In this document: piece after piece, positions 1-64,000 of the stretch | How the letters are laid out: each line of letters begins with the position of its first letter | How positions within the stretch are numbered: the stretch's first letter is position 1 | Assembly (NCBI RefSeq): GCF_019668465.1 | Contig: NZ_AP024828.1 | Location: 3,596,001-3,660,000 of the forward strand | Length of the DNA: 64,000 nucleotides | Direction of reading: 5' to 3' | DNA from: Mycobacterium senriense | GTDB taxonomy: Bacteria; Actinomycetota; Actinomycetes; Mycobacteriales; Mycobacteriaceae | Notes under the pieces: model-generated | The model's database searches: none | What the model was told of the DNA's origin: nothing | The model's input: the letters and a program-made list of their open reading frames with translations, nothing else | Position numbers and translations under genes: made by a program

Positions 1-2
1 CG

Positions 3-3000
3 ACGCAAGACGAGCGCGACGCGATGGCCGAGCGATTCGCCGACGCGGTGACGGCGATCTGGAACGGTCGGCTCGAGATAGACCGGTTCAACGAGCTGGT
101 GATGCGCGCCGGCCTGCGATGGCAGCAGGTCGTGCTGCTGCGCGCCTACGCAAAGTACTTGCGGCAGGCGAACTTTCCGTACAGCCAGTCCTACATCGAA
201 TCGGTACTCAACGAGCACTCCTCGACCGCGCGATCACTGGTCGTGCTCTTCGAGGCGCTGTTCGACCCCGACCCCGACCCCTCTACGAGCCGCGATGCTC
301 AGGCGGCCGCCGCGGCGGTCGCCGCCGATATCGACGCACTGGTGAGCCTGGACACCGACCGTATTCTGCGGTCTTTCGCGTCGCTGGTGCAGGCCACGCT
401 GCGGACCAATTATTTTGTGAGACGCGAAGGTTCGGCCCGGGCCCGCAATGTGCTGGCCATCAAGCTGGACGCCCAGCTGGTCGACGAGCTGCCACTGCCG
501 CGCCCCAAATACGAGATCTTCGTTTATTCGCCGCGGGTTGAAGGCGTGCACCTGAGGTTCGGTCCGGTGGCCCGTGGTGGCCTGCGCTGGTCGGACCGCC
601 GGGACGACTTCCGAACCGAGATACTGGGTTTGGTCAAGGCGCAGGCGGTGAAGAACGCCGTCATCGTGCCGGTGGGCGCCAAGGGCGGATTCGTGCTCAA
701 GCGGCCACCGCTGCCCACCGGCGACGCCGTTGCCGACCGTGACGCCAACCGCGCCGAGGGCGTCGCCTGCTATCAGCTGTTCATCTCCGGTCTGCTCGAC
801 GTCACCGACAACGTCGACCATGCGACCGGAAAGGTCAGCCCGCCAACCGAAGTCATCCGGCGCGACGGCGACGACGCGTACCTGGTGGTGGCGGCGGACA
901 AGGGCACCGCGACCTTCTCCGACATCGCCAACGACGTCGCGAAGTCCTACGGATTCTGGCTGGGTGACGCGTTCGCGTCCGGCGGGTCGGTCGGCTATGA
1001 CCACAAGGCCATGGGCATCACGGCCAAGGGCGCGTGGGAGGCAGTCAAACGGCACTTCCGCGAGATGGACATCGACACGCAGACCGAGGACTTCACGGTG
1101 GTGGGGATCGGCGACATGAGCGGCGATGTCTTCGGCAACGGCATGCTGCTGAGTAAGCACATCCGGCTGCTCGCCGCCTTCGACCACCGGCACATCTTCT
1201 TGGACCCCGACCCCGACGCCGCGCGTTCATGGGAGGAACGCCGGCGGATGTTCGACCTGCCGCGGTCCAGCTGGGAGGACTACGACACATCGCTGATCAG
1301 TGAGGGCGGCGGCGTGTACAGCCGTGAGCACAAGGCGATTTCGATCAGCCCCCAGGTTCGCGAGGCGCTGGGCATCGAGGGCTCGGAGGACGAGGCCGCA
1401 GAGATGACGCCGCCCAACCTGATCAAGGCGATCCTGCAGGCGCCGGTGGATCTGCTGTTCAACGGCGGCATCGGCACCTACATCAAGGCGGAGTCCGAAT
1501 CCGACGCCGACGTCGGAGACCGCGCGAACGATCCGGTCCGGGTCAACGGAAGCCAGGTGCGCGCCAAGGTGATCGGCGAGGGCGGCAACCTCGGGGTGAC
1601 CGCGCTGGGTCGCGTCGAGTTCGATTTGGCGGGCGGCCGGATCAACACCGATGCGATGGACAACTCCGCCGGAGTGGACTGCTCGGACCACGAGGTCAAC
1701 ATCAAGATCTTGATCGACTCGCTGGTGACCGCCGGCAAGGTCAAGCCGGAGGAGCGCAAACCGCTGCTGGAGTCGATGACCGACGAGGTCGCGCAGCTGG
1801 TGCTCACCGACAACGACGACCAGAACGACCTGATCGGCACCAGCCGCGCGAACGCGCCGAGCCTGCTGCCGGTGCACGCCAGGCTGATTCAGTACCTGGT
1901 CGACGAGCGCGGCATCAACCGCGACCTGGAAGCGCTGCCGTCGGATAAGGAAATCGCGCGGCGCGCCGAGGCGGGCATCGGGCTCACCTCGCCGGAGATG
2001 TGCAACCTGATGGCACACGTGAAGCTGGGTCTCAAGGAGGACATGCTCAAAACCGAGCTGACCGAGCAGGACGTGTTCGCCTCCCGGCTGCCCCTGTACT
2101 TCCCGAAACCGTTGCGGGAACGGTTCACTCCGGAGATCCGCACGCATCAGCTGCGCCGCGAGATCGTCACCACCATGCTGATCAACGACCTGGTGGACGC
2201 CGCCGGGATCAGCTACGCCTTCCGGATCGTCGAGGACGTCGGCGTCGGATCGGTCGACGCGGTGCGCACCTACGTCGCCACCGACGCCATCTTCGGGATA
2301 GGAGAGACGTGGCGGCGCATCCGCGCGGCGAATCTGCCGGTCGCACTGTCGGATCGGCTCACGCTGGACACCCGGAGGCTAATCGACCGCGCCGGACGCT
2401 GGCTGCTCAACTACCGTCCGCAGCCGCTAGCGGTCGGCGCCGAGATCAACCGGTTCGCCGCCAAGGTCCAGGCGTTGACGCCGCGCATGTCCGAGTGGCT
2501 GCGCGGTGACGACAAGGCCATCGTGGAATCCGAAGCCGCGGAATTCACCTCCCAGGGTGCACCCGAAGACCTCGCCTATTCGGTGGCCGCCGGGCTGTAC
2601 CGGTTCAGCCTGCTCGACATCATCGACATCGGTGACATCAACGACATCGACGCCGCCGAGGTCGCCGACACCTACTTCGCGCTCATGGACCGGCTCGGTA
2701 CCGACGGGCTCTTGACGGCGGTATCCGAACTGCCCCGACAGGATCGCTGGCACTCCTTGGCGCGCTTGGCGATTCGTGACGACATCTATGCTTCGCTGCG
2801 GTCGTTGTGCTTCGATGTGCTCGCCGTGGGGGAGCCGGACGAAAGTGGTGAAGAGAAGATCGCCGAGTGGGAACACCTGAGTGCCTCCCGGGTGGAGCGG
2901 GCCCGCCGCACACTCATCGAGATCCAGGAAAGCGGGGAAAAGGATCTTGCGACGCTGTCGGTCGCCGCGCGACAAATCCGTCGCATGACCCGTACCAGCG

Positions 3001-3020
3001 GAAGAGGATCATCAAGTTGA
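3..3020 (+). CDS. gdh: NAD-specific glutamate dehydrogenase, large type, 3' part
   Basis: This is the C-terminal part (about 1005 codons) of the 180-kDa-class NAD-dependent glutamate dehydrogenase, which deaminates glutamate to 2-oxoglutarate in the cytosol. The frame is already open at the left edge, with seven sense codons before the first ATG at position 24, so the true start lies outside. Visible signatures are the glycine-rich substrate region [20 protein letters not shown], the [12 protein letters not shown] lysine motif, and the Rossmann part around [17 protein letters not shown] and [13 protein letters not shown]. The family protein in mycobacteria is about 1600 residues. The stop overlaps the TTG start of the next gene, so the two are probably cotranscribed. 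Confidence 0.95.
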
Positions 3021-3430
3021 GCGTCGGCTTCGTCGCGCCCGTGCCAGTGCGCTGGTCGGACATCGACATGTATCAGCACGTCAACCACGCCACCATGGTC
3101 ACGATCCTGGAGGAGGCGCGCGTCCAGTTCCTGCGTGAGGCGTTCGAGGTCGACATCTTGACCATCGGGTTGCTCATCGCAGAGGTCAAGGTGACCTACA
3201 AAGGTCAGCTGCGGCTGGTGGATTCACCGCTGCAGGTGACCATTTGGACCAAGCGGTTGCGGGCCGTCGACTTCACGCTGGGCTACGAGGTGCGCTCGGT
3301 CAACGCGGATCCGGAGTCGAAGCCCGCCGTCATCGCCGAGTCGCAACTGGCCGCAGTCCATATCGAGGAGGAGCGGCTGGTGCGCCTCTCGCCACAACAT
3401 CGGGAGTATCTGCAACGGTGGATCAGGTAG
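3017..3430 (+). CDS. Hotdog-fold acyl-CoA thioesterase
   Basis: A 137-residue 4HBT-type thioesterase that would hydrolyse an acyl-CoA. The motif [23 protein letters not shown] near residue 10 is the typical active-site stretch, with a catalytic Asp in the WSDID segment. The start chosen is TTG at 3017, which overlaps the gdh stop by 4 bp. It gives a normal family length; the frame runs further upstream only inside gdh. It matches the gene that follows gdh in M. tuberculosis (Rv2475c). The substrate is unknown. Confidence 0.88.
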
Positions 3431-4089
3431 CCGACCGAGGACTATGGCTTGGTGCCGATTCCAGGGACGCCCACCGCGCGGATCTGGCCGCGTTCGTCGA
3501 TCGCGCGCTGCGGCTCGACGACGCCGCGATCATCCGATTCCGGACTCGATCCCCGGGACTGCTGACGGCCTGGGTCGCAACGGGTTTCGACGTGCTGGCC
3601 AGCAGGGTGGTGGTCGGAGAGGTGCGGCCCGGCGATCTGTCGGTGGGCGCCGACGCGCTGGCGCGCGGCCTATCCGCGATGGGCGCCTCGGGTTACGTCG
3701 ATCCCGGCTTCGCGATGGATTCGGCCTGGCGGGGTGCGTTGCCGCCGGAATCCGGCTTCACCCACCTCGAGGACATCCCGGCCCGGGTGATGCTCGACCT
3801 CGCGCACCGCGGCGCGCAACTTGCCAAGGAGCACAGCAGTTCTCATGGCCCGCCGGTGTCGCTGCTCGACCAGGAGGTCATTCAGGTCAGCGCGCCCGAC
3901 GTACAGGTCGGGCTGCCGATGCGCTGCGTGTTCGCGCTGACCGCGATGGGTTTTCTGCCGCAGTCACCCGATGCGGTTGCCGCCGACGAATTGATCCGCG
4001 TCCGGATACTGCCGACGTGGTTGCGTCTCGACGCCCGGTTCGGTTCGGTGTATCGCCGCCGCGGCGATCCCGCGCTGCTGCTGGGCTGA
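3418..4089 (+). CDS. Conserved hypothetical protein downstream of the gdh thioesterase
   Basis: About 223 residues, rich in Ala, Leu and Arg, without membrane segments or a motif I can name. The start chosen is GTG at 3418, inside the end of the thioesterase gene (13 bp overlap), giving a protein that begins [20 protein letters not shown]. The position corresponds to Rv2474c, a conserved protein of unknown function. The overlaps argue for one gdh-thioesterase-unknown transcript. The middle contains an SGYVDPGFAMDSAWRG stretch and a histidine-rich KEHSSSHGPP turn. No function is proposed. Confidence 0.75.
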   Translation: MDQVADRGLWLGADSRDAHRADLAAFVDRALRLDDAAIIRFRTRSPGLLTAWVATGFDVLASRVVVGEVRPGDLSVGADALARGLSAMGASGYVDPGFAMDSAWRGALPPESGFTHLEDIPARVMLDLAHRGAQLAKEHSSSHGPPVSLLDQEVIQVSAPDVQVGLPMRCVFALTAMGFLPQSPDAVAADELIRVRILPTWLRLDARFGSVYRRRGDPALLLG

Positions 4090-4166
4090 CGCGGCCGGCG
4101 ACGGGGTATCTCCGAACGGATCAGGCTGAGTTTAACGCGATCGCCGGCCGGGTTCGGCCGCGCAGA

Positions 4167-5204
4167 TCACGGGCCGTAGCGCAGCCACAACGGCAGCACG
4201 GCGTCCAGATGGTCCATGAATTTCTTCAGGCCCACGCGATACTGCCCATACCCGTACGGGTCTTCGGCGTACCGGGGGAACGCGATGCCGACCCCGAACA
4301 AGCCGGGGGCCAGGATGCCGTTGGTGCGGTTGTAGTCCAGCTGCCCCCACTGCGGGGTCTCGGGCAGCTTCCGGCGCTCGAAGCCGACGGTGTAGATCAC
4401 GCGGTCGCACTGCGCCAATTTCTCGGCGAATTCGGGGCTCGACACCCAGCACCTCTCCAGGCGGTCGGGAAGCACCCCGTCGATGTTCTCCCGCGCCCAG
4501 GCGGCCGCCCGGCCCTTCAGCCCAGTGTCGTCGAACAGGATCCAATCATCCAGATAGACAGCGTATTTGAGCGGGCTTTGGTAGAAATTGACGATGCGTT
4601 TGACAGGATGACGCAGCAGATTCGGCAGCACGATCATCGACGAGTGCGACGAGCCGAACACCGCGACCGTCGCGCCCTCGAGTGGTTCTGCGGCGAGCTT
4701 TTCGGGGTCCAGGGCGACCTGGACTCCGATCTCGTCAAGGCCGGGGTGGCGAAGTTTCTTGGGGTCCGCGCCGACGGCCAGGACCACGTTCGTGGAGAAG
4801 ATGTTGCGTTCGTCCGTCTGGATCCGCCACTGCCTGTTCCCCAAGAACAGCGCGGTGGCGGTCGTCGCAAGGGCGTCGACCTGCTCACGCAGCCGCTCGG
4901 TGATCCACACCAGGGGTTCGGCGACCAGGTCCAGCGCACAGGTCTCTTGCGGATCGATCTCCTTGAGCGGCATGGGTGGTGCCTCGGCGAAGCGAAATGC
5001 CTTGGAGCCGTTGAAATATTCCAAAAAGAGCCCGACGTGGGTGTTGCTCGAGACCGACCGCCATTTCTGGCCGATGTCGCCGGCGGCGAAGGCCGGATCG
5101 ACCCAGGCGATCCGTTCGGGCGCGACTCCGTGATCCAGCAGCCTTCCCACCGCGGCGATGCCCGCGGGTCCGGCACCGATCACTGTCCACTCGTAGGAAG
5201 CCAT
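4167..5204 (-). CDS. FAD-dependent oxidoreductase, monooxygenase-like
   Basis: About 345 residues, cytosolic. The N-terminus WTVIGAGPAGIAAVGRLL (residues 6-23) is a classical dinucleotide-binding GxGxxG for FAD. A second nucleotide-binding-like loop, ATVAVFGSSHSSMIV, lies near the middle, and a late IYTVGFERRKLP segment is typical of pyridine-nucleotide-disulfide oxidoreductase or lysine/ornithine-N-monooxygenase relatives. I placed the start at the second in-frame ATG (MASYEWTV), which puts the Rossmann strand at the usual distance; an ATG 9 bp upstream is also possible. It occupies the slot held by other genes in M. tuberculosis. The substrate is unknown. Confidence 0.8.
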   Translation of the reverse strand: MASYEWTVIGAGPAGIAAVGRLLDHGVAPERIAWVDPAFAAGDIGQKWRSVSSNTHVGLFLEYFNGSKAFRFAEAPPMPLKEIDPQETCALDLVAEPLVWITERLREQVDALATTATALFLGNRQWRIQTDERNIFSTNVVLAVGADPKKLRHPGLDEIGVQVALDPEKLAAEPLEGATVAVFGSSHSSMIVLPNLLRHPVKRIVNFYQSPLKYAVYLDDWILFDDTGLKGRAAAWARENIDGVLPDRLERCWVSSPEFAEKLAQCDRVIYTVGFERRKLPETPQWGQLDYNRTNGILAPGLFGVGIAFPRYAEDPYGYGQYRVGLKKFMDHLDAVLPLWLRYGP

Positions 5205-5270
5205 GCACAACATATAGAGCAGTCCGCCGCGAAACGCTCACCGCGACCGGGGCGGCGCGACCCGGACCGG

Positions 5271-6836
5271 CTACCCCAGCCAGGCCGCCGAATCCGGTGG
5301 CAGTTTGCCTTCCAGCAGCGGTGCGCTGGCCAGCATCAGCTCGCCCGCCGGCAGCGGCAGCGGCGATTCGCCGCTGTTGAGCGCGCAGATCAGCCCACCG
5401 GGGCGCCGGAAGATCACCGCATCGCCGGACGCGTCCAGCCACTCGATGCCGTCGCCGTCGAATTCCACACGGCGCTTGCGCAATTCGAGTGCCCGCCGGA
5501 AGAACGACAGGGTGGAGTCGGGATCGCCGCTCTGCTGCTCGACGGTCAGCGCCGCCCAGTCCTTCGGCATCGGTAACCAGGTATCGGGTGAGGACGAGAA
5601 CCCGAACGGGGGCTCGTGGCCCGACCACGGCATCGGCACCCGGCACTTGTCCCGGCCCCGCTCGGTGTGCCCGGACCGTTCCCAGGTCGGGTCCTGCAGC
5701 ACCTCCTCGGGCAGGTCCAACACGTCGGGCAGCCCGAGCTCTTCGCCGTTGTAGATGAACACCGTGCCCGGCAGGGCGAGCATCGCCATCGCCATGGCCC
5801 GGGCCCTGCGCAGCCCGATGTCGCCGCCACCGTAGCGGGTGACCTCGCGGTCCACGTCGTGGTTGGACAGCGTCCAGGTCGGAACGGCGTCATAGATCGC
5901 GGTGGCCGCAAGCGAGTTCTCGATGGCGTCACGGATTTCGTCGGCGTCGAAGTCGATCTTGGTCAGCCGGAAATTGAAGCCGAGATGCAATTCGTCGGGT
6001 CGCAGGTACTCGGCCCAGAGCAGGTTGTCCATCACCCATACCTCGCCGATGGTCACCGCCCCGGGATACTCGTCGACGATCTTGCGGATCTTGCGGTGGA
6101 TGTCGTGCACGGCGGGGTTGTTGAACCGCGGGTCGTCGTCGCTGTGCGACAGCACCTTGGCGGCGTCCTTGGCGTCGGGAAGGCCCGGGGGCTTGGCCAT
6201 CCCGTGCGCGACGTCGATGCGGAAGCCGTCCACCCCACGGTCCAGCCAGAACCGCAGCGACGTCGCGAAGTCCTCGAAAACCTCGGGGTTCTCCCAGTTC
6301 AGGTCCGGCTGCTCGGCGTCGAACAGGTGCAGGTAGTACTGACCGGGATTGCCGTCCGGCTCGACCACCCGCGTCCAGGCCGAGCCGCCGAAGACCGACG
6401 TCCAGTTGTTGGGCGGCAGCGCGCCGCCGGGTCCCCGGCCGTCGCGGAAGTGGTAACGCTCCCGGGCGTCGGTGCCCGGGCCGGCGGCCAGCGCGGCCTG
6501 GAACCAGGGGTGCGCGGAGCTGGTGTGGTTGGGCACCACGTCCATGGTGATCTTGATGCCCCGTTGGTGTGCCCCCGCGATCAGCCGGTCAATGGCCGGC
6601 ATTCCGCCGAACAGCGGGTCGATGTCGCGTGGGTCGGCGACGTCGTAGCCATGGTCGGCCATCGGCGAGACGGTGACCGGGCTGAGCCAGATCGCGTCCA
6701 CGCCCAGCCCCTCCAGGTGATCCAGATGGGCGACGATTCCGTCGATGTCGCCGACGCCGTCGCCGTTGCTGTCGGCGAACGACCGTGGATAGACCTGGTA
6801 AAAGACCGCGTTCGACCACCATGCTGCGGGGCTCAT
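5271..6836 (-). CDS. aglA: GH13 alpha-glucosidase
   Basis: A 521-residue glycoside hydrolase family 13 enzyme of the oligo-1,6-glucosidase/alpha-glucosidase type, acting on small alpha-glucosides. All conserved regions are visible: NAVFYQVYPRSFADSNGDGVGD at the N-terminus, DVVPNHTS (region I), DGFRIDVAHGM (nucleophile Asp, region II), TIGEVWV (acid/base Glu, region III) and LSNHDVDREVTRYGG (transition-state Asp, region IV). The start chosen is ATG 6836 (MSPAAWWSNAVFYQVYPR), because the frame extends through glbO without coding character. It lies directly after glbO in the same direction, as in the aglA-glbO order of M. tuberculosis (Rv2471-Rv2470). Confidence 0.93.
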   Translation of the reverse strand: MSPAAWWSNAVFYQVYPRSFADSNGDGVGDIDGIVAHLDHLEGLGVDAIWLSPVTVSPMADHGYDVADPRDIDPLFGGMPAIDRLIAGAHQRGIKITMDVVPNHTSSAHPWFQAALAAGPGTDARERYHFRDGRGPGGALPPNNWTSVFGGSAWTRVVEPDGNPGQYYLHLFDAEQPDLNWENPEVFEDFATSLRFWLDRGVDGFRIDVAHGMAKPPGLPDAKDAAKVLSHSDDDPRFNNPAVHDIHRKIRKIVDEYPGAVTIGEVWVMDNLLWAEYLRPDELHLGFNFRLTKIDFDADEIRDAIENSLAATAIYDAVPTWTLSNHDVDREVTRYGGGDIGLRRARAMAMAMLALPGTVFIYNGEELGLPDVLDLPEEVLQDPTWERSGHTERGRDKCRVPMPWSGHEPPFGFSSSPDTWLPMPKDWAALTVEQQSGDPDSTLSFFRRALELRKRRVEFDGDGIEWLDASGDAVIFRRPGGLICALNSGESPLPLPAGELMLASAPLLEGKLPPDSAAWLG

Positions 6837-6861
6837 AGTGCTCCGTTCGGTTGCGGGGAAT

Positions 6862-7257
6862 CTAGAAGGGCGAGTTGACCAGTGAGTCGGCAGCCATTTC
6901 CAGGTAGTTGAGCAACTCGCGACGGTGTTCATCGTCGAGCGTCTGCGAATCGATGGACGCGACGGCCGTCTGCATGCACCGCAACCACGCGTCGCGCGCC
7001 AGGGGAGTGATCCGGAACGGCACGTGACGCATCCGCAGCCGGGGGTGTCCGCGCCGGTCGGAGTAGGTGCGCGGGCCGCCCCAGTACTGCTCGAGGAACA
7101 TCCGCAGGCGTTCTTCGGCGCCTTCGAGGTCGTCCAGCGGGTACAGCTCACGCAGGATCTCGTCTTCGGGAACCTGGGCGTAAAAGCGCGCGACGATCGC
7201 GTGGAAAGTCTCGGCGCCGCCGACCGCGTCGTAGAAGGACTCTGCTACCTGATCCAT
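6862..7257 (-). CDS. glbO: Group II truncated haemoglobin GlbO
   Basis: 131 residues, the size of mycobacterial trHbO, a haem protein that binds O2 and is proposed to interact with membrane respiration. Visible family features are [37 protein letters not shown] (B-CD-E helices with the Tyr residues), [11 protein letters not shown] with the proximal His, and RDAWLRCM with the group II Trp at G8. The stop is 25 bp upstream of the aglA start, so both are likely on one transcript, divergent from the HNH gene. Confidence 0.95.
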
Positions 7258-7399
7258 CGCCGTCCATTGTGGTGCATCCGCGCGATGCCAAGGGGAGGCG
7301 GCCCGACGCCTTGCCTGGTGTTCATGGGATCGACACGGCGTTCACCTGCAATAGGGTGCGATTGGCGGCGAATCATGGTGGACTGTTCGCGGAGGATCT

Positions 7400-8047
7400 A
7401 TGGCGCAGGGCAAGAAACGCCGCAGTCACCGCAGTCAGGTTGCCGCGGCAGGGTTGACCGGACCCGCAACCGCGTCGTCGCTGCACAGTGTTGAGATCCA
7501 CCCGCCCGCACGCCCCGAGGGCGCGTCCATCTGGAGTCGCCGGCGGGTCCTGCTGCTGAATTCCACCTACGAGCCGTTGACCGCGCTGCCGATGCGGCGC
7601 GCGATCGTGATGGTGATCTGCGGAAAGGCCGACGTGGTCCACCACGACCCGGGCGGGCCCATCATCCACTCGGCGACCAGCTCGATCGTGGTGCCCTCGG
7701 TGATCCAGCTGCGCTCCTACGTCCGCGTCCCTTACCGGGCGCGCGTCCCGATGACCCGCGCCGCGCTGATGCACCGCGACCGGTTCTGCTGCGCCTACTG
7801 CGGGGCGAAGGCGGACACCGTCGACCACGTGCTGCCCCGCAGCCGCGGCGGCGATCATTCCTGGGAGAACTGCGTCGCGTGCTGCTCGACTTGCAACCAC
7901 CGCAAGGGTGACAAGCTGCTCAGCGAGCTCGGCTGGGCGCTGCGCCGCCCGCCGCTGCCGCCGACCGGGCAGCACTGGCGGCTGCTGTCGACGGTCAAGG
8001 AACTGGATCCGGCCTGGGCCCGGTATCTCGGGGAAGGCGCGGCCTGA
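7400..8047 (+). CDS. HNH endonuclease domain protein
   Basis: 215 residues. The C-terminal half carries a complete HNH zinc-ribbon nuclease module: FCCAYCGAKADTVDHVLPRSRGG followed by NCVACCSTCNHRKGDKL, so two CxxC pairs frame the VDHVLP catalytic His and the second His of NHRKG. The N-terminal third is basic (MAQGKKRRSHRSQ), with a LLLNSTYEPLTALPMRRAIVM segment typical of this actinobacterial HNH family (Rv2469c-like). The substrate is unknown; stand-alone members are not linked to restriction here, because no methylase is nearby. Confidence 0.88.
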   Translation: MAQGKKRRSHRSQVAAAGLTGPATASSLHSVEIHPPARPEGASIWSRRRVLLLNSTYEPLTALPMRRAIVMVICGKADVVHHDPGGPIIHSATSSIVVPSVIQLRSYVRVPYRARVPMTRAALMHRDRFCCAYCGAKADTVDHVLPRSRGGDHSWENCVACCSTCNHRKGDKLLSELGWALRRPPLPPTGQHWRLLSTVKELDPAWARYLGEGAA

Positions 8048-8092
8048 TCACCAATCCGGTGTCCGGTCGCGCCGGTAGTTCGCGTCGTGGGA

Positions 8093-8098
8093 TACGGT
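8093..8098 (+). promoter_or_regulatory. -10 hexamer of a leaderless promoter for ctaJ
   Basis: TACGGT (TANNNT) ends 7 nt before the GTG at 8106, so transcription should begin on the start codon. No Shine-Dalgarno sequence is present in between. Confidence 0.55.
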
Positions 8099-8105
8099 TT
8101 GCGTC

Positions 8106-8351
8106 GTGAGTCCTATGCATGTCCATCTGTTAATCGTCGGAATACCGCTGTTGCTGGTGGTTGTGCTGTCGGTGCTGATCTGGTCCCACAAGGGACCGCA
8201 CCCAGCCGCCTACAAGTTGGGCGAGAAGTGGACGCATCCGCCGATCCTGTGGGCCGCCACCGGCGAAGACGTCGGCCACGCCCACGGAGGGCACGGCGGG
8301 CACGGCACGTCGGAATTCTCCGTTGGAGGTGGCGCCAGTGGCACGTGGTGA
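8106..8351 (+). CDS. ctaJ: Small membrane subunit of the aa3-type cytochrome oxidase, CtaJ-like
   Basis: 81 residues with one hydrophobic helix at residues 6-26 ([20 protein letters not shown]), then a short cytosolic tail with a His/Gly run ([11 protein letters not shown]). From memory, the M. smegmatis supercomplex structure added a small subunit, CtaJ, encoded next to the DUF5130 gene upstream of pepN; context and size agree. The function is accessory to cytochrome c oxidase in the plasma membrane. The GTG start lies 7 nt after a -10-like TACGGT, so the mRNA is probably leaderless. The 3' end overlaps the next gene. Confidence 0.65.
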
Positions 8352-8805
8352 GGTAGCGACGAGGGAACCCACCGAGCTGCCGCCCGGTTCGGTCATCACC
8401 ACCAGCGGGCGGATCTCCGGTGTCACCGAGCCCGGCGAACTGTCGGTGCATTTCCCGTTTTCGACCAAAGACCTGGTCGCCATCGACGATGCGCTGAAGT
8501 TCGGCTCCCGGGCGTCCAAGACGCGCTTCGCGATCTATTTGGGCGACCTGGGCAGCGACACCGCCGCGCGGGCCCGCGAGATCCTGGCCGACGTGCCGAC
8601 GCCGGACAACGCGGTGCTGCTGGCCGTCTCACCCAACCAGAAGGTCATCGAGGTGGTCTACGGCACGCAGGTTCGCGGCCGCGGCGCAGAGTCGGCCGCA
8701 CCGCTGGGTGTGGCCGCCGCGTCCTCGGCGTTCGAGCGGGGCGATCTGGTCGACGGCCTGGTCAGCGCGATCCGCGTACTGAGCGCCGGGATTTCGCCCG
8801 CCTGA
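8338..8805 (+). CDS. DUF5130 protein, likely associated with cytochrome oxidase
   Basis: 155 residues, soluble, DUF5130/TPM-like. The sequence [44 protein letters not shown] is characteristic, and the C-terminus is an amphipathic helix. Candidate starts are TTG 8323, GTG 8329 and GTG 8338; I favour 8338 ([11 protein letters not shown]), which overlaps ctaJ by 14 bp and fits the family N-terminus as I remember it (Rv2468c). The product of this locus was, to my recollection, seen as a further subunit of the actinobacterial III2IV2 supercomplex. Treat the role as likely but not shown by sequence. Confidence 0.75.
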
Positions 8806-8818
8806 GCTTCGTTGGGGC

Positions 8819-11398
8819 TCAGCCCTCTCCGGCGTCGAACCGGCGGGCGCGCAACGAACGTTTCACCCCGGCCTGGCCCTCGAGCACCAGGCGTCGCAAC
8901 GCCGCCGGCACCTCCGGGTCGGACAGGAATCTGTCCGCGGCGGCGACGCCGTCCTCACTGATGTCCCAGTGCGGGTACAGCCCGATCACCACCGTCTGGG
9001 CCACCTCGCTGGACCGGCGCGCCCAGACCCCGGAGATCGCCTCGAAATAGCGCGCGGTGAACGGCTTGAGCAACTCGGCCTGCCCGGGCGGGGCGATGCC
9101 CCCGATGATCGAGCGGGCGGTGATGTTGGCCAGGGTGTCGTCTTCGACCACCTCCGTCCAGGCCGCCTCCTTGACCTCCGGCTGCGGTCGCGACGTCGCG
9201 GCCTGGGCGCCGTGGCGCTTGCCGGCGGCGGTCGGGTCGCGCTGGATCTCGGCATCGATGAACGGCGTCGCAAGCCCGTCGGCGTCGACACTGCCCGCGG
9301 TGGCCAGCGCCGTCACAATCCGCCACCGCAGGTCCGTGTCGACTTCGAGGCCGGCCAGCCCCAACTCGGCGGGGTCGCGGTCCAGCAGGTCCGCCAGCGT
9401 TTCGATATGGCCGGTCGAGAGCACCGACGAGCACAGCGTGTTGACGAAGGCGAGCTGGTGATCCGAGCCGGGCTGCGCGCCGCGCGCCAACTCCAGCAGC
9501 CGGTCGGCGAACTGCGGCCAGCCGTGCTCGCGCGCCCAGCCCTGCTCGGCGTACGACGTCAGCGCGGTCTGGGCCTGCAGCAGCAGCCGCTGCGCCACGC
9601 CGACCTCTGATTCGGCGTGCACGCCGCCCGTCACGAGCGCCACGAAGTCGCGGGCCCGCAGTTCGGCCTCGCGTGTCATCTCCCAGGCGGCCGACCAGAC
9701 CAGCGAGCGCGGCAGTGGCTCGGCGATGTCGGCGATGCGCTCCAGCGCGGTGCGCAGCGACTCGCCGTCCAGCCGTAACGAGCAATACGTCAGGTCGTCG
9801 TCGTTGACCAGCACCAGCTGGCCCCGCGAGACACCAACCAGCGCAGGAACTTCCGTGACGGGACCCTCGACGTCGAGTTCCTCGCGGTGCACCCGCGCCA
9901 GCTTCCCGCTGCCATCGTCGTCGTAGATCCCGACCGCCAGGCGGTGCACGCGGGTCTCGCCCGCGCCCGGCGCGGCGCCGCTCTGGGCCACCGCGAACCG
10001 GGTGAACTTGCCGTCGCTGTCGACATCGAACTCGGCGCGCAGCGTGTTCAGACCGGTCGTCTTCAGCCACTGCTGACCCCAGTCGGACAGGTCACGCCCG
10101 GACGCCTGCTCCAGCGCGGCGACCAGATCGTCGAACGTGGCGTTGCCGAAGGCGTGGGCGCGGAAATAATCGCGCAGCCCGGCCAGGAAGTGCTCGAGCC
10201 CGACGTAGGCGACCAACTGCTTGAGCACCGAAGCGCCCTTGGCGTAGGTGATGCCGTCGAAGTTCACCTCGACCGCGGCCAGATCGGGGATGTCGGCGGC
10301 GATCGGATGCGTGGACGGCAACTGATCCTGGCGGTAGGCCCACGACTTCTCGACCGTCGCGAAGGTCGTCCAGGCCTCGGTGAATTCGGTTGCCTCGCTT
10401 TGGCATAGCACCGACGCGAAGGTCGCGAACGACTCGTTCAGCCACAGATCGTCCCACCACGCCATGGTGACCAGGTCACCGAACCACATGTGCGCCATCT
10501 CGTGCAGCACGGTCTCGGCGCGCCGCTCATAGGAAGCCCGGGTGACCTTGCTGCGAAATACGTAGTCCTCGAGGAACGTCACCGCGCCGGCGTTTTCCAT
10601 TGCGCCGGCGTTGAATTCGGGGACGAACAGCTGATCGTATTTCCCGAAGGCGTAGGGCAAACCAAAGTTCTTGTGATAGAAGCTGAATCCCTGCTTGGTC
10701 TGGGTGAACAGCCGGTCGGCGTCCATGTGTTTGGCCAGCGAGGAGCGACAGAAGATGCCCAGTGGGATTTCGCCGTGCTCGTCGGTGTAGGAGTCGTTCC
10801 ACTCGGCGTAGGGACCGGCGATCAGGGCGACCAGGTAGGTGCTCATCCGCGGCGTGGTGGCGAAGGTGTGCAGGCCGTTGTTCACCGACACCGTCGCGCC
10901 GTTGGAGATCACTTTCCAGTGCGCGGGCGCGGTCACCCGCACGTCGAAGGTCGCCTTCATGTCCGGCTGGTCGAAGCAGGCGAACATGCGCTTGGCGTCA
11001 GCGGTTTCGAACTGCGAGTACAGGTAGGTCTCGTTGTCGACCGGGTCGACGAACCGATGCAGACCTTCACCGGTGTTCGAGTAGAGACAGTCCGCGTCGA
11101 CGACGACGACGTTGCGGTCGGCCAACCCGCGCAGGGGGATACCGGTCGACTCGTCGTATCCGGAGACGTCCAGATCGCGCCCGTTGAGCGTGGCGCCGCG
11201 GATGGTGTCGGCCGCGATGTCGATGACCGAGTCGGCGCCGGCCAGCGCGTCGAACACCACCGTGGTGATCGAGCGGAAGGTCCGTTCGCCGGGGGAGCCG
11301 GAGCCGTCGGTGAGATCGAGGTCGATCTGATAGCTGGCGACGGTGATCAGCGAGGCGCGCTCGACGGCTTGTTCGCGGGTGAGGTTGGGGAGAGCCAC
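8819..11398 (-). CDS. pepN: Aminopeptidase N (M1 zinc metallopeptidase)
   Basis: 859 residues, the full length of actinobacterial PepN, which removes N-terminal residues from peptides in the cytosol. The exopeptidase motif GAMENAG is near residues 264-270. The zinc site HEMAH spans residues 299-303, followed about 18 residues later by the third ligand Glu in WLNESFA. A C-terminal ERAP1-like helical domain fills the rest. It is convergent with the DUF5130 gene, ending 13 bp from it, and divergent from the nitroreductase gene. Confidence 0.96.
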
Positions 11399-11425
11399 GT
11401 GTCCAACTTACGGGTCGGGCAAACC

Positions 11426-11452
11426 GGGAACAGGATGCAGACGCCTACGGTT
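11426..11452 (+). promoter_or_regulatory. SigH/SigE-type ECF promoter upstream of the DsbA-like nitroreductase
   Basis: GGGAACA at 11426-11432 and CGGTT at 11448-11452 are separated by about 16 nt, matching the mycobacterial SigH consensus (GGAAY, then GTT). In M. tuberculosis the downstream gene (Rv2466c) is a known member of the SigH oxidative/thiol stress regulon. Confidence 0.7.
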
Positions 11453-11490
11453 GTGCAGATCGGACTTTTAACTCCACGAGAGGATTCGCC

Positions 11491-12114
11491 ATGCCTGACG
11501 CCGCCGCCGCGAAGAACAAAGCCGATTTCTGGTTCGATCCGCTGTGTCCCTGGGCATGGATCACCTCACGCTGGATCCTCGAAGTGGAGAAGGTTCGCGA
11601 CATCGACGTGAACTTCCATGTGATGAGCTTGGCGGTGCTCAACGAAAACCGCGAAGGTCTGCCGGAGGAGTACCGCGAACGGATGGTGAAGGCGTTCGGT
11701 CCGGTGCGGGTGGCGATCGCCGCCGAGCAGGCCCACGGTGCCGAGGTGCTGGCGCCGCTGTACACCGCGATGGGAACCCGGATCCACAACGAGGGCAACA
11801 AAGATCTGGATGACGTGATCAAGCTGGCGCTGGCCGACGCGGGCCTGCCGGCCGAGTTGGCGGAGGCCGCGAACAGCGAGGAGTACGACGAGGCGCTGCG
11901 CAAGAGCCACCATGCCGGCATGGACGCGGTGGGCGACGACGTCGGCACCCCGACCATCCACGTCAACGACGTGGCGTTCTTCGGGCCGGTGCTCTCCAAG
12001 ATTCCGCGCGGTGAGGAAGCGGGCAAGCTGTGGGACGCCTCGGTCACCTTCGCGTCCTACCCGCACTTCTTCGAGCTCAAGCGCAGCCGCACCGAGAAGC
12101 CGGACTTCGACTAG
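11491..12114 (+). CDS. DsbA-like mycothiol-dependent nitroreductase (Rv2466c family) with a CPWA active site
   Basis: 207 residues with a DsbA/HCCA-isomerase-like thioredoxin fold. [19 protein letters not shown] places the nucleophilic Cys at residue 19; the family member in M. tuberculosis uses mycothiol as reductant and activates the nitro-prodrug TP053. The VGTPTIHV cis-Pro loop is present. Here the motif is C19-P-W-A22, so a resolving Cys, which I recall as Cys22 in M. tuberculosis, is replaced by Ala. A Shine-Dalgarno GAGAGGA precedes the ATG. A SigH-type promoter 40 nt upstream predicts induction by thiol or heat stress. Confidence 0.85.
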
Positions 12115-12130
12115 ACACGATGGTGGCGAT

Positions 12131-12203
12131 GGTGGCGACCCACTGCGATCGCCACCAGACGGGTCGGGCGGCGATCCACTGCGATCGCCACCAGACGGGT
12201 CGG
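12131..12203. repeat. Two tandem 36-bp repeats before rpiB
   Basis: Copies at 12131-12166 and 12167-12203 differ at only two bases. Each carries CACTGCGATCGCCACC around a GCGATCGC palindrome. The array fills most of the 115-bp gap between the nitroreductase gene and rpiB. It reads as a Ser/Gly/Asp/Pro repeat in some frames, but this is not considered coding. Confidence 0.8.
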
Positions 12204-12229
12204 CGGGCGGCTGTGTAAGGATTGCGGGC

Positions 12230-12709
12230 ATGCGCGTCTACCTCGGCTCTGACCACGCCGGATTCGAGCTCAAGCAGCAGATCATCGACCACCTAACGAA
12301 ATCCGGGCACGAGCCGATCGATTGCGGCGCCTTCAGCTACGACGCCGAAGACGATTACCCGGCCTTCTGCATCGCCGCCGCGACACGCACGGTGGCCGAC
12401 CCGGGCAGCCTGGGCATCGTGCTGGGCGGGTCGGGCAACGGCGAGCAGATCGCCGCCAACAAGGTGCCCGGTGCCCGCTGCGCGCTGGCCTGGAGCGTCG
12501 AAACGGCGACGCTGGCCCGCGAGCACAACAACGCCCAACTGATCGGCATCGGCGGTCGCATGCACACCGTGGCCGAGGCCCTGGCCTTCGTCGACGCCTT
12601 CTTGACCACGCCGTGGTCCAAAGCCGAACGCCACCAACGGCGTATCGACATACTCGCCGAATACGAACGCACCCACCAAGCCCCGCCGGTGCCCGGCGCG
12701 GCGGGTTGA
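12230..12709 (+). CDS. rpiB: Ribose-5-phosphate isomerase B
   Basis: 159 residues, an RpiB/LacAB-family isomerase interconverting ribose-5-phosphate and ribulose-5-phosphate in the pentose phosphate pathway. Signatures are MRVYLGSDHAGFELK at the N-terminus, the LGGSGNGEQIAANK anion hole with the Glu (residue 72) that serves as base in mycobacterial RpiB, and GGRMHTVAEAL. The start is ATG 12230; the open frame continues upstream only through the tandem repeat. The nei gene follows after 18 bp in the same direction. Confidence 0.94.
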   Translation: MRVYLGSDHAGFELKQQIIDHLTKSGHEPIDCGAFSYDAEDDYPAFCIAAATRTVADPGSLGIVLGGSGNGEQIAANKVPGARCALAWSVETATLAREHNNAQLIGIGGRMHTVAEALAFVDAFLTTPWSKAERHQRRIDILAEYERTHQAPPVPGAAG

Positions 12710-12727
12710 CGCCGGAAGGGTCTGCGC

Positions 12728-13534
12728 GTGCCCGAAGGGCATACCCTGCACCGGCTGGCCCGGCTGCACCAACGCCGGTACGCCGGCGCCCCCGTCGCGG
12801 TGTCCAGCCCACAGGGCCGCTTCGCTGACTCGGCCGCGGTGGTCGACGGCCGCGTGCTGCAGCGCACCAGCGCATGGGGCAAACACCTGTTCCACCACTA
12901 CGCCGGCGGCCCGATCGTGCACGTGCACCTCGGCCTGTACGGCGCCTTCACCGAATGGGAACGTCCCGGCGACGGCCTATTCCCCGAGGCGATCGGGCAA
13001 GTGCGGATGCGCATGATCGGCACCCGCTACGGCACCGACCTGCGCGGCCCGACGGTGTGCGAGGTCATCGACGAGGGCCAGGTCAGTGACGTCCTGGCCA
13101 GGCTGGGGCCCGACCCGTTGCGCAGCGACGCCGATCCGTCGTGGGCGTGGAAGCGGATTGCCAAGTCCCGCAGACCCATTGGCGCGCTGCTGATGGACCA
13201 GACGGTGATGGCCGGCGTCGGCAACGTCTATCGCAGCGAGTTGCTGTTCCGCCACCGGATCGACCCGTTCCGGCCCGGTCGCGACGTGGGTGAGGACGAG
13301 TTCGACGCGGCCTGGACCGATCTGGTCGCGCTGATGAAGGTCGGATTGCGTCGCGGGAAGATCATCGTGGTGCGGCCCGAACACGACCACGGCGCGCCGT
13401 CGTACCGGCCCGATCGGCCCCGCACCTACGTCTACCGGCGGGCCGGCGAGCCCTGCCGGGTGTCCGGCGATCCGATCCGCACGACGGTGCTGGAGGGGCG
13501 CAACGTTTTCTGGTGTCCGACCTGCCAGAAGTAA
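12728..13534 (+). CDS. nei: Fpg/Nei-family DNA glycosylase (endonuclease VIII-like), zinc finger missing one Cys
   Basis: 268 residues. The GTG start gives (M)PEGHTLHRLA, where the proline exposed after Met removal is the catalytic nucleophile and Glu3 assists. The helix-two-turn-helix part is MDQTVMAGVGNVYRSELLF. The C-terminal zinc finger of the family is Cx2C...Cx2C; here it reads C243-R-V-S246 ... C263-P-T-C266, so the second ligand is Ser (codon TCC at 13463-13465). The protein excises oxidised pyrimidines. It sits in the rpiB-nei order known from M. tuberculosis (Rv2465c-Rv2464c). Confidence 0.9.
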   Translation: MPEGHTLHRLARLHQRRYAGAPVAVSSPQGRFADSAAVVDGRVLQRTSAWGKHLFHHYAGGPIVHVHLGLYGAFTEWERPGDGLFPEAIGQVRMRMIGTRYGTDLRGPTVCEVIDEGQVSDVLARLGPDPLRSDADPSWAWKRIAKSRRPIGALLMDQTVMAGVGNVYRSELLFRHRIDPFRPGRDVGEDEFDAAWTDLVALMKVGLRRGKIIVVRPEHDHGAPSYRPDRPRTYVYRRAGEPCRVSGDPIRTTVLEGRNVFWCPTCQK

Positions 13535-13644
13535 GCAGGCCGGGCTCGCCCGAAACCTCCGCCGGGGGACGGGGCCGCGGATTGGCAGGAAATTCGCAGC
13601 TCGAAACACTGGCGGAAATTGTTTAGGCAAAGCACCGATGCGGG

Positions 13645-13650
13645 TAAAAC
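13645..13650 (+). promoter_or_regulatory. -10 hexamer of a leaderless promoter for the secreted Gly/Pro/Trp-rich protein
   Basis: TAAAAC ends 7 nt before the GTG at 13658, the spacing expected for transcription starting at the initiator codon. Confidence 0.45.
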
Positions 13651-13657
13651 ACCGTCT

Positions 13658-13987
13658 GTGAAAACTCTTCCACGTTTTGCCGCAACGGCTCTCGCAATCG
13701 CCGGGCTGGGTTTAGCCGGCATGGGCGTCGCAACCGAGGCGCAGGCCCACCCCGGCCCCTTCCCGCAATGGTGTCCGGGTGAGTACTGGGACCCGGGCTG
13801 GGGTGACAACTGGGACTGGAACGGCTGCCACGACTGGCACCGTGAGGGCTGGGGCCCTGGCGGGCCGGGCGGCTGGGACCGCGACCACCCCGGTGGTCCC
13901 GGATGGGACCACGACCACCCTGGTGGTCCCGGATGGGGTCCCGGTGGTCCTGGCGGACCGCCGCCGCCTCCCGGCTGGCACCCCTGA
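13658..13987 (+). CDS. Small secreted Gly/Pro/Trp/Asp-rich protein
   Basis: 109 residues. A clear signal peptide (VKTLPRFAATALAIAGLGLAGMGVATEAQA, cleavage after AQA near residue 30) is followed by a low-complexity mature part. That part starts with HPGPFPQWCPGEYWDPGWGDNWDWNGCHDWH (two Cys, likely one disulfide) and continues as repeats of GGPGWDHDHPGGP. This is a common mycobacterial exported protein type without known function. The GTG start lies 7 nt after a TAAAAC -10, suggesting a leaderless mRNA. A strong terminator shared with lipP follows. Confidence 0.8.
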   Translation: MKTLPRFAATALAIAGLGLAGMGVATEAQAHPGPFPQWCPGEYWDPGWGDNWDWNGCHDWHREGWGPGGPGGWDRDHPGGPGWDHDHPGGPGWGPGGPGGPPPPPGWHP

Positions 13988-14011
13988 TCCAGATAAGCCA
14001 CGCAACCAAAC

Positions 14012-14043
14012 GCGCCCTGCCGATACCCGGCAGGGCGCGTTTG
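14012..14043. terminator. Bidirectional hairpin terminator between the secreted protein and lipP
   Basis: An 11-bp stem, CGCGCCCTGCC / GGCAGGGCGCG, with a short loop, followed by TTTG. It lies between two convergent genes. Confidence 0.8.
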
Positions 14044-14053
14044 CGTTCAGGCG

Positions 14054-15244
14054 CTAGCTGACTCCCAGCACGGAGTAGACCTCGTTGGACAGCACCAGGC
14101 TGCGCGGGTCCGCGTTCGCCTTGGTGGGGTCGAAGTGATTGGCCACATACGCGTAGCCGATGCGGTGCTCAAGGTCGACGAACCCGAACGAGCCGCCCAG
14201 CCCGCCATGGCCGAAGATCCGAGGGTTGGGTCCGTTGACGCAGCGCTGGTTGAGCATGTAGCCCAGCCCCCAGCCGTGGTCGGCGACCCGCGGGCCCAGC
14301 ACCAGATCGGTGTCCAGCCCACCCTGACAGACCCGCACCAGGTCCATGTGCTCGCGGCTGAGCACCTTCTCCTGGGCGAGCGCGTTGTAGAAGGTCGCCA
14401 ATCCCAACGCCGAGACCTGCCCGTTGGTGCCGGGGAACTCGAGTTCGCGCCAGAGGTTCAGGTCGTGCGAGCCGAGTTCGTCATCGGGGGCGAACCCCAT
14501 CGAGATGGACAGTCCCGCCTTGGGGTGATCGGCCAGGCTGGTGGGATAGCCGGGAGCCTTCGCCTCGGCCAGCAGGTCTCGGGCGTGCGGCTTGTTGACC
14601 CGCTCGGCGCAGCGGTGCTGCTCGCTCAGCGGCAACCCGATATGGACGTCGGCGCCGAACGGTTCGGCGATCTCGGTGCGCAGGTATTGGCCGATGGTCC
14701 GGCCCGTCACCCGGCGGAACACCTCGCCCATGATGAAACCGAAGGTCGTCATATGGTAGCCCTGCGCGGTGCCAGGTTCCCACCACGGCTCGGCGGCCGC
14801 CAGCTGTTCGCAGACATAGTCCCAGTCGGCGACCTGCTCCCACCGCATCCGGGTGCGCGGACCGATCACCCCGGATCGGTGGCTCATCACCATCGCCAGC
14901 GTGATGTCTTGTTTGCCCGCCCGGGCGAACTCGGGCCAGTAGTGGGCGACCGGGGCCTGCAGATCCAGCTCCCCGCGGTCGGCGAGCTGGTGCACGCAGG
15001 TGGCCGACAGGCCCTTGGTGCCGGACAGCACGGTGGTGAGGGTGTTCTGCCGCCACGGCCGGGTGCGGGCCCCGTCGGCCCAGCCACCCCACAAATTGAC
15101 CACCAGAGACCCGTCGACCCACACCGCGACGGCGGCGCCGACCTCATCGCCCAGCGTGAAATTGCGCTCGAATGCGTCGCGAACACCGGCAAAGTCCGAG
15201 GCGCATGACCCGTGGATTGACGCGTCGGTCTTCAGGTCGCTCAT
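14054..15244 (-). CDS. lipP: Serine-beta-lactamase-fold esterase (LipP family)
   Basis: 396 residues of the class C beta-lactamase/esterase EstB fold. The SxxK catalytic motif is seen as LSGTKGL (Ser and Lys of S-G-T-K, about residue 75), followed by the tyrosine region TAQGYHMTTFG and a late GHGGLGGSFGFVDLEHR that takes the place of the KTG box. No signal peptide is visible, so it is probably cytosolic or wall-associated by other means. Rv2463 (lipP) holds the same slot beside the two tRNAs and tig. The natural substrate is unknown; ester hydrolysis is the family expectation. Confidence 0.9.
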   Translation of the reverse strand: MSDLKTDASIHGSCASDFAGVRDAFERNFTLGDEVGAAVAVWVDGSLVVNLWGGWADGARTRPWRQNTLTTVLSGTKGLSATCVHQLADRGELDLQAPVAHYWPEFARAGKQDITLAMVMSHRSGVIGPRTRMRWEQVADWDYVCEQLAAAEPWWEPGTAQGYHMTTFGFIMGEVFRRVTGRTIGQYLRTEIAEPFGADVHIGLPLSEQHRCAERVNKPHARDLLAEAKAPGYPTSLADHPKAGLSISMGFAPDDELGSHDLNLWRELEFPGTNGQVSALGLATFYNALAQEKVLSREHMDLVRVCQGGLDTDLVLGPRVADHGWGLGYMLNQRCVNGPNPRIFGHGGLGGSFGFVDLEHRIGYAYVANHFDPTKANADPRSLVLSNEVYSVLGVS

Positions 15245-15276
15245 GGCGCCTTTCTATCGAGCAGATAGTTAGCCCG

Positions 15277-15347
15277 AGCGGGCGACGGGAATCGAACCCG
15301 CGTAGCTAGTTTGGAAGACTAGGGCTCTACCATTGAGCTACGCCCGC
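15277..15347 (-). tRNA. tRNA-Gly (TCC)
   Basis: On the minus strand the sequence folds as a cloverleaf. The acceptor is GCGGGCG/CGCCCGC, the D arm GCTCAATGGTAGAGC, the anticodon stem CTAGT/ACTAG around CTTCCAA (anticodon TCC), and the T loop TTCGATT. CCA is not encoded. It is the neighbour of tRNA-Pro, as in other mycobacteria. Confidence 0.95.
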
Positions 15348-15495
15348 ATGTATTTAGTCGAGCGTGACTGTAGCTGGCGACGAAGATCAAATCTAATCGA
15401 CTCGGTTTTGTGATCGCTCCGTGAGGTCTGCGACGTCGCCGCCAAGCCCGTGGCCAACCCGGTGGTGAGGGGCCTTAGGATCATCGAGGTCAGCG

Positions 15496-15572
15496 CGGGG
15501 TGTAGCGCAGCTTGGTAGCGCATCCGCTTTGGGAGCGGAAGGCCGCAGGTTCAAATCCTGTCACCCCGACCA
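15496..15572 (+). tRNA. tRNA-Pro (TGG), CCA encoded
   Basis: The acceptor is CGGGGTG/CACCCCG, the D arm GCGCAGCTTGGTAGCGC, the anticodon stem CCGCT/AGCGG around TTTGGGA (anticodon TGG), and the T loop TTCAAAT. Discriminator A is followed by an encoded CCA at 15570-15572. Confidence 0.95.
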
Positions 15573-15650
15573 GCACGACCGGTCCGTGCCATGCGCACGA
15601 CCCACCGACCGCCTACAACGAGCAAAGAACGAGCACTGAGGAGCACACCC

Positions 15651-17033
15651 GTGAAGAGCACCGTCGAGCAGTTGAGCCCCACCCGGGTGCGCATCAACGT
15701 GGAGGTCCCTTTCTCGGAACTCGAACCCGACTTCCAGCGCGCCTACAAGGAGCTGGCCCGGCAGGTGCGGCTGCCCGGGTTCCGGCCGGGCAAGGCGCCG
15801 GCGAAGTTGCTGGAGGCGCGCTTCGGTCGCGAGGCGATGCTCGATCAGGTCGTCAACGAGGCGCTGCCCGCGCGGTACGGGCAGGCAGTCGCCGAATCCG
15901 AGGTGCACCCGCTGGGCCAGCCCGAGATCGAGGTCACCAAGAAGGAGTACGGCGAGGAGCTGGCCTTCACCGCAGAGGTCGACGTCCGCCCCAAGCTGAC
16001 CCTGCCGGACCCCGGGGCGCTCAAGGTCTCGGTGGATCCGATCGAGGTCAGCGACGAGGACGTGGACGCCGAACTGCAGTCTCTGCGTGCCCGATTCGGC
16101 ACCCTGACCGGGGTGGACCGCCCGGTCGCCGACGGCGACTTCGTCTCGATCGACCTGTCGGCCACCATCGACGGCGAAGAGATTCCGGGCGCCGCCGCGC
16201 AGGGCCTGTCCCACGAGGTCGGCTCGGGCCGGCTCATCGCGGGCCTGGACGAGGCGCTGGTCGGTCTGTCCGTGGACGAGTCCAAGGAGTTCACCGCGCA
16301 GCTGGCGACGGGCGAACACGCGGGCAAGGATGCCCAGGTGACCGTCACGGTCAAGTCGATCAAGGAACGCGAGCTGCCCGAGCCCGACGACGAGTTCGCG
16401 CAACTGGCCAGCGAGTTCGACACCATCGAGGAGCTGAAGTCCAACCTGCGCGAGCAGGTCGGCCGCACCAAGCGCGCCCAGCAGGCCGAGAACATTCGCG
16501 AAGCCGCCCTCGACACGCTGCTCGAGCAGGTCGAGGTGCCGCTGCCGGAAGCCATCGTCAAGGCCCAGGTCGACAGCGCGTTGCACAACGCCCTGCACAG
16601 CCTCGACCACGACGAGTCCAAGCTCGAGGAAGTGCTGGCCCAGCAGGGCAAGTCCCGCGAGGAGTTCGAGACCGAGACGCGCACCGCCGCCGAGACGGAC
16701 GTCAAGCGGCAGCTGCTGCTGGATGCCCTGGCCGACGAGCTGGAGGTCCAGGTTGGCCAGGACGACCTGACCGAGCGCCTGGTGGCGACGTCGCGGCAAT
16801 ACGGCATCGAGCCCCAGCAGCTGGTGGCCTACCTCCAGGAGAACAACCAGCTGCCGGCCATGTTCGCCGACGTGCGGCGCGCACTGGCGATCGCCGAGGT
16901 GATCCGGTCGGCGACCGTCACCGATACCGCCGGAAACGCCATCGACACGAGTGAATTCTTCGGCAAGCGCTCCGAGGCCGACGAGGACTCGGGCGACGCC
17001 GGCGATTCCGATGAGGCCGACGCAGGGGAGTGA
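15651..17033 (+). CDS. tig: Trigger factor, ribosome-bound chaperone and peptidyl-prolyl isomerase
   Basis: 460 residues. The N-terminal ribosome-binding domain has the signature GFRPGKAP (about residue 45), followed by an FKBP-type PPIase domain (residues about 150-240, [22 protein letters not shown]) and the long helical SurA-like C-terminal domain, ending in an acidic tail ([20 protein letters not shown]). It binds nascent chains at the ribosomal exit. The start is GTG 15651, preceded by a GAGGAG Shine-Dalgarno at 15638-15643. The gene lies just after tRNA-Pro and before clpP1P2, a conserved folding/proteolysis cluster. Confidence 0.95.
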
Positions 17034-17040
17034 CCGCGCC

Positions 17041-17058
17041 ATGACGCTGTGAGCGAAC
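17041..17058 (+). promoter_or_regulatory. ClgR-type operator upstream of clpP1
   Basis: ATGACGCTGTGAGCGAAC fits the actinobacterial ClgR consensus WNNWCGCYNANRGCGWWS at all but one defined position. ClgR is the known activator of clpP1P2 in mycobacteria and corynebacteria. The site is 92 bp before the clpP1 start. Confidence 0.7.
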
Positions 17059-17149
17059 GTGCCCCTTTCAGGGGTGCGTGGCCGCGAAACAGTGGGCTCG
17101 GTTGGTTAGTGTCGTGAATACAGATCTCGAGAAAGCAGGTAACCCAGTC

Positions 17150-17749
17150 GTGACTGACATGCGTTCAAACTCGCAGGGTCTCAACCTCACGGACTCGGTC
17201 TATGAGCGCTTGCTGTCCGAGCGCATCATCTTCCTGGGTTCGGAGGTGAGCGACGAAATCGCCAACCGGCTGTGCGCGCAGATTCTGCTGCTCGCCGCCG
17301 AGGATGCCACCAAGGACATTTCGCTGTACATCAATTCACCGGGCGGATCGATCAGCGCCGGGATGGCGATCTACGACACCATGGTGCTGGCGCCGTGCGA
17401 CATCGCCACCTACGCGATGGGCATGGCCGCCTCGATGGGCGAGTTCTTGTTGGCCGCCGGCACCAAGGGCAAGCGGTACGCGTTGCCGCACGCCCGCATC
17501 CTGATGCACCAGCCGCTCGGCGGGGTCACCGGAAGCGCGGCCGACATCGCCATCCAGGCCGAGCAGTTCACGGTCATCAAGAAGGAGATGTTCCGGCTCA
17601 ACGCGGAATTCACCGGCCAGCCGATCGAGCGCATCGAGGCGGATTCCGATCGCGACCGCTGGTTCACCGCGCAGGAGGCCCTGGAATACGGCTTCGTCGA
17701 CCACATCATCACCCGCGCCGCCCACATCACCAATGGAGAAGCCCAGTGA
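17150..17749 (+). CDS. clpP1: ATP-dependent Clp protease proteolytic subunit 1
   Basis: 199 residues, cytosolic serine peptidase S14. The catalytic triad is visible: Ser95 in GMAASMGEF, His120 in ILMHQPLGG and an Asp in the ADSDRDRWF segment. In mycobacteria ClpP1 and ClpP2 each form a heptameric ring and act as a mixed tetradecamer with ClpX or ClpC1; both are essential. GTG 17150 ([10 protein letters not shown]) gives the known N-terminus; ATG 17159 is an alternative. The stop overlaps the clpP2 GTG (GTGA), so translation is coupled. A ClgR box lies upstream. Confidence 0.95.
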
Positions 17750-18381
17750 ACCCCGAAACGCAGCCCCAGGCGCGCTACATCCTGCCCTCGTTCATCGAGC
17801 ACTCCAGCTTCGGTGTCAAGGAGTCCAACCCGTATAACAAGCTGTTCGAGGAACGCATCATCTTCCTCGGCGTGCAGGTCGACGACGCGTCGGCGAACGA
17901 CATCATGGCGCAGCTGCTGGTGCTCGAGTCGTTGGACCCCGACCGCGACATCACCATGTACATCAACTCGCCCGGTGGCGGATTCACCTCGCTGATGGCG
18001 ATCTACGACACCATGCAGTACGTGCGCGCCGACATCCAGACGGTGTGCCTGGGCCAGGCCGCCTCGGCGGCCGCGGTGCTGCTGGCCGCCGGGACGCCGG
18101 GCAAGCGGATGGCGCTGCCCAACGCCCGGGTGCTGATCCACCAGCCCTCGCTGCAGGGCGTGATCCAGGGCCAGTTCTCCGATCTGGAGATCCAGGCCGC
18201 CGAGATCGAGCGGATGCGCACGCTGATGGAGACCACGCTGGCCCGCCACACCGGCAAGGACGCCGCGACGGTCCGCAAGGACACCGACCGGGACAAGATC
18301 CTGACCGCCGAAGAGGCCAAGGACTACGGGATCATCGACACCGTGCTGGAGTACCGGAAGCTTTCGGCGCAGTCCGCCTAG
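17746..18381 (+). CDS. clpP2: ATP-dependent Clp protease proteolytic subunit 2
   Basis: 211 residues, second S14 subunit of the mixed ClpP1P2 peptidase. Ser107 lies in [11 protein letters not shown], His132 in LIHQPSLQG, and the Asp follows in KDTDRDKIL. The start is GTG 17746, overlapping the clpP1 stop by 4 bp. The 3' end shares the tetranucleotide CTAG with the convergent mmuM stop, leaving no room for a terminator between them. ClpP2 is the ring that docks the ATPase in M. tuberculosis. Confidence 0.95.
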
Positions 18382-19268
18382 CGGTTGCGGCGAAGGTCGG
18401 CGATGTCGGCGGGCCCGACCCGGCAGCATCCGCCGACGATGCGGGCCCCGGCCGCGGTCCACTGGGCCGCCAGGTCCGTGCTGAACCGCGACGGCCCGGT
18501 CCACCTGTGCCGCAACGCGTCCCAGCGTTCGCCGCTGTTCGGGTAGACGATGACCGGCTTCCCGGCCGCCTCGGCGCGCGCGATCGCGGGCAACACGTCG
18601 TCGGGCGCGCAGCAGTTCACCCCGACCGCGACGATCTCGTCAACGCCGGCCGCCACCGCGAACGCGTCGGCCAGCGATTGCCCGGCGCGGGTCCGGTCGC
18701 CCTCGATGGTGTAGCTCAGCCAGGCCGGCTTCCCGACCGAGCGCACCAGCTCGACCAGGGCCTGCGCCTCGTCGACGTCGGGCACGGTTTCGCACGCCAG
18801 CAGGTCCGCGCCGGCGTCGGCCAGGGTCTCCAGCCGTGGTCGATGCCATCGCGCCAGGGCCGCGACCGACAGGCCGTAGCGCCCGCGGTACTCCGATCCG
18901 TCGGCCAGCGCCGCGCCGTACGGTCCGATCGAGGCGGCAACGAGCAGCCCATCGAGGCCGGATTCGTCCCGCGCCGCCTTGGCAAGCTCGACGCTGCGGC
19001 GCAGCAGCCCGGCCGTTTCCCGGCGATCGAACCCGCGGGCGGCGAACCCCTCGAACGAGGCCTGGTAGCTGGCCGTCGTCGCGATGATGGCCCCGGCGTG
19101 GAAGTAGGCGGCGTGCACGGCGGCGATGGCCTGCGGCGCGTCGGCGAGCAGCCTGGCCGACCACAACGGGTCGGACAGGTCATGGCCACGCGCTTCGAGC
19201 TCGGTGGCCAAGCCGCCGTCGAGCAGCACGCATCCGCTGGGCCATGCAAAGCCTGCCGCCGAACCCAC
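18378..19268 (-). CDS. mmuM: Homocysteine S-methyltransferase
   Basis: 296 residues. It would transfer a methyl group from S-methylmethionine or S-adenosylmethionine to homocysteine, forming methionine. The zinc thiolate ligands are visible as [10 protein letters not shown] and VGGCCRVGP near the C-terminus, and [15 protein letters not shown] opens the barrel. The start is GTG 19268, 6 nt downstream of a minus-strand TACAGT, so the transcript is probably leaderless. It lies between clpP2 and clpX on the opposite strand, as Rv2458 does; the adjacent transporter gene of M. tuberculosis is absent. Confidence 0.9.
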
Positions 19269-19598
19269 GTCGCCACTGTAGGGTGAATTCTTGGGGGTCC
19301 GCCCAGGCCTCGCGTGATTGTCGGCGTTGGGTTAGCACCTCCACACCGAAGCAAGGTCGGAGGGCAGTCAGCCTCGGTCGCATCACGACCGCGACACGCC
19401 AAGGACACGCAAAGCGCGCCTTTCGCGAGTGACGGGCTCCGTCTGGCTATATGTTTCATCACATACGGACATGCATGAATACCACCGACGCGATTCGGCC
19501 CTTATGGTCGCGTCGGGCCCGAACAAACGGGTAGCGTCGGTGAATACATGCGGGGACAGGCACGACCAACGGCGAACAGGAAGTAGGCCCTCAGCACC
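19269..19598. other. Divergent mmuM-clpX intergenic region
   Basis: 330 bp without a credible gene. It holds the mmuM leaderless -10 at its left end. For clpX, a TAGCGT hexamer (about 19532) some 60 bp before the ATG and a TATATG-containing segment near 19448 are candidate -10 boxes. No long palindrome was seen. Confidence 0.6.
19275..19280 (-). promoter_or_regulatory. -10 hexamer of a leaderless promoter for mmuM
   Basis: TACAGT on the minus strand ends 6 nt before the GTG start of mmuM, without a Shine-Dalgarno sequence between. Confidence 0.55.
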
Positions 19599-20879
19599 AT
19601 GGCGCGCATCGGAGACGGCGGTGACCTGTTGAAGTGCTCGTTCTGCGGGAAGAGCCAGAAGCAGGTCAAGAAGCTCATTGCTGGCCCCGGTGTGTACATC
19701 TGCGATGAATGCATCGATCTCTGCAACGAGATCATCGAAGAGGAGCTCGCCGACGCCGACGACGTGAAGCTTGACGAACTCCCCAAGCCGATCGAGATCC
19801 GGGAGTTCCTCGAGGGATACGTCATCGGGCAGGACACCGCCAAGCGGACCCTGGCCGTGGCCGTCTACAACCACTACAAGCGGATCCAGGCCGGTGAAAA
19901 GGGCCGGGACTCGCGGCACGAGCCGGTCGAGCTGACCAAGTCCAACATCTTGATGCTCGGACCGACCGGCTGCGGCAAGACCTACCTGGCCCAGACGCTC
20001 GCCAAGATGCTCAACGTCCCGTTCGCCATCGCCGACGCCACCGCCCTGACCGAAGCCGGTTACGTCGGTGAGGACGTCGAGAACATCTTGCTCAAGCTGA
20101 TCCAGGCGGCCGACTACGACGTCAAGCGCGCCGAGACCGGCATCATCTACATCGATGAGGTCGACAAGATCGCCCGTAAGAGCGAGAACCCGTCGATCAC
20201 CCGCGACGTCTCCGGAGAAGGCGTCCAGCAGGCCCTGCTGAAGATCCTGGAAGGCACCCAGGCCTCGGTTCCCCCGCAGGGTGGGCGCAAGCACCCGCAC
20301 CAGGAGTTCATCCAGATCGACACCACCAACGTGCTGTTCATCGTCGCCGGGGCCTTCGCGGGCCTGGAGAAGATCATCTACGAGCGGGTCGGCAAGCGCG
20401 GCCTGGGCTTCGGCGCCGAGGTGCGCTCCAAGGCGGAGATCGACACCACCGACCACTTCTCCGACGTGATGCCCGAAGACCTGATCAAGTTCGGCCTGAT
20501 CCCCGAGTTCATCGGCCGGCTGCCGGTGGTCGCGTCCGTCACCAACCTGGACCGCGAGTCGCTGGTCAAGATCCTGTCCGAGCCGAAGAACGCGCTGGTC
20601 AAGCAGTACACCCGGCTCTTCGAAATGGACAACGTGGAGCTCGAGTTCAGCGACGACGCCCTGGAAGCGATCGCCGACCAGGCGATCCACCGCGGCACCG
20701 GCGCCCGTGGCCTGCGGGCCATCATGGAAGAGGTCCTGCTGCCGGTGATGTATGACATCCCGAGCCGCGACGACGTCGCGAAGGTCGTGGTGACCAAGGA
20801 GACCGTCCAGGACAACGTCTTGCCGACGATCGTGCCGCGCAAGCCTTCCCGTTCCGAGCGCCGGGACAAGAGCGCCTAA
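19599..20879 (+). CDS. clpX: ATP-dependent Clp protease ATP-binding subunit ClpX
   Basis: 426 residues, AAA+ unfoldase feeding ClpP1P2. The N-terminal zinc-binding domain has CSFCGKSQ and CDECIDLC (Cys pairs near residues 13-16 and 35-41). Walker A is GPTGCGKT, Walker [11 protein letters not shown], and the C-terminal sensor-2 region contains [16 protein letters not shown] 19599 is preceded by an AGGAAG Shine-Dalgarno at about 19577. It lies on the same strand as clpP1P2 but is separated by the oppositely oriented mmuM, so it has its own promoter. Confidence 0.97.
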
Positions 20880-21188
20880 GTCCGTCCAGTATCCCCGCGG
20901 GACCAATTACCGACCGCCTCCTCGCGTGCTTTGCTGCCCGTGCGACGTGCATTGACGTGACCAACGCCACAGTTTGCTGGGCTACTGATCAGTAGCACGT
21001 CGCTGACGTGGTCTTTTGGCAGCCGACGCGGCTGAGATGACGGCTCAGGGACGGCGATGGCGACCGTAAATCAGTGCCATAATTGATACTTCCAGTGACA
21101 TCAAACCGAGACGGCCGGAAAGTCACTTTCACGGGCGTAATCTAGGTTGCGCAGTGTCTGTCCGGTGAGCAAAGTGGAGGGCAAAGAC
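20880..21188. other. clpX-korA intergenic region
   Basis: 309 bp, no gene found. It contains a 16-bp perfect palindrome at 20981-20996, flanked by GACGTG repeats. Near korA there are two candidate -10 hexamers, CATAAT at about 21078-21083 and TAATCT at about 21138-21143. M. tuberculosis carries a transporter gene here that is missing. Confidence 0.6.
20981..20996. promoter_or_regulatory. 16-bp perfect palindrome upstream of korAB
   Basis: GCTACTGATCAGTAGC is perfectly self-complementary and lies about 190 bp before the korA start. It has no loop, which suits a protein-binding site better than a terminator. The regulator is unknown. Confidence 0.45.
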
Positions 21189-23144
21189 GTGGATCCGAAC
21201 GGCAGCGGAGCCGGATCAGACTCACAGAATGGGGCTTCGCCCAACGGATCTGCCCGTCAGCGCCTCGAACAAGTCGTCATTCGCTTCGCCGGGGACTCCG
21301 GCGACGGCATGCAGCTCACCGGTGACCGCTTCACATCCGAGGCAGCGCTTTTCGGCAACGACCTGGCCACCCAGCCCAACTATCCCGCCGAGATCCGCGC
21401 CCCTGCAGGCACGCTGCCCGGCGTCTCGTCCTTCCAGATTCAGATTGCCGACTACGACATCCTGACCGCCGGCGACCGGCCCGACGTCCTCGTCGCGATG
21501 AATCCCGCTGCGCTCAAAGCCAACATCGGTGACCTGCCCCGCGGTGGAATGGTGATCGCGAACTCCGACGAGTTCACCAAGCGCAACCTGACCAAGGTCG
21601 GCTACGTCACCAACCCGCTTGAGACCGATGAGTTGTCGGACTACGTGGTGCATTCCGTCGCGATGACCACGCTGACGCTCGGGGCGGTCGAGACGATCGG
21701 CGCGACGAAGAAGGACGGCCAGCGCGCCAAGAACATGTTCGCGCTGGGCCTGCTGTCGTGGATGTACGGGCGGCCGATCGAAACCAGCGAGAAGTTCATC
21801 CGGGAGAAGTTCGCCCGCAAGCCCGAGGTCGCCGAGACCAACGTGCTGGCGCTGAAGGCGGGCTGGAACTACGGCGAAACGACCGAGGCCTTCGGCACCA
21901 CCTACGAGGTGTCCCGGGCGACCCTGCCGTCGGGCGAATACCGCCAGATCTCGGGCAACACCGCCCTGGCGTACGGCATCGTGGCGGCCGGTCAGCTGGC
22001 GGACATTCCGGTCATGCTCGGCAGCTACCCGATCACGCCGGCCTCCGACATCCTGCACGAGCTGTCCAAGCACAAGAACTTCAACGTCGTGACCTTCCAG
22101 GCCGAGGACGAGATCGGTGGCATCTGCGCCGCCATCGGCGCCTCGTACGGCGGCGTGCTGGGCGTCACCACCACCTCCGGCCCCGGCATCTCGCTCAAGT
22201 CCGAGGCGCTCGGGCTGGCCGTGATGACCGAGCTGCCGCTGCTCGTCGTCGACGTGCAGCGCGGCGGGCCCTCGACCGGGCTGCCCACCAAGACCGAGCA
22301 GGCCGACCTGCTGCAGGCGTTGTTCGGGCGCAACGGCGAGTCACCGGTCGCGGTGCTGGCCCCGCGCTCACCCTCGGATTGCTTCGAGACCGCGCTCGAG
22401 GCGGCCCGCATCGCGGTGTCCTACCACACCCCGGTGATCGTCTTGTCCGACGGCGCGATCGCCAATGGGTCAGAGCCCTGGCGCATTCCGGACGTCAGCA
22501 CGCTGCCGCGCATCACGCACACCTTCGCCAAGCCAGACGAGCCGTTCCAGCCCTACGCGCGTGACCCGGAGACGCTGGCGCGGCAATTCGCCGTGCCCGG
22601 CACCCCGGGGCTCGAGCACCGCATCGGAGGGCTGGAAGCGGCGAACGGCTCCGGCAACATCTCCTACGAGCCGGTCAACCACGACCTGATGGTCCGGTTG
22701 CGCCAGGCCAAGATCGACGGGATCTCGGTACCCGATCTGGAGGTCGACGACCCGACCGGCGACGCCGAACTGCTGCTGATCGGCTGGGGCAGCTCGTACG
22801 GCCCGATCGGTGAGGCCTGCCGGCGCGCGCGGCGCAAGGGCATCAAGGTGGCGCACGCCCACTTGCGCTACCTCAACCCCTTCCCGGCCAATCTGGGCGA
22901 GGTGCTGCGGCGCTACCCGCAGGTAGTGGCGCCGGAAATGAACCTGGGTCAGCTCGCGTTCCTGCTGCGTGGCAAGTACCTGGTGGACGTGCAATCGGTG
23001 AGCAAGGTGCAGGGTGTCGCATTCCTGGCCGACGAGATCGGTCGCGTCATCCGCGCCGCGCTGGGCGGGACGCTGGCCGAAGTGGAGAACGACAAGACGA
23101 TGGTCGCCAAGATGGCGGCAGCAACGGTTGGAGCCGGCGCATGA
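21189..23144 (+). CDS. korA: 2-oxoglutarate:ferredoxin oxidoreductase, alpha (KorA-type) subunit
   Basis: About 651 residues, a fused gamma-alpha subunit. The N-terminal gamma domain has RFAGDSGDGMQLTGDRFTSE, and the alpha domain has GSYPITPASDILHELSKH and TTSGPGISLKSEALGLA. With KorB it oxidises 2-oxoglutarate to succinyl-CoA, passing electrons to ferredoxin, the CoA-dependent alternative to 2-oxoglutarate dehydrogenase in mycobacteria. The start chosen is GTG 21189, because GGAGG lies at 21176-21180; a longer frame begins at 21147. The stop lies in the ATGA that begins a MIRU mini-ORF. Confidence 0.93.
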   Translation: MDPNGSGAGSDSQNGASPNGSARQRLEQVVIRFAGDSGDGMQLTGDRFTSEAALFGNDLATQPNYPAEIRAPAGTLPGVSSFQIQIADYDILTAGDRPDVLVAMNPAALKANIGDLPRGGMVIANSDEFTKRNLTKVGYVTNPLETDELSDYVVHSVAMTTLTLGAVETIGATKKDGQRAKNMFALGLLSWMYGRPIETSEKFIREKFARKPEVAETNVLALKAGWNYGETTEAFGTTYEVSRATLPSGEYRQISGNTALAYGIVAAGQLADIPVMLGSYPITPASDILHELSKHKNFNVVTFQAEDEIGGICAAIGASYGGVLGVTTTSGPGISLKSEALGLAVMTELPLLVVDVQRGGPSTGLPTKTEQADLLQALFGRNGESPVAVLAPRSPSDCFETALEAARIAVSYHTPVIVLSDGAIANGSEPWRIPDVSTLPRITHTFAKPDEPFQPYARDPETLARQFAVPGTPGLEHRIGGLEAANGSGNISYEPVNHDLMVRLRQAKIDGISVPDLEVDDPTGDAELLLIGWGSSYGPIGEACRRARRKGIKVAHAHLRYLNPFPANLGEVLRRYPQVVAPEMNLGQLAFLLRGKYLVDVQSVSKVQGVAFLADEIGRVIRAALGGTLAEVENDKTMVAKMAAATVGAGA

Positions 23145-23206
23145 GCTCAGTGGTTCCGGCCGGCAACAACATAGAGCGAAGCGATGAGGAGGAGCGGCGC
23201 TCGTGA
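23141..23206 (+). repeat. MIRU-like intercistronic repeat with mini-ORF between korA and korB
   Basis: The gap carries the MIRU core GAGCGAAGCGATGAGGAGG followed by AGCGGCGC. It contains a 21-codon frame (M-S-S-V-V-P-A-G ... E-E-E-R-R-S). Its ATG overlaps the korA stop (ATGA) and its own TGA overlaps the korB GTG (GTGA). This is the classic MIRU arrangement, which keeps translation of the flanking genes coupled, and the GGAGG inside serves korB. Confidence 0.85.
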
Positions 23207-24294
23207 CTGACGTGATCGGCAACCTGGCGGGCAAAGACCTCGGTGTGACTGCGAAGTTGACCAAAAACGACGGGGTCCCCACCACGGACCAGCCGCAGAA
23301 GTCCAAGGACTTCACCAGTGACCAAGAGGTCCGTTGGTGCCCGGGCTGCGGCGACTACGTCATCCTCAACACCATCCGCAACTTCCTGCCCGACCTCGGG
23401 CTGCGTCGCGAGAACATCGTGTTCATCAGCGGCATCGGCTGCTCGAGCCGCTTCCCGTACTACCTCGAGACCTACGGCTTTCACTCGATCCACGGCCGCG
23501 CACCGGCCATCGCCACCGGTTTGGCGCTGGCCCGCGAGGACCTCTCGGTCTGGGTGGTCACCGGTGACGGTGACGCGCTGTCGATCGGCGGTAACCATCT
23601 GATCCACGCGCTGCGCCGCAACGTCAACATCACCATCCTGCTGTTCAACAACCGGATCTACGGTCTGACCAAGGGTCAGTACTCGCCGACATCAGAGGTC
23701 GGCAAGGTCACCAAGTCGACCCCGATGGGATCGCTGGACCACCCGTTCAACCCGGTGTCGCTGGCGCTGGGCGCCGAGGCGACCTTCGTCGGCCGCGCGC
23801 TGGACTCCGACCGCAACGGACTGACCGAGGTGCTGCGCGCCGCCGCCGGGCACCGGGGCGCCGCCGTGGTCGAGATCCTGCAGGACTGCCCGATCTTCAA
23901 CGACGGCTCGTTCGACGCGCTGCGCAAGGAAGGCGCCGAGGAGCGGGTCATCAACGTCCGCCACGGCGAGCCAATTGTGTTCGGCGCCAACGGCGAATAC
24001 TGCGTGGTGAGGTCGGGCTTCGGCCTGGAGGTGGCCAAGACGGCCGACGTGTCGGTCGACGAGATCGTGGTGCACGACGCGCACAGCGACAACTCGGCCT
24101 ACGCCTTCGCCCTGTCCCGGTTGTCGGACCAGAACCTGGATCACACCGTGCTGGGCATCTTCCGCAACATCAGCCGGCCCACCTACGACGACGCGGCACG
24201 CGCACAGGTGCAGGCCGCCCAGTCGGCGAAGGCTTTCGACTCCGCCGCGCTGCAATCGCTGCTGCGCGGGCGCGACACCTGGACCGTCGACTGA
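23203..24294 (+). CDS. korB: 2-oxoglutarate:ferredoxin oxidoreductase, beta (KorB-type) subunit
   Basis: 363 residues, the thiamine diphosphate and [4Fe-4S] subunit. Cluster ligands are in [11 protein letters not shown] and [11 protein letters not shown], with a further Cys in [11 protein letters not shown]. The ThDP/Mg motif is [14 protein letters not shown]...[11 protein letters not shown]. It partners KorA. GTG 23203 sits right after the MIRU GAGGAGGAG, and the start is tied to the end of the mini-ORF. The mobA start follows the stop by 1 bp, so korA-korB-mobA form one transcript. Confidence 0.95.
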
Positions 24295-24295
24295 C

Positions 24296-24913
24296 GTGGG
24301 CGACCAGATGCCCGACACAGAGAAAAAGGCCGGGTCGCTAGCGGGCATCGTGCTGGCTGGCGGTGAATCGCGGCGCATGGGCCGCGACAAGGCCACCCTG
24401 CCCGGTCCCGGCGGCGCCGCCACGCTCCTCGAATACGTCGCGGGGGTCCTCGCGCAGCGCTGCGAGCCGGTTTTCGTGATGGCCGCGCCGGGCCAACCGT
24501 TGCCCGCGGTGCAGGCGCAGGTCGTCCGCGACGAGGTGCGCGGCCAGGGTCCGCTGCCGGCGACCGGACGCGGACTGCGGGCGGCGGCCGAGGCGGGCGC
24601 CCGGTATGCCTTCGTCTGCGCCGTCGACATGCCGCTGCTGTCGGCGGAATTGATCGATGAGCTGGTGCAACTGGCCACCGAGACCAACGCCGAGATCGTG
24701 TTGCCATGGGACGGCCGCAGCCACTACCTGGCCGCGGTATACCGCACCGATCTGGCCGCGCGGATCGACGGTTTGGTGGCCGCCGGCGCGCGTTCCATGC
24801 GTGCCCTGATCGACGCCTCGGACGCACAGCAGATCGTGCTGCCGGAATCGCGCTTCCTGGCCAACGTCAACACGGAGAGCGACCTGCTCGCTCTGGCGCA
24901 GTTGCGGAGCTGA
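24296..24913 (+). CDS. mobA: Molybdenum cofactor guanylyltransferase
   Basis: 205 residues. It attaches GMP to molybdopterin to form the bis-MGD cofactor. The nucleotidyltransferase signature [20 protein letters not shown] (about residues 18-37) and the metal-binding VDMPLLS are present, as is the late [14 protein letters not shown] substrate segment. Starts at GTG 24296 or ATG 24308 are both possible; the first keeps near-contact with korB. It corresponds to Rv2453c. The gene is intact and ends about 160 bp before the insertion sequence. Confidence 0.9.
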
Positions 24914-24921
24914 CTCCGGAA

Positions 24922-24942
24922 CGCCGGCCGATCGAGCCGGCG
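24922..24942 (+). terminator. Hairpin after mobA, possible terminator without U-tract
   Basis: A 7-bp stem, CGCCGGC / GCCGGCG, around a 7-nt loop starts 9 nt after the mobA stop. No T-run follows, which is common in mycobacteria but leaves the role uncertain. Confidence 0.35.
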
Positions 24943-25069
24943 GACTCTACATTTCGACAATTCGACGCCACTGACAACGCGCCGTAAACACGGCATTCGT
25001 TATTTGGGTATCTGGAATTTTGCACCGCACAATTTCGGCATTACGGAGCCACGTCATTCCGAATATTTG

Positions 25070-25091
25070 CTAGCTACTTCGACCTGAAAAA
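25070..25091 (+). repeat. Left terminal inverted repeat of the IS
   Basis: 22 bp, the exact reverse complement of 26638-26659. Confidence 0.92.
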
Positions 25092-25176
25092 GTCGGGGTG
25101 TGGCGGTGGCTGAAGTGGCCGTTGTTTGACGAGATGATGGCCTCGAACCCTTGGGCAAGAAGGGATCGAGGCCATC

Positions 25177-26568
25177 GTGCTGAGAACTTTAAACGACCAG
25201 CCGTCGTTGTGGGACGCGATACTGCCGTCGGAGCTGCTGGTGTTGCCCGACGAATTGGCGCGGGTGGACAGGCTGCTCGACGACCCAGCGTTCTTCGCGC
25301 CTTTCGTGTCGTTTTTCGACGCACGAATGGGGCGTCCGTCGGTACCGATGGAGACCTATCTGCGGATGATGTTCCTGAAGTTCCGTTACGGGCTGGGTTA
25401 TGAGTCGCTGTGTCGTGAGGTGGGTGATTCGATTTCCTGGCAACGGTTTTGCCGAATCCCGTTCGGCACACGGGTCCCGCATCCGACCACGTTGATGAAG
25501 CTGACCCGCCGGTGCGGCGATGCTGCGGTGGCCGGGCTCAACGATGCGCTGTTGGCCAAAGCCACCGAGCGCAAATTGCTGCGAACCGACAAGGTCCGTG
25601 CGGATACCACCGTGGTGCCAGCGGCGGTGGCCTATCCGACCGACTCGGGTTTGTTGGCCAAGGCCGTGGGCAGCATCGCTGGCACGATCACGCGTATTCA
25701 AGCCGCCGGCGGAGCGACGCGCACCCGGGTGCGCGACCGCAGTCGCTCCGCGGGGCAGCGGGCCCGTTCGATCGCGGCCAAGCTGCGTCTGCGCGGTGCA
25801 GCGGCGCGCGAGGAGGGCCAGGCTGCGGTGCTGCGGATTACCGGGGATCTGGCCGGTATCGCCGAATCGACGGTGCGTGATGCCCAGGCGGTGCTGCGCA
25901 ACGCCCGACGGAGTCTGCCCACCGCGACCGGTCGGCGTTGCGGCCAATTGCGCCGAGCGATCAATGACCTCGATACGCTGTTGCAACGCACCGCTCTAGT
26001 GGTGGCTCAGACCCGCAGCCGGCTGGCCGGAGTGATGCCTGATTCAGCGACCCGGATGGTCAGTTTCCATGACGTCGATGCCCGCCCCATCCGCAAGGGT
26101 CGGCTCGGTAAGCCGGTGGAGTTCGGTTACAAAGCCCAGGTCGTAGACAACGCCGACGGGGTCATCCTCGACCACACAGTCGAGACCGGAAACCCTGCTG
26201 ATGCACCGCAATTGGTGCCGGCCATCGCACGCATAACAGAACGCACCGGTGGTGCACCAACAGCGGTGACTGCTGATCGCGGCTATGGATACGCGTCGGT
26301 GGAAACCGAACTGCACGACCTCGGGGTTCGCCGCGTCGCGATCCCGCGTGCCAATAAGCCCAGTGCCACCCGCCGGGAGTTCGAACACCGAAGAGCATTC
26401 CGCACCAAGATCAAATGGCGAACCGGATGTGAAGGCCGGATCAACCACCTCAAACGCAGCTACGGTTGGAACCGCACCGAGTTGACCACCCTGACGGGAG
26501 CTCGAACCTGGTGCGGACACGGAGTCTTCGCCCACAACCTGGTCAAGATCAGCGCCCTGGCCGCATGA
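25177..26568 (+). CDS. DDE transposase (ISNCY/IS1182-like)
   Basis: 463 residues, intact. The N-terminal part RPSVPMETYLRMMFLKFRYGLGYESLCREVGDSISWQRFCRIP is typical of IS5/IS1182-type N-domains. The catalytic acid residues are likely Asp in KVRADTTVVPA, Asp in AVTADRGYGYASVE and Glu in CEGRINHLKRSYGWNR. A long Arg/Ala-rich helical insertion separates the first Asp from the RNase H core. Proteins of this type are often annotated ISNCY in mycobacteria; I am not certain of the family. TTG, GTG or ATG choices near the start shift it by only a few codons. Confidence 0.9.
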   Translation: MLRTLNDQPSLWDAILPSELLVLPDELARVDRLLDDPAFFAPFVSFFDARMGRPSVPMETYLRMMFLKFRYGLGYESLCREVGDSISWQRFCRIPFGTRVPHPTTLMKLTRRCGDAAVAGLNDALLAKATERKLLRTDKVRADTTVVPAAVAYPTDSGLLAKAVGSIAGTITRIQAAGGATRTRVRDRSRSAGQRARSIAAKLRLRGAAAREEGQAAVLRITGDLAGIAESTVRDAQAVLRNARRSLPTATGRRCGQLRRAINDLDTLLQRTALVVAQTRSRLAGVMPDSATRMVSFHDVDARPIRKGRLGKPVEFGYKAQVVDNADGVILDHTVETGNPADAPQLVPAIARITERTGGAPTAVTADRGYGYASVETELHDLGVRRVAIPRANKPSATRREFEHRRAFRTKIKWRTGCEGRINHLKRSYGWNRTELTTLTGARTWCGHGVFAHNLVKISALAA

Positions 26569-26637
26569 ACAGCGCAGACCAGCAGCCCGATCGACCAGCC
26601 TCGGCCGTCAGCTCGAGCGCCCTCAGACCATCAACCG

Positions 26638-26659
26638 TTTTTCAGGTCGAAGTAGCTAG
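26638..26659 (-). repeat. Right terminal inverted repeat of the IS
   Basis: 22 bp, the exact reverse complement of 25070-25091. Confidence 0.92.
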
Positions 26660-28127
<1,468 letters not shown>

Positions 28128-28170
28128 GCCGCAGCCGCAATCGACGGCTTCGCTGTCATAGTCATACATA

Positions 28171-28205
28171 TAAGAAGTGCCGGGCCTCGTGCCCGGCACT
28201 TCTTA
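28171..28205. terminator. Strong hairpin terminator after rpfE
   Basis: A perfect 15-bp stem, TAAGAAGTGCCGGGC / GCCCGGCACTTCTTA, with loop CTCGT. The stem ends CTTCTTA downstream, giving a pyrimidine-rich tail. Confidence 0.85.
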
Positions 28206-28235
28206 GCTCCAGGGGGTGCGAGGCCCGGCGTCGGG

Positions 28236-28241
28236 TAGCGT
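28236..28241 (+). promoter_or_regulatory. -10 hexamer of a leaderless promoter for the enoyl reductase-like gene
   Basis: TAGCGT ends 7 nt before the GTG at 28249. Confidence 0.55.
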
Positions 28242-28248
28242 CGGGCCC

Positions 28249-29505
28249 GTGACCGCAACGCCGCGCGAATTCGACATTGTGCTGTACGGGGCGACCGGTT
28301 TCGTCGGGAAACTCACCGCCGAATACCTGGCCGGCTCGGCACCGGACAGGCGGATCGCGCTGGCCGGCAGATCGGCCGACCGGTTGCGCGCCGTCCGCGA
28401 CACTCTCGGCGACAGCGCGCAGTCGTGGCCCATCCTGAGCGCCGACGCGTCGTCGCCCTCGACGCTCGATGAGATGGCGGCCCGCACCCAGGTCGTCATC
28501 ACCACGGTCGGGCCCTACACCCGCTACGGGTTGCCGCTGGTGGCCGCCTGCGCCGGCGCAGGCACCGACTACGCCGACCTGACCGGCGAAGCGATGTTCG
28601 TCCGCGAAAGCATCGACCTGTACCACAAGCAGGCCGCGGACACCGGGGCCCGCATCGTGCACGCCTGCGGATTCGATTCCGTCCCTTCGGACCTAAGCGT
28701 GTATGCGCTGTACCGGGCGGCGCGGGACGACGGCGCGGGAGAGCTCGGCGACACCGACCTGGTGGTCCGCTCCTTCTCCGGCGGCGTGTCCGGCGGAACC
28801 GTCGCGTCGATGCTGGAGGTGCTCGACACCGCCTCCCGCGATCCCGACGCCCGCCGCCAGCTCGCCGACCCGTACACGCTGACCACCGACCGCGGTGCCG
28901 AACCCGATATCGGCCCCCAGCCCGATCTGCCCTGGCGTCGGGGTCGTCGGATCGCGCCGGAGCTGACCGGATTGTGGACGTCGGGCTTCCTGATGGCTCC
29001 CTACAACACCCGAATTGTGCGGCGCAGCAACGCATTGCTGGACTGGGCCTACGGACGCCAGTTGCGGTACAGCGAAAGCATGAGCCTGGGCTCGTCGCCG
29101 CTGGCTCCGGTGGCATCCGCGGTGGTGGGCGGGGTCGGCGCGGCGACCTTCGGATTGGGCAGCCGGTATTTCCGGCTGCTGCCACGCAAACTGGTGGAGC
29201 GCATCGTGCCCAAACCCGGAACCGGTCCGAGCCAGGCTGCCTGCGAACGCGGCTACTACCGGATCGAGACCTTCACCACCACAACCACCGGTGCCCGTTA
29301 CGTGGCGCGCATGGAACAGCGCGGCGACCCGGGCTATAAGGCGACCTCGGTATTGCTGGGGGAGTGCGGCCTCGCGCTAGCCGTGGATCGCGACAAGCTC
29401 CCGGATCTGCACGGCGTTCTCACCCCCGCGGCCGCGATGGGCGACGCGCTGCTGGACCGGTTCCCCGCCGCGGGCGTGACATTGGAGGTCGAGCGGCTGG
29501 GTTAG
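28249..29505 (+). CDS. Saccharopine dehydrogenase-like / trans-acting enoyl reductase family protein
   Basis: 418 residues. An N-terminal Rossmann motif, FDIVLYGATGFVGKLTAEYLA (residues 8-28), is followed by VITTVGPYTRYGLPLVAAC and CGFDSVPSDL. The latter are hallmarks of the family that includes the trans-acting enoyl reductase Rv2953 of dimycocerosate synthesis and several uncharacterised paralogues (Rv2449c holds this slot). There is a hydrophobic stretch near residues 287-310 (ASAVVGGVGAATFGLGSRYF). GTG 28249 lies 7 nt behind a TAGCGT -10, so the mRNA is probably leaderless. The substrate is unknown. Confidence 0.85.
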   Translation: MTATPREFDIVLYGATGFVGKLTAEYLAGSAPDRRIALAGRSADRLRAVRDTLGDSAQSWPILSADASSPSTLDEMAARTQVVITTVGPYTRYGLPLVAACAGAGTDYADLTGEAMFVRESIDLYHKQAADTGARIVHACGFDSVPSDLSVYALYRAARDDGAGELGDTDLVVRSFSGGVSGGTVASMLEVLDTASRDPDARRQLADPYTLTTDRGAEPDIGPQPDLPWRRGRRIAPELTGLWTSGFLMAPYNTRIVRRSNALLDWAYGRQLRYSESMSLGSSPLAPVASAVVGGVGAATFGLGSRYFRLLPRKLVERIVPKPGTGPSQAACERGYYRIETFTTTTTGARYVARMEQRGDPGYKATSVLLGECGLALAVDRDKLPDLHGVLTPAAAMGDALLDRFPAAGVTLEVERLG

Positions 29506-29618
29506 TGACCCGGTTGCGTTGCGCGGCCCACAGCGAGGGCTGTCGTGTGGGACCGCATGAGTCTAGTGTCGTATCTGACTTGGCTCATACATCCAGCAAT
29601 AAAGGCGGGTGACCCCCG

Positions 29619-30218
29619 ATGGCCGGTCTTGATGATCTGTACGCCCAGATCCCCACATCTGAAATCGCGACAAGGCTTGGCGTGAACGAAGACGAAGTCG
29701 TCGGCGCGGTTCACACACTGGTGCCGGTGCTGCTGAGCGGCCTTCACCAGAACTCACAGGATCCCGCGGCGGCGGACCGGATCGAGTCCGCTGCCACGAG
29801 TCACGCCGCCCGTGGCCTGCTCGACGCCGGCGGGGATGTCGACCAGGTTGATGCGGGCGACGGCCGGCAGGCGATCGCAACGATCTTCGGTGGCAACGAC
29901 GCCGATCAAGTCGCGTCGGCGCTGGCCAAGGGAGGCGCCGGTAACAGCGACATGCTCAAACAGTTGCTGCCGGTCTTGGTCCCGATCGTGTTGGCATACA
30001 TCGGAAAACAGTTGAATCCGGCGGGGCAGGGGTCGCCGGAAACGGTCCCTCGGACGACGCAGGCCGCTTCGGGTGGCGCCCTGGGCGAAGTTCTGGGCAG
30101 CATCCTCGGTGCCGGCTCCGGTGACAAATCGTTTGGCGGCATTCTCGGAAACGTGTTGGGCGGCAAGGGCGGTGCGTTGGGCGACATCCTCGGTGGGTTG
30201 CTCGGCGGCAAGAAGTAA
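29619..30218 (+). CDS. DUF937 family protein
   Basis: 199 residues. The N-terminal half (MAGLDDLYAQIPTSEIATRLGVNEDEVVGAVHTLVPVLLSGLHQN) is the DUF937 helical repeat, and the C-terminal third is a Gly-rich GGILGNVLGGKGGALGDILGGLLGGKK tail of hydrophobic helical turns. No signal peptide is visible. A purine-rich AAAGGCGGG precedes the ATG. The function of this family is unknown; YidB is its E. coli member. It has no counterpart at this position in M. tuberculosis as I recall, and together with the next gene forms a small insertion between Rv2449c and valS homologues. Confidence 0.82.
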   Translation: MAGLDDLYAQIPTSEIATRLGVNEDEVVGAVHTLVPVLLSGLHQNSQDPAAADRIESAATSHAARGLLDAGGDVDQVDAGDGRQAIATIFGGNDADQVASALAKGGAGNSDMLKQLLPVLVPIVLAYIGKQLNPAGQGSPETVPRTTQAASGGALGEVLGSILGAGSGDKSFGGILGNVLGGKGGALGDILGGLLGGKK

Positions 30219-30388
30219 CCCAGCGCCGCAACACCACGCGGGGTCTTCATCGGTATTCCCGGGTGGTTTCGATTGCGTCGAGGGAGGGATGTCCAGGCCC
30301 CAAATAAAAGATCGAACAGTCCCTAGCGGGTACGAGCAATGTTCGGCCTTGGCGTGGCCGGACTGCGTTGATGAGAGAGGTAATTGCT

Positions 30389-31000
30389 ATGTCAGACACG
30401 CTTACTGGTGGTCAAAAGCTTGTGCGCGGGGAATCGCTCGCCTCGAACAACGGCGCCTACACCTTGACCCTGGAGGACGACGGCAACTTGGTGCTGGCCT
30501 CGCGAGGTCAGGCTTTGTGGTCGACGTCGACCGAGGGCCAAAATGTGGTGCGCGCCGAGGTGCAACCCGACGGCAACTTCGTCCTCTACACGGCGGATAA
30601 ACCGGTCTGGCATACCGACACCAAGGGCAAGAAGGACGTCAAACTCGTGCTTCAAGACGACCGCAACTTGGTGCTGTATGCCTCCGACGGGCCGGCATGG
30701 TCGACGCACACAGAGACCGACAACCCGCCGCCACCGGCACCCGAGGCCGCCGCCGAAGAACCTGCCGCGCAGACCGAGGATGCCGCCGAGGAGGCCCCAG
30801 CCGAGGTCGCCGCGGAGCCGGCCCCAGAGCCAGAGCCAGAGCCCGCGGCGCGGACCTACACCGTCGCCTCCGGCGACACCCTGTGGGCGATCGCGGAGCG
30901 CTTCTACGGTGACGGCAATCGATATCAAGCGATCGCCGACGCCAGCGGCATCTCCAACCCCGACCTGATTCAGCCCGGTCAAGTGCTCACGATTCCCTGA
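30389..31000 (+). CDS. Bulb-type mannose-binding lectin with C-terminal LysM domain
   Basis: 203 residues in two domains. Residues 1-110 are a beta-prism II (bulb-type) lectin with three repeats of the mannose-site motif: EDDGNLVLA (degenerate), QPDGNFVLY and QDDRNLVLY (both canonical QxDxNxVxY). An acidic Pro/Ala/Glu linker is followed by a LysM peptidoglycan-binding domain (RTYTVASGDTLWAIAERFYGDGNRYQAIADASGISNPDLIQPGQVLTIP). No signal peptide is visible. A mannose-specific lectin of this architecture is known from M. smegmatis. The start is ATG 30389 with GAGAGAG upstream. Confidence 0.9.
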   Translation: MSDTLTGGQKLVRGESLASNNGAYTLTLEDDGNLVLASRGQALWSTSTEGQNVVRAEVQPDGNFVLYTADKPVWHTDTKGKKDVKLVLQDDRNLVLYASDGPAWSTHTETDNPPPPAPEAAAEEPAAQTEDAAEEAPAEVAAEPAPEPEPEPAARTYTVASGDTLWAIAERFYGDGNRYQAIADASGISNPDLIQPGQVLTIP

Positions 31001-31013
31001 TCACCTCACAACC

Positions 31014-31033
31014 AACCCCGCCACCTGGGGGTT
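31014..31033 (+). terminator. Possible terminator hairpin after the lectin gene
   Basis: AACCCC / GGGGTT stem with an 8-nt loop, 13 nt after the lectin stop. The T-tract is poor. Confidence 0.35.
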
Positions 31034-31065
31034 CGGGCGCTTACATCGAGGTAAACACCGCTCCC

Positions 31066-31071
31066 TAGAAT
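31066..31071 (+). promoter_or_regulatory. -10 hexamer of a leaderless promoter for valS
   Basis: TAGAAT ends 6 nt before the GTG at 31078, with no Shine-Dalgarno sequence. A weak -35-like TTACAT lies at 31041-31046. Confidence 0.65.
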
Positions 31072-31077
31072 TGACGG

Positions 31078-33735
31078 GTGACCGCCAGCCGCAGCCCCGC
31101 CACCGACCTGCCCAAGTCGTGGGATCCCGCTGCGGCCGAAAGCGCGATCTACCAGAAATGGGTGGACGCGGGCTACTTCACGGCGGACCCCGGCAGCACC
31201 AAGCCGGGGTATTCGATTGTGCTGCCGCCGCCGAACGTGACCGGCAGCCTGCACATGGGCCACGCGCTCGAGCACACCATGATGGACGCCCTGACCCGGC
31301 GCAAGCGGATGCAGGGTTACGAGGTGCTGTGGCAGCCGGGCATGGACCACGCCGGCATCGCGACGCAGAGCGTGGTGGAAAAGCAACTCGCGGTCGACGG
31401 CAAGACCAAAGAGGACTTCGGCCGAGAGCTGTTCATCGAAAAGGTGTGGGACTGGAAGCGGGAGTCCGGCGGCGCCATCGGCGGCCAGATGCGCCGCCTC
31501 GGCGACGGCGTGGACTGGAGCCGCGACCGCTTCACCATGGACGAGGGCCTGTCGCGGGCGGTCCGCGCGATCTTCAAGCGCCTCTACGACGCCGGACTGA
31601 TCTATCGGGCCGAGCGGCTAGTCAACTGGTCGCCCGTGCTGCAGACGGCGATTTCGGACATCGAGGTCGACTATCAAGAGGTCGAAGGCGAGCTGGTCTC
31701 GTTCCGCTACGGCTCGATGGACGACTCGCAACCACATATCGTGGTGGCCACCACCCGGATGGAAACGATGCTCGGTGACACCGCGATCGCGGTGCATCCC
31801 GACGACGAACGCTACCGGCACCTGGTCGGCACCAGCCTGCCGCACCCGTTCGTGGACCGTCAGCTGGTGGTGGTCGCCGACGAGCACGTCGATCCCGAGT
31901 TCGGCACCGGCGCAGTGAAAGTCACACCCGCACACGACCCCAATGACTTCGAGATCGGCCTGCGTCATCAGCTGCCGATGATCTCGATCATGGACACCAA
32001 GGGCCGGATCATCGACACCGGAACCCAATTCGACGGCATGGACCGATTCCAGGCCAGGGTCGCGGTGCGCGAGGCGCTGGCGGCCGAGGGCCGGATCACC
32101 GAGGAGAAGCGACCGTACCTGCACAGCGTCGGACATTCCGAGCGCAGCGGCGAGCCGATCGAACCACGCCTTTCCCTGCAGTGGTGGGTCAGGGTGGAAT
32201 CGCTTGCCAAGGCCGCCGGAGACGCGGTGCGCAACGGGGACACCGTGATCCACCCCGCCAGCCTGGAACCGCGCTGGTTCGCCTGGGTCGACGACATGCA
32301 CGACTGGTGCATCTCGCGCCAGCTGTGGTGGGGCCACCGCATCCCGATCTGGTACGGCCCCAACGGTGAACAGCGTTGCGTCGGTCCCGACGAGACGCCG
32401 CCGGAGGGTTGGGAGCAGGACCCCGACGTGCTGGACACCTGGTTCTCCTCGGGGCTGTGGCCGTTCTCCACGTTGGGCTGGCCCGACAAGACCCCAGAGC
32501 TCGAAAAGTTCTATCCCACAAGCGTTCTCGTCACCGGTTATGACATTCTGTTTTTCTGGGTAGCCAGGATGATGATGTTCGGCACCTTCGTCGGCGACGA
32601 CGAGGCCATCACCCTGGACGGTCGCCGCGGTCCGCAGGTGCCGTTCACCGATGTCTTCCTGCACGGGCTGATCCGCGACGAGTCGGGCCGCAAGATGAGC
32701 AAGTCCAAGGGCAACGTCGTCGACCCGCTGGACTGGGTGGACGAGTTCGGGGCCGACGCGCTGCGCTTCACGCTGGCCCGCGGCGCCAGCCCGGGTGGCG
32801 ACCTGGCGGTCGGCGAGGACCATGTCCGCGCGTCGCGCAACTTCTGCACCAAGCTGTTCAACGCCACCCGCTACGCGTTACTCAACGGCGCGAGGCTGGC
32901 CTCGCTGCCCGCGGCGGCCGAGCTCACCGACGCCGACCGGTGGATTCTCGGGCGACTGGAAGAGGTTCGCGCGGAGGTTGATTCGGCGTTCGACAGCTAC
33001 GAGTTCAGTCGCGCCTGCGAGGCGCTGTACCACTTCGCGTGGGACGAATTCTGTGACTGGTACGTCGAATTGGCCAAGACGCAACTGGCCGAAGGGATCA
33101 CGCACACCACGGCCGTGCTGGCGGCGACGCTGGACACCCTACTGCGGTTGCTGCACCCGGTGATCCCCTTCATCACCGAGGCGCTGTGGCAGGCACTGAC
33201 CGGCGACGAGGCCCAAGAGTCGCTGGTGATCGCCGACTGGCCGCAGTCGTCCGGGATCAGGCTGGACCAGGTTGCCGCACAGCGGATCACCGACATGCAG
33301 AAGCTGGTGACAGAGGTGCGCCGGTTCCGCAGCGATCAGGGACTGGCGGACCGGCAGAAGGTGCCGGCCCGGATGACCGGCGTCGACGAAGCCGACCTGG
33401 GCACCCAGGTGAGCGCGGTGACGTCGCTGGCGTGGCTCACCGCCGCGGGCCCGGATTTTCGCCCGTCGGCGTCGGTGGAGGTGCGGCTCAGCGGCGGCAC
33501 CGTCGTCGTCGAGCTCGACACCTCCGGCACCATCGACGTCGCCGCCGAACGTCGCCGGCTGGAGAAGGATCTGGCCGCGGCGCACAAGGAGCTGGCATCG
33601 ACCACCGCCAAATTGGCCAACGACGAATTCCTGGGCAAGGCCCCGCAAAACGTCGTCGACAAGATTCGCGATCGGCAGCGCCTGGCCCAGGAGGAAGCCG
33701 AGCGGATCAACGCGCGGCTAGCCGGGCTGCAGTGA
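31078..33735 (+). CDS. valS: Valyl-tRNA synthetase
   Basis: 885 residues, class I synthetase that charges tRNA-Val and edits threonine. The HIGH-type motif is [17 protein letters not shown] (about residues 50-65) and the KMSKS motif [17 protein letters not shown]. The CP1 editing domain ([18 protein letters not shown]) and a C-terminal coiled coil ([21 protein letters not shown]) are present. The start is GTG 31078, immediately after a TAGAAT -10. The downstream folC starts 7 bp after the stop, so valS-folC-DUF4233 form an operon. Confidence 0.97.
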
Positions 33736-33742
33736 GGGTTCG

Positions 33743-35233
33743 ATGACCGAGCCGCCCGACTGGCCGCAGGACCCCGACTGGCCGCAGGACCCCGACTGGC
33801 CGCAGGACGAGGCGCCCGCCGAGATCCCCGACCCGGCACCCACCCCGGACGAGATCGCGTCGCTGTTGCAGGTCGAGCACCTGCTGGACCAGCGCTGGCC
33901 GGAGACCAAGATCGAGCCGAGCCTGACCCGGATCAGCGCGCTGATGGACCTGCTGGGCTCGCCGCAACTGGCCTACCCGTCTATCCATGTCGCGGGCACC
34001 AACGGCAAGACCTCGGTGGCGCGGATGATCGACGCGCTGATCACCGCGTTCGGTCAGCGCACCGGGCGCACCACCAGCCCGCACCTGCAATCGGCGGTGG
34101 AACGCATCTCGATCGACGCCAAGCCGATCAGCCCGGCGCAATACGTGGCGACGTATCGCGAGATCGAGCCGTTCGTCCAGATGGTCGACGCGCAGTCGCA
34201 GGCCGACGGCGGGCCCGCGATGAGCAAGTTCGAGGTGCTGACCGCCATGGCGTTCGCCGCGTTCGCCGATGCCCCCGTCGACGTCGCCGTGGTCGAGGTG
34301 GGCATGGGCGGCCGCTGGGATGCCACCAACGTGATCAACGCCCCTGTCGCGGTCATCACCCCGATCTCCATCGACCACGTCGAATACCTGGGCGACGATC
34401 TCGCCGCCATTGCGGGGGAAAAGGCCGGCATCATCACCCGGGCGCCCGAGGGTGCACCCGATACCGTCGCGGTCATCGGGCGTCAGGCCCCCGAGGCGAT
34501 GGAGGTGCTGTTGACCCGGACCGTGCAAGCCGACGCCGCGGTGGCCCGCGAGGACTCCGAATTCGCCGTCCTGGGTCGTCAGGTCGCGATCGGCGGGCAG
34601 GTGTTGCAGCTGCAGGGCCTGGGCGGGGTGTATTCCGATGTCTACCTGCCGCTGCACGGCGAACATCAGGCGCACAACGCTGCGCTGGCCCTCGCGGCCG
34701 TTGAGGCGTTCTTCGGCGCCGGTGCGCAGCGTCAGCTCGACGTCGAGGCGGTGCGCGCCGGTTTCGCCGCCGTCGCCAGCCCCGGCCGGCTGGAGCGGAT
34801 GCGCAGCGCACCCACGGTGTTCCTCGACGCTGCGCACAATCCCGCCGGTGCCGCCGCGCTGGCGCAGACCCTGGCCGACGAATTCGACTTCCGCTATCTA
34901 GTCGGGGTGCTCAGCGTGCTCACGGACAAAGACGTCGACGGCATCCTGGCCGCTTTGCAGCCGGTGTTCGACGCTGTCGTGGTGACCCACAACGGATCCC
35001 CGCGGGCGCTCGACGTCGAGTCGTTGGCCCTGGCGGCGCGCGAGCGGTTCGGGCCCGACCGGGTGAGCACCGCCGAGAACCTGCGCGACGCCATCGACGT
35101 CGCGACCGCACTGGTCGACGAGGCCGCGGTGGACGGACCAGGCGAAGCCTTCTCCGGCACCGGCATCGTCATCACCGGGTCGGTGGTGACCGCCGGGGCG
35201 GCGCGGACCCTGTTCGGTCGTGATCCGCAATGA
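33743..35233 (+). CDS. folC: Folylpolyglutamate/dihydrofolate synthase
   Basis: 496 residues. It adds glutamate to folates and probably also makes dihydrofolate. The Mur-ligase-type P-loop HVAGTNGKTSVARM is near residue 87, followed by TSPHLQSAVERI, EVGMGGRWDATN, and the C-terminal DAAHNPAGAAAL. The N-terminal 35 residues are unusual: three copies of the hexapeptide DWPQDP/E, then an acidic Pro-rich stretch before the conserved core begins (LLQVEHLLDQRWPETKIEPS). The stop overlaps the next ATG (ATGA). Confidence 0.95.
   Translation: MTEPPDWPQDPDWPQDPDWPQDEAPAEIPDPAPTPDEIASLLQVEHLLDQRWPETKIEPSLTRISALMDLLGSPQLAYPSIHVAGTNGKTSVARMIDALITAFGQRTGRTTSPHLQSAVERISIDAKPISPAQYVATYREIEPFVQMVDAQSQADGGPAMSKFEVLTAMAFAAFADAPVDVAVVEVGMGGRWDATNVINAPVAVITPISIDHVEYLGDDLAAIAGEKAGIITRAPEGAPDTVAVIGRQAPEAMEVLLTRTVQADAAVAREDSEFAVLGRQVAIGGQVLQLQGLGGVYSDVYLPLHGEHQAHNAALALAAVEAFFGAGAQRQLDVEAVRAGFAAVASPGRLERMRSAPTVFLDAAHNPAGAAALAQTLADEFDFRYLVGVLSVLTDKDVDGILAALQPVFDAVVVTHNGSPRALDVESLALAARERFGPDRVSTAENLRDAIDVATALVDEAAVDGPGEAFSGTGIVITGSVVTAGAARTLFGRDPQ
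33758..33808 (+). repeat. Three 18-bp tandem repeats at the folC N-terminus
   Basis: GACTGGCCGCAGGACCCC occurs twice and a third copy ends in GAG, encoding D-W-P-Q-D-P/E. The repeats lie before the conserved catalytic domain. Confidence 0.9.
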
Positions 35234-35610
35234 CGGACGCGCCCGAGAACCCCGAGGAGCGCACCCCGGCGCCGGCGGCCGACCCCTGGCGCAGCTTCGG
35301 CGCGGTGATGGCCCTGACGCTGTTTCTGGAAGCGATCGTGGTGCTTTTGGCGATCCCGGTGGTGGGCGCGGTCGGCGGCGGCCTGACGACGGCGTCGCTG
35401 GTCTACCTGATCGGGCTGGCCGTGCTGCTGATCCTGATGGCCGGGGTGCAGCGCAAACCCTGGGCGATCTGGGCCAACCTCGGCGTGCAGGTGATCCTGC
35501 TCGCCGGCTTCGCCGTCTACCCGGGGGTGGGGTTCATCGGTGTGCTGTTCACCGGGCTGTGGGCCTTGATCGCCTACTTCCGGGCCGAGGTTCGGCGCAG
35601 GCAGCAATAG
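35230..35610 (+). CDS. DUF4233 membrane protein
   Basis: 126 residues with four predicted transmembrane helices: AVMALTLFLEAIVVLLAIPVV, LTTASLVYLIGLAVLLILMAGV, AIWANLGVQVILLAGFAVYP and FIGVLFTGLWALIAYF. It belongs to the actinobacterial DUF4233 family, which is typically encoded between folC and ndk (Rv2446c). The ATG overlaps the folC stop by 4 bp. The function is unknown; translational coupling to folC is likely. Confidence 0.85.
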   Translation: MTDAPENPEERTPAPAADPWRSFGAVMALTLFLEAIVVLLAIPVVGAVGGGLTTASLVYLIGLAVLLILMAGVQRKPWAIWANLGVQVILLAGFAVYPGVGFIGVLFTGLWALIAYFRAEVRRRQQ

Positions 35611-35684
35611 GCCGGCAGCAGCCGCGGAAAATCGCCCGAGCGGGGCCCGGCCGCTCTCGCCCGACCCCGTGCCGCCCGGTTATG

Positions 35685-35690
35685 TACGCT
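35685..35690 (+). promoter_or_regulatory. -10 hexamer of a leaderless promoter for ndk
   Basis: TACGCT ends 7 nt before the GTG at 35698. Confidence 0.6.
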
Positions 35691-35697
35691 GTCCGCC

Positions 35698-36108
35698 GTG
35701 ACCGAACGGACATTGGTACTGATCAAGCCCGACGGCGTGCAGCGGCAGCTGGTGGGGGAGATCATCGGCCGCATCGAGCGCAAGGGGCTTTCCATCGCTG
35801 CGCTGGAGCTGCGGCCCGTCGGCCGCGAGCTCGCCACCCAGCACTACGCGGAACACGACGGCAAGCCCTTCTTCGAGTCGCTGCTGGAGTTCATCACATC
35901 GGGACCGGTGGTGGCGGCCATCGTGGAGGGGCCGCGAGCGATCGCGGCGTTTCGGCAGCTCGCGGGTGGTACCGACCCGGTGGAGAAGGCGATCCCCGGC
36001 ACGATCCGCGGTGATTTCGGGCTGGAGACCCAGTTCAATCTGGTGCACGGGTCGGATTCGGTCGAGTCCGCGAAGCGCGAAATCGCGCTCTGGTTTCCCG
36101 ACGCCTAG
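35698..36108 (+). CDS. ndkA: Nucleoside diphosphate kinase
   Basis: 136 residues, the normal size of mycobacterial Ndk, which transfers gamma-phosphate among NTPs through a phospho-histidine. [30 protein letters not shown] opens the fold, and the active-site His is in [18 protein letters not shown]. The mycobacterial enzyme is hexameric and lacks the usual C-terminal extension, as here. GTG 35698 is 7 nt from a TACGCT -10, so it is probably leaderless and independent of the folC operon, despite the 87-bp gap. Confidence 0.96.
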
Positions 36109-36441
36109 AGCTGCGGCGACCCGGTCTCGACCGACTTTGCTGACGCGGGCCGCATCAGGTGTGGCTGGGTCGGCCGCGTGATGTGGGATACTGGTCTCGG
36201 GTGAACGTCGCCGGACCGGCGTCAGACACCCGAATGAAGACTTAGACAAGCGCGACCATAGCCCCGTCGCCTTGGTTCGCTGCATGTCAGGCCGTCATTC
36301 AGCACGGCGCCGAGTGGGTCCTGATCCTGGGCCGCTCGGGGCGAGACCATATACAAGCCCGGGAGAAGTGGCCCGGGCACATAGTGAAGCCCTCGCGTGG
36401 CCGCGTCGCAACAGACGCGCCCGGGGGCTTGAGGAGAATAC
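36109..36441 (+). other. ndk-rne intergenic region, long rne leader
   Basis: 333 bp, no gene. A GATACT -10-like hexamer at 36187-36192 would give a leader of about 245 nt. Within it are hairpins CTCG-GGG-CGAG (about 36335-36345) and GCCCGGG/CCCGGGC (36357-36378). Long, structured rne leaders serve autoregulation by RNase E in other bacteria; the same is inferred here. Confidence 0.5.
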
Positions 36442-39327
36442 GTGGTAGACGGTGCACCGACTGCAGACCCATCAGAAGAATCGACTCGGCCCGAGGAACT
36501 GCCGGACCGCTTAAGAGTTCATTCGCTGGCCCGGACGCTGGGAACCACCAGCAAGCGCGTACTGGACGCACTGAGCGAGCTGGACGGGCGAATCCGCAGC
36601 GCGCATTCCACCGTGGATCGCGACGACGCGGTCCGGGTGCGCGACCTGCTGGCGTCCGCGCAGGCCCCGGCGAGCGCGAAGGACGCGGACAGCGCACCGC
36701 CGGCCGGCGGCGGCGCGGAGGCCGAGGAACCCGAATCCCGGCTGCTGCTCGAGACCCCGGACAACGCCGACGAGCGTCCGCATTACATGCCGCTGTTCGT
36801 CGCGCCGCAGCCGATCGATGCCCGCGAGGAGGACGCCGGCGCCGACGACAGCGCCGACTCCGACGATTCCGACGGCGACGACGACGAGCAGTCCGACCGG
36901 CCGTCCAACCGGCGGCGGCGCCGCGGCCGTCGCGGCCGTGGCCGCGGTCGCGGTGAGCAGGGCGGATCCGACGGCCAGGGCGACGACGGTGACGACGATG
37001 AGGGGCAACCGCGGGGCAAGAAGGGCGGCCAAGCCGACTCCGAGGACTCCGACGCCCAGGATTCCGACGACTCCGACGACTCCGACGATTCCGACGATTC
37101 CGACAACGGTGACGACGGTTCGGCGGACGGCGGCAACCGCCGCCGACGCAGGCGCCGGCGGCGCAAGTCCGGATCGGGCGACGACAACGACGAGAGCTCA
37201 TCGCCGGACGACCCGCCCAACACCGTGGTACACGAGCGGTCGCCCCGCAGCGGCAAGGGCGGCGGAGATGACTCCGGCGGCTCGAACAACGAGATCAAGG
37301 GCATCAACGGCTCCACCCGGCTGGAGGCCAAGCGGCAGCGGCGCCGCGACGGCCGCGACGCCGGGCGGCGCCGCCCCCCGGTGCTGACCGAGGCCGAATT
37401 CCTGACCCGTCGCGAGGCCGTCGAGCGGATGATGGTCGTGCGCGACCGGGTCCGCACCGAGCAGCCGCACCAGGGGGCGCGTTACACCCAGATCGCGGTG
37501 CTCGAGGACGGCATCGTCGTCGAGCACTTCGTCACCTCGGCCGCATCGGCCTCCCTGGTGGGCAACATCTACCTGGGCATCGTGCAGAACGTGCTGCCAT
37601 CGATGGAGGCGGCGTTCGTCGACATCGGCCGCGGCCGCAACGGTGTGCTCTACGCCGGCGAGGTCAACTGGGAAGCCGCCGGACTCGGCGGCTCCGACCG
37701 CAAGATCGAACAAGCGCTCAAGCCCGGCGACTATGTCGTCGTCCAGGTCAGCAAGGACCCGGTCGGGCACAAGGGCGCCCGGCTGACCACCCAGGTGTCG
37801 CTGGCGGGCCGCTACCTGGTCTACGTGCCGGGGGCGTCGTCGACCGGGATCAGCCGCAAGCTGCCCGACACCGAGCGCCAGCGGCTCAAAGACATCCTGC
37901 GCGAAGTCGTGCCGTCCGACGCCGGGGTGATCATCCGGACCGCGTCCGAGGGCGTCAAGGAAGAGGACATCCGCAGCGACGTCACCCGCCTGCAGGAGCG
38001 CTGGAAGCAGATCGAGGCCAAGGCGATCGAGATCAGAGAGAAGGCGGCCGGCTCCGCGGTGGCCCTCTACGAAGAGCCCGACGTGCTGGTCAAGGTGATC
38101 CGCGACCTGTTCAACGAGGACTTCGCCGGCCTCATCGTCTCCGGTGACGAGGCCTGGACCACGATCAACGATTACGTGAATTCCGTTGCCCCCGATCTGG
38201 TTTCGAAGCTGACCAAGTACGACGCGCCCGCCGGGCCGGAAGGGCAGGCCGGGCCGGACGTGTTCGCGGTGCACCGCATCGACGAGCAGCTGGCCAAGGC
38301 GATGGAGCGCAAGGTGTGGCTGCCATCGGGCGGCACGCTGGTGATCGACCGGACCGAGGCCATGACGGTGGTCGACGTCAACACCGGCAAGTTCACCGGG
38401 TCCGGGGGGAACCTCGAACAGACCGTCACCAAGAACAACCTCGAGGCGGCCGAGGAGATCGTGCGCCAGCTGCGGCTGCGCGACATCGGCGGAATCGTGG
38501 TCATCGACTTCATCGACATGGTGCTGGAGTCCAACCGGGATCTGGTGCTCCGGCGGCTGACCGAGGCGCTGGCCCGCGACCGCACCCGCCATCAGGTGTC
38601 CGAGGTGACGTCGCTCGGTTTGGTCCAGCTGACCCGCAAGCGGTTGGGCACCGGCCTCATCGAAGCCTTCTCGACGTCGTGCTCGAACTGTGGCGGGCGC
38701 GGCATCCTGCTGCACACCGACCCGGTGGATTCGGCCCCGTCGAACGGGCGCAAGTCCGAATCCGGTGGGGGTGGCCGCCGAAGCAGGCGCAAGAAGAACA
38801 AGACCGAAGAGCAGGTGGTGGCCAAGGTGCCCACCCACGCTCCCGGCGAGCACCCGATGTTCAAGGCGATGGCCGCCGGCTCCTCCACGCAGTCCGAGGA
38901 CGACGAGTCCGACGAGACCATCGAAGAAGTCGACGAGCTCGACCAGCAGAAGGCGGGGCGCGCCCGCGGCGTCGCGGACACCGATGAAGAGGACTTCGAC
39001 GACACCGACGACGAGGACACCGACGATGACGACACCGACGACGAGGACTCGGACGACGATTCGGATGACGAGGACTCGGACGACGACGATTCGGACGATG
39101 ACGACGACCTCGACGACGATGACGACGACATCGACGACGAAGAGGACCTCGGCGAGGATGACGAGGACCTCGAGCTCGACGACGACGATTTGGACACCGA
39201 GGACGACGATTCGGACGACACCGACGCCGGGCAGGCCACCGCCGGGGCCGGCGAGGCCGACTCGGGACGCCCCAGGCGCCGGCGGGCTGCGGGCCGGCCG
39301 GCCGGCCCGCCGATCCACGCGGACTGA
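36442..39327 (+). CDS. rne: Ribonuclease E/G
   Basis: 961 residues. It is the main endonuclease of mRNA decay and rRNA processing. A long N-terminal extension (about 330 residues) begins with a helical RVHSLARTLGTTSKRVLDAL segment (IF2-N-like). It continues with acidic (SDDSDDSDD) runs and basic (RRRRRGRRGRGRGRG) runs. The S1 domain (NIYLGIVQNVLPSMEAAFVDIGRGRNGVLY) and catalytic domain follow, with active-site Asp residues in MTVVDVNTGKFTG and VVIDFIDM. The zinc-link is SCSNCGGRG. The last 130 residues are dominated by Asp/Glu and end with an Arg-rich RPRRRRAAGRPAG. The start is GTG 36442. Confidence 0.95.
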   Translation: MVDGAPTADPSEESTRPEELPDRLRVHSLARTLGTTSKRVLDALSELDGRIRSAHSTVDRDDAVRVRDLLASAQAPASAKDADSAPPAGGGAEAEEPESRLLLETPDNADERPHYMPLFVAPQPIDAREEDAGADDSADSDDSDGDDDEQSDRPSNRRRRRGRRGRGRGRGEQGGSDGQGDDGDDDEGQPRGKKGGQADSEDSDAQDSDDSDDSDDSDDSDNGDDGSADGGNRRRRRRRRRKSGSGDDNDESSSPDDPPNTVVHERSPRSGKGGGDDSGGSNNEIKGINGSTRLEAKRQRRRDGRDAGRRRPPVLTEAEFLTRREAVERMMVVRDRVRTEQPHQGARYTQIAVLEDGIVVEHFVTSAASASLVGNIYLGIVQNVLPSMEAAFVDIGRGRNGVLYAGEVNWEAAGLGGSDRKIEQALKPGDYVVVQVSKDPVGHKGARLTTQVSLAGRYLVYVPGASSTGISRKLPDTERQRLKDILREVVPSDAGVIIRTASEGVKEEDIRSDVTRLQERWKQIEAKAIEIREKAAGSAVALYEEPDVLVKVIRDLFNEDFAGLIVSGDEAWTTINDYVNSVAPDLVSKLTKYDAPAGPEGQAGPDVFAVHRIDEQLAKAMERKVWLPSGGTLVIDRTEAMTVVDVNTGKFTGSGGNLEQTVTKNNLEAAEEIVRQLRLRDIGGIVVIDFIDMVLESNRDLVLRRLTEALARDRTRHQVSEVTSLGLVQLTRKRLGTGLIEAFSTSCSNCGGRGILLHTDPVDSAPSNGRKSESGGGGRRSRRKKNKTEEQVVAKVPTHAPGEHPMFKAMAAGSSTQSEDDESDETIEEVDELDQQKAGRARGVADTDEEDFDDTDDEDTDDDDTDDEDSDDDSDDEDSDDDDSDDDDDLDDDDDDIDDEEDLGEDDEDLELDDDDLDTEDDDSDDTDAGQATAGAGEADSGRPRRRRAAGRPAGPPIHAD

Positions 39328-39361
39328 CCGGGCTGACCGGAAGGCGCCGGTCGTGTCCGGT

Positions 39362-39391
39362 TTGACCCTGTAGCCGCTGGTCACGTACCCT
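39362..39391 (+). promoter_or_regulatory. SigA-type promoter of the rplU-rpmA-obg-proB operon
   Basis: TTGACC at 39362-39367 and TACCCT at 39386-39391 are separated by 18 bp. The predicted start leaves a leader of about 150 nt before rplU that contains GC-rich GCGCGCGC stretches. Confidence 0.6.
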
Positions 39392-39549
39392 TGGACAGTT
39401 GTCGTCAGACCGGGTGAGGAAACTTTGGCCGGCGGCAGCGGGACTCCCGGGGAATCGGCGCAGGCCCGCAACCCAGACCCACCACGCGCACCGCGGTTGG
39501 TGCGCGCGCGACGCGCAGAGCAGCGGCTAGCAGAAGGAGCAGAGCGACG

Positions 39550-39861
39550 ATGGCGACCTACGCAATCGTGAAGACGGGCGGCAAGCAGTACAAGGTCGCC
39601 GTCGGGGACGTGGTCAAGGTCGAGAAGCTCGAATCCGAGCCCGGCTCGAACGTGTCGCTGCCGGTCGCCCTGGTGGTGGACGGCGCCAAGGTGACCACCG
39701 ACGCGGCCGCGCTGGCCAAGGTCGCGGTGACCGGCGAGGTGCTCGAGCACACCAAGGGCCCCAAGATCCGTATCCACAAGTTCAGGAACAAGACCGGCTA
39801 CCACAAGCGTCAGGGGCACCGTCAGCAGCTGACGGTCCTGAAGGTCACCGGAATCAAGTAG
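39550..39861 (+). CDS. rplU: 50S ribosomal protein L21
   Basis: 103 residues. [27 protein letters not shown] at the N-terminus and the C-terminal [27 protein letters not shown] are diagnostic for L21, which binds 23S rRNA. GGAG at 39535-39540 precedes the ATG. It is first in the conserved rplU-rpmA-obg order; rpmA starts 15 bp after its stop. Confidence 0.97.
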
Positions 39862-39876
39862 CGGAGGCGACAGAAC

Positions 39877-40143
39877 ATGGCACACAAGAAGGGCGCTTCC
39901 AGCTCGCGCAACGGTCGCGATTCCGCCGCGCAGCGGCTGGGCGTGAAGCGATTCGGCGGCCAGGTCGTCAAGGCGGGCGAGATCATCGTTCGCCAGCGCG
40001 GCACCAAGTTCCACCCGGGCGTGGGTGTTGGGCGCGGCGGGGACGACACGCTGTTCGCCAAGGAGGCCGGCGCCGTCGAGTTCGGCATCAAGCGCGGCCG
40101 CAAGACCGTCAACATCGTGGCGGCCGGACAAGCCACCGACTGA
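39877..40143 (+). CDS. rpmA: 50S ribosomal protein L27
   Basis: 88 residues. [48 protein letters not shown] is the standard L27 N-terminus, reaching towards the peptidyl transferase centre. There is no N-terminal extension of the kind that needs cleavage in Firmicutes. GGAGG lies 9 nt before the ATG. Confidence 0.97.
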
Positions 40144-40204
40144 CCCGTGTTTCCGGGCCCAGCCCGGTGATTTCGGCGCCCGGTGGTAGGTGAGAGGATT
40201 CACA

Positions 40205-41653
40205 ATGCCTCGGTTCGTCGACCGCGTCGTCATCCATGCGCGCGCCGGTGCCGGGGGTAACGGCTGTGCCTCGGTCCATCGCGAGAAGTTCAAGCCGCTC
40301 GGCGGCCCCGACGGCGGCAATGGCGGCCGCGGCGGCAGCATTGTCTTCGTCGTCGACCCGCAGGTGCACACCCTGCTCGACTTCCATTTCCATCCGCACG
40401 TCACCGCGCCCTCGGGCAAGCAGGGGATGGGCAACAATCGCGACGGCGCCGCCGGCGCCGACCTGGAAGTCAAGGTGCCCGACGGCACCGTCGTCCTCGA
40501 CGAGAACGGTCGGCTGCTGGCCGATCTGGTCGGCGCGGGCACCCGCTTTGAAGCCGCCGCGGGCGGACGCGGCGGGTTGGGCAACGCCGCCCTCGCATCG
40601 CGGGCGCGCAAGGCGCCCGGCTTCGCGCTGCTGGGCGAACAAGGCCAGACCCGCGACCTGACCCTGGAACTCAAGACCGTCGCCGACGCCGGCCTGATCG
40701 GTTTCCCCTCGGCCGGCAAATCGTCGCTGGTGTCGACGATCTCGGCGGCCAAACCCAAGATCGCCGACTACCCGTTCACCACGCTGGTTCCCAACCTCGG
40801 CGTGGTGTCGGCGGGGGAGCACACCTTCACCGTCGCCGACGTACCCGGCCTGATCCCGGGCGCGTCCGAGGGCCGCGGCCTGGGGCTGGACTTCCTCCGG
40901 CACATCGAGCGATGCGCCGTGCTGGTGCACGTCGTCGACTGCGCCACCGCGGAACCCGGCCGCGACCCCATCTCCGATATCGACGCGCTGGAGGCCGAAC
41001 TCGCCGCGTACACGCCCACCCTGCAAGGGGATGCGACGCTGGGTGATCTGGCCGAGCGGCCCCGCGCGGTGGTGCTCAACAAGATCGACGTGCCCGAGGC
41101 GCGCGAGCTCGCCGAATTCGTCCGTGACGAGATCGCCGAGCGCGGCTGGCCGGTGTTCCTGGTGTCGACTGTCGCGCGAGAAGGTCTGCAGCCGTTGATC
41201 TTCGGGTTATGGAAGATGATCTCGGAATACAAGGCCGCCCAGCCGGAGGTCGTGCCGCGCCGCCCGGTGATACGTCCGGTTCCCGTCGACGACAGCGGCT
41301 TTCGCGTCGAGCCGGATCCGCAGCAGCCGGGTGCCTTCGTGGTCAGCGGTGCGCGCCCCGAACGATGGATCCGTCAGACCAACTTCGACAACGACGAGGC
41401 GGTCGGATACCTGGCCGACAGGCTGGCGCGCCTCGGTGTCGAAGAGGAATTGCTGCGGCTGGGGGCGCGACCGGGCTGCGAAGTGACCATCGGCGACATG
41501 ACGTTCGATTGGGAGCCGCAAACGCCTGCCGGACAACAGGTTGCGCTGTCGGGACGCGGAACCGACGCGCGGTTGGAGCGCACCGACCGCGTCGGCGCCG
41601 CCGAACGCAAGGCCGCCCGGCGCCAGCGCCGCGAACACGGTGAGGAATCGTGA
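40205..41653 (+). CDS. obg: GTPase Obg/CgtA
   Basis: 482 residues, essential GTPase in 50S assembly and stress control. An N-terminal Gly-rich Obg fold ([32 protein letters not shown]) is followed by the G domain: G1 [10 protein letters not shown], switch region [12 protein letters not shown]3 [10 protein letters not shown] and G4 LNKIDV. The C-terminal OCT domain has [27 protein letters not shown]. The start is ATG 40205; an upstream in-frame start at 40190 adds five residues. The stop overlaps the proB GTG at 41650, inside a MIRU. Confidence 0.95.
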
Positions 41654-42852
41654 CCGCCGGCGGCGATGCAGAGCGTAGCGATGAGGTGGGGGCACGCCCC
41701 CACAAGTGGGAGGTACCCCCACCCGCTTGCGGGGGAGAGCGGCGCATCGTAAGCGCCCACCGCGACGTCATCCGCAATGCGCGCAGCCTGGTGGTCAAGG
41801 TGGGGACCAACGCGCTGACCACACCCGCGGGAGTGTTCGACGCCGGCCGGTTGGCCGGACTCGTCGACGCGATCGAGGCGCGGATGAAGGCGGATACCGA
41901 CGTCGTCATCGTGTCATCGGGAGCCATCGCCGCCGGCATCGAGCCGCTCGGATTATCCCGTCGCCCCAGGGATTTGGCGACGAAGCAGGCCGCGGCCAGC
42001 GTCGGTCAGGTGGCGCTGGTGAATTCGTGGAGCGCCGCGTTCGCCCGCTATGGCCGCACGGTCGGACAGGTGTTGCTGAGCGCGCACGACATCTCGATGC
42101 GGGCCCAGCACACCAACGCCCAGCGCACACTGGATCGGCTGCGCGCACTGCACGCGGTGGCGATCGTCAACGAGAACGACACCGTGGCCACCAACGAGAT
42201 CCGGTTCGGTGACAACGACCGGCTCTCGGCGCTGGTAGCCCACCTGGTCGGCGCCGAGGCGTTGGTGTTGCTGTCCGACATCGACGGGCTCTACGACTCG
42301 GATCCGCGAAAGACCGACGGCGCCAGGTTCATCTCGGAGGTGTCGGGCTCCGCGGACCTGATCGGTGTAATCGCCGGGCCCGGAAGCGATTTGGGTACTG
42401 GCGGGATGACCTCGAAGATGTCGTCGGCGCTCCTTGCCGCGGACGCCGGTGTGCCGGTGCTACTGGCCGCAGCGGCCGACGCCGCGACCGCGCTCACCGA
42501 CGCGTCGGTCGGCACGGTGTTCGCCGCGCGCCCGGTACGAATGTCGGCGCGGCGGTTCTGGGTGCGTTACGCCGCCGAGGCGGCCGGGGAGCTGACCCTG
42601 GACGAGGGGGCGGTGCGCGCGGTGGTGCGCCAGCGTCGCTCACTGCTGCCCGCCGGGATCACCGCGGTGGCCGGGCGGTTCTACGCCGGAGACGTCGTCG
42701 AATTGCGCGACCCGGACGCGGTGATGGTGGCCCGTGGCGTGGTCGCCTACGACGCGGCCGAACTGGCCACCATGATGGGCCGCTCAACCTCTGAGCTGCC
42801 GGGCGAGTTGCGTCGGCCCGCGGTGCACGCCGACGACCTGGTGGCGGTGTAG
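41650..42852 (+). CDS. proB: Glutamate 5-kinase, N-terminus encoded by a MIRU-derived repeat
   Basis: 400 residues from GTG 41650. It phosphorylates glutamate in proline synthesis. The kinase core begins at [24 protein letters not shown], with [39 protein letters not shown] and [12 protein letters not shown]; the C-terminal PUA-type region is [28 protein letters not shown]. Where M. tuberculosis ProB starts just before the HRD segment, this gene has ATC-GTA and no initiator. The nearest starts are GTG 41650 (overlapping obg) and GTG 41686. Thus about 20-33 residues come from repeat DNA. Confidence 0.88.
41656..41745 (+). repeat. MIRU-like repeat with an internal 50-bp hairpin insertion, between obg and proB
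   Basis: The MIRU core GGCGATGCAGAGCGTAGCGATGAGG is interrupted by about 50 bp before it resumes as GAGCGGCGC. The insert is a chain of three inverted repeats: GTGGGGGC-AC-GCCCCCAC (41686-41703), GTGGGAGGTACCCCCAC (one mismatch), and CCCGC-TT-GCGGG. It is open in the proB frame throughout. Confidence 0.75.
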
Positions 42853-42883
42853 ACGCGCTTCGGCGCTTTGCCGCACGTCCGGG

Positions 42884-43534
42884 TCAACGCTCCGAGATTG
42901 GCTTGAGATACAGTGCGCCCCAGACAATTTCGGCCAGGGTCGCGGCCAGCTCGGCATCGTAGTCAGGCGGATTGGCCGGCAGGTTCTGCTGGCAGGCCCG
43001 CTCGACCATCCAGGTCAGCGCGCTCGCGGTGGTCAGCGGGGCCAGCTCGCGGCGGATCGAGCCGTCGGCCTGGCCGGCCTCGATGACCTGGGTGAACTGC
43101 TCGGAGATGCCGGTCAGCAGTTCGCGATACGTTTGCGCCGTCAGCGGGTCGTAGGCGGACATCTCGTTGAGCGCGACCAGCACCGCCTGGTGCCGCCGGT
43201 AGGTGGCGATGATGCGGCTCATCGCCGTGCGCACGTCGTCCGGGTCATGCCGCCCGGCCACGCTCCACCAACTTCGTGCGCCGTCGGTCAGATCGCCGAA
43301 CACCTGGCCCGCGAGCCGTCGCAGCAGTTGCCCTTTGTCCTCGAAGTAGATGTAGAAGCTGGCCCGGGAAATGCCGGCCTCGCCGGAGAGCCGATCCACG
43401 CTCAGTTCGGTGAAGCTCGCGCCATCGCGCATCAGCCGCTCGGTGGCGTCCAGCAGGCGGCGCTCCATTTGTTCGCGCCGCTGTTCGCGCCCCAGGCGCC
43501 GGTGGCCCTGCGGCTTGCGGGTGAGCGACGGCAT
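42884..43534 (-). CDS. TetR-family transcriptional regulator
   Basis: 216 residues. The N-terminal helix-turn-helix is FTELSVDRLSGEAGISRASFYIYFEDKGQLLRRL (about residues 41-74), followed by an all-helical ligand-binding domain. It is divergent from a P450 gene, and the 106-bp gap contains a perfect 7-bp inverted repeat. It most likely represses itself and the P450. It is not present between proB and nadE in M. tuberculosis. The basic N-terminus (KPQGHRRLGREQRREQ) is typical of DNA-binding tails. Confidence 0.88.
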   Translation of the reverse strand: MPSLTRKPQGHRRLGREQRREQMERRLLDATERLMRDGASFTELSVDRLSGEAGISRASFYIYFEDKGQLLRRLAGQVFGDLTDGARSWWSVAGRHDPDDVRTAMSRIIATYRRHQAVLVALNEMSAYDPLTAQTYRELLTGISEQFTQVIEAGQADGSIRRELAPLTTASALTWMVERACQQNLPANPPDYDAELAATLAEIVWGALYLKPISER

Positions 43535-43563
43535 GCGCCGAGCATAACCGAAGAGCCGACATA

Positions 43564-43591
43564 TTGACTAGACATAGTGTCTAGGCATATC
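43564..43591. promoter_or_regulatory. Operator palindrome over the TetR/P450 promoters
   Basis: CTAGACA-TAG-TGTCTAG at 43568-43584 is a perfect dyad with a 3-bp spacer. It overlaps a plus-strand -35-like TTGACT (43564-43569). On the minus strand a TAGTCA...TTATGC promoter with 17-bp spacing runs from it towards the regulator gene. This suits autoregulation by the TetR protein. Confidence 0.7.
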
Positions 43592-43640
43592 GTCGCCACT
43601 GGGAGCCTGTGACCGGGGTCATACAGAGGGAGGATCAGCA

Positions 43641-44918
43641 ATGGCCGTGATGACGGGGAAGTCCGGGACCGACAAGTCCGGTCGTGCCTACGACGAGATC
43701 GATCTGTCCTCGCGGGCGTTCTGGTCCACCACCGCGGCGGATCGGGAACGCTCCTTCGCCGTGCTGCGCGCCGAGCGCCCGGTGAGCTGGCACCCACCCG
43801 TCGAAGACTCGCTGATGCCCGATCCGGCCGACCCGGGTTTCTGGGCGGTCACCCGGCGCTCCGACATCGTCGCGGTCAGCCGCAACAACGACGTCTTCCT
43901 GTCCGGCCGGGGCGTGATGTTCGAGAGCATTCCGGTGGAGCTGCTCGAGGCGTCGCAGTCGTTCCTCGCGATGGACCCGCCGCGACACACCAAGCTGCGC
44001 AAGCTCGCTCACGCCGCGCTCAGCCCCCGGCAGGTCCGCCGGATCGAGGACTCGATCAAGGCGAACGCGAAGACCATCGTCGAAGAACTGCGGGCCGCCG
44101 GTAGCGGCGCGGACTTCGTCGACCACTGCGCCAAAGAACTGCCCATCCGCACCCTGTCGGACATGATGGGGATCCCGGAGTCCGAGCGTGAGCGCATGGC
44201 GCACGCCACCGACGCCCTGGTGTCCTGGGCCGACCCGGAATTCCTCGACGGGCGGCCGGCGATGGAAGTCCTGGTGGAAAACCAGCTGTATCTGCACCAG
44301 GTCGTCGGCACCCTGGCCACCCGACGCCGCGAGCACCCCGGCGACGACCTGATCAGCAGCCTGGTCACCGCCGAGGTGGACGGCGACCGCCTGGAAGACG
44401 CGGAGGTGGCGGCGTTCTTCGTGCTGCTCTCCGTGGCGGGCAACGACACCACCCGGCAGACCATCAGCCACACGCTGCGCGCGCTCACCGACTTCCCCGA
44501 CCAGAAAGCTTGGCTGCTCGAGGATTTCGACAACCGCATCGGCGCCGCCATCGAGGAGTTCATCCGCTGGGCGACGCCGGTCATGACCTTCCGCCGCACG
44601 GCCGCAACGGATGTCGAGCTGGGCGGTCAGACCATCCTGGCGGGAGAGAAGGTGGTCATGTTCTATCCGTCCGGCAACTGGGACACCGAGGTCTTCGACC
44701 ACCCGGAACGCTTGAACTTGAGCCGCGACCCCAATCCGCACGTCGGCTTCGGCGGTGGCGGGCTGCACTTTTGCCTCGGTGCGCACGTGGCCCGCGCGCA
44801 GCTGCGGGCCATCTTCGGCGAGCTGTTCCGTCAGCTGCCCGACATCCGGGCGGGTGAGCCCGCCTACCTGGCGGGCAACTTCGTGCACGCCATCCGCGCC
44901 ATGCCGTGCACCTTCTAA
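43641..44918 (+). CDS. Cytochrome P450
   Basis: 425 residues, soluble bacterial-type P450. The I-helix oxygen-activation motif is A266-G-N-D-T-T, the K-helix ExxR is EEFIRWATPV, and the haem loop FGGGGLHFCLGAHVARAQ has the thiolate Cys378. It resembles the actinobacterial steroid/fatty-acid P450 groups near CYP125/CYP142/CYP189, but the exact family cannot be fixed by eye. No ferredoxin gene is adjacent, so the redox partner is elsewhere. It is under the divergent TetR regulator. The stop shares bases with the convergent sirtuin stop (CTAA). Confidence 0.9.
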   Translation: MAVMTGKSGTDKSGRAYDEIDLSSRAFWSTTAADRERSFAVLRAERPVSWHPPVEDSLMPDPADPGFWAVTRRSDIVAVSRNNDVFLSGRGVMFESIPVELLEASQSFLAMDPPRHTKLRKLAHAALSPRQVRRIEDSIKANAKTIVEELRAAGSGADFVDHCAKELPIRTLSDMMGIPESERERMAHATDALVSWADPEFLDGRPAMEVLVENQLYLHQVVGTLATRRREHPGDDLISSLVTAEVDGDRLEDAEVAAFFVLLSVAGNDTTRQTISHTLRALTDFPDQKAWLLEDFDNRIGAAIEEFIRWATPVMTFRRTAATDVELGGQTILAGEKVVMFYPSGNWDTEVFDHPERLNLSRDPNPHVGFGGGGLHFCLGAHVARAQLRAIFGELFRQLPDIRAGEPAYLAGNFVHAIRAMPCTF

Positions 44919-45763
44919 TGCGTTGCCAGGGGCGCTAACTCGTCGGCGAGTAGGGCCAGCAATTCCGAGCAGCCGCCGTCGACCTTGACGGTGGCCAGGT
45001 CGTCGCCGCGGGTACTGCCACGGTTGACGATGGCCACCGGGATGCCCAGCGCGGCGGCGTGCCGCACAAACCGGTAGCCGGAGAACACGGTCAGCGACGA
45101 GCCCGCGACCAGCAGCGTCTCTGCCCGCTCAACCCATTTATAAGCCTCCGCCACAACATCTTTGGAAACGCTTTCACCGAAATAGACGATGTCCGGCTTG
45201 AGCATGCCGCCGCAGCGCTGGCAATCCAGGTAGCGAAACGACGAGGTATCGGTGACAACTGCGTCGGCGTCGGGGGCCACCGCGAGCCCTCCGATCGCTT
45301 CGGCGCGCTCGATGAAGCCGGGGTTGAGCGCCTCCAGCCGCTCGCCCAATGCGGCACGCGTCATGGTGAATCCACAGTCCAAACAGATCACCTGCGCGTA
45401 GGTGCCGTGCAGGTTGATGACGTTGCGGCTGCCGGCCTTGGTGTGCAGCAGGTCGACGTTCTGGGTGATCACGCCGGTGACCACCGACGCGTCCTCGAGC
45501 GCGGCGAGTGCGCGGTGGCCGGCGTTGGGCAGCGTGTCGTCCATGTGCCGCCAGCCAACGTGGTTGCGTGCCCAATACCGCTGCCGAAACGCCGGATCGC
45601 CGGTGAACTGGCGGATCGTCATCGGGTTGCTCGGCGGTGAGTCCGGCCCGCGGTAGTCGGGAATGCCCGAATCGGTGGAGATGCCCGCGCCCGTCAGCAC
45701 CGCGATCCGGCGACCGGCCAGCAGCGTGACCAGTTCGGGCGATTCTGCGCAGCCGACGGTCAC
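44915..45763 (-). CDS. Sir2-family NAD-dependent protein deacylase
   Basis: 282 residues. GRRIAVLTGAGISTDSGIPDYRG (about residues 17-39) is the NAD-binding GAGxS motif, TQNVDLLHTKAGS the nicotinamide site, and NLHGT contains the catalytic His. Zinc ligands are two CxxC pairs, CLDCG and CQRCGG; they are farther apart than in most sirtuins, and AGSSLTVFSGYRF follows. The sequence type is nearer to SIRT4-like class II than to the class III CobB type. It would consume NAD and release nicotinamide, which fits the neighbouring nicotinamidase-like and nadE genes. Confidence 0.9.
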   Translation of the reverse strand: MTVGCAESPELVTLLAGRRIAVLTGAGISTDSGIPDYRGPDSPPSNPMTIRQFTGDPAFRQRYWARNHVGWRHMDDTLPNAGHRALAALEDASVVTGVITQNVDLLHTKAGSRNVINLHGTYAQVICLDCGFTMTRAALGERLEALNPGFIERAEAIGGLAVAPDADAVVTDTSSFRYLDCQRCGGMLKPDIVYFGESVSKDVVAEAYKWVERAETLLVAGSSLTVFSGYRFVRHAAALGIPVAIVNRGSTRGDDLATVKVDGGCSELLALLADELAPLATH

Positions 45764-45781
45764 CTCATCCAGAGTACGTAT

Positions 45782-46321
45782 TCAGCCCAGGCAGTCCGCC
45801 GCGGTCGTGAGCTCGGCGGACATATTTTGCTGCATCATCTTGCACGCCGCCTCGCCCAGGTCGGGGTCGATGTGTGCGACGGCATCGGTCGGGATCACGA
45901 ACGGGAAGTGCCGGACGTACGCATCCAGGGCGGTGTAGAGGATGCATTGCTCGGTGACCTGACCGGTGATGATCAGCCGCTTGGTTTCCAGCCGGTTGAG
46001 CAGATATGCCAGCGCCGTCGCGTAAAACGCGCTGTGCCGGACCTTTGTCATCACGCGGCACTCATCGGTCGGCAGGATCGGCTTGACCAGATCGGGCCGG
46101 GCCCCGTCACGGGCGGAGCGGACGATGTCGGAGAATTCCGCGGTGAAGTCGCCGTAATTGTCGTTGACATAGACCAGGTCGACGTCATCGGATTCACGTG
46201 CCCGCCGAACCAAACCGGTCAAAGGCTCGATGATCTTCTCGACATTGGGTATTAGATTTTCAGCGTCGGGATGCTGATACGTGTTCATCATGTCGACCAC
46301 TAAGACAGCGGTGTCACTCAT
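45782..46321 (-). CDS. Isochorismatase-family cysteine hydrolase, nicotinamidase-like
   Basis: 179 residues. The catalytic triad is visible: Asp10 in VLVVDMMNTY, Lys in MTKVRHSAF and Cys126 in GQVTEQCILYTALDA. The metal-binding DxH of true nicotinamidases (PncA) is not evident, so isochorismatase or another amidase is also possible. It starts 59 bp from, and divergent to, nadE, and ends 18 bp before the sirtuin on the same strand. The context suggests a role in NAD breakdown or salvage; the activity is inferred. Confidence 0.85.
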   Translation of the reverse strand: MSDTAVLVVDMMNTYQHPDAENLIPNVEKIIEPLTGLVRRARESDDVDLVYVNDNYGDFTAEFSDIVRSARDGARPDLVKPILPTDECRVMTKVRHSAFYATALAYLLNRLETKRLIITGQVTEQCILYTALDAYVRHFPFVIPTDAVAHIDPDLGEAACKMMQQNMSAELTTAADCLG

Positions 46322-46380
46322 GCCGTCCGGGATACCCGGCGGCTACCGGTTGACACTCACGGGACGACAATGGAAGGACG

Positions 46381-48423
46381 ATGGACTTTTACAACGCTTA
46401 TAGCCAGGGCTTTGCCCGCGTCGCCGCATGCACGCACCACACGGTCATCGCTGACCCGGCCGCGAATGCCGAATCGGTGCTGCGGATGGCCAGGGAGTGC
46501 CACGACGACGCTGTCGCGCTGGCCGTCTTCCCCGAGCTCACGCTGTCCGGGTACTCCATCGAAGACATCGTGCTGCAGGACCTGCTTCTCGACGATGTCG
46601 AGAAGGCCGTCGCGGAGATTGTCGCGGCCTCGGCCGAATTGCTGCCGGTCCTGGTCGTCGGGGCCCCGCTGCGTCATCGGCACCGGATCTACAACGCCGC
46701 CGTGATCATCCACCGCGGCGTGGTGCTCGGGGTGGCGCCGAAGTCGTACCTGCCCACCTATCGGGAGTTCTACGAACGCCGCCAGCTCGCACCCGGAGAC
46801 GACGAGCGCGGCACCATCCGCGTCGCGGGGGCCGAGGTGCCGTTCGGTCCCGACCTGCTCTTCGAGGCTTCCGACGTCCCCGGCCTGGTGCTGCACGTCG
46901 AAATCTGCGAGGACATGTTCGTGCCGATCCCGCCGAGCGCGGAGGCCGCGCTGGCGGGTGCGACGGTGTTGGCCAACCTGTCCGGCAGTCCGATCACGAT
47001 CGGCCGCGCCGAGGACCGCTGCCTGCTGGCCCGTTCGGCCTCGTCACGTTGCCTAGCCGCCTACGTGTATTCGGCTGCCGGGGAAGGTGAATCGACGACC
47101 GACCTGGCCTGGGACGGTCAGACCATGGTGTTCGAGAACGGCGTGATGCTGGCCCAGTCCGAGCGATTCCCCAAAGGCGAGCGACTCAGCATCGCCGACA
47201 TCGACATCGAATTGCTTCGCTCGGAACGGCTCCGGATGGGCACCTTCGACGACAACCGGCGCCATCACCGGACGACGACGGACACCTACCGGCGCATCGA
47301 GTTCCGGCTGGAGCCACCGTCCGGCGACATCGGGCTGCGACGCGAGGTCGAACGCTTTCCCTTTGTTCCCGCCGATCCGCAACGGCTGGAACAGGATTGC
47401 TTCGAGGGTTACAACATCCAGGTCGCCGGTCTCGAACAGCGGCTGCGCGCGCTGGACTTCCCGAAAATCGTCATCGGGATCTCCGGCGGTCTGGACTCGA
47501 CGCATGCCCTGATCGTCGCCGCCCGCGCGATGGATCGCGAACAACGGCCGCGCAGTGACATTCTGGCGTTCACGCTGCCCGGCTTCGCGACCGGGGACCA
47601 CACCAAACGTAATGCGGCCGAGCTGTGCCGCACGCTGGGCGTGACGTTCGCCGAGATCGACATCCGCGAGTCCGCGGAGCTGATGCTCAAGGAGATGGAT
47701 CACCCGTTCGGCCGGGGAGAGAAGGTGTACGACGTCACCTTCGAAAACGTCCAGGCCGGTTTGCGCACGGACTACCTGTTCCGGCTGGCCAACCAGCGCG
47801 GCGGAATCGTGCTGGGCACCGGCGACCTGTCCGAACTGGGGCTGGGTTGGTCGACATACGGTGTCGGCGACCAGATGTCGCACTACAACGTCAACGGCGG
47901 TGTGCCCAAAACGCTGATCCAGCACCTGATCCGCTGGGTGATCTCGTCGGAACAGTTCGAGCCGGAGGTCAGCGAGGTGCTGCAGTCGGTGCTCGACACC
48001 GAGATCACCCCCGAGCTGGTTCCCAGCGGCGAGGAGGAGGAGCTGCAGAGCAGCGAGGCGAAAGTGGGCCCGTTTTCGCTGCAAGACTTTTCGCTATTTT
48101 ACGTGCTGCGCTTCGGATTCCGGCCGTCGAAGATCGCCTTCCTGGCCTGGCACGCGTGGAGCGATCCCGAACACGGTATCTGGCCACCCGGTTTCCCCCA
48201 GGACAAACGGCCATCCTACTCGCTGAAGGAAATTCGGCACTGGCTGCAGGTTTTCGTGCAGCGGTTCTACTCGTTCAGCCAGTTCAAGCGTTCGGCCCTG
48301 CCCAATGGCCCCAAGGTGTCGCACGGGGGTTCGCTGTCGCCGCGCGGGGATTGGCGCGCGCCATCCGACATGTCGGCGCGCATCTGGCTCGACGAGATCG
48401 ACCGCGAGGTTCCCGAGGAGTAG
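46381..48423 (+). CDS. nadE: Glutamine-dependent NAD+ synthetase
   Basis: 680 residues, the full two-domain enzyme that amidates nicotinate adenine dinucleotide. The N-terminal nitrilase-type glutaminase domain has its triad in FPELTLSGY (Glu), PKSYLPTYREFYERR (Lys) and HVEICEDMFV (Cys). The C-terminal synthetase domain has the P-loop IGISGGLDSTHALIVAA and LGTGDLSELGLGWSTYGVGD. GGAAGGACG precedes the ATG. It corresponds to Rv2438c, but here it is separated from proB by four accessory genes. A strong hairpin follows. Confidence 0.96.
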   Translation: MDFYNAYSQGFARVAACTHHTVIADPAANAESVLRMARECHDDAVALAVFPELTLSGYSIEDIVLQDLLLDDVEKAVAEIVAASAELLPVLVVGAPLRHRHRIYNAAVIIHRGVVLGVAPKSYLPTYREFYERRQLAPGDDERGTIRVAGAEVPFGPDLLFEASDVPGLVLHVEICEDMFVPIPPSAEAALAGATVLANLSGSPITIGRAEDRCLLARSASSRCLAAYVYSAAGEGESTTDLAWDGQTMVFENGVMLAQSERFPKGERLSIADIDIELLRSERLRMGTFDDNRRHHRTTTDTYRRIEFRLEPPSGDIGLRREVERFPFVPADPQRLEQDCFEGYNIQVAGLEQRLRALDFPKIVIGISGGLDSTHALIVAARAMDREQRPRSDILAFTLPGFATGDHTKRNAAELCRTLGVTFAEIDIRESAELMLKEMDHPFGRGEKVYDVTFENVQAGLRTDYLFRLANQRGGIVLGTGDLSELGLGWSTYGVGDQMSHYNVNGGVPKTLIQHLIRWVISSEQFEPEVSEVLQSVLDTEITPELVPSGEEEELQSSEAKVGPFSLQDFSLFYVLRFGFRPSKIAFLAWHAWSDPEHGIWPPGFPQDKRPSYSLKEIRHWLQVFVQRFYSFSQFKRSALPNGPKVSHGGSLSPRGDWRAPSDMSARIWLDEIDREVPEE

Positions 48424-48431
48424 CCCGCGCA

Positions 48432-48469
48432 CTCACGGGCCCGCCCGGCGGTACCGGGCGGGTCGTGAG
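48432..48469. terminator. Terminator hairpin between nadE and the convergent membrane protein gene
   Basis: CTCACG-GG-CCCGCCCGG pairs with CCGGGCGGG-T-CGTGAG around a short CGGTA loop. It is a 15-bp stem with one bulge and serves two convergent genes. Confidence 0.75.
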
Positions 48470-48477
48470 CGGTCCGC

Positions 48478-48885
48478 CTACGCCCTGGCGCGGCGCCAGC
48501 CCTGATATTGGATTTCGGCGATTACCAGCGTGCCCACGCCGGCCGTCAGGTTCAACACCACGCCGGTCGACGTCAACGGGAAGACGTCGGCGAGCACCAG
48601 AACGATTGCGGCCACCGTGTACGCCACGTTCGCGATGATGACGGCCATGCCGGCGCGCCGCACCGATGGCAGGGCGGCCAGCCCGAACACGACGATGCCG
48701 TAGGCGATCAAGAACGCGCCCATGCCGTACTCGAACGCCTTCGTGGTGCCCGAGACGTCGGCGAGCCGGTTGGCGAACGGCATACCGGCCAGGCCGACCA
48801 GTCCGCTGATGGCGGCGTCGGCCCGCATGGCAAGGCGAAGCAAGCCGTCCCGGGTGCCCGTGCGGTCGATCGTGGTTGCGGACAT
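48478..48885 (-). CDS. Four-helix membrane protein (paralogue A)
   Basis: 135 residues with four hydrophobic helices: ISGLVGLAGMPF, AFLIAYGIVVFGLAAL, AGMAVIIANVAYTVAAIVLVLADVF and GVVLNLTAGVGTLVIAEIQ. The N-terminal RDGLLRLAMRADAAISG and the C-terminal QYQGWRRARA are shared almost exactly with the protein at 52281-52688, so the two are paralogues. No domain is recognised. The gene is convergent to nadE. Confidence 0.8.
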   Translation of the reverse strand: MSATTIDRTGTRDGLLRLAMRADAAISGLVGLAGMPFANRLADVSGTTKAFEYGMGAFLIAYGIVVFGLAALPSVRRAGMAVIIANVAYTVAAIVLVLADVFPLTSTGVVLNLTAGVGTLVIAEIQYQGWRRARA

Positions 48886-49125
48886 GATGTTCCTTTCTGT
48901 GGCGGACTGCGATCACCACCGACGCTGCTCGCAAACCACTGCCAGATCGACGCCAGCCGCTGCCAAACGCTGCCAACCGCAGGTCAGCGGGGTACTCGTG
49001 CTGGGAACGGTCCCCGGCGGACATCTCGACGCATACTCCACCGACGCTCGGGCAGAGTTCGCACCACACCTCACGCCGCGGGTCGGACACCTCAGTCGTG
49101 TGTCTCCTGGGGCCGAAAACCGCGT

Positions 49126-50460
49126 CTACCACTGCGCCGACAACACGACTTCGCGAACTCGGTCAAGTGCGCTGGCGAGCCCCTCCAGCGGCGGTGTGCC
49201 AAGTGCGAGGCGCAAGGCGTTCGGCGGATGCGATGTGACGCAGAAGGCCTCGGCAGTCGACACCAGGATGCCTTCGTTTGCCAACTGGTGTGCCACGGCG
49301 TCACTACGCGCGTTGTCCGGCAGGCTCAGCCAGCCGTAGTAACAGGCGGCCGGGCCGTGGTAGTTAAGTCCCTCTAGTGCGCGATGGGCAATCTGCTGGC
49401 GCTCCGCGGCGTCGCTGCGACGTCTCTTTTCCAGCCTGGTGACCGTGCCGTCGGTGAGCCAACCGCTGACCAACACCGACACCAGACTCGAGGTGCCCCA
49501 ACTCGATGTGCGCACGGCCTGTTTGGCAGTCGAGACGTATTCGTCCGGCACCACGACGAACCCGAAACGTAAACCGGTGGCAAGGTTCTTCGACAGGCTT
49601 GCCACATGCAGGGTGCGTTCCGGGGCTAATGCGTATAGTGTTGGGCCGCAATGTGGTTCGAGGAACGCGTAGGTGCCGTCCTCGATCACCGCACAATCGT
49701 GCCGGCGCGCAGTTTCGGCGAGGCGGATGCGCTGTTCGTGCGACATTGTGTAGCCGAGCGGGTTATGCAAAGTAGGGATTGTGTAAATGGCCTCGACCCG
49801 GCGACGAGCGCACAGGTCTTCCAGTGCGTCGAGATCTGGACCCGCGGGGCTGGAGGGAAACGACACCAGCTCCAGGGCGCGGTCATCGGCCTGCAGCTTG
49901 ATGCCGGGATAGGTCAGTTCGTCGACGGCAACGATCGCCCCCGGCCGCGTCAGTACGCGTAGCGCGATATCCAGACCGTGCTGGGATCCGGCTGCCAGTA
50001 CGACGTTGTTGGGTGGCACGTCTATCCCGCGATCGAGGAGATAGGTTGCGACCGCGGCCTTTTCGATAGTTCGACCACCGGGTGCATGCTGGATCAGCAG
50101 CGACTGCAGGTCGCCTGTGGCGGCCAGCTGCCGCAACGCCTCACGTAACTGTTCCGCCTGGTCGTCTGCCAGCGGTTGGTTGAACGATAAGTCGGCAGTG
50201 CGGGATGCGATGGGGATTCGGCGTCCGTCGAGGCCGCCATAGCCGCCCTGGTCGCGGACGAACGTGCCGCGGCCGGGTTCGCCGACCACTAGGCCTGCGC
50301 GCGCGAGGTGAGCGTAGACGCGGGTCGCGGTGGCCAAGGCGATGCCATGCTGCCGGGCAAGGTCGCGGTGGGTCGGCAGCCGGGTGCCGGGCGCCAATTG
50401 CCCATCGCGGATCTCGGCGGTCAATCGATCCACGATCGCTGTATAGCGGCTGGTCGGCAC
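49126..50460 (-). CDS. MocR/PdxR-type regulator: GntR helix-turn-helix fused to an aminotransferase-like domain
   Basis: 444 residues. The N-terminal winged helix is APGTRLPTHRDLARQHGIALATATRVYAHLARAGLVVGEPGRGTFV. A fold-type I PLP domain follows, with VLAAGSQHGLDIALRVL, PTLHNPLGYTMSHEQR and the PLP Lys in HVASLSKNLATGLR. Such proteins sense PLP or amino-compound ligands. The start chosen is GTG 50460 (PTSRYTAIVDRLTAEI); the open frame extends 27 codons further but crosses the likely operator. It is divergent from the hydrolase operon and probably controls it. Confidence 0.9.
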   Translation of the reverse strand: MPTSRYTAIVDRLTAEIRDGQLAPGTRLPTHRDLARQHGIALATATRVYAHLARAGLVVGEPGRGTFVRDQGGYGGLDGRRIPIASRTADLSFNQPLADDQAEQLREALRQLAATGDLQSLLIQHAPGGRTIEKAAVATYLLDRGIDVPPNNVVLAAGSQHGLDIALRVLTRPGAIVAVDELTYPGIKLQADDRALELVSFPSSPAGPDLDALEDLCARRRVEAIYTIPTLHNPLGYTMSHEQRIRLAETARRHDCAVIEDGTYAFLEPHCGPTLYALAPERTLHVASLSKNLATGLRFGFVVVPDEYVSTAKQAVRTSSWGTSSLVSVLVSGWLTDGTVTRLEKRRRSDAAERQQIAHRALEGLNYHGPAACYYGWLSLPDNARSDAVAHQLANEGILVSTAEAFCVTSHPPNALRLALGTPPLEGLASALDRVREVVLSAQW

Positions 50461-50481
50461 GGGTAGCCCGCCCTTGTATCT

Positions 50482-50503
50482 AGGACAATTTCTCGATTGT
50501 TCT
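50482..50503. promoter_or_regulatory. Operator-like dyad between the MocR gene and the hydrolase operon
   Basis: AGGACAAT-TTCTCG-ATTGTTCT has 8-bp arms with one mismatch and a 6-bp spacer. It lies 22 bp upstream of the MocR start in the divergent intergenic region, in a locally AT-rich patch. Confidence 0.6.
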
Positions 50504-50620
50504 ATCACACCCGGATACGCTGCGAAAGAGCAACCAACCAACCACTGGGTTGCCTAGGGCGCAGTTCCCTGGTGAAGGCGACACGTGCACCGACCCGGGC
50601 CTGCGCAGGTAGGAGTCATC

Positions 50621-51451
50621 ATGAAAGCGATCGAAATTAGCTCCGGCACAATTTATTACGAGGAGACCGGGCCCGAAAACGGCAGGCCGGTGGTGTTCGT
50701 GCACGGATACATGATGGGTGGGCAAGTGTGGCGCCGCGTCAGCGCGGAACTCGCCGCGGTCGGGCTGCGCTGCATCGCCCCCACCTGGCCGATGGGTGCG
50801 CACCCGGAGCCGCTGCGCCCGGGCGCCGATCGCACCATCGCGGGCGTTGCCGGAATCGTTGCCGAGGTGCTTGCGGCCCTTGACCTCGAAGACGTGGTGT
50901 TGGTCGGCAACGACTCCGGCGGTGTCGTAACGCAACTCGTCGCGGTGCACCATCACGACCGAATTGGCGCCATGGTGCTGACGAGTTGCGATGCCTTCGA
51001 ACATTTCCCGCCGCCGATCCTCAATCCGATGATCATGGCGGCCAAGTCCAAACTGTCCTTCCGGCTGATGCTGCAAACGATGCGGCTATCCGGTGTCCGC
51101 AAGCGCGCGTATGGCGCCTTGGCCCACCGCGACATCGACGACCTGGCCCAGACGTGGGTGCGGGCGGCGCTGTCAAATCCGGCAGTCGCGGAAGACTTGC
51201 GCCGGCTCACGCTGTCGTTTCGGACCGAGGTCACTACCGGCGTCGCCGCCCGGCTGCCGGAATTCGACAAGCCGGCCCTCATCGCATGGTCGGCTGATGA
51301 CGTGTTCTTCGAGCAAGAGGATGGCGAACGATTGGCGGCCATCCTCCCGAACGCCCGGTTCGCGGTGATCGAGGGAGCCCGCACCTTTTCGATGGTGGAT
51401 CGGCCGGCCCGGCTCGCCGACTTGCTTTCGACCGTCGCGGTGCGGGCGTAG
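50621..51451 (+). CDS. Alpha/beta hydrolase with an Asp nucleophile motif
   Basis: 276 residues. The oxyanion region is VVFVHGYMMGG. The nucleophile elbow reads LVGNDSGGV, so the G-x-Nuc-x-G position is Asp98, as in haloalkane dehalogenases and epoxide hydrolases rather than Ser. The place where the catalytic His is normally found (GARTFSMVDRP) has Thr255 instead. AGGTAGGAG precedes ATG 50621. It is first in an operon with a thioesterase, a membrane protein, a GNAT, a second thioesterase and a lyase. The activity is uncertain. Confidence 0.82.
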   Translation: MKAIEISSGTIYYEETGPENGRPVVFVHGYMMGGQVWRRVSAELAAVGLRCIAPTWPMGAHPEPLRPGADRTIAGVAGIVAEVLAALDLEDVVLVGNDSGGVVTQLVAVHHHDRIGAMVLTSCDAFEHFPPPILNPMIMAAKSKLSFRLMLQTMRLSGVRKRAYGALAHRDIDDLAQTWVRAALSNPAVAEDLRRLTLSFRTEVTTGVAARLPEFDKPALIAWSADDVFFEQEDGERLAAILPNARFAVIEGARTFSMVDRPARLADLLSTVAVRA

Positions 51452-52308
51452 TGAAAGACCCCGCCATGCCCCTCGCTCACCCTTTTGACGGCGCGATTGA
51501 ACTCGATCCCGTCGACCGCAATATCAGCCGGGGCCGCACTCATCCGGGGTGGACATCCATGGTGAGCCCGTTCGGCGGAATCACCGTTGCCACGCTGGTG
51601 CGTGCCGTCGAGACACACCCCGACCGCGTCGGCGAACCCATCGCGCTGACCGTAAATTTCCTGGCACCCATCGCCGACGGCGAGTTCGACATTTCGCTTC
51701 GCGCCGTGCGCACGAACCGCACCAACCAGCACTGGCTGCTTGAGCTCAGCCAAGACGGCGAAGTCAGGAACACCGCGACGGCGCTATTTGGATTTCGCCG
51801 CGACACCTGGGGTGACACCGAAGCTAGTCCGCCGAAAACACCGCCGCCAGAACAGATCGCGCCAGACCGCGCCCAGGGCGACTTCGTCGGCTGGGGACGT
51901 CTGTACGACCTGCGGTTCGCCGAGGGCGCCTTTCCGGGACAAGGCGCACTGCCCAGTCCCTCCGCGACTACGACGATGTGGATTCGCGACACAGCACAGC
52001 GCCGCATCGACTACCCGGCACTTGCCGCCGTGTGTGATGTGTTCTGCCCACGCGCTTTCTTACGCTGTGGTGGACCGGTTCCTGCCGGGACTATCTCCCT
52101 GACGACGTATTTCCACGCCGATCAGCGAGAGCTTGACGCCCTCCGTGGCGACTACATCCTCGGTACCGCGCACGCCAACCGATTTTCCCGGGGCTACTTC
52201 GATCAGAGCGTGCAGCTGTGGTCTCGCGATGCTGTGTTGCTGGCCACCTCGCACCAGATCGTCTACTTCAAAGGAAACGCATGTACGCCAATCCAGTTGT
52301 CTACCTAG
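51451..52308 (+). CDS. TesB-like double-hotdog acyl-CoA thioesterase
   Basis: 285 residues, cytosolic. The N-terminal hotdog has HPGWTSMVSPFGGITVATLVRAVETHP and the second has PALAAVCDVFCPRAFLRCGG...ISLTTYFHA; this is the usual layout of TesB/acyl-CoA thioesterase II-like proteins in actinobacteria. It would hydrolyse acyl-CoA. GTG 51451 overlaps the last base of the hydrolase stop; ATG 51466 is an alternative. The 3' end overlaps the next gene by 28 bp, so it is cotranscribed. Confidence 0.82.
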   Translation: MKDPAMPLAHPFDGAIELDPVDRNISRGRTHPGWTSMVSPFGGITVATLVRAVETHPDRVGEPIALTVNFLAPIADGEFDISLRAVRTNRTNQHWLLELSQDGEVRNTATALFGFRRDTWGDTEASPPKTPPPEQIAPDRAQGDFVGWGRLYDLRFAEGAFPGQGALPSPSATTTMWIRDTAQRRIDYPALAAVCDVFCPRAFLRCGGPVPAGTISLTTYFHADQRELDALRGDYILGTAHANRFSRGYFDQSVQLWSRDAVLLATSHQIVYFKGNACTPIQLST

Positions 52309-52688
52309 ACAGCCGCGACGGGTTGCTGCGCCTGGCAATGCGCGCGGACGCCGTGATCAGTGGCATTTTCGGAATAGCCGGTCTGGCTGGGTGGATGCCT
52401 GAGTTCTCAGGAGCCACAAGGGCTTTCGAATACGGGGTTGACTCTTTCTTCGTCGTTTACGGTGTGATCGTGCTGGGACTGGCCGCGCTGCCACCCGTGC
52501 TCCGCACTGGTATCGGCGTAGTCGTCGCCAATCTTCTCTATACGGCGGCTGCCGTTGTCCTGGTGGTCGAACATCTGGTTCCGTTGACCGCCAGTGGCAT
52601 GGTCTTCGCAACGGCATCCGCCGTTTACACGCTGGCATTTGCTCAGCTGCAGTACCTTGGCTGGCGCCGCGTCAAGAGGTCCCGGTGA
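52281..52688 (+). CDS. Four-helix membrane protein (paralogue B)
   Basis: 135 residues, four hydrophobic helices (SGIFGIAGLAGW, SFFVVYGVIVLGLAAL, GIGVVVANLLYTAAAVVLVVEHLV and MVFATASAVYTLAFAQLQ). RDGLLRLAMRADAVISG near the N-terminus and QYLGWRRVKRSR at the end match the protein at 48478-48885 closely, with the same length. ATG 52281 follows AAGGA and overlaps the thioesterase end by 28 bp; the stop overlaps the GNAT start (GTGATG). Confidence 0.8.
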   Translation: MYANPVVYLDSRDGLLRLAMRADAVISGIFGIAGLAGWMPEFSGATRAFEYGVDSFFVVYGVIVLGLAALPPVLRTGIGVVVANLLYTAAAVVLVVEHLVPLTASGMVFATASAVYTLAFAQLQYLGWRRVKRSR

Positions 52689-53248
52689 TGCCGGTCGCAC
52701 GCCATGCGGCGGCGACCGCACCTATACCCGGCGGTGCGCGGCAATGCCGTGGTGGCGTGGCAGGACTGGAGATCCGTCGATCGCCGTTGGTCTATCTCCG
52801 ACCGGCCAGGCCCAGCGACGGGCCGGCTTTGCTTCGCATGCACGAGCGGTGCAGCCCCGCGACGCGTTATTCCAGATGGTTGGCGCCGAGCTCGATCTTC
52901 CCGCGGGTGTATTTGCGGGCCGCACTCGCCGGCGGCGACGAACACATCGCGATAGTGGCAGTGCGCGGTGGCCGGCCAGCGATTGTCATCGGATTGGCCA
53001 GTGCCGCACTAACTTCAGAGGGTCAGCGCGAACTGGGGCTCCTAGTAGAGGATCACTACCAGGGGCAAGGCATCGGCAGACGGATGCTTGACTCGCTGGT
53101 CGATCTGATCGGACCAGACGAAGATCTGTGTGTATCAGCACTGGGCGAGAATCACTGGCTGCTTGGCAAGCTGTCGCGATTCGGCACGGTAGAGGCCCAC
53201 CTTGACAACGGGATCATCGATGCGCGCGTGATCCGAGCACCACGTTGA
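52685..53248 (+). CDS. GNAT-family N-acetyltransferase
   Basis: 187 residues. YLRPARPSDGPALLRMHERCSPATRYSRW opens the GNAT fold (about residue 37). Motif A with the acetyl-CoA pyrophosphate loop is ELGLLVEDHYQGQGIGRRMLDSLV (Q-x-x-G-x-G as QGQGIG). Spacing and the SPATRYSRW element resemble acetyltransferase domains joined to acyl-CoA synthetases, which acetylate lysines. The substrate is unknown. GTG 52685 or ATG 52688 overlaps the previous stop. Confidence 0.8.
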   Translation: MMPVARHAAATAPIPGGARQCRGGVAGLEIRRSPLVYLRPARPSDGPALLRMHERCSPATRYSRWLAPSSIFPRVYLRAALAGGDEHIAIVAVRGGRPAIVIGLASAALTSEGQRELGLLVEDHYQGQGIGRRMLDSLVDLIGPDEDLCVSALGENHWLLGKLSRFGTVEAHLDNGIIDARVIRAPR

Positions 53249-53286
53249 CCGCAGAACCGGTTATGGACCAAGGAAGGTGATTTTCA

Positions 53287-53772
53287 ATGACGTATGAATA
53301 TGCCATTTCCCCCGAATGGCTAACAACCACGGGCCGGCCATACCGGGGCCGGTGCCGGATCAGCGTCTATCCAATCGTCGAGACCAAGGAGTCCCGCTAC
53401 AGCGACATGGATGTGAACGGCCACCTCAACCATTTGGCGTTGGAGGCGCTACACGAAGACGCGCGGGCGCGCATCAACCAGCAGTATGTCCCTGGCGCTT
53501 ACGACCCGGCTGATCGCGCCCTTAGGTTGGTGACATCCCAAAACGTCGTGCACTTCCTGGCTGAGGTGCATTGGCCCGCAACGGTCGAGGTCGGCATCGG
53601 AATTGGTGGCATCGGCCGTACCTCGGTCGTCGTATCGTCCGGAATTTTCCACGAAGACAGATGCGTCAGCGTCTGTGACATGACCCTCGTCCTGGTCGGA
53701 GATTGCGGCCCGGTCGCCTTTCCCGAAGACAACCGGGAAGTGATGCGCAAGTTGCAGCTGCGCTGCGCATGA
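53287..53772 (+). CDS. Hotdog-fold (4HBT) thioesterase
   Basis: 161 residues. VETKESRYSDMDVNGHLNHLALEALHEDAR (about residues 37-66) is the 4HBT active-site segment (xxDxDxxGHLNN), similar to FadM/YbgC-type enzymes. The rest forms the hotdog sheet (VVHFLAEVHWPATVEVGIGIGGIGRTSVVVSSGIFHEDRCVSVCDMTLV). It would cleave short or aromatic acyl-CoAs. AAGGTGA precedes ATG 53287. The stop overlaps an ATG of the following lyase (ATGA). Confidence 0.82.
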   Translation: MTYEYAISPEWLTTTGRPYRGRCRISVYPIVETKESRYSDMDVNGHLNHLALEALHEDARARINQQYVPGAYDPADRALRLVTSQNVVHFLAEVHWPATVEVGIGIGGIGRTSVVVSSGIFHEDRCVSVCDMTLVLVGDCGPVAFPEDNREVMRKLQLRCA

Positions 53773-53786
53773 AGCCAGGAGGCACC

Positions 53787-54605
53787 ATGACGCAAGCCGA
53801 ATACTACGAACAGTTCCTAGCCCTGCATCACCAGCCCGAAGCGTTCGTGATGCCGAACGCGTGGGACGGGCTGTCGGCACTGATCCTCAAGCACGCAGGT
53901 TTTGCCGCACTGGGCACCTCGTCGGCGGCTCTGGCCGCGGCACTGGGCCGCCGCGACGGGTGTCATGCCGTTACCGCCGCCGAACATCTGGCGCACGCCG
54001 AGTTGCTCATCGAAGTCGGCCGCCTGCCCGTCAACGGCGACTTCGAGGACGGTTACGGTGCAACGCCTGACGATGTTGCTGCGACGGTGCGCGCCGCCAT
54101 CGATAGCGGGTTGGCCGGGACCGGCGTGGAGGACACCTCCGGGGATCCCGCTCGTCCAATCCGTGATTTCGACGACGCAGTCGCGCGGGTCCGGGCCGCC
54201 GCGCGAGCGGGTCGCGGCCGCATCGTGCTCACCGGGCGCACCGACAATTTCTTGCATCGTCGCAACGATCTTGACGACACGATCCGTCGTCTCACGGCAT
54301 TCGCGGAGGTCGGTGCCGACGTCCTTTACGCTCCTTACCCGCCGGACATGGCGGCGGTCACGGCGATCGTGCGAGCGGTCGCTCCGAAACCGGTCAACGT
54401 CGTGGTCGGGACAAAGTCGGAGACGCCCACGGTGGGACAGCTGTCGGCGGCCGGAGTCAAGCGCATCAGCACCGGGGCGGCGCTGTACAACCACGCTGCC
54501 GCGGCAGTGCAGGCCGCGGCAGCGGCACTGGCCCAGGGCGACCTTGCGAGCGCGACGACCGGCATACCGATGCGAGACGTCGCCGCCCTACTTTTCGAGG
54601 ACTAG
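53787..54605 (+). CDS. Isocitrate lyase/PEP mutase-family C-C lyase (first of two)
   Basis: 272 residues. VMPNAWDGLSALILKHAGFAALGTSSAALAAALG opens the barrel. The Mg/active-site acids are in LPVNGDFEDGYG, with GVEDTSGDP and LTGRTDNFLH following. The nearest known types are PEP phosphonomutase-like lyases such as oxaloacetate decarboxylase and methylisocitrate or dimethylmalate lyase; the usual lyase loop KKCGH is not seen. AGGAGG at 53777 supports ATG 53787; ATG 53769 overlapping the thioesterase stop is the alternative. The stop shares CTAG with the convergent YbhB gene. Confidence 0.82.
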   Translation: MTQAEYYEQFLALHHQPEAFVMPNAWDGLSALILKHAGFAALGTSSAALAAALGRRDGCHAVTAAEHLAHAELLIEVGRLPVNGDFEDGYGATPDDVAATVRAAIDSGLAGTGVEDTSGDPARPIRDFDDAVARVRAAARAGRGRIVLTGRTDNFLHRRNDLDDTIRRLTAFAEVGADVLYAPYPPDMAAVTAIVRAVAPKPVNVVVGTKSETPTVGQLSAAGVKRISTGAALYNHAAAAVQAAAAALAQGDLASATTGIPMRDVAALLFED

Positions 54606-55150
54606 CGCTCGTAGGTTCCGGTCAGCGTGCCCCGCGCGAGCACGTGCCCGCGCATCGCGGCCAACAGCCCCTTGGCGGTGGTCACCGTGTCCGGGAGGGC
54701 GGCGTCGAGCGCGAACACGTGGAAACGGTAGTGATGTGGCCCGTGGCCGGGAATCGGTCGTGGGCCGGCGTAGCCGTGGTGACCGAGGTCGGCCCGCAGG
54801 AAGCGGATTCCCGCGCATCCCGGTTGCAGTGCCCCCGCCGCCACGCCGTCGACGGTCGGTTCGATTACCGCGGCGGTGTGCACCAGCGGGCGGGGGAACG
54901 GCACGTCGACGTCGTCGATGAGGAGCGCCAGCTGACGCGTGCCGAGCGGTGGCCCCGACCAACGCAGCGGCGGTGACGTGTTGTCACCCACGCCCTTGCC
55001 CGCGCTGGACGCCGGCATGGCTTCGCCGTCGGCGAACGCGGTGCTGGTGACCGTGATGGTGGCGGGTGCGGCGAATGCGCCACCGGCGAGCGGACTTCGG
55101 TGGCCGCCCGCGCGCACGCCGCGGAGCATTCGGCCCAGCCGCTCGATCAT
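54602..55150 (-). CDS. YbhB/YbcL (PEBP) family protein
   Basis: 182 residues of the phosphatidylethanolamine-binding-protein fold: [43 protein letters not shown], and [21 protein letters not shown], the last being the conserved PEBP ligand-site segment. There is no signal peptide. The ATG overlaps the LeuD-like stop by 4 bp, so it is the last gene of the PrpD-lyase-LeuCD-like operon. The role of a PEBP protein in a carboxylate catabolic operon is unclear; ligand binding is the family expectation. Confidence 0.85.
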
Positions 55151-55707
55151 GCCCCGCTGCCCGCGCCGCGCATGGCCACCGCGGGTGAGCGCAGCAGGTC
55201 GCCCAATTCGCTGGGCAGGTAGCCCTGCCGGGCAAGCCGCGGCAGCACGCCGCCGCTCTCGATGATGTCGAGAATCAGGTCGGGCAGCTTCGCGATGGTG
55301 CCCGAGGCGCCGGTGGTGTCGTTGCGCCAGCTGCCGTCGGCCAGGTCGAACGTCCCGGTGTCGCCGTCGTTGAACGCCGCGGTGGCATCGGGGACGGTGA
55401 TCGCCGGCAGCCCGGAGTTCACGGCGTTGCGAAAGAACAGCGAGTTGAATTCCTCGGCGACCAAACCGGCGACGCCGAGCTCGACGAACAACGCCGCCAC
55501 GGGCCGCGAGGAGCCGAGCCCGAAGTTCTTGCCTGCCAACACGATATCGCCCGGCGACACCTCGTCGGTCCAGCCCGGCCGCACCTCGTAGAAGACGTGC
55601 CTGGCGGCCTCGGCGGGTTCCATCTTCATGGCGAACGCCGGATACATTGCGTCGGTGTTCAGGTTGTCGCCGAACACCCAGACTTTGCCGCTGAAACGCA
55701 GCGTCAT
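55147..55707 (-). CDS. Aconitase-family hydro-lyase, small (LeuD/HacB-like) subunit
   Basis: 186 residues, the swivel domain. [19 protein letters not shown] and [46 protein letters not shown] are diagnostic, with GSSR contacting substrate. Together with the gene upstream it forms a two-subunit isopropylmalate/homoaconitate/dimethylmaleate-type hydratase. ATG 55707 overlaps the large-subunit stop (ATGA). It lies in a catabolic neighbourhood without leuA or leuB, so leucine synthesis is unlikely to be its role. Confidence 0.88.
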
Positions 55708-56951
55708 GCGATCACGCTCCTCGGGTCGCTGATGTAGCCGGTGACCGCGGACGCGGCGACGGTGGCCGGGGAGGCCATGTAGATTTCGGCCTCGGTGCTG
55801 CCCATACGCCCGGTGAAGTTGCGGGTGCTGGCCGTGATGCACACCTCGCCGGGGCCCACCACGCCCATGTGGTAGCCGAAACAGGCTCCGCAGGTGGAGT
55901 TGGTGACGACGGCGCCGGCGTCGGCGAGATCCTGAAGGTAGCCACGCCGCATGGCCTCGCGGTACACGGCCTGCGAGGCGGGCGTCACCAGCAGTCGCAC
56001 GCCCGGTGCGACGGTCTTGCCGCGCAACAACTGCGCGGCGATCTGCAGGTCCTCGAGTTGCCCGTTGGCGCAGGAGCCGATGAAGGCCTGGTCGATCTTC
56101 TGTTTGCCCAATTGCGATACCGGAGAACCATTGCGGCTGACGGTGCCCGGCCGTGCCACATAGGGTTCCAGCGCCGCGAGGTCGATGCGCCGGATGTCCT
56201 GGTAGGTGGCGTCGGAATCCGGTGTGACGGCGTCGAATCCGGTGGCCCCGCGTTCGTCGAGAAACGACGCCAACACGTCGTCGGGCTCGAATGTGCTGAA
56301 GTCGGCCGACACCTCGGCGCCCTGGGTCGCGATGGTCCGCCGATCGTGCATCGGGATGCCGGCGAGGCCGCCCCCGCCGAACTCGAGGTTCCGATTCGGC
56401 GCATCGCCGTATTCGTTGGCGATGTGCAGGAAAATGTCCTTGCCGCTCACCACGTCCGGTTTGGCGCCGTGGAATTCGTAGCGGATCGTCGGCGCGACCT
56501 GGAACCAGGTGGAACCGGTGCACATGATGGAATAGATCTCGGCGGGCCCCAGCCCGCGCGCCGCGGTGTTGTATGCGCCCGCCGCGCAGGTGTGAGAGTC
56601 GGTGCACGCCAGCACTTCTCCCGGGCGGGCCAGCCCATTCTCAGCGATCACCTGATGGCAGATGCCATGCCGGCCGACGTCGTAGAAGCGCTCGATGCCG
56701 AAGTCCGCGACGAACTTGCGGGCGTGGCGGCCGCCCTCGGCATCCTTGATCGTCGGGGCGGGCACGGCGTGATCCATGATCACCGCGAGCTTGTCGGGGT
56801 CGTGAATCCTGTTGGGCTGTATCCACATGGTGGCGAACTGCAGGTCGATCAGCACGGTCATGTCGACGTCGACCACGACCGTGTCACCCGGTGCCACCGA
56901 GTCCAGCCCGGCCTTGCGCGCGAAGATCTTTTCGATGATGGTCATGCCCAT
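55704..56951 (-). CDS. Aconitase-family hydro-lyase, large (LeuC/HacA-like) subunit
   Basis: About 415 residues carrying the [4Fe-4S] cluster. Cysteines are in [13 protein letters not shown] and [32 protein letters not shown] matches the family SCTNGR-type element. [19 protein letters not shown] is the typical N-terminus. Starts at 56951 or 56945 are both possible; the first overlaps the lyase stop. Length and split subunits match 3-isopropylmalate dehydratase and the DmdA subunit of dimethylmaleate hydratase; the partner lyase next door favours the second type of role. Confidence 0.88.
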
Positions 56952-57832
56952 GTGCGGTCCTCGGTGTGTGCGTACTTGTCGTCGAGCGCCCGCCATTCCG
57001 ACATGCCCACCAGGTTGAAGAAGTCAGCCGGGGAGGTGGGCAGCTGGGCGGCAAGGTCGGTACCGTTGAGTTCGCACAGGCTCTGCAGCATGGCGAACGT
57101 CGTCTGCATCAGCAAATTGCTGGGGTGGATGGCGATCGCGTAACCCAATTCCTGCAGTCGTGCCGCCGACTGCAGCGGGGTCAGGCCGCCGAGCACCAGG
57201 TTGATCAGCAGGGGAGCGTCGACTTCGTGTGCGATGCGCTCGATTTCGCCGACGTCCTGCGGCGCCTCCACGAAGATGATGTCCGCGCCCGCTTGCGCGT
57301 ACCGGTTGGCGCGCTCGATCGCCGCATCCAGACCGAGTGGTGCGCGGGCGTCGGTGCGGGCCACCACCAGCAGGTTGTCATCGGCTCTGGCGTCCAGTGC
57401 GGCCGCCAGCGTCTGTTCGAACACCGCCGCGTCGACGACCTGCTTGTCCGGCAGGTGGCCGCAACGCTTGGGGAACACCTGGTCCTCCAGCTGGATTGCG
57501 GCCACCCCGGCCGCATCGTAGGAACGAACCGTGCGCACCACGTTCATCGGTCCGCCGTACCCGGTGTCGGCGTCGGCGATGAGTGGGACGTCGCCGAGGG
57601 CGCCGGTGATCATCGCGACCCGGTCGGCCATCTCGGTCGCGGTGACCAGGCCGATGTCGGGCAAGCCAAAGCCCGACGCCGCCACGCCGGCGCCCGTCAT
57701 ATAGGCGGCGACGTGCCCGGTGCGTCTGGTCAGATGCGCGGAGATGCCGTCGAAAACGCCTGGCGCGACGATGAGTTCGCGTTTGTCCAGCAATGCTTTG
57801 AGCCGAGAGCGGGCCGGAGTTGTTGTTGCCAT
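56942..57832 (-). CDS. Isocitrate lyase/PEP mutase-family lyase, methylisocitrate/dimethylmalate lyase-like (second of two)
   Basis: 296 residues. APGVFDGISAHLTRRTGHVAAYMTGAGVAASGFGLPD, LIADADTGYGG (metal acids), IQLEDQVFPKRCGHLPDKQVV (active-site loop with the catalytic Cys in KRCGH) and VARTDAR are all present, so it is a competent C-C lyase. Best-known relatives are PrpB, 2,3-dimethylmalate lyase and oxaloacetate hydrolases. It lies between the PrpD-like and LeuC-like genes with 11-bp spacing and a small overlap. Expected products are pyruvate or glyoxylate plus a carboxylic acid. Confidence 0.9.
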   Translation of the reverse strand: MATTTPARSRLKALLDKRELIVAPGVFDGISAHLTRRTGHVAAYMTGAGVAASGFGLPDIGLVTATEMADRVAMITGALGDVPLIADADTGYGGPMNVVRTVRSYDAAGVAAIQLEDQVFPKRCGHLPDKQVVDAAVFEQTLAAALDARADDNLLVVARTDARAPLGLDAAIERANRYAQAGADIIFVEAPQDVGEIERIAHEVDAPLLINLVLGGLTPLQSAARLQELGYAIAIHPSNLLMQTTFAMLQSLCELNGTDLAAQLPTSPADFFNLVGMSEWRALDDKYAHTEDRTWA

Positions 57833-57843
57833 CGTGCGTCCTT

Positions 57844-59274
57844 TCAGTCCAGTGCGCCCGCGACGGGGCCGGCGAGCAGGTCGATCAGGTTGTTGATGTC
57901 GGTCAGGTCGTCGAGCCCGATCACCGCCCGCTCGATTGCCGCGGCGCGGCCGTGATTGGTGACCCGGTCGGCCAGCGCGTGGAACTTGGCCACCAATTCG
58001 TCGTTGGTGACCGGATCGTCGGGTGCGCCGTGCGGCAGGGCGACTCGCGCGCGGTGCACGGTTCCGTCCCGGGTGGTCACCGCGACGTCGGTGCGGAATC
58101 TCTCGGCGATGCCGGCGCCGGCCAGTGATTCGTCGAGATGCACCGTGGTGGACGCGATCAGTGACCAGATGTCGTCGGAATCGAGCCGGGCCGGGGTGAA
58201 CTGCTCGGGCAACACGTCGCCGTCGAGCAACGCGGCCGCGGTGGCGTACCCGATGTTCATCTGTGCCCCGATCGGGGTGAGCGGGCGCTCCGGCGGCCAC
58301 CAACCATGCTTGTACACGGTCTCTCCGACGGTGATGTCGACCGACGAGATGTCTTCGGGTGCGACCGAATTCCGTAACTGTCGGGCGGCGTCGATGGCAC
58401 CGTGCAGCCCACCCATCGCGGCATAGGACTTGACCATGATGAGGGAGGTCTCCCAGCGGTGGCCGAGTTCGCCGGTCAGCGGTGCGGCATCCGGATCGTG
58501 CCCCTCGCCGAAAACGCTGAGGAAGCCGCCATATTCACGTTCGAACACGCGCTTGATCCCGGTGTAACCGGCGGCCGCCAGACCCGCCGCGTAGAAGCCG
58601 TTGCGCGCCGCCAGGCCGTGGTGCATGCGCTTGCTCATCGCTTCGTACTGCGCGGCCATCAGACCCGCCGATTGGGTTGCGGCCAGGCCCAGCGCGTCTT
58701 CCAGCTGCGCCGGCGGCAGTCCGCGCAGCTTGCCGGACGCCATCGCCGCCGAATGGGTGCCGAAGACCGGGCCCGAATGCCATCCGCGGTCCAGCATTTG
58801 GGTGCCGTGCAGGGTGTAGCCCACGCGGGGCCCGACCTCGAACCCGGCGATGGCCGCGAGCAGCAGTTCGGAGCCGCCGGTCGGCGCCGGACGTGTCGAC
58901 GCCGTCGACAGCAGCGCCGGGATGAGCAGCGAGCAGCTGTGCAGCGGGGCCAGCGGGTGGAAGTCGTCGAGTTCGAAGCCCTGGATGAACGTGCCGTTGA
59001 GCACCGCGGCCGCGGGCGCACTGGTCCGCAGGCCGGTCCCGATGACGGCGCAGTCGCCGGGGCCCTCCAAGCCCAGCACGGCGTCGGTGGCGACGCGTGA
59101 CCACGGCAATTGGGCCTCCACCAGGGCGCAGCCGATGCCGTCGAGCAGCAGGTGTTTGGCGCGATCGACGACGGCAGCGGGGACATCGTCGAGCGTGAGC
59201 CCGGCGACCCAGGTGGCAAGGCGCCCGGTCGGCCCGGTCGGATCGGTGGCGGCCCCCTGCTGCACCGCGGTCAT
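57844..59274 (-). CDS. MmgE/PrpD-family dehydratase
   Basis: 476 residues. LTLDDVPAAVVDRAKHLLLDGIGCALVEAQ, LNGTFIQGFELDDFHP, HSGPVFGTHSAAMASGKLRGL and KSYAAMGGLHGAIDAA are landmark stretches. The family includes 2-methylcitrate dehydratase, iminodisuccinate epimerase and cis-aconitate decarboxylase (IRG1/CAD). It is the first gene of the operon, divergent from the GntR gene. It probably catalyses the first dehydration, or a decarboxylation, of the unknown carboxylate. There is no citrate synthase gene in the window. Confidence 0.9.
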   Translation of the reverse strand: MTAVQQGAATDPTGPTGRLATWVAGLTLDDVPAAVVDRAKHLLLDGIGCALVEAQLPWSRVATDAVLGLEGPGDCAVIGTGLRTSAPAAAVLNGTFIQGFELDDFHPLAPLHSCSLLIPALLSTASTRPAPTGGSELLLAAIAGFEVGPRVGYTLHGTQMLDRGWHSGPVFGTHSAAMASGKLRGLPPAQLEDALGLAATQSAGLMAAQYEAMSKRMHHGLAARNGFYAAGLAAAGYTGIKRVFEREYGGFLSVFGEGHDPDAAPLTGELGHRWETSLIMVKSYAAMGGLHGAIDAARQLRNSVAPEDISSVDITVGETVYKHGWWPPERPLTPIGAQMNIGYATAAALLDGDVLPEQFTPARLDSDDIWSLIASTTVHLDESLAGAGIAERFRTDVAVTTRDGTVHRARVALPHGAPDDPVTNDELVAKFHALADRVTNHGRAAAIERAVIGLDDLTDINNLIDLLAGPVAGALD

Positions 59275-59299
59275 CGCGACCCCCTAGTCGACGGGTGAT

Positions 59300-59323
59300 A
59301 GTTGTTATATGTTTATAACAACT
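59300..59323. promoter_or_regulatory. GntR operator between the PrpD-like operon and the GntR gene
   Basis: A perfect inverted repeat, AGTTGTTATA-TGTT-TATAACAACT, with 10-bp arms. It lies in the 74-bp divergent gap and contains the GT...TA...AC-type core used by GntR/HutC regulators. It would overlap the promoters of both units. Confidence 0.8.
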
Positions 59324-59348
59324 GATCGGATCGTGCAAGGGAGGCGGT

Positions 59349-60170
59349 GTGACAGCATTGAGCACCGTGCAGCAGCGCAGCGAGAAGGCCGGGCCGGTGT
59401 CCGTCACCGCCGGTGTGCCGTTGCACCGGCAGCTGTACTTGGTGCTGCACGACGAGATCGACCGCGGGGTGATCGCCCCCGGCGAGGCGCTGCCCACCGA
59501 GCAGACCCTGTGCGATCAGTTCGGGGTCTCTCGCATCACCGTGCGGCGCGCGCTGGCCGACCTCGCCGAACAGGGTTACATCGAACGCCGGCATGGCATC
59601 GGTTCGTTTGTGCGCCAACATGATCCGGCCGATGTGCCGACCGGGCGCTCGTATCTGCAAGAACTGCGCCAGACCCAATTCGAGACCGAGGTCGAGGTGG
59701 TCGAACTTGGCACGCGGTCGCCCACCCGGGTCGTCGCCGAAAGCCTCGGGAGCACCGGCGAGTTGCTGCACGTCGTGCGGGTGCGACGACAGCGCAGGAC
59801 CGGCGAGCCGCTATTGGTGACCGACGCCTGGCTGCCGCTGGAACTGGCCCCGGTGCTGACGGAGGCCGCGTTGCGGCGCGCACCCCTCTACGAGCTGTTG
59901 TCCGACGGCGGCATCACCATGAACCGGGTGCGGCACGAGATCACGGCCGAAATCGCGGGCCCGCGCAACGCGCATCTGCTCGACATGCCGATCGGCGCGG
60001 CCCTGTTGCGGGTCAACCGGCTCGTCTATGCGGCCGACGCACCGCATCACTATCTCTCGGCCCTGCTATCGCCGAGCCGAAGTCGCGTGCTGCTCACCCA
60101 GGCGGCCGACGAGTTGGAGACCGGCGACGGTCTGAGAATCGCCCACGACGTCGGCGGGCGGAGCGGCTAG
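59349..60170 (+). CDS. GntR-family (HutC/UTRA) regulator of the PrpD-like operon
   Basis: 273 residues. The winged helix-turn-helix is VIAPGEALPTEQTLCDQFGVSRITVRRALADLAEQGYIERRHGIGSFV (about residues 38-86). The C-terminal UTRA ligand domain follows (YLQELRQTQFETEVEVVELGTRSP ... LLRVNRLVYAADAPHHYLSALLSPSRSRVLL). GTG 59349 is preceded by GGGAGG. A 24-bp palindrome lies just upstream. UTRA regulators usually bind a pathway metabolite, so the inducer is probably the operon substrate. The stop shares CTAG with rbsK. Confidence 0.9.
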   Translation: MTALSTVQQRSEKAGPVSVTAGVPLHRQLYLVLHDEIDRGVIAPGEALPTEQTLCDQFGVSRITVRRALADLAEQGYIERRHGIGSFVRQHDPADVPTGRSYLQELRQTQFETEVEVVELGTRSPTRVVAESLGSTGELLHVVRVRRQRRTGEPLLVTDAWLPLELAPVLTEAALRRAPLYELLSDGGITMNRVRHEITAEIAGPRNAHLLDMPIGAALLRVNRLVYAADAPHHYLSALLSPSRSRVLLTQAADELETGDGLRIAHDVGGRSG

Positions 60171-61045
60171 GACGCGTCGCGGACCGCCTTGTCTATTGCA
60201 CCGACGTCGGGTGCGCAATCGCCGGCGCCGGCGACCAACGTCGCCAGCGCACCCGCCGCGCACGCACGCTGCAACGCGAGCCGCCGCTGATCCCGCGAGC
60301 CCGGATTGGACGGCCAATTCGCGGCCAGCACGCCGGCGAACACGTCGCCGGCCCCGGTGGTGTCCACCGGATCCACTGTCGGGGCCGGCACGGTGTACTG
60401 GCCGTCCGTGCCCACGTAGCGGGCGCCGTGCGCGCCCAGTGTGATCACTAAATGCTCTGGGCGCCAAGGCCATTCGTCGGCTTCGTCTTCGTTGGTGATC
60501 ACCACGTCCGCCGCGGCCGCCAATTCGCCCAACGAGCGGGGGTCCTGCCCGGCCGGCGAGGCATTCACGACGACGATCGCCCCCGCCGAACGCGCGTGTT
60601 GCGCCGCCGCGACAGCCGTGTCCACCGGAATCTCCAGCTGGGTCAACATCACATCGCAGTCCGCGACGACCCCGCGCGCACGGTCGTCGGTCAGCGTGAA
60701 ACGACCGTTGGCGCCCGGCGCGACGACGATGGTGTTCTCGGCGTTCGCGTCGACCACCACGATGGCCGTGCCGCTGGGGCCTGGAATCTCGACGGCTCCG
60801 TCCAGTCCGACCCCGTTGGCCTCCAGGTGTGCGCGCAATTGTTCGGCGGCCGCGTCATCGCCCACCGCGCCGACGAACTGCACCTGCGCGCCCGCGCGCG
60901 CTGCCGCCACCGCCTGATTGCCGCCCTTGCCGCCGGGCGCCTGGGTCAACGACGACGCCAAAACCGTTTCGCCAGGCCGCGGAAGGGCGTCGACACCCAA
61001 CGACAGATCGAGATTCACGCTGCCCACTACACAAACCCCAGCCAT
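60167..61045 (-). CDS. rbsK: Ribokinase
   Basis: 292 residues, PfkB-family sugar kinase. VCVVGSVNLDLSLGVDALPRPGETVLA and PGGKGGNQAVAAARAG are the N-terminal signature, and DTTGAGDVFAGVLAA is the catalytic anion-hole motif with the base Asp. It phosphorylates ribose to ribose-5-phosphate, which feeds RpiB. ATG 61045 gives the canonical N-terminus (MAGVCVVGSVN). This is the return to the M. tuberculosis order (Rv2436). Confidence 0.93.
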   Translation of the reverse strand: MAGVCVVGSVNLDLSLGVDALPRPGETVLASSLTQAPGGKGGNQAVAAARAGAQVQFVGAVGDDAAAEQLRAHLEANGVGLDGAVEIPGPSGTAIVVVDANAENTIVVAPGANGRFTLTDDRARGVVADCDVMLTQLEIPVDTAVAAAQHARSAGAIVVVNASPAGQDPRSLGELAAAADVVITNEDEADEWPWRPEHLVITLGAHGARYVGTDGQYTVPAPTVDPVDTTGAGDVFAGVLAANWPSNPGSRDQRRLALQRACAAGALATLVAGAGDCAPDVGAIDKAVRDAS

Positions 61046-61200
61046 GACGGCGACGTTAGTCGCGACGGGATGGCGAAGCACACCAGGGGCACCGGCACTT
61101 TCGACGCCGAATCGCGTCACGGCAAACGCCGAATAACTCGATATCCGCGCGATATTCTGCTGCGTTAGGGGTGCTGGATCCCAAGAAAAGGGGCAAGCGA

Positions 61201-63393
61201 TTGACCACGAGCGAGTTAACAGACGCTGAACCCCAAATCGATCCCGGCCCGGCTCAACCGGCCACCAAGCGTCCGCGCCAGCGTGCCCTGGCCCGGTTCC
61301 GGTTCGGCATCCAGTCCAAGATCCTGATCACGATGCTCCTGTCGAGCATCCTGGGCGTGGCGGTGATCGGCGCCATCGGGGCGGCGTCCGGGCGCAACGC
61401 CTTGCGGCAGGTCGAGTCCGAACGCCTGATCGAGATGCGTGAATCCCAGAAGCGTGCCGTTCAGGCGTTGTTTCGTGAGGTGTCGAATTCGCTGATCGTC
61501 TACAGCGGCGGCTTCAGCGTCAACGAGGCGACGACGGCCCTCACGGCGGACTTCGCCCAACTGAACAACGCGACGATCACGCCGGACCAACAGCAGTCGC
61601 TGGTCAATTACTACGACAACGACATGATCAAACCGATCAAGCAAATCACCGGGGACACCATCGATATTCGGGCTGTCCTGCCAAGTTCCAACGCGCAGAA
61701 GTACGTTCAGGCGCATTACACCGCTGCGCCCCGGGCGAACCCCGACGCGCTCCCCGTCCAGGACGCCGGCGACGGCAGCGCCTGGTCGGCCGCCAACGCG
61801 CGCTTCGACTTCTACATGCGCGGCATCGTCACCCGCTTCGACTATCGGGATGCGCTGCTGTTGGACATGCAGGGCAATGTCGTCTACAGCGTGCTGAAGG
61901 GTCCCGATCTCGGGACCAACATCCTGACCGGCCCGTACCGAGAGTCGAAGCTGCGGGAGGCGTACCAGAAAGCCTTGGCCTCCAACGACGTCGACTTCGT
62001 CTGGATCACCGATTTCCAGCAGTACCAGCCGGCACTCGACACCCCCACGGCCTGGGTGGTGTCACCTGTCGGCATGAACGGCAAGTTCGAAGGCGTGATG
62101 GCGCTGCCGGTTCCGGTCGCGAAGATCAACAAGATCATGACCGCCGACAAGCACTGGGACGCCGCCGGGATGGGGCCCGCGACCGAAACGTATCTGGCGG
62201 GCCCCGACGACCTGATGCGTTCCGATTCGCGAGATTTCATCGAGGACCCGAAGGCATACCGCCGCTCGGCGATCGATGCGGGCACGCCGCCCGACGTGGT
62301 GGACCGGGCGATCCGGTTGGGTACCACCACCCTGGTGCAGCCGGTTGACACCGCGGGTCTTCGCGCCGCCCAACGCGGCGAGACAGGAGTGGTCAGCGCC
62401 ACCGATTACCTGGGCAACAGGGAGCTGGAAGCCTATGCCCCGCTGAACATCGCCAACTCCGATCTGCACTGGTCGATTCTCGCGACGCGGGACAACTCCG
62501 ACGCGTTCGCCCGGCTTGGCAGGTTCAGCAAGACGCTGGTGATCGCGGTCGCTGCAATGATCTTCGCCATCTGTGTGGCCTCGATGTTCGTCGCGCAGGC
62601 CGCGGTGCGTCCGGTCCGGCGCCTCGAAGAGGGCACCCGAAAGATCAGCTCCGGCGACTACGAGATGAACATCCCGGTCCGACGGCGTGATGAGATCGGC
62701 GATCTCACGGCGGCTTTCAACGAGATGAGCCGCAGTCTGGCGATCAAGGAGGAGCTGCTCGACGAGCAGCGCCGGGAAAACGACCGCCTGTTGCTGGCGC
62801 TGATGCCCGAGTCGGTGCTGCAACGCTATCGCGACGGCGAGGAGACCATCGCCCAGAAACATCAGGACGTCGCCATCATCTATGCCGACATCGTCGGCCT
62901 GGACGAGATCTCCAGCGACGTGCCGGAGGACGATTTGGTCGCCACCATCGACGATCTCTTCCGGCAATTCGATTCCGCCGCCGAATCCCTTGGCGTCGAA
63001 CGGATCCGCACCTTCCACAACGGTTATCTCGCCAGCTGCGGGATGGTCACCCCCCGGCTGGACAGCATTCACCGTGCCGTCGACTTCGCCCTCGAGGTCG
63101 GTCGCATCATCGATCGATTCAACGGCCAATCGGTGCACCAGCTGGGCCTACGAGTCGGCGTCAACACGGGCAACGTGGTGAGCGGGCTGGTCGGCCGCTC
63201 CAGCCTGGTTTATGACATGTGGGGCGGCGCCGTCAGCCTGGCCTACCAAATGCACAGTGGCGCACCGCAACCGGGAATCTACGTCAGTTCGCAAGTGTAC
63301 GAGGCGATGCGGGACGTTCGGCAGTTCACGCCGGCGGGCACCATCTCCGTTGGCGGCGCCGACCAGGTCATCTACCGGTTGCAGGAGCGCTGA
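61201..63393 (+). CDS. Membrane class III nucleotide cyclase-like protein with degenerate active site
   Basis: 730 residues from TTG 61201 (AAAAGGGG just upstream; GTG 61171 is the alternative). One helix (about 41-61) precedes a roughly 390-residue outer sensor region, then come a second helix (LVIAVAAMIFAICVASMFVAQAAV), a HAMP domain (RPVRRLEEGTRKISSGDYEMNIPVRRRDEIGDLTAAFNEM), a short coiled coil and a class III cyclase domain. One metal Asp is kept (Asp563 in YADIVG). The second is Asn607, and the substrate and transition-state residues are Gly676, Ser679 and Gln683. It is the Rv2435c counterpart by position and length. Cyclase activity is doubtful. Confidence 0.9.
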   Translation: MTTSELTDAEPQIDPGPAQPATKRPRQRALARFRFGIQSKILITMLLSSILGVAVIGAIGAASGRNALRQVESERLIEMRESQKRAVQALFREVSNSLIVYSGGFSVNEATTALTADFAQLNNATITPDQQQSLVNYYDNDMIKPIKQITGDTIDIRAVLPSSNAQKYVQAHYTAAPRANPDALPVQDAGDGSAWSAANARFDFYMRGIVTRFDYRDALLLDMQGNVVYSVLKGPDLGTNILTGPYRESKLREAYQKALASNDVDFVWITDFQQYQPALDTPTAWVVSPVGMNGKFEGVMALPVPVAKINKIMTADKHWDAAGMGPATETYLAGPDDLMRSDSRDFIEDPKAYRRSAIDAGTPPDVVDRAIRLGTTTLVQPVDTAGLRAAQRGETGVVSATDYLGNRELEAYAPLNIANSDLHWSILATRDNSDAFARLGRFSKTLVIAVAAMIFAICVASMFVAQAAVRPVRRLEEGTRKISSGDYEMNIPVRRRDEIGDLTAAFNEMSRSLAIKEELLDEQRRENDRLLLALMPESVLQRYRDGEETIAQKHQDVAIIYADIVGLDEISSDVPEDDLVATIDDLFRQFDSAAESLGVERIRTFHNGYLASCGMVTPRLDSIHRAVDFALEVGRIIDRFNGQSVHQLGLRVGVNTGNVVSGLVGRSSLVYDMWGGAVSLAYQMHSGAPQPGIYVSSQVYEAMRDVRQFTPAGTISVGGADQVIYRLQER

Positions 63394-64000
63394 TGAACCT
63401 CTTCAACTCGACATGGTTCTACTGGGCGATCGGCATCGCGGTCGGACTGCCGCTCGGGTTGATCGCCCTGACCGAGCTGCACGACGCGCTGCTGCGCCGG
63501 AACAGCCCGCTGGCCCGGCAGGTGAGCCTGCTGCGCAACTACCTGCTCCCGCTCGGTGCGCTGTTGCTGCTGTTGGTCCAGGCCTCGCAGATTCCGGCCG
63601 GTGACGTTCCGGTGCGCGTCCTCACCACGGTGTTCGGCCTGCTGGTGCTGGTCCTCGTGCTGTCCGGCCTCAACGCGACGATGTTCGAAGGCGCACCCGA
63701 AAAGAGTTGGCGCAAAAGGCTACCCACCATCTTTCTGGATTGCGCCCGGTTTGCGGTGATCGGCGTCGGCCTGGCGGTGATGTCCTCCTACATCTGGGGT
63801 GTGCGGATCGGCGGTATCTTCACCGCGCTGGGCGTCACGTCGGTCGTCATCGGTCTGATGCTCCAGAACTCCGTCGGCCAGATCGTGTCGGGCTTGTTCA
63901 TGCTGTTCGAGCAGCCCTTCCGCATCGACGAGTGGCTGGACACCGGCACCGCGCGCGGACGCGTAATCGAGGTGAACTGGCGCGCCGTGCACATCGACAC
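63393..64000 (+). CDS. MscS-family mechanosensitive channel protein, 5' part
   Basis: 202 codons before the window ends. ATG 63393 shares one base with the cyclase stop (TGATG). At least three to four hydrophobic helices are visible: WFYWAIGIAVGLPLGLIAL, LLPLGALLLLLVQA, VFGLLVLVLVLSGL and FAVIGVGLAVMSSYIWG. The pore-lining TM3 follows (FTALGVTSVVIGLMLQNSVGQIVSGLFMLFEQPFRIDEW), the MscS signature. The beta domain starts at GRVIEVNWRAVHID. In M. tuberculosis Rv2434c it is fused to a cyclic-nucleotide-binding domain beyond this edge. Confidence 0.88.
   Translation, partial: MNLFNSTWFYWAIGIAVGLPLGLIALTELHDALLRRNSPLARQVSLLRNYLLPLGALLLLLVQASQIPAGDVPVRVLTTVFGLLVLVLVLSGLNATMFEGAPEKSWRKRLPTIFLDCARFAVIGVGLAVMSSYIWGVRIGGIFTALGVTSVVIGLMLQNSVGQIVSGLFMLFEQPFRIDEWLDTGTARGRVIEVNWRAVHID

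Follow-up and report, generated by a model that had tools for sequence, protein, structure and literature searches.

Here, we report a six-gene locus of Mycobacterium senriense, consisting of a five-gene operon and a divergent GntR/UTRA regulator, which we moderately favour as a CoA-free module for the breakdown of a branched 1,4-dicarboxylic acid; it would follow the logic of dimethylmalate lyase, with an MmgE/PrpD-family enzyme replacing the PrpF-type isomerase. The window, i.e., the whole stretch of DNA analysed, is 64,000 nucleotides long. A sequence-only reading had claimed six genes at 54602..60170, and all of them are present there, in the Pfam families as named (Table 1). Within the operon, neighbouring genes are spaced by 11, -4, -4 and -4 bp. 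That reading had also proposed one operon with its own GntR regulator, which is borne out; a conserved palindrome lies at the divergent promoter.

Table 1. Features of the locus; positions refer to the window.
Feature	Positions	Strand	Basis
YbhB/PEBP-type protein, last gene	54602-55150	-	PF01161; in all 21 full units of 33 close loci
LeuD-like, hydro-lyase small subunit (LeuD/DmdB-like)	55147-55707	-	TIGR02087 pass; substrate loop FAMK
LeuC-like, aconitase-type hydro-lyase large subunit (LeuC/HacA-like)	55704-56945	-	TIGR01343 pass; tree
PEP-mutase/isocitrate-lyase-type C-C lyase, proposed 2-alkylmalate (2,3-dimethylmalate-type) lyase	56942-57832	-	PF13714; below PrpB cut-off; active-site comparison; tree
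MmgE/PrpD-family enzyme, first operon gene, proposed alkylmaleate former (isomerase or decarboxylase chemistry)	57844-59274	-	PF03972 + PF19305; closest folds; residues
GntR/UTRA (HutC-type) regulator, divergent from operon	59349-60170	+	PF00392 + PF07702
Palindrome GTTGTTATA-N4-TATAACAAC, proposed operator in the divergent intergenic region	59301-59322	.	conservation; genome-unique

The unit is real and more than chance, as seen from its recurrence in close loci and from dN/dS values of about 0.08-0.37 against mycobacterial relatives. The full six-gene order, i.e., the whole set of GntR/UTRA gene and five operon genes, is kept in 21 of the 33 fetched loci whose lyase is at least 60% identical; these 33 come from a set of 78 loci, for which the top 80 of 151 confirmed stretches had been retained. 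In this tally a gene was counted as present if a match of at least 50% lay within 6.5 kb, complete or not, and L050 is included although its LeuC is split over two frames; the lyase of Pseudonocardia kujensis L077 rounds to 60% but is just under the threshold and stands outside the 33. Gene bounds in unannotated loci come from a codon-based gene-finding script, which missed the lyase of L142, although the same genome shows it as L040. Across 21 loci, lyase distances track those of LeuC with r 0.868, a value reached by 0 of 2000 permutations. Of 148 genomes of the genus, at least 18 encode a lyase with 67% identity or more, a tally that may be low because first-look candidates were scored only in part for many genomes, and the core of the unit is also found beyond mycobacteria. 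No description of the operon turned up among the papers listed in searches of the open-licence PMC literature.

Of 32 distinct places compared, 29 have the palindrome without any change, two have it with one mismatch (L070, the environmental Mycolicibacterium sp. CBMA 226, and L149) and one with three (L075); a plain letter shuffle served as the control for this count. The 32 places are 35 rows minus three duplicates (L008 and L125 both repeat the site of the window, and L036 and L068 are one contig). In the genome it is the sole site, no further copy being found at up to three mismatches. The regulator, which carries both GntR and UTRA domains, would repress its own gene and the operon by binding this palindrome, and a metabolite of the pathway may release it.

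The lyase has the PEP-mutase/ICL catalytic core without the distal arginines of PrpB, as expected of a 2,3-dimethylmalate lyase. It keeps D58, D85, D87, the KRCGH loop, R158, E188 and N210 (E. coli PrpB numbers), so the loop noted earlier as intact is confirmed along with the other PrpB-type catalytic residues that were checked. At R241 it has Met and at R270 a gap; the genome's own PrpB keeps both arginines, which bind the distal carboxylate. Against the PrpB model TIGR02317 the lyase scores 253.7 bits, under the cut-off of 354.4 (406 for the genome's own PrpB), and in the tree it falls into a group of 18 rows (99/94) that includes the A. niger 2,3-dimethylmalate lyase 3fa3, itself on a long branch, apart from the group of PrpB and CPEP-mutase (100/99). 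The profile and tree check suggested by the sequence-only reading thus indicates by score, missing arginines and tree that the lyase is not PrpB. The predicted lyase structure averages a pLDDT of 79.3 and drops below 50 at 49-58 and 290-296; structure comparison leaves the top classes tied, with the oxaloacetate hydrolase fold level with the lyases.

The two-subunit hydro-lyase is distinct from the leucine-pathway enzyme. Its large subunit scores 409.6 bits against TIGR01343 (homoaconitate-hydratase-type large subunit; cut-off 385.7) and 167.1 bits against TIGR00170 leuC, under the cut-off of 560.25, while its small subunit scores 134.5 bits against the LeuD/DmdB family model TIGR02087 (cut-off 108.95) and 25.5 bits against TIGR00171, under the cut-off of 116.25. 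The genome's own LeuCD, located elsewhere, pass the LeuC and LeuD cut-offs, and in the tree the LeuC-like protein forms a clade separate from bona fide LeuCD. Plain leucine-pathway LeuCD is rejected on the basis of these scores, the tree and the true LeuCD elsewhere. Neither of the outcomes named beforehand as adverse, i.e., placement inside LeuCD or lack of conservation, occurred, since true LeuCD and prpDCB lie elsewhere in the genome and the unit is conserved. The homoaconitase small subunit carries a YLRT loop with a functional Arg. The operon's small subunit reads FAMK at this place, where IPMI has YLVY, and SSRPVA at the place of SSREHA in M. jannaschii IPMI; in this loop it is unlike LeuCD and HacAB, with which it shares the two-subunit aconitase-type architecture. 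Isopropylmalate isomerase and homoaconitase entries from M. jannaschii (4nqy, 3vba, 4kp2 and 2pkp) are among the best PDB matches of the two subunits, the isopropylmalate/citramalate isomerase of that species being one of the enzymes matched. Because the PrpB arginines and the homoaconitase loop are both lost, a dicarboxylate substrate is favoured over a tricarboxylate.

The expectation of a PrpD-like dehydratase did not hold for the MmgE/PrpD protein, which scores 21.7 bits against the PrpD model NF042438 (cut-off 950; 993.9 for the genome's own PrpD) and is 19% identical to that PrpD; the closest folds to its predicted model are cis-aconitate decarboxylase and iminodisuccinate (IDS) epimerase, tied, and it is 22-26% identical to the decarboxylase, B. 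subtilis IRG1 and epimerase chains. With the residues of IDS epimerase mapped by spacing from the conserved His, the epimerase itself being outside the alignment, the places of H99, H150, K198 and K266 are kept, which are part of the family's enolate machinery according to PMC12290011, and Q stands for H85 and E for D88. The same paper describes two-base epimerases of this family (IDS epimerase, methylsuccinate isomerase) as using a catalytic Tyr145 or Tyr148 (PMC12290011); at the two candidate places the operon's protein has Leu161 and Asp162, no tyrosine. It is therefore unlike cis-aconitate decarboxylase, IDS epimerase and methylsuccinate isomerase at His85 and at the Tyr145 place, and a two-base epimerase role appears less likely, judged from these substitutions. 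Four characterised activities are named for the family, members of which occur in 19.2% of surveyed species (PMC12290011).

From these features we infer a route of three steps. A substituted maleate would first be made by the MmgE/PrpD enzyme, either from an alkylidene succinate of the itaconate type or, with decarboxylation, from an acid of the aconitate type; the LeuCD-like enzyme, with its 4Fe-4S cluster, would hydrate this to a 2-alkylmalate or 2,3-dialkylmalate; and the Mg-dependent lyase would cleave the alkylmalate by retro-aldol chemistry, giving a 2-oxoacid (pyruvate in the case of a 2-methyl group) together with acetate, propionate or an acid of greater length. Cleavage would be the fitting last step because the tertiary alcohol of an alkylmalate is not oxidisable. 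In the nicotinate fermentation of Eubacterium barkeri, Mii, DmdAB and Dml are an isomerase, a two-subunit maleate-type hydratase and a PEP-mutase-type lyase, respectively; Mii, methylitaconate isomerase, belongs to the PrpF-type family. The operon resembles this system by description, and the earlier analogy to dimethylmaleate hydratase and dimethylmalate lyase is supported; the small subunit passes the LeuD/DmdB model. It differs in having MmgE/PrpD instead of a PrpF-type isomerase, and in sitting in an actinobacterium with its own GntR regulator and an additional YbhB gene. The M. senriense genome has no match to PrpF (PF04303). PrpF-type isomerases do accompany lyases of this group: S. cattleyicolor L020 holds the lyase, a window-type LeuCD, a MmgE/PrpD and a PrpF, and Variovorax L021 has a same-group lyase whose neighbours include an annotated PrpF, although its LeuCD is the ordinary bacterial one.

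A bolder form of this proposal, which we regard as rather doubtful taken as a whole, would be a CoA-free itaconate-type route in nontuberculous mycobacteria and some soil actinobacteria, in which an MmgE/PrpD with Gln in place of His85 and without the second catalytic base, and hence representing a new subclass, acts as a 1,3-isomerase and feeds a new alkylmaleate hydratase and alkylmalate lyase. The 1,3-isomerase reaction is absent from the activities listed for the family in PMC12290011, which also names macrophages and fungi as producers of itaconate-like acids. If the acid is itaconate-like, the operon would give mycobacteria a CoA-free way to use or remove such acids. Since the operon pairs one MmgE/PrpD with hydratase and lyase partners whose chemistry can be deduced, and has a unique palindrome, its function is directly testable.

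The sequence-only reading had also invoked the logic of the methylcitrate cycle, which is not supported. A specialised second pathway of this type, in which a 2-alkylcitrate would go through an alkylaconitate, be hydrated and end in succinate and a 2-oxoacid, is unlikely. The operon does share the folds of PrpD, aconitase (AcnB/AcnD) and PrpB and the sequence of dehydration/isomerisation, hydration and cleavage; however, its proteins fall below the curated PrpD, PrpB, AcnB and AcnD cut-offs, the lyase is without R241 and R270, the MmgE/PrpD protein is distant from PrpD by sequence and fold, and a complete prpDCB is already present elsewhere in the genome. The synthase could be distant, as citrate-synthase-type genes lie in two other genomic regions, one of the four PF00285 matches adjoining prpB/prpD; but all four are outside the window, which confirms the earlier remark that none is nearby, and by eye none was recognised in the inspected neighbourhoods of related loci save the genome's own prp region.

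The C5 case of the dicarboxylate reading, i.e., CoA-free conversion of itaconate via citraconate and (R)-citramalate to pyruvate and acetate, is likewise improbable. It would fit an MmgE/PrpD model nearest to cis-aconitate decarboxylase, the product of which is itaconate, albeit level with IDS epimerase, and the isopropylmalate/citramalate isomerase among the best hydro-lyase matches. A C5 dicarboxylate as the substrate of an MmgE/PrpD isomerase (PMC12290011) also speaks for it. Against it, methylsuccinate isomerase was inactive on itaconate and citraconate (PMC12290011). The genome's CitE-type lyase, below the RipC cut-off, adjoins a CoA-transferase end, so a CoA route may pre-exist, and sequence cannot size the lyase pocket.

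That the lyase and LeuCD are the lower end of an oxidative pathway for a cyclic or terpenoid compound, the sole part kept by window-type mycobacteria, is unlikely: related units of L139, L144, L087, L096 and L142 do stand beside luciferase-type monooxygenase, SDR, IclR and partly flavin reductase genes (read by eye, with Pfam support for two genes of L139 and five of L144, and with Pfam giving an HbpS-like gene in L087), but none of these five units has a MmgE/PrpD match, and around window-type units no such genes were recognised by eye. A YbhB-like gene occurs in L144 (42%) and L096 (38%), and Pseudonocardia L077 carries a luciferase-type gene, AtuA and DUF4387 genes and an NMT1-type ABC transporter, which also lean towards an oxidative setting.

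The operon is a real, conserved unit. In gene content and order the six genes are as the sequence-only reading had described them, i.e., a GntR-controlled operon of a PrpD-like protein, a C-C lyase, a two-subunit LeuCD-like hydro-lyase and YbhB. MmgE/PrpD and the lyase are 11 bases apart, and LeuC-like, LeuD-like and YbhB genes each overlap the preceding gene by 4 bases. The genome is 5.83 Mb, with the window at G000:C1:3596001-3660000 (C1, its contig). A protein named M. colombiense shares 97% identity with the operon's lyase, and the Mycobacterium of the window is close to that species.

Features of the operon and the DNA beside it (window positions)
Feature	Position	Strand	Remark
GntR/UTRA regulator	59349-60170	+	divergent from the operon
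Palindrome GTTGTTATA-N4-TATAACAAC	59301-59322		between GntR and first enzyme gene; candidate operator
MmgE/PrpD	57844-59274	-	first enzyme gene
Lyase	56942-57832	-	
LeuC-like	55704-56945	-	
LeuD-like	55147-55707	-	
YbhB	54602-55150	-	last gene
Second PEP-mutase-type protein	53769-54605		convergent with the operon, overlapping its end by 4 bases
Adjoining segment	49126-54605		
NAD synthase	46381-48423		

The comparative set comprised 78 loci fetched by name, from the best 80 of 151 confirmed stretches; 33 carry a lyase at least 60% identical and the remaining 45 more distant ones. The sequence-only reading had left room for a unit conserved in no other genome, yet all six genes occur in order in 21 of the 33 loci, counting L050, where LeuC is split over two frames. 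In three others (M. sherrisii, M. simiae, M. angelicum) GntR, lyase, LeuC and LeuD are present and both MmgE/PrpD and YbhB are missing, seven are cut by contig ends, and one, from Solirubrobacterales, reads MmgE/PrpD-lyase-LeuC-LeuD. In the last, M. lepraemurium (L075), the operon is there with several genes broken and, with three mismatches in its palindrome, is apparently in decay. The order is lyase-LeuC-LeuD-MmgE/PrpD in Pseudonocardia kujensis and LeuC-LeuD-MmgE/PrpD (33%)-PrpF-lyase in Streptantibioticus cattleyicolor. Another Mycobacterium (L141:9871-12785) carries a tandem pair of differing MmgE/PrpD genes within the operon; the first shares 62% identity with the window's, and the second, at 31%, resembles that of S. 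cattleyicolor (54%).

Genome surveys of genus, order and class scored part of the first-look candidates in many genomes, and their tallies are lower bounds. The lyase was matched at E 1e-60 or better in at least 20 of 148 genus genomes, the window's own included, at 67% identity or more in at least 18 of these 20 (45% and 51% in the other two). LeuC-like matches at E 1e-110 or better were found in at least 7 of 298 order genomes and at least 6 of 394 class genomes, four from the genus each time; because of these low counts the six-gene unit is considered rare and patchy.

That the hydro-lyase falls inside LeuCD as the genome's only copy, an alternative raised with the sequence-only reading, does not hold, since bona fide LeuCD lies at C1:5770087 (LeuC 739.2 vs cut-off 560.25, LeuD 172.7 vs 116.25). 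A complete prpDCB is also present at about C1:2276849-2280299 (PrpD 993.9 vs 950, PrpB 406 vs 354.4, PrpC 674.4 vs 479). The operon's enzymes are therefore extra copies, and most likely do a different job from both sets. Next to prpDCB (L146:7-1390), a CitE-type lyase and the terminal part of a CoA-transferase-like gene may provide a CoA-dependent route for C5 acids, at scores below equivalog cut-offs.

At 253.7 bits the operon's lyase is below the cut-off for PrpB (354.4). An alignment with E. coli PrpB shows the metal-binding and catalytic residues conserved, KRCGH among them, with R241 replaced by M and R270 by a gap; both arginines, which bind the distal carboxylate of methylisocitrate, are present in the genome's own PrpB. 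Arginine at position 241 also occurs in M. simiae (L068), L084, L112 and the second L137 lyase; R270 is absent from all aligned rows except the two PrpBs. In a 42-row tree the lyase sits within a group of 18 (99/94) that includes A. niger 2,3-dimethylmalate lyase, the latter on a long branch; the two PrpBs and CPEP mutase make up a separate group (100/99), and petal death protein is outside both. Sequence search ranked petal death protein first, then CPEP mutase, dimethylmalate lyase and PrpB; structure comparison of the predicted lyase model did not tell the lyase classes apart.

The large hydro-lyase subunit is above the cut-off of the broad TIGR01343 model and below that of LeuC; the small subunit is above that of LeuD/DmdB. 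The loop of LeuD-type small subunits sets substrate specificity, and here it reads FAMK vs YLVY in M. jannaschii IPMI and YLRT in homoaconitase, with SSRPVA where that IPMI has SSREHA. The hydro-lyase clade comprises 18 actinobacterial rows (100/100); both jannaschii enzymes fall outside it, as does LeuC proper.

The lyase chemistry would require a 2-hydroxy acid with a neighbouring carboxylate, which a LeuCD-type hydratase would supply from a maleate-type alkene; in Variovorax (L021) the lyase adjoins an ordinary bacterial LeuCD and a protein with the annotation PrpF, the family of methylitaconate isomerase. On these grounds an alkylmalate route is proposed, in which MmgE/PrpD would substitute for the PrpF-type isomerase. 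Among hydratase-lyase modules, of which nicotinate fermentation and the methylcitrate cycle offer known examples, the operon is a new variant; a search of open-licence PMC literature found no paper on it. In wider relatives, with Pfam assignment for 18 of their genes, lyase-LeuCD adjoins luciferase-type monooxygenase, SDR, flavin reductase, IclR, NMT1-type transporter, AMP-ligase, AtuA and DUF4387 genes, and this varied company suggests that the pair is the common end of several pathways. YbhB-like genes recur near units of differing company (L144:13512-14042, 42%; L096:711-1265, 38%), an indication that YbhB may not be a mere passenger. One unit (L137:2253-10854) holds two PEP-mutase-type lyases, LeuCD, an NMT1-type ABC transporter and an AMP-dependent ligase.

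Across the six genes dN/dS is 0.08-0.37 in comparisons with mycobacterial relatives, each gene having six to eight partners. With Pseudonocardia the four enzyme genes give 0.28-0.54, a rougher estimate. Distance correlations, part of which common species ancestry by itself can produce, are 0.868 for lyase/LeuC (21 loci) and 0.918 for LeuC/LeuD (19 loci), each with 0 of 2000 permutations as high, and, over 10 loci, 0.827 for lyase/MmgE/PrpD (1 of 2000) and 0.659 for LeuC/MmgE/PrpD (21 of 2000).

The palindrome is exact in 29 of the 32 distinct places having a GntR more than 55% identical, with one mismatch in two and three in the decayed copy; it is kept where MmgE/PrpD is absent (L066, L068, L069). 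None of 200 plain shuffles per region fell below 5 mismatches. A scan of the whole genome allowing up to 3 mismatches gave this one site, and none for the backward sequence used as control. Given this single occurrence, the GntR/UTRA regulator appears dedicated, most likely serving the operon and its own gene alone through the putative operator.

The adjoining segment, about 5.5 kb between the NAD-synthase gene and the operon, contains a GntR-aminotransferase (MocR-type), hydrolase- and thioesterase-like genes and the second PEP-mutase-type gene, whose product is without the KRCGH loop and 27% identical to the operon's lyase. It seems missing from most relatives: of the 34 loci L045-L078, some of which are truncated by contig ends, only 2-4 have matches to its genes (L054, L064 and L072 for the most part). 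The exception is a 135-aa gene, paralogous (51%) to the gene at 48478-48885.
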